From Agelaius tricolor (Eukaryota; Chordata; Aves; Passeriformes; Icteridae), in contig JALJCS010000029.1 of the NCBI GenBank assembly GCA_023055355.1, forward strand, positions 8,763,501 through 8,827,500: a stretch of DNA of 64,000 nucleotides, in the 5' to 3' direction. Below are positions 1 through 64,000 of the stretch, piece after piece. The first letter of the stretch is position 1. Each line of letters begins with the position of its first letter. The position numbers and the translations under genes were made by a program. Under the pieces are notes generated by a model. It made no database searches. It was given only the letters and a program-made list of their open reading frames with translations, and was not told the origin of the DNA.

Positions 1-377
1 TGACGTGGAGAAAAGCGTCGCTAATCGAAACTCGGAAAGCCGGTGGGGACTTGAGCTTTCAGATTGCGGCTGTGCTCCTATTTCATTCCCCCAGAAGAGA
101 AGACTCGCGGCAGCAGCCGTGAGTTTTCCGGGCCGTTCAGGCCCGGCAGGCCCGGGGCGGAGCAGCGGGCGGGGTGTGCGCCGCGGCTCGGGCGGCGCCG
201 CCGGGCCGCGGGGGGCGCGCGCGCTCCGCCGCGCCGGAAGGAAAGAGGCGGCGGCGGGTGCGCGTGCGGTGCCGCGGGGGTGCGGCGGGGCCACGTGCAC
301 CCGGTGCCGCGAGCGGGGCAGCGCCGCGGCCCGCTCGCCATGCCCGCCGCGCTGCCGTGAGCCCCGCGCTCTGTGCC
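1..377 (+). promoter_or_regulatory. C2CD2L: CpG-island promoter and 5' UTR of C2CD2L
   Basis: Very GC- and CpG-rich sequence runs from about 120 through the start codon at 378 and into exon 1, ending near 700. A CRE-like TGACGTGG sits at the left edge. There is no TATA box, as is usual for CpG-island promoters. In human the neighbour upstream of C2CD2L is DPAGT1 on the opposite strand, so this island may be bidirectional, but that gene would lie outside the window. The transcription start site is not determined. Confidence 0.7.
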
Positions 378-12984
<12,607 letters not shown>

Positions 12985-14203
12985 AGGAGGGAGAAGCCCA
13001 TTGGAAAGATTTCTCAGAGATTGTTTTCTAGTCTCTTGTCTTCCCACTCCATGGTATCTGTGACTTGCAGTCCAGTTCTTTCCAACCTTGGCTGAGGGAA
13101 GACACCCCAGTGCTTTATGCCGTTTGGGGAGCGGAGGTGGCAAACCCGGGACTTAGGTTGTTTGGCTGCCTTGGCTTAGCCTTCTCTGCTTGTTGCACCC
13201 TACTGTGCTCTCCCAGAAAATCCAGGTGGCATGCTAATCCCCCTGGGGGTTCCAGGAACTGTAGAAATGACTCCGTGTGTGTCATCAGGTGCCTCATGGA
13301 AACGGGGGGCAGGTCTCTCAAGTGGCAACCTTCAGAGTTAAAATCAAGAAACTACTGGGTTAGCTACAGGGCCAAGAAGTGTGAGATGTAGCCTCATTCA
13401 GGTCTTCTAGTGACAGAGAATGATGCAGTCACTGATGATCTAAACGCTGCTATTGCTTGTGCTCGGTGCAGAGGCTGTAACTTGAGGTGTGCTGCGGGGT
13501 GATGTGTTCCTGAGCTGTGAGCTCTCAGAAGACAGCTGTCAGCTGTCAGAGTTGTGGTCCTCCATCTGGCTCTGCCATTGGAACAGTGTCTGGTTCAGAC
13601 AGCTCTGAGGAACCCCTGTTTTCTGTGCTCTGTTGGTGAAGGAAGAAGTCTCTAAGAAGAAGGAAGTTTTAACTACTGTATAAGTTTTCATAGAAGCCTG
13701 AGCCTTCGCAAGAATGCCCGGTCAGTGCTGTCGGTTCTGCCACCCTGTGCAGCCACCCCGTGACACAACGCTCCTTCCACATCTGTGTTCTTGAACAGGG
13801 AAGGGCATGTACTGAATGCACACACCAGCTATTGTATGAGCAGATCCCTTAGTCTTGGGGGTTATTGGGGATGTTGCCAAAGGGCTGCCAGGCTGTCTTC
13901 CAGACCTGCCGAGTGTCCAGTCTCGTGCTGTCATGGCTCTCATGCCAAGGACTGGCACCATGCTGGGGATGGATGGCAAGGAATGTAGTGAAGGGCAGTC
14001 TAATGGGGAGCCTGAAGGGGCTTGCACATGGCAGAAAGAGGCAAGAGTTTACATATTGTCACTGATGGGTTTCCTTTAGTAGAGGGAATCTTTCTGGATT
14101 GTATTTGGTATTTCCTTTCTTCTCGCAAACACGGTCCCCTCTGTTCAAACAGAGGACATTTCTGCAGCAGGTACTTGCAGAGAGGGAGAAGTGTGCAGGG
14201 GAA

Positions 14204-14209
14204 AATAAA
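14204..14209 (+). terminator. C2CD2L: Candidate proximal polyadenylation signal
   Basis: AATAAA inside GGGGAAAATAAAATCCC, 1.2 kb past the stop. It would give a 3' UTR closer to mammalian length than the distal site. No strong GU-rich element follows at once. Confidence 0.3.
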
Positions 14210-17200
14210 ATCCCTGTGCAGGAGGAGACTGTCCTTCTAGAGAAACAGTTGTCCGGTCTCCTGGCCCATACACGTTTTATCTATAATATTCCCAGAAGTT
14301 TCCTTCAGATAGCACATAACAATGCTCTTTGGAGATACACTCATGTCCTGTCAACATGCCTGGTTTGAGAGACACCTCCTGCTATCCTGTGGGTTGTTGA
14401 GCTAAGGAGGTAGGACAGAGGGGAGGAAAAACCTCATGGAAGAGCTATTTCCCAGGCCTGACTGGATTCTCTAGTTCTGCTCTTCCATCAGAGTATCTCC
14501 TGTGGTAGTGTCTGCTGCCCTTCCATGTACAGGATGCTGCCAACTGAAAAAGCAGTTCTCTTGATGGCGCAGGTTAAATGTGTTTCTTGAAAGGACAAAC
14601 CCTGACTTGCTGATACTGCTGCCGTGTGCCATTTCCAAGGACCAGAACGTGTTTGGTGTGCTGCAGCAAAAGGATTTACGGGTGGCTGTTTCTTGCGAAT
14701 TTGTACAGGTGGGGAAGGCCAGAGTTTCCAAGGGTTGTAACTGAAAGTGCCTGTGTGTGCTAGCAGGAGGGACTCCTGGCTGTTTTTCCTGCTGATTCCT
14801 CACATGATTGGGCATGTATGAATCTGAAAAATCGTATTGGTTCAGCTGGCTGACCAGGAATCTCTACGTCTGTTTTGGTCTGTGAGTCTTTGTTGTTCTC
14901 AAACTCTGTCATATCTTTTATCCTTTGTTTCTTTGTCCCTTGTCCGCATAGCACTGTGGCTTTGTTTGCACTTCCATGCACTATGGATGCCAGAGAACTC
15001 GCTGTTTCTCACTGAGAATGATTTTCCTTGATGTCAGTGACTGGTTTGCACTACAGTGCCATTAGAACTTGGTCATCTGTAGCTTGCCTATAGCAATCCA
15101 GCCACCGATTTCACATCACCTTCTTTTGCTGGGTTGGTGCCGTGTGGTGCTGTCACATGCGGTCTGACGCACCCTTGTTCTCAAAGTCTCGGAGCTTGGT
15201 TTTTGGATTTTATTTATTCATTAGGACACCATCTCAAGGTACTAAACCATGAAGATTTGAATCCAGACAGCACCACTTCTCTGGCAGGAGACTGTGAAGC
15301 CTTGCACTAGAAATGCTGGTTTGAGCAGAAGATCCTATGGCATTTCAGTTGTAGGTTAGTCAAGGACCTACCATGAGTCTCATTTGCTAGTCCTGTGTTC
15401 TTTTCTTTAAACTGTAAGAGCTTGAGCTGTCTTGGTGTGGAGCGGCTGGAGGTGAACACCGTTCACCGTTCTTCGGAATCGGGGATCTGAGGCTCATGTA
15501 CACAAAGGAGGACTGTGAGGGCTTGCCAACGTTGTCCTTGTCACTGTAGACTGGAGGCAGAAAAGGCAAGGTTTCTGTCTGACAAACACATACCTAGATT
15601 CTTGACCAGCATATTTTGGTCCGGCTTGTAGGAGGAGGTGATAGGAAAGGGAGTTAAACAGAAGCTCAAGCTACTCACTGGCCTTGGGGACCCTTTCTAG
15701 CTATGTTAAATGGGCAGTTCCTGTCATACATCTGTGGCTTTCCTGTTTTGTTCCTGGTTTGTTGGCTCCAGGCTATGCCTGCCAGTGACTTGCAGAGATA
15801 CAGTTTTTGATTTTGAACTTGATGTGGCGGAAGACATCTGGACTGTGTTTGGCCAAGCGAATGGTACATGGGAAGCATGCCGGTAGGGGCATATCTTCCC
15901 TTGAATTTTTAGCAGTGTTTTTTTACCATTGGCAGTAAATTGTGCTGCAAATCAGTATCTGGTTAAACGGCTTGCAAAGGAAAGGGATGTTGTCAAGTGC
16001 TGGCAGAGCACATCTTCAAATATTAGGTCCTACATCTGCTTGTGTTTCCTAGAAGAGATGTATTTTCTGACATTTTGTTGCTTCTCAAAGTTGCACAGCA
16101 TAGGAGTGCTATTGTAACCTTTTGTCTTCTTTTGAATGTTCTCTGTAAGTCCAGACTGGTTTTCATGGTGTTTGTCAAAAGTACTGTTTGAGGAACAGAG
16201 GGGATAGCAGGGTATGGGTCTGCTGTGTCCAATGGAAATTTTTTGGTTCTGATACTCTCCTCATTAAACGTGTTGATCTTTCCTCTTCTTATCTGAGCAA
16301 GGCTTTCTTTCTGGCCCACAAAGATGTTTTCATCCCCCGGAGAGTAGGTGCCGTTTTTTTTTAATCCTGACTTTAAGAGCACGGGTTCCTGGTTCCTCAA
16401 AGGCATGAATGGTAATGAATTCACCTCGTGGTGGAGGTGTGGTTATTGGTGTGAGAAACAATTTGTCTATTCTGATTTTCTCAGATGGAAAGAGAAGGTC
16501 ACACAGGGTTCTCCAGAAGCTGCAAAGATGAAGTCCCCAGGAATCTCCCCCCACAGAATGGCTGCTTTAAGAAACCTCTTTTGTATTTAATGTATTCTGT
16601 GTTTCTGGCTTTAGGACAGAAGAAATGCTATTTGAAATCTACTTTCCCTGTTAAACTTCTTCCAGATACCTGTGCCCTTGCCTTGGTGGTGCTGTGGGCT
16701 CTGTGGCATTTCATAATGCTTGAGACCACAGAGTAACCCCATGAAGGGCACAGGCCACCATCAAAATTTTTAAGCTCGAATGATCTGCAGTTGGCAGATT
16801 GTTGTCTCAGGGTAGGCTCGCTTTTTGCACCTTGTGAAATTGGTCCTTGACCAAATATATGGTGGAAAAGGAACAGCAGAGCAGTGGGCTTGAATGCGTG
16901 GAGGCTTCAGCCTGCATATGAGGGCCTGCTTTCCAGATGCTGTGTTTTCCTACTGGCTGCACAAGCAGAACACTTGACTTGTACATGAAGCCAAAGCAGG
17001 CATTTTGTTGAGATTATTTTGGGTTTTTGTTTGTTTTGGTTTGCTTGGAGGGTTTTTTGGTTTATAAGGGGTTTCTTGTTTGTTTGTGGGTTTTGTTTGT
17101 TAGTTTCCTATTTTGGCTGAACAGATTTCCTAGAATTTACCTGTGTATTTTCACTTCTCTGAAGAAAATAGATTTACGTTAGCTGAAAGCTGTAACTATG

Positions 17201-17452
17201 CTTGTAAGTATATTTCAGTCTAGATAAATCTTCTCCCTATGCTTAGGGGCAAGGCTGTTTAGGAGCGTCATCATCCACAAAGCCCTCGGTGTTGGCCCAC
17301 GAGAGATATCCTCTTGAGTCAGTGGAAAGCAGACACAGGAAAAAATGAAGGGAACCTCAAAACCTCAGTGTTCTGAGGTTGCCATAGGATTTAACATGAT
17401 GGATGTCTGAGGCCAGAGGAATTGGGTGCATGGATGTGTATTTGCACGTGCT

Positions 17453-17478
17453 TATAATTAGAGCATACTCTAATTATA
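17453..17478. repeat. Perfect 11-bp-arm palindrome
   Basis: TATAATTAGAG at 17453-17463 is the reverse complement of CTCTAATTATA at 17468-17478, with a 4-base loop. It lies in the C2CD2L 3' flank. No known element is associated. Confidence 0.6.
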
Positions 17479-18247
17479 GAGTATGTGGTGCAAAGTGACT
17501 GAGGACGACAATGCCGATAGATGGGACAGGAGAGTGGCCTTACCAGCTTCTGTGGCATTCATACCCATTTATTGCACAGACTTATGCAGGAGCAGACCTG
17601 AGCAAGCAAGTCCAATTCCTGCCCCTGCAAGCACCCTCATGCAGCTTATGCAGTTGAGGGTGGGGTTTTAGGCAGCTTGACTGAAATGGGGAAGAGCAAG
17701 GGGAGACTACTTACCTGGAGAGCAAGTTCAGTGAAGGGGAATGTAATGAAAGCTTCTTCCAACCACAGGCAAGTGCTATTTTTAGATTAGAACTGGGCGT
17801 CTGGCAAATGTTCTTGTTAAAGCAATGATGTAGTTTCTCTTGGGACATTGTTTGCTAAACCTACAGAGAAGTAATTTCTGAGTAGCCGTGGAGATGCTTG
17901 AGTGTTTGGAGGGTTGTAGTTTGTGGTCTTTTGGCATTGTTCTCTCCATCCCAACTCCCCTACTGCAAGGTCACGGTGAGTCTCAGGGTAGAGTAACAGT
18001 CCCAGCATTGGTCAAACTTCTGGCAAAGGTGTGCTTGTGATCTCACAGCTCCTTCTACAGGCATGACTGCTTCACATCACCTTTCCTTGCTTTGTAAGGT
18101 ACTGGACCAAATACCCACACGGAATTTGAATTAACACCCTTCCTTGTGTGTGCTCTCTTGTACTTTGATGCGTTCTGTCTGGGTGGATTATTTTGACCCC
18201 ACATTGTTCAGGTGGGAAAGAATTGGAACTGTGTAGCTAATAATGAA

Positions 18248-18253
18248 AATAAA
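18248..18253 (+). terminator. C2CD2L: Candidate distal polyadenylation signal of C2CD2L
   Basis: AATAAA in GAAAATAAAACTAC, followed within 30-60 bases by T-rich and TGTG sequence. It is the last signal before repeats start at about 18.36 kb, so it likely marks the end of unique chromosomal sequence. Confidence 0.5.
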
Positions 18254-18364
18254 ACTACATATGACTAAATGAAGTTCTTGCACCTTTGTAAATCTCAAAG
18301 AAGAATTCTATTGCTGTGTAATGGCTGAATCTGTTAACTTATTAAACCACATGAAAATCAAAAC

Positions 18365-18610
18365 CTGAGTCTGATGTCATACTTGGTGTAGTGCTGTGTA
18401 TTTCCCTCCAACCTGTCCCTGAGTGGCCGGCTGGCTCCTGAAATTCTGCATTCTGCAGGATGCCTCCCAGACCCAAGCTGGCACCAGTGGCAACTCGGGC
18501 TAGTTTGACAGTGCCAAGTGGCTTCTGCAATCTGCCATCAGGAACCTGAGCTGGTGAGTTTTGTTTGCCAGGGAAAAAAGCTGGAGTTGGCGTTCAGGTA
18601 CCTGTGGTGC
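18365..18610 (+). repeat. Subtelomeric ~190-bp repeat, first copy
   Basis: Contains the unit hallmarks: GGCCGGCTGGCTCCTGAAAT, the CCAAGCTGGCACCAGTGGCA stretch, CTGCCATCAGGAACCTG and GCCAGGGAAAA. The same order recurs at 19.83-20.16 kb and 20.62-20.79 kb. This is the first clearly subtelomeric sequence after C2CD2L. Confidence 0.75.
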
Positions 18611-18739
18611 TAAGTGGGTGGCCGTCTGCTGGGGTTCTGAAATCCAGGTCGCCCCTGGATTTCATCCCTCACTTCCTCCACTGCCCACCGGTCATTCCCT
18701 ACAGCAGCATGTGGGAGGCCTAACACAGTCTTTGGGATG

Positions 18740-19830
18740 ACACGCAGACATTGCGGGCTGAGGGGCAAATATGGGGCGGGGGGGGTTGACAGGTCGAGAG
18801 CTGACACTGAGGGTTAGGGGTGCAAAGGACACAGGGTACCAGGTAGGGTTGGGGTACAGGTGCAACTGTAATGGTGGGACAGCCCCAGGACTCTCCCAGC
18901 AGGTGCAGGCAATTACCCTAATTAGAAATGATGTTTGGAGGCCACAGAGTTACAGGTAGGAGTTGAACAGTTTTTTAGGGTTTTTTTTTTTTTTGTTTTT
19001 TTCAGGGATTTTAAAGGATATTTTAGGGGATTTTTTGCAGGAGTTTTTTAGGAATTCTCTGGGAATGTTTAGGATACATTTAGGGCTTTTTCAGGGCTTT
19101 TAAAAGAATTTAGGGTGTTTTAAGGGCTGTCTTAGTAGTAATTGGAAGTGTTAGGGGTGTTTTTGGGTATCCTTGGGGCTTTTTTAGGACTGCTTAAAAG
19201 CTTTTAGGGCTTTTTGAGGAGTATTGAGGGTATATGGAGGACTTTTTTTAGGACTAGGGTATTTCTAAGGTTTTTGGGGGAATTTTTAGGGTTTTTTTTA
19301 GAGTCTTATCAGGGCATTTTAAAGATTTAAGGGGTATTAGAGCTCTTTTAGGATTCTTTAAGGATTTTTTAAAAGTTCTTTGGGATTTTTAGAGGTGTTT
19401 TAGGGGCATTTTAAAAGTAGGGTATTTTTAGTGTATTCTGAGGCTATTTTTAGGTTTCTGTGGGGTGTTTAGGACACTTTGAAAACTAGGGCTTTTTTAG
19501 GGAATTGATAGGCTTTTTTTAGGGTCCTTTCAGGGCATGACAGAGGCTGAGGGGTACTGTGGGGGCTTGAGGGTGGCAGAGGCTGGGAGCTGAGGGAAGA
19601 GCAGGGAGAGGGCACAGTGGGTGGCAGGGGCAGCTGGAGGGTGACACTGAGAAGCTGGGGGCTGAGGAGCAAAGAAGAGGGATTAAGGGTGACACACAGG
19701 AGCTGAGGGGCAGCTGAGAGGGGCCTCGAGGGGCACAGGGGGGGCTTGAGGGTGACAGACGGAGCCTGAGGGGCATAGGGGGGGCTTGAGGGTGACAGAC
19801 AGAGCCTGAGGGCTGCTTGGCAAAAGGAAA
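18740..19830 (+). repeat. Subtelomeric block with T-rich degenerate TTTTAGGG tract, copy 1
   Basis: A G-rich lead-in containing GGTTAGGGGT and GGTAGGGTTGGGG is followed at 18960-19535 by hundreds of bases of TTTTAGGG/TTTTTAGGA/CTTTTTCAGGGCTTT variants. It ends in a G-rich segment of GGCTTGAGGGTGACAGA repeats. The same order of parts is found at 43.25-44.38 kb, and a truncated version at 33.52-33.75 kb. Confidence 0.8.
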
Positions 19831-20157
19831 AGGGTTGGTGTTCAGGGGCCTGTGGCCTGGAGGGGCCGGCTGGCTCCTGAAATTCCGCAATACGCAGGAT
19901 CTTTCCCAGACCCAAGCTGGCACCAGTGGCAACTCGGGCTGGTTTGACAGTGCCAAGTGGCTCCTGCAATCTGCCATCAGTAACCTGGTATGGTGAGTTT
20001 TGCTTGCCAGGGAAAAGGGCTGGTGTTTGTGTTCGCGGGCCTGTGGCCCGGAGTGGCCTGCTGCCTGCCGAAATTCCACTTTGTGAAATATGCCTCCCAG
20101 AGCCAAGCTGTCACCAGTGCCAACTCCAGGTACTTTGATAGTGCCAAGCGCCTCCTG
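19831..20157 (+). repeat. Subtelomeric ~190-bp repeat, about two copies
   Basis: GGGCCTGTGGCC motifs at about 19847 and 20038 give a period near 190. The second copy is interrupted after GCGCCTCCTGC at about 20157 by LTR-like sequence, and the unit resumes at about 20618. Confidence 0.75.
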
Positions 20158-20617
20158 CTGCTTTGCGGAGATAATCAAAACTCCACAACTTTTGTGAAAG
20201 TTGTAAAGCCAGTATATTTATTATTACAGCGCCGGATGTGTGTGGGAATCATTCCCCTAAAATGACATGCATACCTCTGGGAACTTCAGGTCCCTTTTTA
20301 TCCCCCTCTCAAATACATGTGCATACAATTTCACAATAGGTCCATGCATATTCATTTTTACATATTTTGCGTGACATTTGCTGCTAATTCTTTATCAGAA
20401 AGAATTCCTAGGTCAGGTTGACCTGCTCTCACAGCAGTCTCTCTGTATCCCCCCCTTATCTCTGTCCTTCTTCACTGAAGCAGTTTCTCTGAGCCTAGGC
20501 TTTGCAGTCAGGCTAAATAGCTATGTTTTCTAACCACAGACTCAACTCAAAAATGTACATTTCACCTAAATCAAAATGGATTTGTACCCTGGAAAATTTC
20601 CACTCTGCCTCACTACA
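20158..20617 (-). mobile_element. Solo LTR-like insertion in the 190-bp repeat
   Basis: About 460 bp of unrelated AT-rich sequence splits a 190-bp unit. The uninterrupted copies read CTCCTGCAATCTGCCATCAG, whereas here CTCCTGC and AACTGCCATCAGG flank the insert. The content (ATTATTACAGCGCCGG, GACATGCATACC, TTTGCGTGACATTTGCTGC, AGGTCAGGTTGACCTGCTC) resembles avian retroviral LTRs as I remember them. Orientation is a guess. No clear target duplication was found. Confidence 0.5.
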
Positions 20618-20790
20618 AACTGCCATCAGGAACCTGGGCTGGTGAGTTTTATTTGCCAGGGAAAAGGGCCAGTGCTGGTGTTCAGGGGCCCGTGGCCCAG
20701 AGCGGCCGGCTGCACGCTAAAAATTGTGCATTGTGCCAAATATCTCCCGGACCCAAGGTGCCACCATCGCAAAGTCAGGCTGCCTTGTGA
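20618..20790 (+). repeat. Subtelomeric ~190-bp repeat, last copy
   Basis: Resumes after the LTR-like insert with CTGCCATCAGGAACCTGGGC and carries GGCCCGTGGCCC and GGCCGGCTG before fading into segmental duplication block I. Confidence 0.7.
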
Positions 20791-21479
20791 GTCTTAATTG
20801 CCTCCTGCAAACCTTCCCCAGCTGTCCCTCATTGTCAAGGGTTTTGATTGAGGGAAAAATTTCTCTTTTTTCATTGCTGGAGGGATTTAAATTGAGGAGA
20901 ACCCTTCTTTTAACAATATTTTTGGAGAATAAATTAAAGGGTAGAATTGGTTTATTTGCCATTTTATCAGTTTCACTGGAGCTAACTGCCCTGGTTTCTC
21001 ATTTTTACAGGTTCACTTGAAGGAAGCTCTGTCTTTTTCAGCATTTTAAGGATTTAAATATTCATTTCTGGGCACTTCTTTCTGTGCCTTTGGAGCAGCT
21101 ATCTCAGAGAAGGGTGAGCCTGGCATATATCTAACCCTTACTTTGCCCAGGAGGTTTTTTTTAACTTATTTTTGTTTATAATGCACCTAGTCCTAATTAG
21201 GAGTCTCAAGGAGACTTGGACTATATACATCATTAGTATTCTTCTCCACCCTACTTAGTGACACGTGATGTACTACTTAGTAATCACCAAGGAACATTTA
21301 TGTCAGTTAACAGCAAATAACCCAATTTATCTTTATAAAGTTTTACGTCTTAACAGTTTTCTGTTCTTCGACTCCAAGTAGCGGATGCAAAAAAGAAAGC
21401 GCTGTTATTTTCCCAAAGAGTTTTCTTCTACAACAAGCCCTTACTCACCTTGAATTTGAGTCAGAGGAGCCAAACAGTA

Positions 21480-21640
21480 GCAGCTGCTCTGAGGGCTTTT
21501 ATACCCGGTGGGATGAGCCCCCTCCCTTTTCCCGGGCATCATGGGAAGGAGAGGTGGGCACCATCAGGGGTATATTAACCCCAGCTTTTGCTGAGGGGGT
21601 TCATTCCTTCTCTGGGATGTGTGGGGATCAGAGCTCTCCT
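21480..21640 (+). promoter_or_regulatory. TATA-containing promoter-like segment, block I
   Basis: TTTTATAC at 21497-21504 and TATATTAA at 21571-21578, set in GC-rich sequence (CCCTTTTCCCGGGCATCATGGG) and followed by a pyrimidine-rich CTCTCCTCTCATTTCAG. The same arrangement is kept at 46.73-46.88 kb in block II although the flanks have diverged. If functional, it would drive transcription toward the telomere through the cassette units. No start site is proven. Confidence 0.45.
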
Positions 21641-21859
21641 CTCATTTCAGCAAAGAGGCTCTTTCAGCTTATCCCAGTGTGTTTTCAGTAGGTGTTTCTG
21701 GGCATCTCAAGCAACAGAGGCTTGGAAGATACTATGAAGAAAACAGCATAGAATACAGGGAGTATTTAAGTTCATGATTTTGGGTTTTGTGTTTAGGGGT
21801 GGTGAAGTGCATTTGCAATTTCAGGTTTTGTTCTTATTTTGTTTTGTATTTTCTTTTAG

Positions 21860-21984
21860 GAGGACTGCAGCTTCCAGAAATTCCAGGTTGTGTCAAGTAC
21901 AATACTTTTTTTCAGCAGATTCATCGTGTCACAGGAAGTGTCTGCCCAGTGTTAAAGATGATGTTTGAGAGATTGAGGCTTTTG
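21860..21984 (+). CDS. Exon-like segment with open frame, block I (putative)
   Basis: A strong acceptor (T-rich tract then TTTTAG) and donor (TTTTG/gtgagt) bound 125 bases. One phase is fully open and includes YNTFFQQIHRVTG and VLKMMFERLRLL. The block II copy (47095-47216) has lost one T in the run near 47137 and is frameshifted. I do not recognise the family. It lies about 290 bases after the TATA motif, so it could be the first spliced exon of the subtelomeric transcription unit. Coding status is unproven. Confidence 0.35.
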
Positions 21985-22327
21985 GTGAGTTAAGGATGTG
22001 ATTAGGAAAGGGAGGGTGAGCAGGTATCTGGTTAGGAGTTATTGGGGGGGGCGGGTGTTGAAGGCAGCAGGGTGAGAAAGGGTGTTTATTTGAGGCCCCC
22101 CCAAGGCTTTTCAGAAGCCAAGCAGAGGCATTCACATGTCTTACAGCACACAAGGTCGTCCACTACACTCACAGGAATGCCATTTCACTTTGCCTTTCTC
22201 TAACCCCGGTGGCACTCATAATAATGGGCACAGCCTTGGAATCAGGATGAAGCTGGAGCCTGAAGGCCCCAGGCACACTCAGGAGAGGGCAAGTAGCTGA
22301 CTTCAGTTTTGGTTTTCTTTATTGTAG

Positions 22328-22425
22328 CTGACCGAGAGGCTAACAGGCGATCACGGGGCCCTCTGAGGCAGACTCATTTCAGGTGCAACGTGGACCCTCA
22401 TCACCGATCATCCAAAAGATAAGTC
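22328..22425 (+). other. Conserved exon-like segment ending in TAA
   Basis: A splice-acceptor-like TTTATTGTAG precedes CTGACCGAGAGGCTAACAGG. The segment is nearly identical to 47601-47697 in block II, and one phase stays open to an AGATAA end. Its 3' part resembles the end of the terminal cassettes near 27.10 kb and 54.12 kb (CATCCAAAAG or TTCCAAAAG, then taagt and CGGGGCC). Confidence 0.35.
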
Positions 22426-22929
22426 GGGGGCCACGGCCTGGAGACGGGACAATGGGAGAGTAGTGGGTTGGGAGTTCTTGGGACAGATTTAAAAATTAGC
22501 AGAGGGAAAGGCAATCTTCTCCAAGGGGCCTCTTAGGACAGCTAAAGGGAGAGGCTCTACTTTTGATGGCAGCTTTCAGGCGGGCAGCGCAGAACAGTTC
22601 CGGTCCACGTCGTGTTGTCCGGTGTGCCGTGTTACCTAGTGTGTCTTTGGGGTCCCTTTTCCCCTCGAGACCCTCACCACAAGCATGATGTGTTGTGTTT
22701 GTTGTCCCCCTGTTTGTCACGTTCCGTGTCACGGGTGTCTGCACGTATTTGTGCCGGAGCTGCTCTGCTCTGCCCTGCCGCATAGCCTGGTGCAAGAGGA
22801 CAAGTCCCAGGGACTTGCAGTTTGTGGGGTGTTGCCAGACTCTAGATGATATTCCTAGATAGACAGAAGATGTTTGGAGCTGTGAAGTTATCCTGCAGCC
22901 CTTTGACTTTTGTCCTCACTTTCTTTCAG

Positions 22930-23739
22930 ACGCAGAAGGATAAAATCCAGGGCAAAATCCATCCACCCATCCTGGGTGAGGAGGTTCCCCCGAGCAGGTC
23001 AGACACTGTTTGTCTCTGCAGGGGGAGTGTAAAGTGTGACTCTGTTACAGCACTGCTCTTTTTCTTTTTAGGAGGTAAAGCTGGATATCAGCAGTCAAGG
23101 TGAGGTGGGCAAGGTGGGCATTGAGTAGCGTACAGAAGCAGTTGTTATTGCTCAAGTCTCGCTTTCCGGTGCAACTCTAAGCATCTGTTCCTGGTTCTGC
23201 GCTTTAGGCAATCCACTCGGAGTACTCCGAGCCCCAGTCACCAACCGGCCGACGCGCCAGGTGTGCCGCTCTCCTGAGCGCTGCAGAAGTACCACGGGAC
23301 TCGTCAATGAAGCCTCTGCCCTTTCTATTTAAAGGTGTCACCAGGGTAGCCTTCAGCAATGGCCAAGGAGTTGTGGTGAGTCGGGGAAGTAGGGAGGAGG
23401 AGCGAGGGTCCGCTCAGGTTTCCGCAATGCCACATGACCTCGTCTCCTCTTACCCCAGGCTTACCCCGTGACAATGGCATCAGCCTTGGAGTGCGGCCGA
23501 AGCGTGCGGCCCCAGGAGCCGGGCATTCTTAGGAGCGAGGTGAGTGGCAGAATTGTTGGGCTTTGGCCAGTGTGCTGCAGAGATCATGCATTGATATTTG
23601 GATTTCTTTCACGTAGCTGACTAAGAAACAACAGGAAGTCGTTGAACAACAGTGCCAGCAGGAATTTCTGAGACGTCAAGGCCGCCTTCTTTTGTACATG
23701 ACCTGGACCGGCATCCCCAGATGCCTGAGAGATAAGTAG
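22930..23739 (+). CDS. Six-cassette open frame, unit A1 (putative subtelomeric gene)
   Basis: Six short exon-like cassettes, each with a pyrimidine-AG entry and GT exit: 22930-22975, 23072-23099, 23208-23260, 23335-23375, 23459-23539, 23617-23739 (TAG). Their phases fit end to end, and a single frame of about 123 codons is open throughout, including GYQQSRQSTRSTPSPSHQP in cassettes 2-3 and LTKKQQEVVEQQCQQEFL in cassette 6. The same cassettes in units A2, B2 and B3 keep the same boundaries and phase. I recognise no domain; the protein would be hydrophilic and Gln/Ser/Arg-rich. There is no clear initiator ATG, so upstream exons would be needed. It may be a decayed gene or a noncoding spliced RNA. 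Confidence 0.35.
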
Positions 23740-24278
23740 AGGGCTATGACCCACAGAGGGGATGAAAGCGGGGCGCAGGGTAGGGACCCACCGGGAGGGG
23801 TTTTTGAGTCCCTGTTGGAGATGGGGGTGTCCATGAAGTGGCCCCTTAGGCCCCATAGAAGCAAAGTCTCACTTTTGAGGACAGAACTGAGGTGTGCAGG
23901 GCAGAGCAGTCTCGGTGTGTATCGTGTCCCTTGTCTATTTTCTATTGTGTGTTGTTTGGGTATCTCATGTCTTTTACCTTAGCCCTATGAGGGGCCTGTC
24001 AGAAATCCTTGCATCATTGTTAGCATCTGTGCTCTCTGCATTCCTTGGCCTGGCACCAATGCCATTGACCTTTGGACTCGGGAGCTCAGACAGGCATCAG
24101 ACTCTCTTGTCTCTTTAGAAGCATCCGGTCAGATGTCTTTTCAGGTCTTGTTATGAGCTGTATGGACAGCTCTGCCCCGCCAGGATCCATTATGGCGGAC
24201 TAGGACTCGAAAGAATGTGAGGGCAGGTAGAGGCTTCTGGCCGTAGGATTCTCAGGCATCCATCTTTGCAGTTCTTGG

Positions 24279-24284
24279 AATAAA
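24279..24284 (+). terminator. AATAAA of unit A1
   Basis: Lies in TTCTTGGAATAAATCATTCAG, 540 bases after the A1 stop. The same signal recurs at 25953, 49555, 51249 and 52943, one per unit. Intervals are 1,674 bp in block I and 1,694 bp in block II. Confidence 0.35.
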
Positions 24285-24658
24285 TCATTCAGTTTAGCAT
24301 CTTCTTCCTCCAGGGTTCTCTGAGCCTCATCAGCCCACCACCAGTCTCATCTCAGTCACCTCCTTTTGCATTCTCTCAGACCTCGCAGCCATTTTCCTTG
24401 CCAGGAGATTTCTGTCCGTGTCGTGTCCCCGTTGTCTGTCACGTCCTGTCCTATGTCACGGGTGTCAGCACACATTTGTTCCGGAGCTGCTCTGCCCTGC
24501 TGCATAGCCCGGTGCAATAGGAGAAGTCCCGGGGACTTGAAGTTTGTAATGTGGGGTGTAGTTGGACTCTAGACGGGATTTGTAGATGGACACAAGATAT
24601 CTGGAGCTCTTAAGAGCCAAACTGTTGCAGGATAAGTTGTCCTAACTTTTTTTTTCAG

Positions 24659-25401
24659 ATTCTGATGGATTAAATCTGTGCCAGAGGACCCCATCCCGGG
24701 TAAGGGGATTCCCCTGAGCAGGTGAGGCACCATTTGTCTTTGCAGCAGAAGTGTAAATGGTGACTCTTTTGCAGTACTGTTCTTTGTCTTTTTTTTTTTT
24801 TTTAGGAAGTAAGTCTGGATACCAGCAGTCAAGGTGAGCAGTGGAGAGAAGTAGTTGTTATTGCTCCGGTCTCAATTTCTGGTGTAGCTCTAAGCTTCCG
24901 TTCTCGTTCATGCACTTTAGGCAATCCACTCGGAGTATGCCGAGCCTCAGTCACCAACCGGCCGATGCACCGGGTTTCCTGCACGTGTGAGCCCTGTGGA
25001 TGCATTACAGGACCTGGTGATGAAGCCCTGAACCTTTCTATTCAAAGGTGCCATCCAGGTGGCCTTGGGCACCTGCCAAGGAGTTGCGGCGAGTCGGGGA
25101 AGTAGGGAGGAGGAGCGAGGGTCCCCTCAGGTTTCAGCCATGCCAAATCACCCCGTCTCCTCTTAACCCAGGTGTGCCCTGTGACGACGGCCTCGGTCTC
25201 CGAGCATGCCCGAAGCGTGCGGCCCGAGCAGCTGAGCGTTCTTAGGAGAACGGTGAGTAGCAGACTTGTGGGATTTTGGCCGATGGGCTGCTGAGATCAG
25301 GCACTGATGTTTGGTTTTCTTTAATATAGCTGTCTGAGAGACACCAGCCTGGTGCCAGCAGGACCTTCCCAGCTGCCGAGGTGGCCTTCCTTTGCACCTG
25401 A
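24659..25401 (+). pseudogene. Unit A2 cassettes, disrupted
   Basis: Cassettes correspond to those of A1/B2: 24659-24699, 24806-24833, 24921-24973, 25048-25088, 25172-25252, 25330-25401. The first has an in-frame TGA (TTC TGA TGG). The fourth ends in GCGAGT instead of GTGAGT, so its donor is non-canonical. The last stops early (ACC TGA) compared with B2. Cassettes 2-5 remain open in the family phase, so the damage looks recent or the constraint is on something other than protein. Confidence 0.4.
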
Positions 25402-26464
25402 GACCGGCATCCCTAGCTGTGCGAGAGATAAGTAGAGGGCTATGACCCACAGAGGGGGTGAAAGCAGGGTGCTGGTTTGAGAATTACTGGGAGGGGTTTT
25501 TGATTCTGCTTTGGAGGTGGGGGTGTCTCCATGAAGCGGCCCCATAAAAGCCAAGTCTCACTTTTGATCACAGTGCTGAGGTGTGCAGGGCAGAGCAGTC
25601 CCGGTGTGTATCGTGTCCCTTGTCTATTGTGTGTTGTTTGGGTATCTCATGTCTTTTACCTTAGCCCTATGCGGGGCCTGTCAGAAACCCTGGCATCGTT
25701 GTTATCGTCTGTGCTCTCTGCATTCCTTGACCAGGCCATAGATCTTTCCACTTGGGAGCTCAGATAGGCATCAGACTCTCTTGTCTCTTTAGAAGCATCC
25801 GATCGGGTGTCTTTTCAGGTCTTGTTCTGAGCTGTATGGACAGCTCTGCCCCGCCAGGATCCATTATGGCGGACTAGGACTCGAAAGAATGTGAGGGCAG
25901 GTAGAGGCTTCTGGCCGTAGGATTCTCAGGCATCCATCTTTGCAGTTCTTGGAATAAATCATTCGGTTTAGCATCTTCTTCCTCCAGGATTCTCTGAGCC
26001 TCATCAGCTCACCATCGGTCTCACCTCGGTCATCTTCTTTTGCATTCTCTCAGTCCTCGCAGCCATTTTCCTTGCCAGGAGATTTCTGTCCGTGTTGTGT
26101 CCCCGTTGTCTGTCACGTCCTGTCCTATGTCACGGGTGTCAGCACACATTTGTTCCGGAGCTGCTCTGCCCTGCTGCATAGCCCGGTGCAATAGGAGAAG
26201 TCCCGGGGACTTGAAGTTTATAATGTGGGGTGTAGTTGGACTCTAGATGGGATTTGTAGATGGACACAAAATATCTTGAGCTTTTAAGTTCTCCTGCAGC
26301 CCTTTGACTTTCGTCCTTTCTTTCAGATGCAGAAGGATAAAATCCAGGGCCAAGCACCCCATCCCAGGAAGGGGATTCCCCCCAGCAGGTCAGTCACTGT
26401 TTGTCTCTGTAGAGGATGCATAAATGTTGGCTGTTACAGCCATGTTCTTTGTCTCTCTTTTTAG

Positions 26465-27102
26465 GAAGTCAAGGCCGAGAGCAGCAGTCAAGGCCGAGTG
26501 GGCGAGGTGAGCCTTGAGTAGTGTACAGAAGCAGTTGTTATTGCTGAAGTCTCAGTTTCTGGTGCAGCTCTAAGCATCTCCACTTTTTTTTTTTTTTTGT
26601 TTTTTTAGGTGGTCCACGTGCAATCTATCCTGGCTGAGCATGCCCGTGCCAGGTGGGCGCAAGCTTAAGGTATTGGTGTGGCATACTTGTCAGGATAGGG
26701 AGATGTTGTGTTTTCACAGAATCTCAGCATGCTTTTCCGCTTTGTTTCATTCCAGGTGCTGTCGCTGCCCTAGGCATGCCAAGGAACAGAGGAGGGCAGG
26801 TGAGTCGGGGTTTAGTCAGGCTGACTCCTAGGTGAGCATTATGCAGCAGCATGCCAAGTGTGTATTTATTCTTATTACAGGTATCTTCTGGGCACCCTCT
26901 GGAGTCAAATCAAGATTTGAGGTGAGCTGGGGCAGTCGTGTGGAGTACTCCCGGGAATTACTGTTTTTGAGGGCAATAGTCACCTTTTCTGTTTTGTCTT
27001 AGGTACCCTGAGGAGGCTCGTAGCCAAAGCTTGGAAACGGCAGCACCAAGGCACACATGGAGCACGTCTCAATGTCCACGTCTGACCGAGGATGGATTTT
27101 GA
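26465..27102 (+). CDS. Terminal cassette set of block I, unit A3 (putative)
   Basis: Five cassettes with AG/GT borders: 26465-26506, 26609-26652, 26756-26799, 26881-26921 and 27003-27102 (TGA). One phase runs open through all five, about 90 codons, ending with RYPEEARSQSLETAAP and EDGF. The block II set (53464 onward) has the same borders and phase but a TGA in its fourth cassette. This set replaces cassettes 3-6 of the other units, so it may be the true 3' end of a longer gene. The preceding cassette at about 26327 has lost its GT donor. Function unknown. Confidence 0.33.
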
Positions 27103-28000
27103 CCGCTCTTCTTCCAAAAGCTAAGTGTCGGGGCCAGTGGCTGGGAGAAGGGGAAAAACCTTTACTATCACAGTAGGCAATCAGTTGTCAGCTTAGCAGA
27201 GAGGTCTGTAGGGGCCTGGGCTCTCTGGAAGTAAAGGGAGAGGGTTTCCCCTCAGCCTCACCAGAGCCTTTGCCGGGCAGGGCAGTTCCAACCCATCTCC
27301 ACATTCTCGGGAACTTTGCGTCGTCTGCCTTCCTCGACTCGCCGTCGTCACGGATCTTTCCCCCGAGGAGCTCGCCTTCAGGTCCGGAGCTATCGCCATG
27401 GTCACCCGGCAGTCCGCTTCCTTCTCTAGGCTTGTTGAGCCTCTCGAGCATCCTCTTAACTACTTTGGCACTAACTTCTTTTAACGAGTTACATTTCGTC
27501 ATCACGTGCCATCGTCATAGGGCTTCCTTTCCTTTGGCATCATCAGCCTCTGGCTCATCTTGCGCTAGGAATCTTGGGTCCCTAAGGGGAAAGTGCCAGG
27601 CAGTTGCCACTTGTCTCTGTGTTATGTTATGTGTCTGTGTTATGTAGTCTGTGTCCGTTGTCTTCCACGTCATAGACCTTTGTTACGTCTCGATGCTTTA
27701 TCGGCACTATTCTGTGCCACATAGGCCGTCTTCTACTCACATTCCTTTCCGGATATCCCTTATTCTGGTATTTTTACATTTTTACTCTTTGAGACAGGAA
27801 TGTCTCAAAGGGAGATGTTCTCATCCATCTTCCTTCTCACTACCGGCTTTGGTAGTGCCTTTTTTTCCATGCCATTCTCTTGGACTGCTAGAGGGAGTGT
27901 CTTACACCCTCCTCACGTGACTGCAGTAGTTCTATAGGTTCCATCTTCTCAAAAGGTATAGGACTCAAGAATTAATCTTCCAGCGAGTTATCTCAAGTCC
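27103..28000 (+). other. Block I region after the terminal cassettes
   Basis: Matches 54.13-55.02 kb in block II. Open frames exist on both strands in both copies, but none carries a recognisable motif and indels shift them between copies. Probably 3' UTR or nongenic. Confidence 0.45.
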
Positions 28001-28160
28001 TGGCTTATGTTGTATGTACCTATGTTGGCTTGTGTTGTATGTGCCTACACTGTGTGTACCCCTGCTGGCTTGTGTTGTATGTACCTACACTCTATGTACG
28101 CTTGCACTGTATGCATCGACTTATATTGTTGTGTGTACTTAGATTGTGCCGCTTATGATT
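28000..28160 (+). repeat. ~40-bp minisatellite, short version
   Basis: A few diverged copies of the GGCTTGTGTTGTATGTACC type. The block II counterpart at 55056-55520 is expanded to about a dozen copies with an exact 40-bp step. Confidence 0.7.
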
Positions 28161-28324
28161 GGAGCTGCCCTGCCCAGGCACATAGTCACAGTTAGGTAGA
28201 AGAGTTATAAAAACTTTACTGTTCATCTGTCTTTAATGGGGTTTTGGGTAGAAAATTTATCGGTCAGAGGGGGGACAAGTCCTAGCTGTCAGCCACTCGT
28301 TGACCGCTTCCTGTTGTCTCACAG

Positions 28325-28419
28325 GTCCCCGAGGCAACCGATTTTCCCCAGAATCTACCATTTGACGTCGAGGAGCGGCAGCCAGAAGATGCGTGGAAGC
28401 GCGTTCTTCAGTGTCTTGA
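28325..28419 (+). other. Exon-like segment, end of block I
   Basis: A TCTCACAG acceptor and a GA/gtaagg donor bound 95 bases opening GTCCCCGAGGC. The block II copy (55697-55790) is 94 bases with a near-ideal donor gtaagt. There one phase reads PRIYRLTSRSGSQEKRRS. The one-base difference shifts the frame at the start of the block I copy. Confidence 0.4.
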
Positions 28420-28559
28420 GTAAGGGCCGCAGCGAGCGTGTAAGTGGGAAGAGTGTGTGTGAGAGCATGTGTCTGTGTCTGTCTGCGTCTGCTCGTCTCT
28501 GTGTGTGTCAGTGTATGCTGACTGGATTTAAACTTGTGTGTGTGATGCTTTTCAAGTTT

Positions 28560-28745
28560 TTCACTCTGTGCCCCGAGGGTACTGAGGGCACCTGGGCTGG
28601 CGGGGAGACACTCTCTGTGCCCCAAGGGTGCTGAGGGCACCTGGGCTGGGGGGAGACACTCTCTGTGCCCCGAGGGTACTGAGGGCACCTGGGCTGGCGG
28701 GGAGACACTCTCTGTGCCCCGAGGGTACTGAGGGCACCTGGGCTG
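28560..28745 (+). repeat. ~50-bp minisatellite, four copies
   Basis: GGTACTGAGGGCACCTGGGC / GGGAGACACTCTCTGTGCCC repeats four times with small length differences. The open frames across it are by-products of the repeat. Confidence 0.9.
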
Positions 28746-29220
28746 GTCACCTTTGCAGCAGAAGAGACACCAGAGACATTGGTAGAAGATAAAAGGCTGA
28801 CTCTTAGCAGGGGTTAATCCAAGGTTTTATTAGGAGTCCCTGCATCTCAGGGGGCTGCCGAGAGCCCCGGGAGCTGTGCCAAGGTTACATTTAAAGGGAA
28901 GTGGAAACTAAAAGTAGATAACATCCTACCAACCATTAAGTGACCCTAAGGGATGGATGCTGGGGGATAGACATATAGGACAGTGTATGGGGCAAGGCCT
29001 GGGGGGCTGACTCCTAGCCTCTGACTAATCACTCGACACTTGGACCGAAACTTCTGCATGGAGGGGATGGGAGGCTGAGTGATTGACAGAGAGACAGGGT
29101 GGGGGTTTGGGGATGATCTCATCCCAGGAGAGGGATAACACAGGTAAAGGGAGGGGGGGGGTACAGTTCGGGATAAACCATTTGGGAAAAATATGGGGAT
29201 ACAAAACAAAATGACTTCAA
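28746..29220 (-). other. Unclassified segment, possibly a decayed LTR
   Basis: Unique in the window. The minus strand carries an AATAAA within CTAATAAAACC near 28830, and the text TTTTATTAGGAGTCCCTGC is reminiscent of avian LTR ends, but no paired termini are visible. No gene was recognised. Confidence 0.25.
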
Positions 29221-31190
29221 AGTATTATAAAGTATAAAAATGCACTACAGCAGGTTTGGGCAGCACCAAATAAAATAAAATGCTTTAAAAATAGAAAAAA
29301 AAATTAAAATAACAAAATTAATTTAAATTAAATGAAAAACAAAATAAAAACTGTAAAGTGCTGTAAAGTGCCGTAAAAGTACCATAAAAGGTAGTGCCGT
29401 AATGCAAGACCCTGAAACACCACCACAATCACCAGCTTGAGTTGGTCTGGACAAAACCAAATAAAATACAATAAAAAGCTTTAAAAATAGAAAAATTAAA
29501 ATTAAAAATTAAATATTAAAAAAAAAAAAAAGAAAAAGCTTTAAAAATAGAAAAAGTAAAAATAAAAGTTAAATACAAAATAAAATTAAAAAAATAAAAT
29601 TAATGAAAAATAAATGAAAAACAAAATAAAAACTGTAAAGTGCTGTAAAGTGCCGTAAAAGTACCATAAAAGGTAGTGCTGTAATGCAAGACCCTGAAAC
29701 ACCACCACAATCACCAGCTTGAGTTGGTCTGGACAGCACCAAATAAAAATAAATAAAAAGATTTAAAAATAGAAAAATTAAAAATAAAAATTAAAAAAGA
29801 AATAAAATTAAAAAAATAAAAGGTAAAAAAAATAGAAAAATTAAAACGAAAAATTAAAAAAAAAATTTGAAAAATAAAATAAAATGCTTTAAAAATAGAA
29901 AAATTAAAAATAAAAATTAAATAAAAAATAAAAAAAATAAAATAAAAAGTTTTAAAAATAAAAAATTAAAAATAAAAATTAAATAAAAAAAATTTAAAAA
30001 AGCTAAAAATTAGAAAAATTAAAACGAAAAATTACATAAAAAATAAAAATAAGAAAACAAAATAAAAAGCTTTAAAAATAGAAAAATTAAAAATAAAAAT
30101 TAATTTTAAAAAATGCTTTAAAAATAGAAAAATAAAAAATAAAACCAGAATAAAAATTAAAAAAATTTAAAAATGCGTTAAAAATAGAAAGATTAAAAAT
30201 AAAAATTAAATAAGAAATAAAATTAAAAAAATAAAAAGGTAAAAAAATAGAAAAATTAAAACGAAAAATTAAATAAAAAATTTTAAAAATAAAATGCTTT
30301 AAAAATAGAAAAATAAAAAAAAATAAAAACTGAATAAAAAAAAATAAATAGCTAAAAAAAAAACAATTTAAACGAATATTTAAATAAAAAAAGAAATTAA
30401 AAAAATAAAATAAAAAGCTGTAAAATAGAAAGATTAAAAATAAAAATTAATGCTAAAAATTAAATAAAAATAAAATTTAAAAAATACAAAATAAAAATAA
30501 AAAACAAAATAAAAAGCTTTAAAAATAGAAAAATTAAAAATAAAAATTAAATAAAAAATAAAATTAAAAATAAAAAAAAAAGCTTTAAGAATAGAACAGT
30601 TAAAAATAAAAATTAAATATAAAATAACAATAAGAAAAAAAATAAAAAGCTTTAAAAATAGAAAAATTAAAAAGAAATTTAAATTTAAAAAAAAGCTTTA
30701 AAAATAGAAAAATTAAAAATAAAAATTAAGTTAAAAAATTAAAAAATAATAAAAAAGCTTTAAAAATAAAAAAAATTAAAAATAGAATTTAAATTAAAAA
30801 AAGCTAAAAAAATAGAAAATATAAAACGAAAAATTAAATAAAAGATAAAATTACAAAATAAAATAAAATGCTTTAAAAGTAGAAAAATTAAATAAAAGAT
30901 AAAATTATAAAATAAAATAAAATGCTTTAAAACTAGAAAAATTAAAAATAAAAATTAAATTAAAAATAAAATAAAAAAATGCTTTAAAAATAGAAAAATT
31001 AAAAATAACAACTGAATAAAAAATAAAAAAAGCTAAAAAAATTAGAAAAATTTAAACTAAAAACTAAATAAAAAATAAAATAAAAAGCTTTAAAAATAGG
31101 AAAAATAAAAAATAAAAATTAAATTTAAAAAATTAAATAAAAAAAATAAAATTAATTAAAAATTAATGAAAATCAAAATGAAAGCCGTAA
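29221..31190. repeat. A-rich (AAAAATTAAA)n low-complexity arm
   Basis: About 2 kb of AAATAAAAATTAAA with GCTTTAAAAATAGAAAAATT recurring roughly every 50-110 bases. Two copies of a punctuating module containing CACCAGCTTGAGTTGGTCTG lie at about 29.43 and 29.72 kb. It forms the left arm of the inverted repeat centred near 32,078. Confidence 0.9.
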
Positions 31191-31229
31191 AATGCTGTAA
31201 AGTACCTTAAAATTTCTATAAAGGGTAGT

Positions 31230-32080
31230 GCCGTAAAGCCGGACTGTCGCAAAACTGTCGTAAAGCGCGACTGTCGCAAAAGGTGCCGTAAAGCGCGACT
31301 GTCGCAAAAGGTGCCGTAAAGCGCGACTGTCGTAAAAGGTGCCGTAAAGCGCGACTGTCGCAAAACTGCCGTAAAGCGCGACTGTCGTAAAACTGCCGTA
31401 AAGCGCGACTGTCGTAAAAGGTGCCGTAAAGCGCGACTGTCGTAAAAGGTGCCGTAAAGCGCGACTGTCGCAAAACTGCCGTAAAGCGCGACTGTCGTAA
31501 AAGGTGCCGTAAAGCGCGACTGTCGTAAAACTGCCGTAAAGCGCGACTGTCGTAAAAGGTGCCGTAAAGCGCGACTGTCGTAAAAGGTGCCGTAAAGCGC
31601 GACTGTCGCAAAACTGCCGTAAAGCGCGACTGTCGTAAAAGGTGCCGTAAAGCGCGACTGTCGTAAAACTGCCGTAAAGCGCGACTGTCGTAAAAGGTGC
31701 CGTAAAGCGCGACTGTCGTAAAAGGTGCCGTAAAGCGCGACTGTCGCAAAACTGCCGTAAAGCGCGACTGTCGTAAAAGGTGCCGTAAAGCGCGACTGTC
31801 GTAAAACTGCCGTAAAGCGCGACTGTCGTAAAAGGTGCCGTAAAGCGCGACTGTCGTAAAAGGTGCCGTAAAGCGCGACTGTCGTAAAACTGCCGTAAAG
31901 CGCGACTGTCGCAAAAAGGTGCCGTAAAGCGCGACTGCCGTAAAAACTGCCGTAAAGCGCGACTGTCGCAAAAGGTGCCGTAAAGCGCGACTGTCGTAAA
32001 AGGTGCCGTAAAGCGCGACTGCCGTAAAAACTGCCGTAAAGCGCGACTGTCGCAAAAGGTGCCGTAAAGCGCGACATCCG
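31230..32080 (-). repeat. 27/28-bp CpG minisatellite with 138-bp higher-order unit
   Basis: About 31 copies of GTCGTAAAAGGTGCCGTAAAG / GCGCGACT-type units, alternating 28 bp (AAAAGGTGCC) and 27 bp (AAAACTGCC). Between 31381 and about 31930 they are ordered as a five-mer of 138 bp; the same point recurs at 31381, 31519, 31657 and 31795. Because 138 is divisible by three, two ~300-codon frames stay open on the minus strand. These are periodic by-products and not genes. Confidence 0.93.
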
Positions 32081-32099
32081 CGCATTACGGCACCTTTTA

Positions 32100-33465
32100 C
32101 GACAGTCGCGCTCTACGGCACTACCTTTTATGGAACGTTAATGGTACTTTACAGCACTTTATGGATTTTATTTTGTTTTTCATTATTTTTAAATTAATTT
32201 TATTTTAAATTTTATTTTTATTGAATTTTTATTTTTAATTTTTCCATTTTTACATCTTTTTTATTTTTTAAATTTTATTTTATCTTTAATTTTTATTTTT
32301 AATTTTTCTATTTTTAAAGCTTTATATTTTATTTAATTTTATTTTTATCTTTAATTTTTAGTTTTAATTTTTCTATTTCTTTTATTTTGTAATTTTATTT
32401 TTTATTTAATTTTTATTTTTGATTTTTTATATTTTAAAGCTTTTTATTTTATTTTTTAATTTTATTTTTTTGTTTTAATTTTTTTATTTTTAAAGCATTC
32501 ATTTTTTTAAATTTTATATTTAATATTTTGTTTTAATTTTTTTTATTTTTAAAGCATTTCTTTTATTTTTAAATTTTATTTTTGTATTTAATTTTTATTT
32601 TTGATTTTTCTATTTTTAAAGCTCTGTTATTTTTTAATTTTATTTTTTATTTAATTTTTGTTTTAATTTTTCTCTTTTAAAGCATTCATTTTATTTTTTA
32701 ATTTTATTTTATTTAATTTTTATTTTTAATTTTTCTATTTTTAAAGCTTTTTATTTTTTAAATTTTATTTTTATCTTTAATTTTTAGTTTTAATTTTTCT
32801 ATTTTTAAAGCAATCATTTTTTAATTTTTTTTTTGTTTTAGTTTTGATCTTTTTATTTTTAAAGCATTTATTTTATTTTTTATTTTTTATTTTATTTTTT
32901 TATTTTTTTATTTTTTAAGCTTTTTAATTTTTTTTAATTTTATTTTTGTTTTAATTTTTTTATTTTTAAAGCATTTATTTTTTTTTAATTTTATTTTTGT
33001 ATTTAATTTGTAGTTTTGATTTACTTTTAAAGCATTTATTTTTAATGTTTTATTTAATTTTTATTTTTGATTTTTCTATTTTAAAGCTTTTTTTGTTATT
33101 TTTTAATTTTATTTTTTATTTAATTTTTGCTTTAATTTTTCTATTTTAAAGCATTTATTTTATTTTTTTAATTTTATTTTTATTTAATTTTTAGTTTTGA
33201 TTTTTCTCTTTTTAAAGCATTTCTTTTATTTTTTAAATTTTATTTATTTATTTTTTAGTTTTTTCTATTTTTAAAGCATTTATTTTTTAAATTTTTTAAA
33301 ATTTAATTTTTAGTTTTAATTTTTCTATTTTTAAAGTTTATTATTTTTTAAATTTTAATTTTTAAATTTTAATTTTTATTTTTTATTTTTCCATTTATAA
33401 AGCTTTTTTTAAAATTAATTTTTAATTTTTCTATTTATAAAGTTTTTTATTTTATTTTATTTGGT
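32100..33465. repeat. T-rich (TTTAATTTTTATTTT)n arm
   Basis: Mirror image of the A-rich arm: CTATTTTTAAAGCATTTATT modules every 50-90 bases in T-rich sequence. No gene. Confidence 0.9.
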
Positions 33466-33522
33466 GCTGTCCAGACCAACTCAAGCTGGTGATTGTGGTG
33501 GTGTTTGAGGGTCTTGCAGTTA

Positions 33523-33745
33523 CCCCGATTAATAGGTAAGAGATGATGTTTGGAGGCCACAGTGTTACAGGTAGGGGTTAAACAGTTTTTTAGGGTCTTT
33601 CAGGTGATTTTTCAGGGATTTTTAAGGATATTTTAGGGGGGTTTTTGCAGGAGTTTTTTAGGAATTCTCTGGAAATGTTTAGGATACCTTTAGGGCTTTT
33701 TCAGGGCTTTTAAAATAATTTTTAGGGTGTTTTAATGACTGTCTT
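33523..33745 (+). repeat. Telomere-like T-rich block, truncated copy 2
   Basis: Matches 18.90-19.13 kb (GATGATGTTTGGAGGCCACA, then CAGTTTTTTAGGGT and CAGGAGTTTTTTAGGAATTC) and stops abruptly at CTGTCTTA, where GC-rich sequence begins. Confidence 0.85.
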
Positions 33746-34480
33746 ACCGGGGCGCCCCAGCCACCCAAGGCACCCCGTGCCGGCGCTGCGGCGCTCCAGC
33801 CCAGCCTCCCATCAGCGCCGCCCGTGGTCGCTTCCCCTCTCCTGCCGCCACCGCTGCATGGCGGGCCGAGCCGTGCCTTCCCCACCGCACCCTCCCGCTT
33901 CAGAGCTGCTGGATGGCGTGGCTCCGCCGCCTCCTGCAACCACAGACGTCCCGGTGTTTCCCTCCATGGCCGCAGCTGCAGCCCCGTTCCCGTTCCCGCG
34001 GCTCCGCCGCCTCCCGCACCCCCCGGCCCGCCCGCCACCATGATGACTGCCCGCGCCGCGGCAGTGACGGAACCCACGCATGCGCAGTTGCTACAACCCC
34101 AGCACCAGTGATATCACTCCGCACCGACTCATCGAACCAGAGCGCTGCTTCCGGGATCAGCCGCACGCATGTGCAGTTCTAGCTCCACGGCCCCGCCGCC
34201 ACCCCCCGCTGCGTTTGCCACAGCTTTGATACAGCGCGGTCCCGGTTCCGAGCCGCTGCGTGCCGCTGTCCGGCCACAGCCGGCATCCCTGTGCCCTGTC
34301 ACACCACTTCTGCCGCCACTGCGTCTATACACGGCACCACAGCAGGCGAAAACTGCAGCGCCTTGCATGTATCCTTCCGCATCTCTCCTTCTGCCAGGCA
34401 CCGAGAGATCCCTCCGCAGCGCAGCGCGTAACCGTGCACAACCGATACTGATGTGCCTCCTCGTTTTCGCCTTCCACACT
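33746..34480. promoter_or_regulatory. CpG island of unknown ownership
   Basis: Dense CpG and (CCG)-rich sequence with an NRF1-like ACGCATGCGCAG at 34077-34088 and a TGACGGAAC half-CRE beside it. Open frames of 80-170 codons exist on both strands but are Pro/Ala/Arg low-complexity and unfamiliar. It could be a promoter captured in the subtelomere. Direction is unknown. Confidence 0.45.
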
Positions 34481-34829
34481 CCTAGCACCCAGTGGGACTA
34501 CTTTGTGTCACGATTTGTCTGCACAGCCACATCCATGCACACAAACCGTGCGAGGAGGAGGAGGAGGAGGAGGTTGGAATATGACAGCTGCTTTAATAAA
34601 TATACGACAGACAGAGAATTATTTTGCCCCTGCAAATGCCAACCCTTTGATCCCAACACAAAAGAATTTCGAAAAAGAACCGTTCCCAAATAGCCCCAGA
34701 GTCCCCTCAGTGTTTGGGACAGATTTCTCGACCCAAAATTAGACAGTAAACCCTGAAAATTCGCCAGCATTAATGCCAAAATTAGAAAACTCACAAAAAT
34801 CTTTTGATAATTTTCAACTAACAGACTGG
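34481..34829. other. Flank of the endogenous retrovirus, with (GGA)n
   Basis: Contains a (GAG)8-type microsatellite at 34552-34573 and a TTTAATAAATAT at 34592-34603. No gene was recognised. Confidence 0.5.
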
Positions 34830-35442
34830 TGTGAAAAACGCCAATCACTTGCTTTTAAAATTTTTGAAAGTTTAATAGTAATAAAATGGTTGTAAAAATA
34901 GTAATACAATTAGAGTAATAATAATTTGGACAATTTGAATTAGGACAATGTGAGACAACCAAAACAAAGAGTTGCGGACGTCCGGGTACCTTTTTCTGGG
35001 CAGCATGAGCCCGAAAAAGGACCCCCGTTAACAAAGGATTAACCTTTAAAAGCAATAGCCTGTTGCATAGTCATACACTTCATACATGATGCATAAATTC
35101 CATTCAAATACAGGATTCTGTCTGGTCATCATCCACTTCTTCCTTCTAATCCTAACAGCGCCTTGGAGGCAGGAAGAAGTTTGTTTCTTCTGATAAGAGG
35201 GCAATAAATTCTTTTTCTCTGAAAGATTCAGGTGTCCTGTGGCCGCTATCTCGCTGCAAGTCCTTTCTTTAAAAAAAGTATCTTGCATAGCATCATTTCT
35301 ATATTAACAGTTTTTGTAACCTAAAACTATATTTAACACACTACTTAAGAGAATTAATACAGCATTACTTTCTAACACAACACATATAATATTATTTTTA
35401 TATTTCCAAAAAGCCAATCCTAAAATACACGCATTTTTCACA
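34830..35442 (-). mobile_element. 3' LTR of the retrovirus (613 bp)
   Basis: Begins TGTGAAAAACG and ends GCATTTTTCACA, giving 9-bp perfect terminal inverted repeats with the canonical TG...CA. It contains GGACGTCCGGGTACCTTTTT and GAGCCCGAAAAAGGACCCCC. The internal side (35443 on) carries a polypurine tract on the minus strand, so this is the 3' LTR. Target duplication cannot be checked because the 5' LTR is absent. Confidence 0.85.
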
Positions 35443-35461
35443 ATCCCCACTCTTATTCTTT
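35443..35461 (-). other. Polypurine tract
   Basis: On the minus strand the bases next to the LTR read AAAGAATAAGAGTGGGGAT, a typical plus-strand primer site immediately upstream of a 3' LTR. Confidence 0.75.
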
Positions 35462-35741
35462 GTAAATCATTTGGCTTGAGCAATATTTCTTATCTACTTG
35501 CATCTTCTGGACTATGCGGGCAAAATAAAACAGGGGATTACACAAGGAAGAAATATAAAAATAGTTGCAACACATAAAATGAAAGATCTTAATTTCTTCT
35601 AATACATTACCCTACCAGCTAGGTTTTAACATTGTTTTCTAATTTTTGGACCGGTACCTGGGTTATTATATGCATATATATTTTTTTCTTCTTTGATTTC
35701 TTTTGCTTTTTCTAGAATGACTTTTCTGTGGTCATCAATTT

Positions 35742-35948
35742 TCAACAATTTGATATATTAAACTTTCTACAAACACCCCCTTCTTTGGCCAATAAATAGT
35801 GTAAAGCCAACCTATTCTGATACCCTACAGTTTTTGTTTGGCTAAGCTGACTTGATATTAACTCCAATGCCTGGGCGGCTCCATTTGCTATCATTTCCAT
35901 AACTGCTTGGAGTCTTGTAATACGACTCAATAGATAATTTGGGGTCAA
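35742..35948 (-). pseudogene. env: env transmembrane-subunit remnant
   Basis: A 68-codon fragment with a heptad-rich stretch followed by QNRLALHYLLAKEGGVC, which has the layout of the conserved immunosuppressive-like region and the cysteine motif of gamma-type transmembrane subunits. It is cut off downstream: no membrane anchor or tail was recognised in frame. It is an old, inactive copy. Confidence 0.75.
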
Positions 35949-35955
35949 TACAGAG

Positions 35956-36396
35956 TTAAGTTGCTGTGCTGGTTTTACCTTTTTGTTTATTATTTGTTTT
36001 TTTTACCAAATCTCGAACCATATCTTCAAGATTAATTGTAAAACAAATCCATCTCTCTCCTTTTGGACATTCAATTCCAAATCTATTACCACTTTTTCCT
36101 AAGTTTCTTGTAATCCAATAATTTACTCCATTTTGCCTACAGGTTCTTAATTTGGATGGGTTATAACAGTGGCTGTTGACATAGGTGTGTGTAATTAAAG
36201 AGGAACTTTGGTTTCTTTCCACGTGATGCTTTCTGCAGCATTTGTGACACGATCTTGCTGGTATCCCGAAAGGGAAAAGAGAACAAATGAGTGCCAGAAA
36301 CAGGAATAGCAGAGGTCCAGTATGCCTTATACTCCCTCCTCCCAGGCCTGTGAGGTTGCAACCCACAGCAGGTGTATTTGATCTTCTCGGTGGCAA
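35956..36396 (-). pseudogene. env: env surface-subunit remnant
   Basis: A 146-codon open segment with a hydrophobic signal-like or membrane run (PLLFLFLALICSLFPFG) and several cysteines (CHKCCRKHH, CPKGERWICF). It lies immediately 5' of the transmembrane remnant on the same strand, but the two are separated by a stop. It is much shorter than a full surface subunit, so most of it is deleted. Confidence 0.6.
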
Positions 36397-38159
36397 AATA
36401 CAGAGGCCAATCTGGTCTTGCCCTCTATTTTCTTGTCACTTTCTCTTAACTAATTCCCAGGCAAATTGGTTTTGACACCCTTTAACTGTGGTCTCTTACG
36501 GTTCTTCAGCTATCTCTCATTCAACAGGCAGTAATAATTCCCATCCACAAAGCTAAGTTATTACTTTAACACTTTTTGCAATAAGAACATAAATGTTGTG
36601 AACTACAATACTAATTATTCTCACAATTCAAGCATTTACTTATAACCCAGCTAGCATGTCCAGTATTGTAATGAATCAAATAAAGTTTACTGATGGAAAT
36701 GGTAATTCCCCTTCTCCCCTGTACAATTCTCAGGCTAAGGTCAGAACACAAAAACAGTCTTGATCCTTCTATCTGGAGAATTCCTCCCCTAAGGAGATGT
36801 TTTATTCAGGCAGTGCTTGAAACCAGTGGTATAAGCATTGTCTTACTTCTGAATTCAGTGTTATTCTTTGTACATTTCTTGGATCATTTTGCTTTTTCCA
36901 AACTATTACCACTCAGTCCCCATTGGAAAGTCAGTTTGGTATCACCCGGTTTAAATGTGATAGTCCTTAGATTCTGCTGGCATGAATTCACCCTTTTTCC
37001 GTGGTTCTGATTGTTGCTTTGGTAGTACCTGGATAGGACTTCTTAATAGCATAGTAATAAAAGTAAGATAATACTGCATTAACTTTTACCATTCACTTTT
37101 CTTCCAAACTTTCTGGGTTTAGCTGAAAGCTTTTTCCACAGCAGCCTCTTCTTCTTCTATCCAGCTGTGCTAATAGCTGCAGAGGCAAATTCTTCTTTTT
37201 GTGAGTTACAGTTAGTTAAATAAGAAAAGCTAGACCAATTTTAACACTAGATGTATCACATCTATTGCTTTTTACTTTTTGGGCAGCATTTAATTGTTTT
37301 AGCCTTACAAACCCATTCTTCGGGAAAAAAATCAAAAAAATTCTTTTTAACAGCAAACAAAACACACAAAAGAAAAGACCAAAAACCTTCTTACTTAAGA
37401 AAAACAAACCACTTTGTGAGGTTTGGAGAGTCAGCAATCTCTGCTTTGATTTTATCTTTTAGTGCTAGCCCCCTCCCGCTCTTTTCACGGCCTTGCTGTC
37501 AATGCCATGCTGCCACTTTGCTGCAGGGCCGGAGCAGGGGAGAGCAGCCACGGGCATGGGGACCCTGGGGGCAGCCTTGGGTCCCTTTTGCCCTCTCTCT
37601 CTCTTCTTCTCTCTCTTTCTCTTTCCTTCTCTCTCTCGGCCCACTTACCGGGGCCGACGCTGCCATCCTCGACTCGGGACCCCAGCAGCCTGGGAGCCCC
37701 CCGGCAGTTCCCCCATGGAGCCAGCGCGCTCCTGCCCGGCAAACCCGTGTGTCCTCTGCTGCCAGCACCGCCGCTGGGTCACCTCCATGGATCGGTGCCT
37801 GCCGCAGCTCCCGAGACCCCGCCGCTCATAGGGAGCGGTCAGACACCTCCCAACCTTGACAACCCCAAATCTGGCGTCCCCAGCTGCTCCTGACATTCCT
37901 TTCCTTTCTCTAGTCAACTTACCCTCTTTTCTCGTCAAGGAGAGCCCGTTCTGCTAAACCCTTTCTGGACCTCAGTTCGGCATTGAATAACCTCCTAACA
38001 ACCGTGTGTTAAGACACTTCCCTGCCTTTCATGCAAAAAACCCGCATTCACACTTCTGCTCTCTTCTAGCACCAAGATGTCATCACTTCACATTCTAACA
38101 TCTCAGAGTTTGCTAACCACCTCCCTACTTCAACTTCTCTCTTTCTTCTCTTCTTACCT

Positions 38160-38210
<51 letters not shown>

Positions 38211-38760
38211 CAACAGACCTCAGATGGTACGAGGTGAACCTAACTAAATTACTTCCAAAAGTAGGCTTACAACTTTATTTTACTAGGATTGCAGTAGCTG
38301 TTAAATACCTACTGGCTAGCTGTGGCTTACTGAGTCTAACATCTTTGATATATAAGCTACTAGATATTTTTTTACTCTTCCTTACTCTTGAATTAAAATT
38401 TTATGAGCTACTCCATTTTCTGTATTTATGTATAAAGGATAAAGGATTTTTCTAACAAAGGTAAGCTTAAAGCTGGTACTTAGGCTAGTTTTAACTTAAC
38501 TCTTTCAATTTAACAATATCTTCTTTGGTCTGTTTTACAGCATCTCCTTCTGTCAATTTTTTTCATATGCGAATTTTTCTACTTGTGCGTACCCCTCAAT
38601 CTATAATCTATAATATTTCAATAATCTAGGTAATTTTCTGATCTCTCTCTTTGAAGAGGGAGGGAGAAGGAATAAAATTCTTGCAATTTTCTCATGGTTG
38701 GTTTTCTAGCTACTTTTATTTATTAAGTGTCTAAGATATTTTACCACCGGGTAGTGAGTC
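36397..38760. other. Interior of the retrovirus without recognisable pol
   Basis: Where the rest of reverse transcriptase, RNase H and integrase should lie, I recognise none. Instead there is AT-rich sequence, a GC-rich and CT-rich island at 37440-37880 (CTCTCTCTTTCTC runs, many CpGs) with unfamiliar open frames on both strands, and a 46-base poly-T at 38161-38206. The island may be captured host sequence. Confidence 0.45.
38161..38206. repeat. Poly-T tract (46 bases, one C)
   Basis: A nearly pure T run. It may be the tail of a minus-strand retroposed element or simple expansion. Its length may be imprecise in assembly. Confidence 0.8.
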
Positions 38761-38789
38761 TGAGTTCTTTTATTAACCTCCCTTTAATC

Positions 38790-38990
38790 TTGTACTAGTC
38801 TATAACTCCCATCAGACTTTACTGGGGGAAAATGGATATTATGAGGAGACATACAAGGTTCTAATGCCCCATCCTTTATTAGTCCTTCTATTACCGGCTT
38901 CAAACCTTCCCGTCCTTCTAAAGATATAGGATACTGACGTACACGTACGGGACAATCTTCTCTCTCAATTGTAACCCTTATGGGGTCGAT
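38790..38990 (-). pseudogene. pol: pol fragment: start of reverse transcriptase
   Basis: The minus-strand translation shows an RT N-terminal pattern with RQYPISLEGREGLKP and GALEPCMSPHN, matching the usual gammaretroviral RT entry (basic Gln-Tyr-Pro, then Pro-Cys-x-Ser-Pro). The polymerase catalytic YxDD is not present before the sequence loses similarity at about 38.78 kb. Confidence 0.65.
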
Positions 38991-39003
38991 ATTTAATCTT
39001 CCC

Positions 39004-39388
39004 CTATTTCCTTCCCCACCTCAAACTTCTTTGTTGATTTTTTTTTCCTTCATCCTCTTGGCCTAATTTTAAAACTCTAGCTGTCGTTTTCCCATTTTCT
39101 GATATTACTCCTATTCTTAATTGCACTTGTAAGACTCTTCCCAATAAATTGCTACCTGCCCCTGGGACCAATAAGACATCTCCCATCCAAATTCTAGTTT
39201 CTTCCCTCAATTACTACATCTTTAATGACCAGAAATGTAAAACTTTCTCTTTTTGCCCCTGTTACTTTCACTATGTGTTTGCTCACACTATAACTTTTTG
39301 GAATGTTTAACAGGCAGGTTCTCTCTGCCCCTGTGTCTATTACAAATTCCAATTCTTCTTCTTGGGGACCCACTTTTAAAGTTATCAC
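39004..39388 (-). pseudogene. pro: Retroviral protease remnant, frameshifted
   Basis: The 5' part (39388-39194) has the aspartic-protease signature VIDTGAERTCLL. The 3' part (39210-39004) continues in another frame with VLLVPGAGSNLLGR, the usual end of the fold before RT. The break near 39.2 kb disables the protein. It sits directly upstream of the RT fragment, as expected in pro-pol order. Confidence 0.75.
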
Positions 39389-40140
39389 AGGCTCCAGATG
39401 GTATTTGTCCCCCCCAGAAAATTAGAGCTTATGACCTCCCTATTCCTCCTCTGTGCCCATCTCTTTAAAGATTTTCAGATCTTCCGCTTACTTAGGACCA
39501 TTTTCCTATTTCTCTTAAGTTTGTTTATCTATTTAGCTGACGTTTCTTCTTTCCCCTCTAAAAACTGTCCCTTAAAAACTTTTTTTTCCCCTGCATTTCA
39601 CCTTTGATATGCTGTCTCATTTATTCCTTTGATTATGTAATTACAATAATTATTCATGTGTTTACTCCCCTCCTCGTTATTTTTACCCCGCTCAGGAGGT
39701 ACAGTTGGCATTTTGTCTTCTCTGGGGGTCCCCACAGATGATCTTTTTTCCTAAGCTTTTATTTCAGCTGCTCTGATTAATTGCCTTTCTTCCTGAGAAA
39801 AATATTATTGTCATTACAGACCTCATCTCTTCTCAAATATAAATGTTTGGACAAAAATTGGTCTAATTGTTCAGCTATGCCTATGGGATCCTCCAAATAT
39901 CCCTTTTATTTATTTCTTAAAATTTCAGACCTCACACGAAGTCAAAGGAGCATTTACAAACCCTGGTCCGCCCCCTCCTATGGGAACCTCTTTTAATGGA
40001 AATAGACCAATCCCTTTATCCCATTCTTTTTGGATTTTTATCTTCTATAGTTTTTCTCCCGTATTTTTAGGAAGAATCAGGAGACGGCTTTCTTTTGCCT
40101 GAACTTTTAGTGTTTCGATAAGGTGATTCCTTTAGATCTA
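39389..40140 (-). other. Retroviral 5' part, possible gag remnant
   Basis: By position this should be gag. Minus-strand frames are short and interrupted, and I could not identify a nucleocapsid zinc knuckle or major homology region. Assignment rests on position alone. Confidence 0.3.
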
Positions 40141-40206
40141 GAGTTCCGCTGAGCAGCCGGAGCTGTGGTTACCAAGGGAACGGAGCTCAGGGCGGGACGT
40201 GGGAAC

Positions 40207-40526
40207 TCGGCACAGCTCAGCGTCTGGTTGCTCCAAAGACGGGGTCTGCAGGGGGAATCACCCGAGGGGATCGGCACAGCTCCGGGTCTGGGTGCTCCAA
40301 AGGCGGAGTCTGCAGGGGGAATCGCCCGAGGGGCTCGGCACAGCTCCGGGTCTGGGTGCTCCAAAGGCGGAGTCTGCAGGGGGAATCGCCCGAGGGGCTC
40401 GGCACAGCTCCGGGTCTGGGTGCTCCAAAGGCGGGGTCTGCAGCCGGAATCGCCCGAGGGGATCGGCACAGCTCAGGGTCTCGGTCCTCCAAAGGCGGGG
40501 TCTGCAGCCGGGATCGCCCAGGGGCT
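40207..40526 (+). repeat. 64-bp GC-rich minisatellite, five copies
   Basis: TCGGCACAGCTC starts at 40207, 40271, 40335, 40399 and 40463, an exact 64-bp step. Each copy includes GGTGCTCCAAAGGCGG and GGGAATCGCCCGAGGGG. The frames of 107-232 codons across it on both strands are repeat by-products. Confidence 0.93.
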
Positions 40527-40895
40527 GTTCCGGTGCACACCGAGCTGCACCGTGGATCGGCCCCACGTGGCTCACGGCGGCTGATCCGGCAGAGACGAAG
40601 CCGGCGACTGACCCCGGCTGCAGCGGCGGGAGCCGAGCAGAGTCAGGGCAGCCGGGGATGGGACAGACGGGACCCCCCCTCGGTGCGGTCAGCGCGGTAC
40701 CCACGGTGCACGCGGCAGGACGGACCCCCCGCCCCTTCCGCCGGCACGGCCAGCGGAGCGGCCGCGGGCCAGGCGGCCGGGACCGGGCCAGACGGACCGG
40801 AACAGACGGACCGGAACAGACGGACTGTGCCGGAGCCGGCACAGGGGCTGGGGCAGCCGCGAACGAGTGGGGAAACAAACGGGAATGGATGAGGT
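40527..40895. other. CpG-rich segment
   Basis: GC-rich, with a short GACGGACCGGAACA duplication near 40790-40820. No gene motif. It could be a promoter-like island continuous with the minisatellite. Confidence 0.4.
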
Positions 40896-40995
40896 AATAT
40901 TTCTATAAGCAAGATTGAAATGAAAGCGAGCTTTGAGATCCCTCAGTTACTGAACAACAGGAAAACAATGGTGTGGCCAGCTGAAGGTAATCCCC

Positions 40996-41590
40996 TGTGA
41001 TGGAACAACACCCTCTGCCTGCAGACAGCTCCAAGGGGCTGAGCAGACCCTACCAGCTTGGCAGAAGGGGTCCAAAGAGGAGCTTTTAGGGTTTAAAATG
41101 TAACACAGTATGGTAATGTAGTGATTCTTATAGGCCATATGGAAATGCTATAGGATTTGTGTATTGTACTAGATTGGTTAGTGAGAAGTAGAATATTCAA
41201 CACAGAAGATGATTTATTGTATTGTAATGGGAACTTCACTCTCTTGACCATTTACTCGCTTACCCCTATTTACTCTCTTATGCTTTTGCTCTCTTACCTT
41301 TTTATGCTCTTACCCTCTCATCCTCTCAACCCCTCTCTTCTCTCAGGCATGCTCTGAGCTGTGGCTGGCAATAAACCTTTGCAATAAACCCCAAGTTTCA
41401 AAAGGCCCCTGCCCCCAGGCCCTTTGCAATAAACCCCAAGTTTCAAAAGGCCCCTGCCCCCAGGCCCTTTGCAATAAACCCCAAGTTCCAAAAGGCCCCT
41501 GCCCCCGGGCCCTTTGCAATAAACCCCAAGTTCCACGACCTGGCTTCAGAGATCTCTCGTCTCTGTCCGTCCTGACCGTGCTACCCCCCG
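40996..41590 (+). mobile_element. Second LTR-like element
   Basis: Opens TGTGATGGAACAACACCCTC and later has a TC-rich stretch, AATAAA signals and a U5-like end (GAGATCTCTCGTCTCTGTCC). The layout resembles an avian retroviral LTR on the + strand. The 3' border is uncertain and no primer site or retroviral genes follow, so it is probably a solo LTR. Confidence 0.5.
41381..41535 (+). repeat. 45-bp tandem repeat duplicating AATAAA
   Basis: GCAATAAACCCCAAGTT starts at 41381, 41426, 41471 and 41516, an exact 45-bp step. Each copy holds one polyadenylation signal, followed by CAAAAGGCCCCTGCCCCCAG. Confidence 0.93.
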
Positions 41591-42480
41591 ATGCTCCTAC
41601 AGCTAGAAACTCACTCACTAGCAAGGAAAAATCCTTCCAAAGCATTTTTTTCTATTTTTATCCTCTGAGTGTCCAACTTATTTTGCTAAATTTCTACAGA
41701 TTGGAGTTCAAATTACCATTTCTGACCAGTGCAGAGACAAATGATGAAACATTCCTGAGTTATTCTTACTCTTCAACTAATGGAAGTAGCCAGCACTCAA
41801 TTTGCATGATCTAACCAAAGTAGACATTTCACAGAAAAGCACTTTCTATAGCAATATTGAAAAACTATAGATTGAGGTAAAACCATCAAGTTTCTGCCCT
41901 CACTGCTGCAAAGTCACATGTTTGAAGAGCATCCCACTGAATTTTCTAACGATGTGTAAATGTGTCATCTGGACCACAGGAGATAAAGCAGGGTTAAAAC
42001 ACTGAGCAAAACTCAAGTTAACAAACACAAGGTTCATCAACCTTGCAATAGAAGCTTGCAGAAACCTTTCAAGGCTCATCCAATAAAGCCCCGTGGCACT
42101 TTGTTCTTCCCCCTCCTCCCAAATCTCCATCCGTGTGAGCCAGCATCAGCAGGAAATTTTGCACGGAAGCTTACCAGATAAAATAGCTATATCATCTGCC
42201 ATTAGTTTTAGAGAGTTCTTCACAAATAGATTAAAAATTACCTATTATTTTTTAGCTGTGTCCTAAGTTAGGGATGGGCCAAGTCCTGTGTCTTTGTCTC
42301 ACAGAAAGGTGGTTCACATGTCCTTTAATATCATATGTGCAAATATTTCCAATCTGCATTCTGCCTTATCAGAAGGCTAATTAATTATTATAGTATATTA
42401 CATTACATCTAAACCGATTCTGCCAAGTACTCAACCCTGCACACACCACACACTACTCGTTACTGTCACCCAAAGGTCCC
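41591..42480. other. No recognisable content
   Basis: Unique AT-rich sequence with short open frames only. Nothing supportable seen. Confidence 0.5.
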
Positions 42481-43249
42481 GGGCAGGGTGCAGGCCCACG
42501 GACACAGATGCCATCCCTTTTCCACGGGAAACAAAACTCATCACCCCAGTTTCCTTACATCAGTTTGCCAAAGACGTTCACCGCTCCCAGGTCACTCAGA
42601 GTTCTTGTTGCCTGCAAACTCGGTCTTGGAGTTACGGAATTACGCCTCCTCCTAACACTCACCTCCCCACCTCAGCCCCCTGCTGCTGCGTCCCCTTCTC
42701 CGCCCCTAACCCTACTTCATTTTCCAGCCCGCCCTTGCTCCATCCCTCACACTCCACCCTTAACCCGTCCCACCACACTTCCCGCTCCATCCGTTACTTC
42801 ACCCACCGCCCACCCGTGAGTCCCCTGCAGCAGCACGCAGGAGCCCGAACCCTCGGAGGACGGCGCAGCTCTCGCAGCAGGACAACACCCAAGCGAGACA
42901 GGCAGGGACAACGTGTGTGGGCTGCAGGGTGTCACAGGGGGCTGCGGGCTGAGGGGAGGGGGCTGGAGGGTGACACAGAGGATGGGGGGAGCTGAGAGGC
43001 AGAAGGGGGCGTTAGGAGCAACTGGGGGGCTCCAGGGTGGCACAGAGATGCTGAGAGGCTGGGAGTGGGGAACTTGAGGGTGACAAGAAGAGAGTGAAGG
43101 GAAGCAGATGCCTTGAGGGGCAAAGTGGGGGCTGCTTGAGGGTGAGAGGTGAACCAGCCCTCACACCACCCCTAACCTTACCCTAAAAACCACCCCTAAC
43201 CAGGTGGAGAGTGCACGGTGGAGGCCAGGGGGCCAAGGGACAATGTCAG
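42481..43249 (+). repeat. Subtelomeric G/C-skewed lead-in with CCCTAA-like motifs
   Basis: CCCTAACCCTAC near 42704, then GGGCTGCGGGCTGAGGGGAG-type repeats and ACCCCTAACCTTACCC near 43165. It is equivalent in style to the lead-in of the T-rich block but only partly alignable by eye. Confidence 0.6.
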
Positions 43250-44380
43250 AGGTCTCGGGGTGGCACACAGACATTGCGGGCTGAGGGGCAAGGAGGGGGA
43301 GGCTTGACAGACGGAGAGCTCACACCGAGGGTTAGGGGTACAACAAAGACACAGGGTAGCAGGTAGGGTTAGGGTACAGGTGCAGCAGCCCTCAACCCAA
43401 CCCCAAGGTCACCCTAAAGAGCACCCCTAGGACCCCAGTTTTCCCCAACAGCAGCACAAGGCAGTAACCCCAATGCTGGGACAGCCCCAGAACTCTCCCA
43501 GCAGCTGCAGGCAGCAACCCTAATAAAAACGTTGCAATGATGTTTGTGGTCTAGAGAGTGACAGGTAGGAGTTGGGTGCTGAGCAGTTTTTTAGGGTTTT
43601 TTTAAGGGTTTTTCTTATGGCTTTAAAAGGATGTTTTAGGGCTTTTTTGGAGGAGTTTTCCAGGAATTTTCCGGAAACGTTTAGAATACTTTTAGGGCTT
43701 TTTCAGGGCTTTTAAAAGATTTTGTTAGGGTATTTTAAGGGCTTTCTTAGTACTTTTAAGAATTGTTTGGGGGGGGGATTTGGGTGTTCTTGGGGGTTTT
43801 TTAGGACTATTGAGGGTATGTGGAGGACTTTTTAGGGCTAGGGTATTTTTAGGGTTTTTGAGGAAATTTTTAGGTTTTTTAGGGTCTTATCAGGGCATTT
43901 TAAGGATTTTTGGGGTATTTTTTGAGCTCTTTTTGGACTATTTAGGGTATATTTAGGAATTTCTAAAGGTTCTTTGGGGATTTTTAGGGGTTTTTTAAAA
44001 GTAGGATATTTCCAGTGTATTCTAACAGCATTCTGAGGCTGTTTTTAGGTTTTCATGGAGTTTTTAGGACATTTTGAAGATCAGGAGGTTTTCAGGGAAT
44101 TTTTAGGTTTTTTTAGGGTCTTTTCATGGCACAACACATGGAAGCTGAGGGGCAGCTTGAGGGGCACTGTGGGGGCTTGAGGGTGACAGAGGCTGGGAGC
44201 TGAGGGAGGAACAGGGAGAGGGGACAGCGGGTGATACACAGAGATGCTGAGGGTGGCAGGGGCAGCTGTAGGGTGACACAGAGAAGCTGGGGGCTGAGGG
44301 GCAAAGGAGAGGGGTCAAGGGTGACACACAGGAGCTGAGGGCTGGGGGGCAGAGGGACCGGTTGAGAGGTAAAGGGAGAG
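43250..44380 (+). repeat. Subtelomeric block with T-rich degenerate TTTTAGGG tract, copy 3
   Basis: Same order as 18.74-19.83 kb: GACATTGCGGGCTGAGGGGC, GAGGGTTAGGGGT, AGGTAGGGTTAGGGTACAGG, then 43590-44130 of TTTTAGGG variants, then G-rich GGCTTGAGGGTGACAGAGGC. The distance between copies (about 24.5 kb) is like that between blocks I and II, so all of it may be one duplication event. Confidence 0.8.
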
Positions 44381-44984
44381 GGCTTGAGGGCTGGACAGTC
44401 CAGTGGAGATCAGGGGTACAGGGTACAGCTGTACCACCCCTCACCCCAGCCCTAACCTCAGCCTAAGCAGCCCCCCTAAAAACAGCCTTTTCCCCCAACA
44501 GCAGCACAACACAGCAGCCCTAACAGCGAGACCAGACAGCAACCCTCACACAGCAGCACAATGACAGAACCCTCAGAGGACAACAGACCCACTGCAAAAA
44601 GGTAGGGATGACATCTGTGGGCTAGACAGCAAGAGGTAGAGTTCGGAGACTGAGCACGTCTTTGTGAGGTTTCTTTCCAGGACTTTTAAAGGTATTTAGG
44701 AGATTTTGGAAGGGACTTTTCTGGGTCTACTTAGGGTATTGTTGGGGCTTTTTCAAAGCCATTTTATGAGTCTTTAGCATATTTGGAAGATTATGGTCAG
44801 GGTCAGAGAAAACACCCTCCGAAAAGGCAGAGTTTTAGGACTGCAGCGGAATGCTTTAGCAAGGGGCCAGCGGTGGCACGGCGGGTCGGGTCCCACGCTG
44901 CCAGTCCGAAGGCTGTAAGTTTTAGACCCAGCTAAGTTGTTGTGGTTAGGGTTAGATGCTCTCAGCTTTGGTCTGGGAGAACTT
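44381..44984. other. Subtelomeric sequence, no gene
   Basis: G-rich then mixed sequence with a GGTTAGGGTTAG remnant at 44945-44956. Nothing else recognised. Confidence 0.5.
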
Positions 44985-45290
44985 CCGCACAGAAAAACTC
45001 ACCCCCCGCGTCTCCCGACGCCAGTTTGCAGGAGGTGCTCGGCACTGCCAGGGCAGCCCGAGTTCTCGGCGGGGGAGCTTTGCTCCCGGAGAAATCCTGC
45101 GCCGGCCCTCTTCCCCATAAAGCCAAACTCACCCCCGCTGCGCGTCGACGTCCGTTCGCAGGAGGCACGTGGCGCTCCAAGGGCGGCGAGAGTTCTCGGC
45201 GTCGGCAGCCGCGGTCCGTGAGAAATCGTTCTCTGCGGTTTTGGAGGCCGAATCGCAGTTTCAGCCACGGGCACACAGAGAGGAAAGACG
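44985..45290. repeat. GC-rich tandem duplication (~130 bp)
   Basis: ACTCACCCCC...GCAGGAGG...GAGTTCTCGGCG occurs at about 44997 and again at 45127, giving a 130-bp step with moderate divergence. CpG-rich. Frames on both strands are unfamiliar. Confidence 0.65.
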
Positions 45291-46040
45291 GTTAATTTCC
45301 TTAGAAAGGAAAGTCTGGCAGCCCATGGTTTAAGGGGCAGACGAAGGGCTGTGCAGGGGAAGGAACTCCTCACAGGACCTTTCTTCACCTCAAGCCCACT
45401 CCAAGGTCTAGCAGCCCCCGTGTGACCAGCTGCTTTCAGAGGGTTACCCAGGCACACCCGCACAGGGAGCTGATAGTCCAGAGGGGCTAACAGGGGCATC
45501 CCAAGGGTCCCTCCAGGAACTACGGTCGGAGCATCCAGCACGGACTAGGGAGCAGCCAGACCCACCTCGGCATGGAGCATCACTTTGAGAAAATGCCAAG
45601 GGAAGAGCCCTTTTGCCAAGGGGCAGCATCTGAGCAGGCCAGGCAGCATGTGGGGTTCCAGGAGAGGGCTTTCAACTTTCCCCTTTTACTGTGTCAGTCC
45701 CTCCCCAGGGCCCCCAGACCCTCCACAGCACTCCCAGACAGGAGAGGAGTTATTAGGAGAAAAAGGGTTTAGAAAAAAGGGAAAAAGCTTCCCTTTCCTT
45801 TATTCTTTGTGTTCAAACTGGGAGGAAGTCTGCTTCCCCTGCAATTTTAATGGTCTCAGTTGAAAGAACCCCTGCCTTTTTTATGCTGTTAGGGGTGTTA
45901 ATTGACAGGGAGTCCTCATTTTCTATTATTTTCCAGTTTAAGTAGAAGGGGAAAATCTTGCCAATGTTTCTTATGGGTTTGAATTAAGGGTAGCCACCCC
46001 CTTTTTGTTGTCCTGAGGCCTAAATTGAGGGAGAAGCCCA
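45291..46040. other. No recognisable content
   Basis: Mixed-composition sequence up to the start of block II. Short open frames without motifs. Confidence 0.45.
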
Positions 46041-46714
46041 GCTATCCCTCCATAAGAGTTTGAACTGAGGGAAAAATCCCTCTTTTTTCATCACTGGAGA
46101 GATTTAAAGTGATGAAAACCCCTCTTTTCCCAGTATTAAGGAGAATAAATTAAAGGGCAGAAGCTATTTATTTGCTATTGTATTAGTTTCAGTAGAGGTA
46201 ACTGCCCCATTTCCTCTGTTTAAGGGGTGCACTGGAAGGAAGCTCTGCCTTTTTCAGCATTTTAAGGGTTTAAAACTACATTTCACGGCCCTTCTTTCTG
46301 TGCCATAGGACCAAGTATCTCAGAGCAGGGTGAGCCTGGCATACACTTAACCCTTACACTGCCTGGGAAGCTTTTATTTTTCTTATTTTTACTTATAATG
46401 TAGATAGGCCTAATTAGAGGTCCCAAGGAGACTTAGACTATTCATATCATAAGCATTCTTTTCCACCCAGCATAGTCATACATGAAGTACTACTTAGTAG
46501 CCACTAAGGAATAATTATGTAAGTTAACAGCAAATTGCCCAATTTATCTAGTTATGCTGCCTAAACAGAAACTTTTATTTCTTATCAGTTTCCTGCCCTT
46601 TTACTCCAAGTAGTTGTTGCAAAAAAAGAAAGCACTGTTATTTTTCTGAAGAGTTTTCTTCTATAACAAGCCCTTTGCTCCCCTTGACTTCAAGTCAGAG
46701 GAGCCAAACAGCAG

Positions 46715-46880
46715 CAGCTGCTCTGAGGGTTTTTATACCCGGTGGGATCAGCCCCCTCCCTTTTCCCGGGTGCCACGGGAACGAGAGGCGGGCACCATCA
46801 GGGGTATATTAACCCCAGCCTTTGCTCAGGGCCTTCATTCCCCCTCTGGGAGGTGCTGGGATAAGAGCTCTCCTCTCATT
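46715..46880 (+). promoter_or_regulatory. TATA-containing promoter-like segment, block II
   Basis: TTTTATAC at 46731-46738 and TATATTAA at 46805-46812, in the same spacing (74 bases) and GC context as in block I. Retention of both motifs between diverged copies hints at function. Confidence 0.45.
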
Positions 46881-47094
46881 TCAGTCAAGAAGCTCTTTCA
46901 GCTTATTTCAGCTTGTTTTCAGCAGGTGTTTCTGGGTATCTAAAGCAACAGAGGCTTTGAAGATACTGTGAAGAAAACAGCATAGAATACAGGGCATATT
47001 TAAGTTCATGATTTTGGGTTTTGTGTTTAGGGGTGGTGAAGCGCATTTGTAATTTCTGGTTTTGTTCTGATTTTGTTTTGTATTTTTTTTTTAG

Positions 47095-47216
47095 GAGGAG
47101 TGCAGCTTCCAGAGGCTCCAGGTTGTGTTAATTACAACACTTTTTTCAGCAGATTCGTTGTGTCACAGGAGGGATCTGCCCAGCGTCCAAGATGATGTTT
47201 GAGATTGAGGCTTCAG
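47095..47216 (+). pseudogene. Exon-like segment, block II, frameshifted
   Basis: Counterpart of 21860-21984. Splice-like borders are kept (TTTTTTTTAG entry, CTTCAG/gtgagt exit), but a one-T loss in the T-run and a further short deletion near the 3' end break the frame open in block I. Confidence 0.4.
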
Positions 47217-47600
47217 GTGAGTTGAGGATTGTGACTAGGAGAGGGAGGCTGAGCAGGTATCCAGTTAGGAGTTATTGTTGGGGGGGTGGTTTTGAAGGCA
47301 GCAGGGTGAGAAAGGGTGTTTATTTGAGCCCCCCACCCAAGGCCTTTTAGAAGCCGAGCAGAGGCATTCGCACGTCTTACAGCACACAAGGTCATCCACT
47401 GCACTCACAGGAATGCCATTTCACTTTGCCTTTCTCTAACCCAGGTGCCACTCACAATAATGGCCATAGCCTTGGAATCAGGATGAAGCAGGAGCCTGAA
47501 GGAGCCAGGCACACTCAGGAGAGGGCAAGTAGCCGACTCGCTGGGATTTGGCCCACATAACTCTGTACTCATACTTTGGTTTTGTTTTTCTTTATTGTAG

Positions 47601-47697
47601 CTGACCGAGAGGCTAACAGGCAATCACGGGGCCCTCCGAGGCAGACTCATTTCAGGTGCAACGTGGACCCTCATCACCGATCATCCAAAAGATAAGT
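47601..47697 (+). other. Conserved exon-like segment ending in TAA, block II
   Basis: Nearly identical to 22328-22425 (CTGACCGAGAGGCTAACAGG after TTATTGTAG, to ATCCAAAAGATAAGTC). The conservation is higher than in the surrounding sequence. Confidence 0.35.
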
Positions 47698-48208
47698 CGG
47701 GGCCACGGCCCAGAGATGGGACAATGGGAGAGCAGCGGGTTGGGAGTTCCTGGGACAGATTTAGAAATTAGCAGAGGGAAAAGCAATCTTCTCCAAGGGG
47801 CCTCTTAGGACATCTAAAGGGAGAGGCTCTACTTGTGACGGCAGCTTTCAGGCGGGCAGCGCAGAACAGTTCCGGTCCACGTCGTGTTGTCCGGCGTACC
47901 GTGTTACCTAGTGTGTCTTTGGGGTCCCTTTTGCCTTTTCCCCTCGAGACCCTCACCACAAGCATGCTGTGTTGTGTTTGTCGTCCCCCTGTTTGTCACG
48001 TTCCGTGTCACGGGTGTCCGCGCATATTTGTGCCGGAGCTGCTCTGCCCTGCCCTGCCGCATAGCCTGGTGCAAGAGGACAAGTCCCAGGGACTTGCAGT
48101 TTGTGGGGCGTTGCCAGACTCTAGATGATATTCCTAGATAGACAGAAGATGTTTGGAGCTGTGAAGTTATCGCGCAGCCCTTTGACTTTTGTCCTCACTT
48201 TCTTTCAG

Positions 48209-48957
48209 ACGCAGAAGGATAAAATCCAGGGTGAAATCCATCCACCCATCCCGAGTGAGGAGGTCCCCCCGAGCAGGTCAGTCACAGTTGGTCTCTGCAG
48301 GGGGAGTATCAAGTGTGAATCTGTTACAGCACTGTTCTTTTTCTTTTTAGGAGGTAAAGCTGGATATCAGCAGTCAAGATGAGGTGGGCAAGGTGAGCAC
48401 TGAGTAGCGTCCAGAAGCAGTTGTTATTGCTCCAGTCTCACTTTCCGGTGCAACTCTGAGCATCCGTTCCTGTTTCTGCGCTTTAGGCAATCCACTCGGA
48501 GTACGCAGAGCCCCAGTCACCAACCGGCCGACACACCGGGTGCGCCGCTCTCCCGAGCCCTGCGGAAGTATCACGGGACTCGTCGATGAAGCCTCTGCCT
48601 TTTCTGTTTAAAGGTGTCACCAGGGTAGCCTTGGGCACAGGCTGAGGAGTCACGGTGAGTCGGGGAAGTAGGGAGGAGGAGCGAGGGTCCCCTCAGGTTT
48701 CAGCAATGCCACATCACCTCGTCTCCTTTTAACCCAGGCTTACCCCGTGACAATGGCATCAGCCTCGGAGCGTGGCCGAAGGGTGCGGCCCCAGGAGCCA
48801 GGCATTCTTGGCAAAACGGTGAGTGGCAGAATTGTTGGGTTTGGCCAGTGTGCTGCAGAGATCATGCATTGATATTTGCATTTCTTTCACGTAGCTGACT
48901 AAGAAAGAACAGGGAGTTGTTGAACAACAGTGCCAGCAAGAACTTCCCAGATGTTGA
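48209..48957 (+). pseudogene. Unit B1 cassettes, disrupted
   Basis: Homologous to A1. The second cassette has AGATGAGG instead of the GTGAGG donor. The fourth has an in-frame TGA (GGC TGA GGA). The sixth (48895-48957) stops after 20 codons. It is clearly the A1-type unit but cannot encode the same product. Confidence 0.4.
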
Positions 48958-49937
48958 AGCTGTCTTATTTTGCACCTGACACGGACCCACATCCCCAGCT
49001 GTGCGAGAGATAAGTAGAGGGCTACAACCCAGAGAGGGGATGAAAGCGGGGTGCAGGGTAGGGACCCACCGGGAGGGGTTTTTGAGTCTCCTTTGCAGAT
49101 GGGGGTGTCCATGAAGCGGCCCCTTAGGCCCCTAAAAGCAAAGCCTGACTTTTGATCACAGTGCTGAGGTGCGCAGGGCAGAGCAGTCCCGGTGTGTATC
49201 GTGTCGCTTGTCTTTTGTGTATTATGTGTGTGTGGATATGTCATGTCCTTTACCTTAGGCCTTGGAGGGGCCTGTCAGAAACCCTGGCATCATTGTTAGC
49301 ATCTGCGATCTCTGCATTCCTCGGCCTGGCAGCCAGGCCATAGAACTTTGGACTCAGGAGCTCAGAGAGGCATCAGACTCTCTTGTCTCTTTAGCAGCAT
49401 CCGGTCAGGTGTCTTTTCAGGTCTTGTTCTGAGCTGTATGGGCAGCTCTGCCCCGCCAGGATCCATTATGGCGGACTAGGACTCGAAAGAACGTGAGGGC
49501 AGGTAGAGGCTTCTGACCGTGGGATTCTCGGGCATCCATCTTTGCAGTTCTTGGAATAAATCATTCAGTTAGCATATTCTTCCTCCAGGTTTTCTGAGCC
49601 TCGTCAGCTCACCATCGGTCTCCCCTCGGTCATCTCCTTTTGCATTCTCTCAGTCCTCGCAGCCATTTTCCTTGCCAGGAGATTTCTGTCCGTGTCGTGT
49701 CCCCGTTGTTTGTCACGTCCTGTCTGTCCTGTGTCACGGGTGTCTGCACACATATTTGTTCCGGAGCTGCTCTGCCCTGCCGCATAGCCCGGTGCAATAG
49801 GAGAAGTCCCGGGGACTTGAAGTTTGTAATGTGGGGTGTAGTTGGACTCTAGACGGGATTTGTAGATGCAGACAAAATATCTGGAGCTCTTAAGTTATCC
49901 TACAACAGTTTGACTGTTGTCCTGACTTTTTTTTCAG

Positions 49938-50704
49938 ATTCAGATGGATTAAATGTGTGCCAGAGGGCCCCATCCCGGGTGAGCGCTTTCCCCCGAGCAG
50001 GTGAGGCACCATTTGTCTCTGCAGCAGAAGTGTATGTGGTGACTCTGTTACAGCTCTGTTCTTTGTCTTTCTTTTTAGGAAGTAAATCTGGATACCAGCA
50101 GTCAAGGTGAGCAGTGGAGAGAAGTAGTTGTTATTGCTCCAGTCTCAGTTTCTGGTGCTGCTCTAAGCTTCCTTTCTCTTTTTTGTGCCTTAGGCAATCC
50201 ACTCGGAGCCTGCCAAGCCCCCGTCACCAGCCGGCCGATGCGCCGGGTTCCCTGCACGTGTGAGCCCTGTGGATGCATTAGAGGACCTGGTGATGAAACC
50301 CTGAACTCTTCTATTTAAAGGTGCCATCCAGGTGGCCTTGGGCAGCCGCCAAGGAGTCGCGGTGAGTCAGGGAAGTAGGGAGGAGGAGCGAGGGTCCCCT
50401 CAGGTTTCAGCCATGCCAAATCACCTCATCTCCTCTTAACCCAGGCACCCCCCGTGACGACGGCCTCGGTCTCCGTGCGTGCCCGAAGCGTGCGGCCCGA
50501 GCAGCTGAGCGTTCTTAGGAGAACGGTGAGTAGCAGACTTGTGGGGTTTTGGCCGAGGGGCTGCCAAGATCAGGCACTGATGTTTGGTTTTCTTTAATAC
50601 AGCTGTCTGAGAGACACCAGCCCGGTGCCAGCAGGACCTTCCCGGCTGACGAGGCGGCCTTTCTTCGCACCCGAGACCGGCATCCCCAGCTGTGCGAGAG
50701 ATAA
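49938..50704 (+). CDS. Six-cassette open frame, unit B2 (putative subtelomeric gene)
   Basis: Cassettes 49938-49978, 50079-50106, 50194-50246, 50321-50361, 50445-50525 and 50603-50704 (TAA), all with AG entry and GT exit and compatible phases. The frame is open throughout: VPEGPIPG, GYQQSRQSTRSLPSPRHQP, AIQVALGSRQGVA, RARSVRPEQLSVLRR, LSERHQPGASRTFPADEAA. Cassettes 2-5 align with A1 and A2 in the same phase with many conservative changes. The third donor (CGG/gttccc) is weak. It would be an Arg/Ser/Pro-rich protein of unknown function. No initiator was identified inside the unit. Confidence 0.38.
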
Positions 50705-51631
50705 GTAGAGGGCCACGACCCACAGGGGGGATGAAAGCAGGGGGCTGGTTTGGCAATTACTGGGAGGGGTTTTTGAGTCCCCTTTTGGAGATTGGGGGTG
50801 TCCATGAAGCGGCCCCTTAGGCCCCATCAAAGCAAAGCCTGACTTTTGATCACAGTGCTGAGGCGCGCAGGGCAGAGCAGTCCCGGTGTGTATCGTGTCA
50901 CTTGTCTTTTGTGTATTATGTGTGTGTGGATATGTCATGTCCTTTACCTTAGGCCTTGGAGGGGCCTGTCAGAAACCCTGGCATCATTGTTAGCATCTGC
51001 GATCTCTGCATTCCTCGGCCTGGCAGCCAGGCCATAGAACTTTGGACTCAGGAGCTCAGACAGGCATCAGACTCTCTTGTCTCTTTAGAAGCATCCGGTT
51101 AGATGTCTTTTCAGGTCTTGTTCTGAGCTGTATGGGCAGCTCTGCCCCGCCAGGATCCATTATGGCGGACTAGGACTCGAAAGAACGTGAGGGCAGGTAG
51201 AGGCTTCTGACCGTGGGATTCTCGGGCATCCATCTTTGCAGTTCTTGGAATAAATCATTCAGTTAGCATATTCTTCCTCCAGGTTTTCTGAGCCTCGTCA
51301 GCTCACCATCGGTCTCCCCTCGGTCATCTCCTTTTGCATTCTCTCAGTCCTCGCAGCCATTTTCCTTGCCAGGAGATTTCTGTCCGTGTCGTGTCCCCGT
51401 TGTTTGTCACGTCCTGTCTGTCCTGTGTCACGGGTGTCTGCACACATATTTGTTCCGGAGCTGCTCTGCCCTGCCGCATAGCCCGGTGCAATAGGAGAAG
51501 TCCCGGGGACTTGAAGTTTGTAATGTGGGGTGTAGTTGGACTCTAGACGGGATTTGTAGATGCAGACAAAATATCTGGAGCTCTTAAGTTATCCTACAAC
51601 AGTTTGACTGTTGTCCTGACTTTTTTTTCAG

Positions 51632-52398
51632 ATTCAGATGGATTAAATGTGTGCCAGAGGGCCCCATCCCGGGTGAGCGCTTTCCCCCGAGCAGGTGAGG
51701 CACCATTTGTCTCTGCAGCAGAAGTGTATGTGGTGACTCTGTTACAGCTCTGTTCTTTGTCTTTCTTTTTAGGAAGTAAATCTGGATACCAGCAGTCAAG
51801 GTGAGCAGTGGAGAGAAGTAGTTGTTATTGCTCCAGTCTCAGTTTCTGGTGCTGCTCTAAGCTTCCTTTCTCTTTTTTGTGCCTTAGGCAATCCACTCGG
51901 AGCCTGCCAAGCCCCCGTCACCAGCCGGCCGATGCGCCGGGTTCCCTGCACGTGTGAGCCCTGTGGATGCATTAGAGGACCTGGTGATGAAACCCTGAAC
52001 TCTTCTATTTAAAGGTGCCATCCAGGTGGCCTTGGGCAGCCGCCAAGGAGTCGCGGTGAGTCAGGGAAGTAGGGAGGAGGAGCGAGGGTCCCCTCAGGTT
52101 TCAGCCATGCCAAATCACCTCATCTCCTCTTAACCCAGGCACCCCCCGTGACGACGGCCTCGGTCTCCGTGCGTGCCCGAAGCGTGCGGCCCGGGCAGCT
52201 GAGCATTCTTAGGAGAACGGTGAGTAGCAGACTTGTGGGGTTTTGGCCGAGGGGCTGCCAAGATCGGGCACTGATGTTTGGTTTTCTTTAATACAGCTGT
52301 CTGAGAGACACCAGCCCGGTGCCAGCAGGACCTTCCCGGCTGACGAGGCGGCCTTTCTTCGCACCCGAGACCGGCATCCCCAGCTGTGCGAGAGATAA
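51632..52398 (+). CDS. Six-cassette open frame, unit B3 (putative subtelomeric gene)
   Basis: Near-identical copy of B2 at +1,694: 51632-51672, 51773-51800, 51888-51940, 52015-52055, 52139-52219, 52297-52398 (TAA). It is open through all cassettes. It differs at a few positions, including Glu to Gly and Val to Ile in cassette 5 (RPGQLSILRRT). B2 and B3 might be two genes, or one transcript with duplicated exons, but each ends in a stop and its own AATAAA. Confidence 0.38.
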
Positions 52399-53324
52399 GT
52401 AGAGGGCCACGACTCACAGAGGGGATGAAAGCAGGGGGCTGGTTTGGGAATTACTTGGAGGGGTTTTTGAGTCCCCTTTTGGAGATTGGGGGTGTCCGTG
52501 AGGCGGCCCCTTAGGCTCCATAAAAGCAAAGCCTGACTTTGGATCACAGTGCTGAGGCGCGCAGGGCAGAGCAGTCCCGGTGTGTATCGTGTCACTTGTC
52601 TTTTGTGTATTACGTGTGTGTGGATATGTCATGTCTTTTACCTTAGGCCTTGGAGGGGCCTGTCAGAAACCCTGGCATCATTGTTAGCATCTGCGATCTC
52701 TGCATTCCTCGGCCTGGCAGCCAGGCCATAGAACTTTGGACTCAGGAGCTCAGACAGGCATCAGACTCTCTTGTCTCTTTAGAAGCATCCGGTTAGATGT
52801 CTTTTCAGGTCTTGTTCTGAGCTGTATGGGCAGCTCTGCCCCGCCAGGATCCATTATGGCGGACTAGGACTGGAAAGAACATGAGGGCAGGCAGATGCTT
52901 CTGGCTGTAGGATTCTCAGGCATCCATCTTTGCAGTTCTTGGAATAAATCATTCAGTTTAGCATCTTCTTCCTCCAGGTTTCTCTGAGCCTCGTCAGCTC
53001 ACCATCGGTCTCCCCTCGGTCATATCATTTGGCATCTTCTCAGTCCTTGCAGTCATCCTTCTTGCCCAGAGATTTCTGTCTGTGTTGTGTGCCTGTTGTT
53101 TGTCACGTCCTGTCTGTCCTGTGTCACGGGTGTCTGCACACATTTGTGCCGGAGCTGCTCTGCCCTGCCGCATAGCCCGGTGCAATAGGAGAAGTCCCGG
53201 GGAGTTGAAATTTGTAATGTGGGGTGTGGTTGGACTCTAGGTGCAATGTGTAGATGGACACAAGATATCTGGAGCTCTTAAGTTATCCTGCAGCCCTTTG
53301 ACTTTTGTCCTAACTTTTTTTCAG

Positions 53325-54167
53325 ATGCAGAAGGATAAAATCCAGGGCAGAGCCCCCCATCCCAGTTGAGGGGATTGCCCCGAGCAGGTCAGTCACCATT
53401 TGTCTGTGCAGAGGAAGCATAAATGGTGGCCATTACAGCATTGTTCTTTGTTTCTCTTTTTAGGAGGTCAAGGCTGAGAGCAGCAGTCCAGGCTGAGTGG
53501 GCAAGGTGAGCATTGTTTATCATACAGAAGCAGTTGTTATTGCTGAGTTCTCAGTTTTGGTGCAGCTCTAAGCATCTCCTCTTGTTTTTTTTTATTTTAG
53601 GTGGTCCACTTGCCATCTATCCTGGCCGAGCACGCCCATGTCAGGTGGGTGAGAGCTTAAGGTATCAGTGTGGCATCTTTGTCAGACTTGGGAGGTTGCT
53701 TGGGAGGTTGCGTTTTCACAGAATCTCAGCATGCTTTTCCGCTTTGTTTCATTCCAGGTGCTGTCGCTGCCCTAGGCACGCCAAGGAACAGAGGAGGGCA
53801 GGTGAGTCAGAGTTTAGGCAGGCTGACTCATAGGTGAGCATTACACAGCAGCATGCTAAGCGTGTACCTTTTCTTTTTGCAGGTATCTTCCAGGCAGCCT
53901 CCGGAGTGAAATCAAGATTTGAGGTGAGCCGGGGCAGTGGTGCGGAGGAGTCCTGGGGATTGCTGTTGTTGAGGGCAATAGTCAGGTTTTCTATTTTGTC
54001 TTAGGCACCCTGAGGAGGCTCGTAGCCCAAGCTTGGAAACGGCAGCACCGAAGCCCCCACGGACACCATCTCCACGTCCATGTCCGACCGAGGATGGATT
54101 TCGTCCACTCCTCTTCCAAAAGCTAAGTGTCGGGGCCAGCGGTCGGGGGAAGGGGAAAAACCTTTAA
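53325..54167 (+). pseudogene. Unit B4 terminal cassettes, disrupted
   Basis: Counterpart of the block I terminal set. The first cassette (53325 on) has lost its GT donor. The short cassettes from 53464 keep AG/GT borders, and the A3 phase stays open until a TGA in the fourth cassette (CCG GAG TGA). The last cassette (54005 on) by itself has a long open phase beginning HPEEARSPSLETAAPKPP, longer than in block I. Confidence 0.33.
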
Positions 54168-55055
54168 TATCACAGGAGGCAATCAGATGTCAGCTTAGGG
54201 GACAGGTCTGTAGCGGGGCGGGCTCTCTGGAAGTAAAGGGAGAGGGTTTCCCCTCAGCCTCGCCAGAGCCTTTGCCGGGCAGGGCAGTTCCGACCCATCT
54301 CCACATTTCCGCGTACTTCGCGTCGTCCGCTTCCCTTCGGCCCGACGTCGTCACGGATCTTTCCCCCGAGGAGCTCGCCTTCACGTCCGGAGCTACGGCC
54401 ACGGTCACCCGGCAGTCGGCTTCCTTCTCTAGGCTCGCCGACCCTCTCGAGCATCCTCTTAACTACTTCGGCACTAACTTCTTTTGACGAGTTCCATTTC
54501 ATCATCACGTGCCATCGTCATAGGGCTCCCTTTCCTTTGGCATCATCAGCCTCTGGCTCATCTTGCAGTAGCAATCTCAGGTCCCTAAGGGGACAGTGCC
54601 AGGCAGTTGTCACTCGTCTCTGTGTTATGTCATCTGTGTCTATGTTACGTCGTCCGTGTCTGTGTTATGTAGTCCGTGTCCATCGTCTTCCGTGTCACAG
54701 GCCTTTGTCACGTCTCGACGCTTTATCGGCACTATTCCGTGCCACGTAGGCCGTATTCTACTTCACGTTCCTTTCCGGATATCCCTTATTCCGGCATCTT
54801 TGCATTTTTACTCTTTGAGACAGGAATGTCTCACAGGGACAAGATGTTCTCATCCGTCTTCCTTCTCACTTCTGGCGTTGGTAGTGCCTTTTTCTCCATG
54901 CCATTCTCTTGGACTTCCTGAGGGAGCGTCTTACACCCTCCTCACGTGACTGCAGGAGTTCTATAGGTTCCATCTTCCCAAGGGGTATAGGGCTCAAGAA
55001 TTCATCTTCCAGAGAGCTATCTCAAGTCCTGGCTTACATTGCATGTACCCACGTT
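54168..55055 (+). other. Block II region after the terminal cassettes
   Basis: Matches 27.10-28.00 kb. No recognisable gene. A TAAAATTTACTG-type AT stretch and ordinary sequence follow farther on, at 55.57 kb. Confidence 0.45.
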
Positions 55056-55520
55056 GGCTTATACTGTATGGACTTATATTGTGTGTACCTATGCTGGCTT
55101 ATACTGTATGCACTTACACTGTGTGTACCTGTGTTGGCTTATACTGTATGTAGTTATATTGTGCGTGCCTATGCTGGTTTATACTGTATGTACTTGTACT
55201 GTATGTACTTACACTGTGTGTACCTGTGTTGGCTTATACTGTATGTACTTATATTGTGTGTGCCTATGCTGGTTTATACCGTATGTACTTACTTACACTG
55301 TGTGTACCTGTGTTGGCTTATACTGTATGTACTTATACTGTCTGTACTTACACTGTGTGTAGCTATGTTGGCTTATACTGTATGTACTTACACTGTGTGT
55401 ACCTGTGCTGGCTTATACTGTATGTACTTATACTTTATGTACCTATGCTGGCTTATACTGTATGTACTTACATTGCGTGTACCTTTGTTGGCTTGTACTG
55501 TATGTATTTACACTGTACCA
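55056..55520 (+). repeat. 40-bp minisatellite (GGCTTATACTGTATGTACTT)n
   Basis: GGCTTATACTGTATG-type starts at 55056, 55096, 55136 and 55176 and continues with small variations to about 55520. The long Leu/Tyr/Cys-rich frames on the + strand are repeat by-products. Confidence 0.92.
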
Positions 55521-55696
55521 GTTATGCTCGGAGCTGCCCTGTCCTGGCACGTAGTCACAGTTAGGTAGAAAAGTTATAAAAATTTACTGTTCATCTGTCT
55601 TTAATGGGGTTTTGGGTAGAAAATTTATCGGTCAGAGCAGGGACAAGTCCTAGCTGTCAGATAGCCACTCATTGACCGCTTTCTGTCGTCTCACAG

Positions 55697-55790
55697 GTCC
55701 CCGAGGCTCCCAATTTCCCCAGAATCTACCGTTTGACATCAAGGAGCGGCAGCCAGGAGAAGCGTCGAAGCGCTCTCTTCAGCGTCTCGA
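55697..55790 (+). other. Exon-like segment with ideal donor, end of block II
   Basis: A TCTCACAG acceptor and GA/gtaagt donor bound 94 bases, with one open phase (PRIYRLTSRSGSQEKRRS). It is the last exon-like item before the hairpin repeats, whose entry TTTTGCTTTTCAG/G would serve as the next acceptor at about 55908. Confidence 0.42.
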
Positions 55791-55889
55791 GTAAGTGCCA
55801 CACCGAGCACGTAAGCGGGAAGAGCGTGAGTGACAGCACGTGTCTGTCTGTGTGTGTGAGTGCATGCTGACTGGATTTAACCTTGTGCG

Positions 55890-57165
55890 TGTGACTTTTG
55901 CTTTTCAGGTTTTTCAACTCATTTTTAAATTTAGAATAAAAAATCCCCAGCCGGGGGGTTTTTTTTTTTTTCCCCCCGGCTGGGTTTTTTTTTCCCGGGT
56001 CCCGGTCGGTCGGCGAGGCGACGTTCATCGCCAAAGTTTGGGCGCGGACCGGCCAGGGACCGGGGTTTTCGTCAGGCAGGAGGATTTTTCGGGGCCTCCC
56101 GGGAACCACGTTCCCGAGGAGGGGCGGGAGTGCGTGCCGAGGGTTAGCAGAGAGGTTCAGGTGTGAGTCAGCATGGGTGTGTGTGTAAGCTGAAGGCAGT
56201 GTGTGTGTGTTGAAGGGTTCTGGGGTTGTAACCTTGTATGAGTTTTGCTTTTCAGGTTTTTCAACTCATTTTTAAATTTAGAATAAAAAATCCCCAGCCG
56301 GGGGGGTTTTTTTTTTTCCCCCCGGCTGGGTTTTTTTTTTCCCGGGTCCCGGTCGGTCGGCGAGGCGACGTTCATCGCCAAAGTTTGGGCGCGGACCGGC
56401 CAGGGACCGGGGTTTTCGTCAGGCAGGAGGATTTTTCGGGGCCTCCCGGGAACCACGTTCCCGAGGAGGGGCGGGAGTGTGTGCCGAGGGTTAGCAGAGA
56501 GGTTCAGGTGTGAGTCAGCATGGGTGTGTGTGTAAGCTGAAGGCAGTGTGTGTGTGTTGAAGGGTTCTGGGGTTGTAACCTTGTATGAGTTTTGCTTTTC
56601 AGGTTTTTCAACTCATTTTTAAATTTAGAATAAAAAATCCCCAGCCGGGGGTTTTTTTTTTTTCCCCCCGGCTGGGTTTTTTTTTCCCGGGTCCCGGTCG
56701 GTTGGCGAGGCGACGTTCATCGCCAAAGTTTGGGCGCGGACTGGCCAGGGACCGGGGTTTTCCTCAGGCAGGAGGATTTTTTTTGGGTGCTCTCGGGAAC
56801 CACGTTCCCGAAGAGGGGCGTGAATGCGTGCCGAGGGTCAGTGGAGCGGTTGAGGTCTGATCGACTGTGGGTGTGTGTGTGTTGAAGGGGTCTAGGGTTC
56901 TAACCTTGTATGAGTTTTGCTTTTCAGGTTTTTCAACTCATTTTTAAATTTAGAATAAAAAATCCCCAGCCGGGGGGGTTTTTTTTTTTTTTCCCCCCGG
57001 CTGGGTTTTTTTTTCCCGGGTCCCGGTCGGTCGGCGAGGCGACGTTCATCGCCAAAGTTTGGGCGTGGACCGGCCAGGGACTGGGGTTTTCGTCAGGCAG
57101 GAGGATTTTTTTGTGGTCCTGGGAACCACGTTCCTCAGGAGCAATGATTACTGGGGTGTAATTTA
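55890..57165 (+). repeat. Four ~325-347-bp tandem units with C/G hairpins
   Basis: Units start near 55890, 56236, 56583 and 56908. Each holds an acceptor-like GCTTTTCAG, AGAATAAAAAATCC, a perfect hairpin CCCAGCCGGGGGG / CCCCCCGGCTGGG around a T-loop of about 10-15 (first copy 55946-55958 and 55972-55984), a GTCCCGGTCGGTCGGCGAGG segment, and GGGAACCACGTTCCC (6-bp arms). The first two units are almost identical and the last is truncated. Confidence 0.9.
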
Positions 57166-57273
57166 GCATTTGTGATGGCAGCAATGGTGAGTTTGTGTGT
57201 CATGTGAAGGGGGTGTTAATGGAAGATGAGTGTTGTTTTCTGTGTGCTTTTGTTGTTTTGGGTGTCCTGTGAC

Positions 57274-57279
57274 AATAAA
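57274..57279 (+). terminator. Candidate polyadenylation signal
   Basis: AATAAA in GACAATAAATCAACC, followed by GTGTTAGTATGTGTTG. It could end telomere-directed transcripts that cross block II and the hairpin units. Confidence 0.4.
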
Positions 57280-57326
57280 TCAACCTGTAATGAAAATAGA
57301 AAAAGGTTATCATCTTGTGTTAGTAT

Positions 57327-57600
57327 GTGTTGTATTGCTCTGTATTGCTGTGTATTGCATTTGCATTAACTGCTGCATTTTGCTGTATTGCTCTGTCTTG
57401 CGTTTGCATTAGCTGCTCCATTTCGCTGTATTGCTCTGTATTGCTGTGTATTGCATTTGCATTAACTGCTGCATTTTGCTGTATTGCTCTGTCTTGCGTT
57501 TGCATTAGCTGCTCCATTTTGCTGTATTGCTCTATATTGCTGTGTATTGCTTTTGCATTAGCTGCTGCATTGCCCTGTATTGCTCTGTATGTAAACTCGA
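57327..57600 (+). repeat. 96-bp tandem repeat (48-bp sub-repeat)
   Basis: TGTATTGCTCTGTATTGCTG / TTGCATTAACTGCTGCATTT alternates with a TTGCGTTTGCATTAGCTGCTCC variant, giving a 96-bp period and 2.8 copies. Frames on both strands repeat every 32 residues and are not taken as genes. Confidence 0.9.
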
Positions 57601-57694
57601 TTTTTACCAGTGCGTCTATGGATTGTATCTGCACTTGCATTTGTATACACTGTTTCCATGTGTTTTGTTGATGTATAAATGAAAACATTCTTTT

Positions 57695-57720
57695 AATAAA
57701 GTTGAGTCACCCTTAATAAA
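57695..57720 (+). terminator. Twin AATAAA signals
   Basis: AATAAA at 57695-57700 and 57715-57720, the last signals before the pyrimidine tract and the telomere-adjacent GC region. Good candidates for the 3' end of the most distal conventional transcript. Confidence 0.4.
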
Positions 57721-57879
57721 GATACCCCCTGCCCTTCCCTACCCCCACCGTGGCTCCTGTCTTTTTTTGGTGCGGTGTTGTCATTTCCTTGCACTGTATT
57801 TCTTCCTTTTGCTCCTCACTTTACTGTTCTATTTCTACCTTAACTTCCATCCATATCTAACCCTTTGTTTCTGTTGCCT

Positions 57880-58535
57880 TTATAACTGTCTATCTCAGTC
57901 CTCTCGCTTCTTTTTCTCTCCACGTTCTCCTTTTCCTCAGTTTGTGTTTTTTGCTCTTAGTCCTTTCCTTTTTCAGCCCATTCCTAAGTTTTCACCTTCA
58001 CTCTAATCCTAACCACTTTCTTTTTCCCTCTAACTTCTGTCCTTCTTCAGTTCTCCCACCCTCCTTTTCCTGTCTCACTCTGTCCTCCTGTTTTTTCTTC
58101 TGTCTTCTTGTCTCTTCTTTGTCTTTTCCTATCTATCTCTTGTCCCTCTGTCTCCCTCTGTGTCTTCTCCCTCTGTTCTCTCCTCTTCTTTGTGTCTTTG
58201 TCCCTGTTCTCTCCCTCTATTTTCTTCCAACTCTTTTCTCTCTCCCTTTTCTCTCTGCTCCTCTGTCTCTCTTTTCCCTCTGCTTCTCTTTCTCTTTTCT
58301 CTCTGCTTCTGTCTTTTCTCTCTGTTTCTGTCTGTCTTTTCTCTTTTTTTCTCTCTTGTTCTCTTTTCTCTCTGCTCCTCTGTCTCTCTTTTCTCTCTGC
58401 TTCTCTGTCTCTTCTCTCTGCTTCTGTCTTTTCTCTCTGCTTCTCTCTCTCTCTCTCTCTCTCTCTTTTCTCTCTCTTTTGTCTCTCCTTCTCTCTCTCT
58501 CCTTCTCTTTCTAACTTTGTTTCCTTTCTAGCTTT
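57880..58535. repeat. Pyrimidine tract on the + strand
   Basis: About 650 bases of almost pure C/T (TCTCTCTTTTCTCTCTGCTTC type), including (CT)n at 58446-58466. Ser/Leu/Phe frames across it are by-products. Such strand asymmetry can adopt triplex (H-DNA) structure. Confidence 0.9.
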
Positions 58536-58547
58536 AGTTTAAAAAAG

Positions 58548-58647
58548 CAGCAGTAGGAAATTTCAGGCTCCCTGGGAGTAAAAGAAAAAAAAAAAAATTA
58601 AAAAACAAACCATTTACTCCCCGGGAGCCTGAAATTTCCTACTGCTG
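58548..58647. repeat. 35-bp-arm inverted repeat (hairpin)
   Basis: 58548-58582 (CAGCAGTAGGAAATTTCAGG onward) is the reverse complement of 58613-58647 with a single mismatch near the loop. The 30-base loop is A-rich. It has the size of a small hairpin RNA precursor or of a short palindromic insertion. Confidence 0.85.
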
Positions 58648-58699
58648 CACCAGACATATAGTTTTTCTTCTTTTTAGTATATACAGTATATAGGGATCC

Positions 58700-58867
58700 C
58701 ACCTGTCAGCAATCAATAGTAACCAGTAGTCCCCACCCACATCTACACCCCCTGCAGCCCCCACCCCTATACACACCCCTCCCATGCTGCCCACACCCCA
58801 CCCCCATGGGTGCCCCCCTCGCCAGACCCACCCCCTGAAACCAGCACCCCACCCCATGCCAATCACA
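58700..58867. other. C-rich segment before the telomere-proximal element
   Basis: CCCCACCC-rich on the + strand (G-rich on the minus strand), including ACCCCACCCCCATGGGTGCC. The complementary strand could form G-quadruplexes. No gene. Confidence 0.6.
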
Positions 58868-58885
58868 TATAAATCATGCAGTCAC
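58859..58885 (+). promoter_or_regulatory. CCAAT and TATA motifs facing the telomere
   Basis: CCAAT at 58859-58863 and TATAAAT at 58868-58874, just before the CTCF-like array. On the + strand they would place initiation near 58.9 kb. Their spacing is unusually tight, so the TATA may be the relevant part or both may be chance. Confidence 0.4.
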
Positions 58886-59075
58886 AGCGCCACCTGCCGT
58901 TTACTCGCGAGTACTGCACTCACAGCGCCACCTGCTGCTTGCCGGGCGGTACTACATGCACAGCGCCACCTGGTGCTCGCCGGCCGGTACTGCATGCACA
59001 GCGCCCCCTGCCGTCCACATACCGGTACTGCAGTCACAGCGCCCCCTGCCGCCCGCCGCGCCACATTGCACCCGC
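58886..59075 (+). promoter_or_regulatory. Five CTCF-like motifs in a 38-bp tandem array
   Basis: AGCGCCACCTGC, AGCGCCACCTGCTG, AGCGCCACCTGGTG, AGCGCCCCCTGCCG and AGCGCCCCCTGCCG begin at 58886, 58924, 58962, 59000 and 59038, exactly 38 bases apart. Each fits the known CTCF core (GCGCC[A/C]CCTGSTGG, this strand). A diverged sixth (GGCGCGCCCCCA) starts at about 59076. CTCF is established at human subtelomeres next to TERRA promoters. Binding here is predicted only. Confidence 0.65.
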
Positions 59076-59084
59076 GGCGCGCCC

Positions 59085-60292
59085 CCAATGACGTCACCAG
59101 CGCGACACGCCCCAGAAAGGACCCCAGTGCACAGGCGTCCCCCGCAATCGCCCGACCGAAACGGCACCCCCCTCCCCACGCCCCGCAGACCCCCGCGCGC
59201 GTCACCGCCAGCCCCACGCGAACCGGAACGCCATTCCGACCCCGACCGACCCGCAAAAACCGCGCAAAACCCGCCCGAAACCCCGAAAAAAATCCCGGTC
59301 CCGGCGGCCGCCATTTTGCCGCAAATGACGTCACCCGGCCCGCCGCCATCTTGTCCCCCGTACCACGTGACCCCCCTCGCGGCCGCCATCTTGCCCCCCC
59401 CCCGCACCACGTGACCCCCCCGCGGCCGCCATTTTGCTGCCGTAAATGACGTCACCCCGCACGGCCGCCATATTGCCGTAAATGACGTCACAGAGCACTC
59501 GCCGCCATCTTGGTCACCGATCACGTGACCGACTGGCGGCCGCCATCTTGGCTGCCGTACCACGTGACCCTCTGGGCGCCGCCATGTTGTACGACACCAC
59601 GTGACCCCATGGGCGCCGCCATCTTGGATGACATCACAGGGCCCGCCATCTTGTCTCCCCAGATCACGTGACCGCCGCCATCTTGGTCCCCGGTCACATG
59701 ACCCCATGGGCGCCGCCATACTGGACGCTACCACGTGACCGCATGGGGGCGGCCATCTTGGTTCCCTGATCACATGACCCCCTGAGCGCCGCCATATTGG
59801 ACGCCACCACGTGACCGTATGGGCGCCGCCATCTTGGACGCGTCATCACGACGTCACGGCAGCCGCCATCTTGGTCCCCGGTCACATGACCCCATAGGCG
59901 CCGCCATCTTGCTGCCGTAAATGACGTAACCCCCACGGCCGCCATCTTGCCGTAAATGACGTCACCGGCCGCCATCTTGCCTGCCGTACCACGTGACCCC
60001 CCTCACGGCCGCCATCTTGCTGCCGTAAATGACGTCACCCCCTATAGCCACAACCCTGCCGTAAATGACGTCACCGGCCGCCATCTTGTCGTAAATGACG
60101 TCACAGAGCACTCGCCGTCATCGCGGCTGTCGAGTCACGTGACCCCCGGTCGCCGCCATCTTGGTCCCCAGTCACGTGACCGCCGCCATCTTGGTCCCTA
60201 GTCACATGACCCCATGGGGGCCGCCATCTTGGTTCCCTACCACGTGACCATATGGGGGCCGCCATCTTGATGACTCATCATGACGTCACCAC
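59085..60292 (+). promoter_or_regulatory. Dense YY1/CREB/USF motif array abutting the telomere
   Basis: Roughly 25 copies of GCCGCCATCTTG (YY1 core AAGATGGCGGC on the minus strand, all in one orientation), about ten TGACGTCA (CREB/ATF) and about a dozen CACGTGAC (USF/TFE-type E-box), plus CACATGACC variants. CCAT starts at 59311, 59346, 59386, 59429, 59468, 59506, 59543, 59582, 59619... step mostly 37-40. It is CpG-rich and ends with TGACGTCACCACGGG, fused to the first telomere repeat. It is a candidate TERRA promoter and methylation-sensitive control region. Frames across it are not genes. Confidence 0.65.
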
Positions 60293-63200
60293 GGGTTAGG
60301 GTTAGGGTTAGGGTTAGGGTTAGGGTTAGGGTTAGGGTTAGGGTTAGGGTTAGGGTTAGGGTTAGGGTTAGGGTTAGGGTTAGGGTTAGGGTTAGGGTTA
60401 GGGTTAGGGTTAGGGTTAGGGTTAGGGTTAGGGTTAGGGTTAGGGTTAGGGTTAGGGTTAGGGTTAGGGTTAGGGTTAGGGTTAGGGTTAGGGTTAGGGT
60501 TAGGGTTAGGGTTAGGGTTAGGGTTAGGGTTAGGGTTAGGGTTAGGGTTAGGGTTAGGGTTAGGGTTAGGGTTAGGGTTAGGGTTAGGGTTAGGGTTAGG
60601 GTTAGGGTTAGGGTTAGGGTTAGGGTTAGGGTTAGGGTTAGGGTTAGGGTTAGGGTTAGGGTTAGGGTTAGGGTTAGGGTTAGGGTTAGGGTTAGGGTTA
60701 GGGTTAGGGTTAGGGTTAGGGTTAGGGTTAGGGTTAGGGTTAGGGTTAGGGTTAGGGTTAGGGTTAGGGTTAGGGTTAGGGTTAGGGTTAGGGTTAGGGT
60801 TAGGGTTAGGGTTAGGGTTAGGGTTAGGGTTAGGGTTAGGGTTAGGGTTAGGGTTAGGGTTAGGGTTAGGGTTAGGGTTAGGGTTAGGGTTAGGGTTAGG
60901 GTTAGGGTTAGGGTTAGGGTTAGGGTTAGGGTTAGGGTTAGGGTTAGGGTTAGGGTTAGGGTTAGGGTTAGGGTTAGGGTTAGGGTTAGGGTTAGGGTTA
61001 GGGTTAGGGTTAGGGTTAGGGTTAGGGTTAGGGTTAGGGTTAGGGTTAGGGTTAGGGTTAGGGTTAGGGTTAGGGTTAGGGTTAGGGTTAGGGTTAGGGT
61101 TAGGGTTAGGGTTAGGGTTAGGGTTAGGGTTAGGGTTAGGGTTAGGGTTAGGGTTAGGGTTAGGGTTAGGGTTAGGGTTAGGGTTAGGGTTAGGGTTAGG
61201 GTTAGGGTTAGGGTTAGGGTTAGGGTTAGGGTTAGGGTTAGGGTTAGGGTTAGGGTTAGGGTTAGGGTTAGGGTTAGGGTTAGGGTTAGGGTTAGGGTTA
61301 GGGTTAGGGTTAGGGTTAGGGTTAGGGTTAGGGTTAGGGTTAGGGTTAGGGTTAGGGTTAGGGTTAGGGTTAGGGTTAGGGTTAGGGTTAGGGTTAGGGT
61401 TAGGGTTAGGGTTAGGGTTAGGGTTAGGGTTAGGGTTAGGGTTAGGGTTAGGGTTAGGGTTAGGGTTAGGGTTAGGGTTAGGGTTAGGGTTAGGGTTAGG
61501 GTTAGGGTTAGGGTTAGGGTTAGGGTTAGGGTTAGGGTTAGGGTTAGGGTTAGGGTTAGGGTTAGGGTTAGGGTTAGGGTTAGGGTTAGGGTTAGGGTTA
61601 GGGTTAGGGTTAGGGTTAGGGTTAGGGTTAGGGTTAGGGTTAGGGTTAGGGTTAGGGTTAGGGTTAGGGTTAGGGTTAGGGTTAGGGTTAGGGTTAGGGT
61701 TAGGGTTAGGGTTAGGGTTAGGGTTAGGGTTAGGGTTAGGGTTAGGGTTAGGGTTAGGGTTAGGGTTAGGGTTAGGGTTAGGGTTAGGGTTAGGGTTAGG
61801 GTTAGGGTTAGGGTTAGGGTTAGGGTTAGGGTTAGGGTTAGGGTTAGGGTTAGGGTTAGGGTTAGGGTTAGGGTTAGGGTTAGGGTTAGGGTTAGGGTTA
61901 GGGTTAGGGTTAGGGTTAGGGTTAGGGTTAGGGTTAGGGTTAGGGTTAGGGTTAGGGTTAGGGTTAGGGTTAGGGTTAGGGTTAGGGTTAGGGTTAGGGT
62001 TAGGGTTAGGGTTAGGGTTAGGGTTAGGGTTAGGGTTAGGGTTAGGGTTAGGGTTAGGGTTAGGGTTAGGGTTAGGGTTAGGGTTAGGGTTAGGGTTAGG
62101 GTTAGGGTTAGGGTTAGGGTTAGGGTTAGGGTTAGGGTTAGGGTTAGGGTTAGGGTTAGGGTTAGGGTTAGGGTTAGGGTTAGGGTTAGGGTTAGGGTTA
62201 GGGTTAGGGTTAGGGTTAGGGTTAGGGTTAGGGTTAGGGTTAGGGTTAGGGTTAGGGTTAGGGTTAGGGTTAGGGTTAGGGTTAGGGTTAGGGTTAGGGT
62301 TAGGGTTAGGGTTAGGGTTAGGGTTAGGGTTAGGGTTAGGGTTAGGGTTAGGGTTAGGGTTAGGGTTAGGGTTAGGGTTAGGGTTAGGGTTAGGGTTAGG
62401 GTTAGGGTTAGGGTTAGGGTTAGGGTTAGGGTTAGGGTTAGGGTTAGGGTTAGGGTTAGGGTTAGGGTTAGGGTTAGGGTTAGGGTTAGGGTTAGGGTTA
62501 GGGTTAGGGTTAGGGTTAGGGTTAGGGTTAGGGTTAGGGTTAGGGTTAGGGTTAGGGTTAGGGTTAGGGTTAGGGTTAGGGTTAGGGTTAGGGTTAGGGT
62601 TAGGGTTAGGGTTAGGGTTAGGGTTAGGGTTAGGGTTAGGGTTAGGGTTAGGGTTAGGGTTAGGGTTAGGGTTAGGGTTAGGGTTAGGGTTAGGGTTAGG
62701 GTTAGGGTTAGGGTTAGGGTTAGGGTTAGGGTTAGGGTTAGGGTTAGGGTTAGGGTTAGGGTTAGGGTTAGGGTTAGGGTTAGGGTTAGGGTTAGGGTTA
62801 GGGTTAGGGTTAGGGTTAGGGTTAGGGTTAGGGTTAGGGTTAGGGTTAGGGTTAGGGTTAGGGTTAGGGTTAGGGTTAGGGTTAGGGTTAGGGTTAGGGT
62901 TAGGGTTAGGGTTAGGGTTAGGGTTAGGGTTAGGGTTAGGGTTAGGGTTAGGGTTAGGGTTAGGGTTAGGGTTAGGGTTAGGGTTAGGGTTAGGGTTAGG
63001 GTTAGGGTTAGGGTTAGGGTTAGGGTTAGGGTTAGGGTTAGGGTTAGGGTTAGGGTTAGGGTTAGGGTTAGGGTTAGGGTTAGGGTTAGGGTTAGGGTTA
63101 GGGTTAGGGTTAGGGTTAGGGTTAGGGTTAGGGTTAGGGTTAGGGTTAGGGTTAGGGTTAGGGTTAGGGTTAGGGTTAGGGTTAGGGTTAGGGTTAGGGT

Positions 63201-64000
63201 TAGGGTTAGGGTTAGGGTTAGGGTTAGGGTTAGGGTTAGGGTTAGGGTTAGGGTTAGGGTTAGGGTTAGGGTTAGGGTTAGGGTTAGGGTTAGGGTTAGG
63301 GTTAGGGTTAGGGTTAGGGTTAGGGTTAGGGTTAGGGTTAGGGTTAGGGTTAGGGTTAGGGTTAGGGTTAGGGTTAGGGTTAGGGTTAGGGTTAGGGTTA
63401 GGGTTAGGGTTAGGGTTAGGGTTAGGGTTAGGGTTAGGGTTAGGGTTAGGGTTAGGGTTAGGGTTAGGGTTAGGGTTAGGGTTAGGGTTAGGGTTAGGGT
63501 TAGGGTTAGGGTTAGGGTTAGGGTTAGGGTTAGGGTTAGGGTTAGGGTTAGGGTTAGGGTTAGGGTTAGGGTTAGGGTTAGGGTTAGGGTTAGGGTTAGG
63601 GTTAGGGTTAGGGTTAGGGTTAGGGTTAGGGTTAGGGTTAGGGTTAGGGTTAGGGTTAGGGTTAGGGTTAGGGTTAGGGTTAGGGTTAGGGTTAGGGTTA
63701 GGGTTAGGGTTAGGGTTAGGGTTAGGGTTAGGGTTAGGGTTAGGGTTAGGGTTAGGGTTAGGGTTAGGGTTAGGGTTAGGGTTAGGGTTAGGGTTAGGGT
63801 TAGGGTTAGGGTTAGGGTTAGGGTTAGGGTTAGGGTTAGGGTTAGGGTTAGGGTTAGGGTTAGGGTTAGGGTTAGGGTTAGGGTTAGGGTTAGGGTTAGG
63901 GTTAGGGTTAGGGTTAGGGTTAGGGTTAGGGTTAGGGTTAGGGTTAGGGTTAGGGTTAGGGTTAGGGTTAGGGTTAGGGTTAGGGTTAGGGTTAGGGTTA
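60293..64000 (+). repeat. Telomere, (GGGTTA)618
   Basis: From 60293 to the window edge every base fits (TTAGGG)n, with 618 perfect hexamers and no variant repeats at the proximal border. The G-rich strand runs 5'->3' to the right, so this is the true chromosome end (or very near it). The tract is cut by the window. Confidence 0.98.

Follow-up and report, generated by a model that had tools for sequence, protein, structure and literature searches.

Human TERRA promoters are CpG islands near the telomere that contain short repeats and CTCF sites (PMC12242772, PMC6600276, PMC5727389). In the parts of these papers drawn on here, 61-29-37 repeats are reported at 37 of 46 human chromosome ends (PMC12242772), the 29-bp repeats are followed by CTCF sites ~300 bp further downstream (PMC6600276), and the 17p family carries two tandem CTCF motifs ~35 bp apart (PMC5727389). 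The TERRA promoters in this cited literature are human. In mouse L1 Tf, tandem monomers containing the YY1 motif GCCAT form a synergistic promoter: the YY1 motifs are required for activity and synergy, and YY1 binds less strongly when the top strand is methylated at CpG (PMC11602158). Among chicken sequences, the accounts cited describe CenTe_5k, a conserved 5-kb sequence adjoining the telomere on 19 acrocentric short arms, and PO41, a transcribed subtelomeric repeat (PMC9974502, PMC4301066).

The window (the whole 64,000-nucleotide stretch of Agelaius tricolor DNA analysed here) contains a CpG-rich element at 58859-60292 which, as the original prediction held, ends base-to-base on the telomere, meeting the TTAGGG tract at 60293 (65.5% GC and a CpG observed/expected ratio of 1.11 over 58859-60296). 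Coordinates of the element, its parts and its flanking tracts refer to the + strand. The telomeric (GGGTTA)n tract is unbroken from 60293 to 64000, where the contig stops, and comprises 618 units with a match of 100%. Upstream of the element is a CT-rich tract without CpG (58001-58538), part of a flank common to other chromosome ends, as BLAST homology crosses it; CpG is absent from the three 200-base bins spanning 58001-58600. Five CTCF-like sites (CAGCGCCMCCTG, spacing 38 bp) occupy 58885-59048, followed by the first CRE-type site (TGACGTCA, 59089-59096) and a CpG-rich linker that lacks the array sites (59097-59306). The array itself (59307-60288), delineated by motif matches and by conservation of sites over spacers, is made of YY1-type GCCGCCATnTTG, E-box-type CACGTGAC or CACATGAC and CRE-type TGACGTCA sites. 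It runs into a terminal unit at 60258-60292 (GCCGCCATCTTGATGASTCATCATGACGTCACC) with a YY1-type site, an AP-1-like palindrome (TGATGASTCATCA, 60268-60280) and the last site, TGACGTCA at 60281-60288; CCAC comes next, and GGGTTA starts at 60293, giving the junction CACCAC/GGGTTA.

The element belongs to a family of chromosome-end elements that share an orientation and a near-invariant junction. Our search of the genome (1.16 Gb in 214 contigs, many of 1-25 Mb, sizes compatible with a bird) returned at least 24 intact copies, which we call type A, at 24 contig ends and in a single orientation, the window copy included, and at least 6 diverged copies (type B), terminal too. The original prediction was to be given up if the species' other telomeres lacked the element; it is found intact at 23 further ends and diverged at 6. 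Type was assigned from similarity to the copy in the window (main hits 75-87% identical for type A vs 70-75% for type B, ranges that touch), array structure and CpG content, the CpG ratios of C20e and C16e being computed over 2.3 and 1.9 kb with flank included. Telomeric repeats are reached by 17 type A copies; all 17 contact them base-to-base, 16 through the junction CACC[GA]C/GGGTT. Across the 24 copies CpG observed/expected is 1.02-1.15, and site orientation relative to the telomere is uniform for exact YY1-type (521/521) and CTCF-like sites (140/140). No intact copy away from a contig end was seen among the 40 of 65 candidates scored; no element copy was found at the start of C28 or the end of C44, which are telomeric. 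Exact matches in viral and bacterial/archaeal contigs numbered 0, as expected.

The CCAAT and TATA boxes that the original prediction included among the element's features did not survive this comparison. The CCAAT/TATAAA-like stretch (58859-58879) falls outside the family features in the alignment of 23 copies: the fourth base of CCAAT is T in 22 of the 23 and A in the window copy only, and G replaces A at the TATAAA position in 21. These boxes are ruled out as a core promoter, since the family shares neither. The short tandem units do not have a fixed length of 37 bp but are mostly 37-39 bp (279 of 433 units from the type A and C15s stretches).

As described in the cited papers, human TERRA promoters resemble this element in being CpG islands of short tandem repeats at many ends, with methylation-sensitive sites and CTCF-type sites (a 38-bp array here, ~35 bp spacing in the human 17p family). 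They differ in their units, which are NRF1-bearing 29-bp repeats rather than YY1/E-box/CRE-type units (human units being compared by description only), and in their arrangement: here the array touches the telomere directly, and the CTCF-type array lies inward rather than downstream of 29-bp repeats. LINE-1 Tf shares tandem units that each have a YY1 motif; it is a retrotransposon promoter described as averaging ~2-4 monomers, whereas there are ~20 short units per end here and no retroelement body was identified beside the array. The Peg3 array, which lies in a differentially methylated region, likewise combines tandem YY1-type sites with a CpG island (22 exact sites here, with YY1-like base specificity), but it belongs to an imprinted mammalian gene region and not a chromosome end, and E-box/CRE alternation is not described in the available part of that account (PMC4361396). 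The likeness to chicken CenTe_5k and PO41, taken from their descriptions, is one of telomere-side position. The array is not described in the titles and abstract openings of the best-matching open-licence PubMed Central literature.

The sites are strongly enriched: window counts were compared with 100 dinucleotide-preserving shuffles, and no shuffle equalled any of the four counts. There are 22 exact YY1-type GCCGCCATNTTG (shuffle mean 0.03), 9 TGACGTCA (0.24), 16 CACGTGAC (0.56) and 5 CAGCGCCMCCTG (0.01), the last presumably CTCF sites by the consensus that we take for that factor. Fourteen CACGTGAC matches are inside the element, 12 forward and 2 reverse matches overlapping forward ones, as are 4 CACATGAC. 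The predicted five CTCF-like sites and abundance of YY1, CREB/ATF and USF motifs are thus confirmed. For GCGCANGCGC, which we take to be the NRF1 consensus, 6 matches with at most 1 mismatch were found in the window and 0 in the element.

Conservation follows the sites base by base. In type A, divergence is 2.65% in sites and 9.4% in spacers, with a site mask taken from the consensus or from either pair member, which biases slightly toward sites; 0 of 2000 mask shifts gave a value as low. Site divergence is below spacer divergence in each of the 23 type A copies used for alignment, footprint and tree (C22e, cut by a contig end, was omitted), and the CTCF-like sites diverge by 2.7% vs 10.7% for the spacers between them. 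Within the YY1-type site, one degenerate position changed in 66 of 470 cases (14%, like the flanks), while the other eleven bases changed in 49 of 5158 (0.95%; p = 1.9e-42 for the contrast). Misregistered repeat units are unlikely to produce this pattern, given the long high-identity pairwise matches (24/24 copies) and the fact that the same mask yields no contrast between type B copies. The type A sites are thus apparently conserved as binding sites. Recurrent 7-mers in the spacers that are not sites diverge by 5.5%, under the spacer mean, which counts against reading the array as a promoter.

The two types also differ in CpG mutation. Among type A copies (12 of 24 compared), CpG columns mutate no faster than other columns; among type B copies (4 of 6, with C34s omitted and C15s kept separate), they mutate faster, with a clear excess, and site conservation is lost. 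The absence of CpG hypermutability in type A and its presence in type B suggest that type A is hypomethylated in the germline. Type A would then be unmethylated there and selected for factor binding, and type B would be decaying. When type B copies are set against the consensus of type A, divergence is 0.11-0.14 in non-CpG site columns and 0.20-0.31 in spacer columns. We attribute the lower site divergence to constraint that acted in the type A lineage or preceded the split, but it weakens the case that type B is unconstrained. C14, C16 and C20 each pair a type A end with a type B end, and C15 has type A plus a B-like copy that retains most CpG. Type B ends had been considered as satellite-flanked short-arm ends; in C14 and C20, 601 bases sampled ~11-12 kb inward from the type B end show no tandem repeat. 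An end element used across the genome might have active versions, unmethylated and under selection, and silent ones, methylated and in decay, at the two ends of one chromosome. Germline methylation of the YY1/CREB/E-box arrays would then control telomere transcription separately at each end; we offer this tentatively and think it improbable in full.

From these observations we infer the binders, promoter role, direction and product of the array, and consider it somewhat probable that it is a chromosome-end promoter reading into the telomere and making TERRA. In this model, a CpG island that is unmethylated in the germline and carries oriented sites in tandem for YY1, E-box (USF/TFE-type) and CREB/ATF-type factors would adjoin the telomere directly. 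Bound factors would keep this island accessible and recruit RNA polymerase II; transcription would run out of the array into the TTAGGG tract and yield TERRA. Many unit promoters would act additively, and the upstream CTCF-type array would mark the inner edge. On a methylated copy binding would fail, and the copy would decay into type B. The TERRA promoter originally proposed thus retains the family at ends, the conserved sites and the hypomethylation pattern, and loses the CCAAT/TATA boxes. If this is correct, the layout known from human (a CpG island, short repeats, methylation-sensitive sites and a CTCF-type array beside the telomere) would recur here with different sites, pointing to convergent design. 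The array would suggest which factors to examine, the type B copies, in their decay, serve as a built-in control, and the role of end-specific methylation in setting telomere transcription would become testable.

The same sequence data would also fit a barrier or loop anchor, in which CTCF-, USF- and YY1-type sites bound telomeric heterochromatin off from the subtelomere and transcription is incidental; we give this a minor but appreciable chance. The CTCF-type array sits on the inner side, and YY1 site clusters are known in the Peg3 imprinting region (PMC4361396). D4Z4, which is subtelomeric, insulates in a CTCF-dependent manner and shields from telomeric position effect, and USF1/2 participate in the chicken 5'HS4 insulator (PMC2639723); the element resembles both, at the sequence level, in its CTCF- and USF-type sites. 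That account describes no comparable YY1/E-box/CRE-type alternation, places D4Z4 an estimated 25-50 kb from the telomere, unlike the array, and reports that lowering YY1 or USF1/2 left the D4Z4 reporter unaffected (PMC2639723). A barrier would have no need for CRE-type sites or ~20 YY1-type sites. As for the promoter reading, it has against it that CTCF-type and E-box sites fit a barrier too, and likewise that no TATA or CCAAT box is kept, that the element lacks the NRF1-type site of the human 29-bp repeat, and that the telomeric ends at the start of C28 and the end of C44 yielded no copy.

The array could instead drive ARRET-like RNA that reads away from the telomere, either alone or as the main product of a bidirectional promoter; this is compatible with the same data, and we regard it as unlikely. 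In genes, YY1 sites downstream of the start are often written AAGATGGCGGC, a common promoter orientation; here that reading lies on the - strand, which would imply transcription away from the telomere. R-loop promoters often show G-rich RNA; since C predominates on the + strand here (GC skew -0.23 to -0.37), G-rich RNA would come from a transcript leaving the telomere. Both points speak against telomere-ward reading. In + strand spacers, T>C exceeds A>G (0.112 vs 0.061), an excess that could stem from transcription of the opposite strand, but the asymmetry is weak and polarised by majority only, and we set it aside as a test of direction. An ARRET-like promoter would also leave the position on the telomere, with its near-invariant junction, lacking a TERRA-independent reason.

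Less likely again is a subtelomeric satellite kept uniform by homogenisation, which would gain from its sites in moving from one end to another and do nothing for the host. Homology between ends continues upstream through the flank, related interstitial units exist, and the single shared junction implies copying between ends; however, the tree of the 23 type A copies is star-like with long tips, and sites are constrained while spacers drift, although selection for spread could also constrain sites. An open, origin-like or fork-assisting region aiding telomere replication is very improbable: in human cells a CTCF site in the subtelomere aids replication of the telomere by way of TERRA (PMC5727389), but this reading has no advantage over a promoter in accounting for the CRE and E-box arrays.

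Just upstream of the element, two 36-nt arms (58547-58582 and 58613-58648) that are 97% complementary make up a hairpin at 58547-58648, to which no strand is assigned; a strict-pattern match to it is present in 20 of the 29 end copies examined, the window copy included.

The window is the final 64 kb of contig C29 (JALJCS010000029.1; 8,827,500 bases), in a genome of 1.16 Gb and 214 contigs. A GC-rich island spans 58859-60292 (65.5% GC and CpG observed/expected of 1.11, measured over 58859-60296), and the flank before it at 58001-58600 contains no CpG. As the original prediction held, the island lies base-to-base on the telomere: it stops at 60292 and the telomeric tract starts at 60293, remaining perfect up to the contig end. 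The island consists of two arrays separated by a CRE-type site and a 210-bp linker. The first holds five CTCF-like 38-bp units carrying CAGCGCCMCCTG (58885-59048); the second (59307-60288) is composed of Y (GCCGCCATnTTG), E (CACGTGAC/CACATGAC) and C (TGACGTCA) sites, most adjacent sites being 17-20 bp apart from centre to centre. We take these to be YY1-, E-box- and CRE-type sites, respectively, from familiar consensus motifs, as we do for CTCF, and the binding proteins are putative. Upstream, a hairpin with 36-nt arms occupies 58547-58648; a strict pattern matches it in 20 of the 29 end copies examined, and it is also recognisable by eye in two interstitial units (L050 and L054).

The island belongs to a family, whose other members came to light by searching the whole genome for similar DNA, with 40 of 65 candidates scored, and for the site pattern; 29 further end stretches were fetched, and the genome copy counts are lower bounds. 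The element had been expected at other telomeres of the same genome and is indeed present: intact copies (type A) occur at at least 24 contig ends, window included, and diverged copies (type B) at at least six, their main matches being 75-87% and 70-75% identical to the window copy, respectively. Type A copies have 4-10 CTCF-like units and up to 43 exact Y sites. All 30 copies lie about 13 kb or less from a contig end. Four contigs (C14, C15, C16 and C20) are occupied at both ends, and each pairs one type A end with one type B or B-like end. Relative to the telomere, all 521 exact Y sites and all 140 CTCF-like sites of type A point the same way, although these are not independent events, as the copies share descent.

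In the stretches examined, 17 of 24 type A copies reach telomeric repeats, the other seven stopping at the contig end or at Ns. The junction is CACC[GA]C|GGGTT in 16 of the 17; the exception, on C145, has an extra half Y unit at its end. The pattern TGACGTCA-N(0-30)-GGGTTAGGGTTAGGG matched on 14 contigs, always at a contig end and in 12 of them in the form TGACGTCACC[GA]C|GGGTTA, while its reversed control gave zero matches. This single common junction suggests that ends pass from one chromosome to another by copying that includes the junction, rather than by fresh healing each time. The opening telomeric units vary by chromosome end (stretches L024, L039, L040 and L103): TTTAGGG on C38, TTTTAGGG on C10, TTAGGGG on C102 and TTAGGGTACGGG-type on C44. 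Among 40 more contig ends (150 bases sampled each), one, the start of C28, is telomeric; the first 10 kb of C1-C4 has no telomeric run, and the end of C44 has telomeric repeats of variant form. Neither C28 nor C44 has an array copy among the matches listed. Presence at every chromosome end cannot be claimed, because most sampled contig ends of this assembly stop short of a telomere.

Scored against the majority consensus of 23 aligned type A copies, divergence is 2.0% for Y, 3.1% for E, 2.6% for C and 2.7% for CTCF-like sites, and 9.4% for array spacers. Sites are less divergent than spacers in each of the 23 copies, and shifting the site mask circularly 2000 times never gave a value as low as that of the real sites. 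Within Y, base 9 differs in 66/470 cells and the remaining eleven bases in 49/5158 (p = 1.9e-42), with 417/3677 in the flanks; the ninth base of the YY1 consensus is free. Variation in E is highest at the bracketed base of CAC[G/A]TGAC (8.7%), in the CTCF-like site at the A/C position and one G, and in the terminal AP-1-like palindrome at the central S (10 C and 10 G of 20). Misregistration of repeat units was tested via long high-identity pairwise matches alone: at ≥95% identity (10 HSPs), Y, E and C sites are 1.3-1.5% different versus 6.3% for spacers. The copies form a star-like tree whose tips are long. Against selection on the sites, recurrent non-site 7-mers in the spacers diverge by just 5.5%.

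CpG columns do not change faster than other columns in 12 type A copies (19.6% versus 18.3% in spacers; 4.6% versus 5.5% in sites). The four type B copies compared show 21-22% divergence at CpG columns versus 8-9% elsewhere, and their sites are no better kept than spacers (9.1% versus 8.0%). Non-CpG differences between type B and the type A consensus are nevertheless lower in sites (0.11-0.14) than in spacers (0.20-0.31), a pattern that constraint on the type A lineage or on the common ancestor would produce. Type A copies have a CpG observed/expected of 1.02-1.15, compared with 0.35-0.46 for five type B copies (flank included in two); the sixth, at the start of C15, is B-like in sequence, yet has 0.90. 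From these sequence patterns, we infer a type A that is under selection and free of germline methylation, and a methylated type B that is decaying and provides a natural control for type A.

For YY1-, E-box- and CRE-type sites with CpGs, arrayed at chromosome ends and held open and selected there, the simplest role would be transcription. The natural transcript would be TERRA, because the array stops on the telomere and has a single direction, and on balance we lean slightly towards the array being a TERRA promoter, as originally predicted. Human TERRA promoters have a similar layout but different sites, and mouse L1 Tf is a case of tandem YY1 units forming a synergistic, methylation-sensitive promoter. 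Counting against this reading, the GC skew of the array and the orientation of YY1 sites in genes both leave room for transcription in the opposite direction, away from the telomere, and the CTCF-type and E-box composition would suit a barrier too.

Besides these putative TERRA promoters, seven fetched interstitial stretches (L050-L056; on C5, C34, C71, C72 and C106) are homologous to the CT tract, CTCF-like array and CRE-type site. The two that were read, L050 and L054, run from CT tract through hairpin, TATA-like stretch, CTCF-like array and CRE-type site to 1-2 Y-like units. All seven then pass into CpG-dense 28-bp repeats (observed/expected 1.61-1.84), which by eye match, in reverse complement, the 28-bp array at 31228-32075 of the window, itself flanked by an A-rich arm on one side and a T-rich arm on the other. 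The telomeric element may derive from the interstitial unit, or the reverse.

Elsewhere in the window, a minus-strand reading frame at 35956-36435 resembles a retroviral envelope remnant by eye and has no Pfam match, and one at 123-671, possibly a first exon, matches the C2CD2L SMP domain weakly and short of the cutoff (Pfam E 0.0087). A 347-bp tandem repeat containing poly-T and inverted GC-rich stretches is present in 3.7 copies at 55892-57141, in a subtelomeric block common to other ends. On C60 and C64, short TTAGGG runs recur every ~20 kb across long interstitial stretches, which suggests a large tandem array with telomeric repeats inside.
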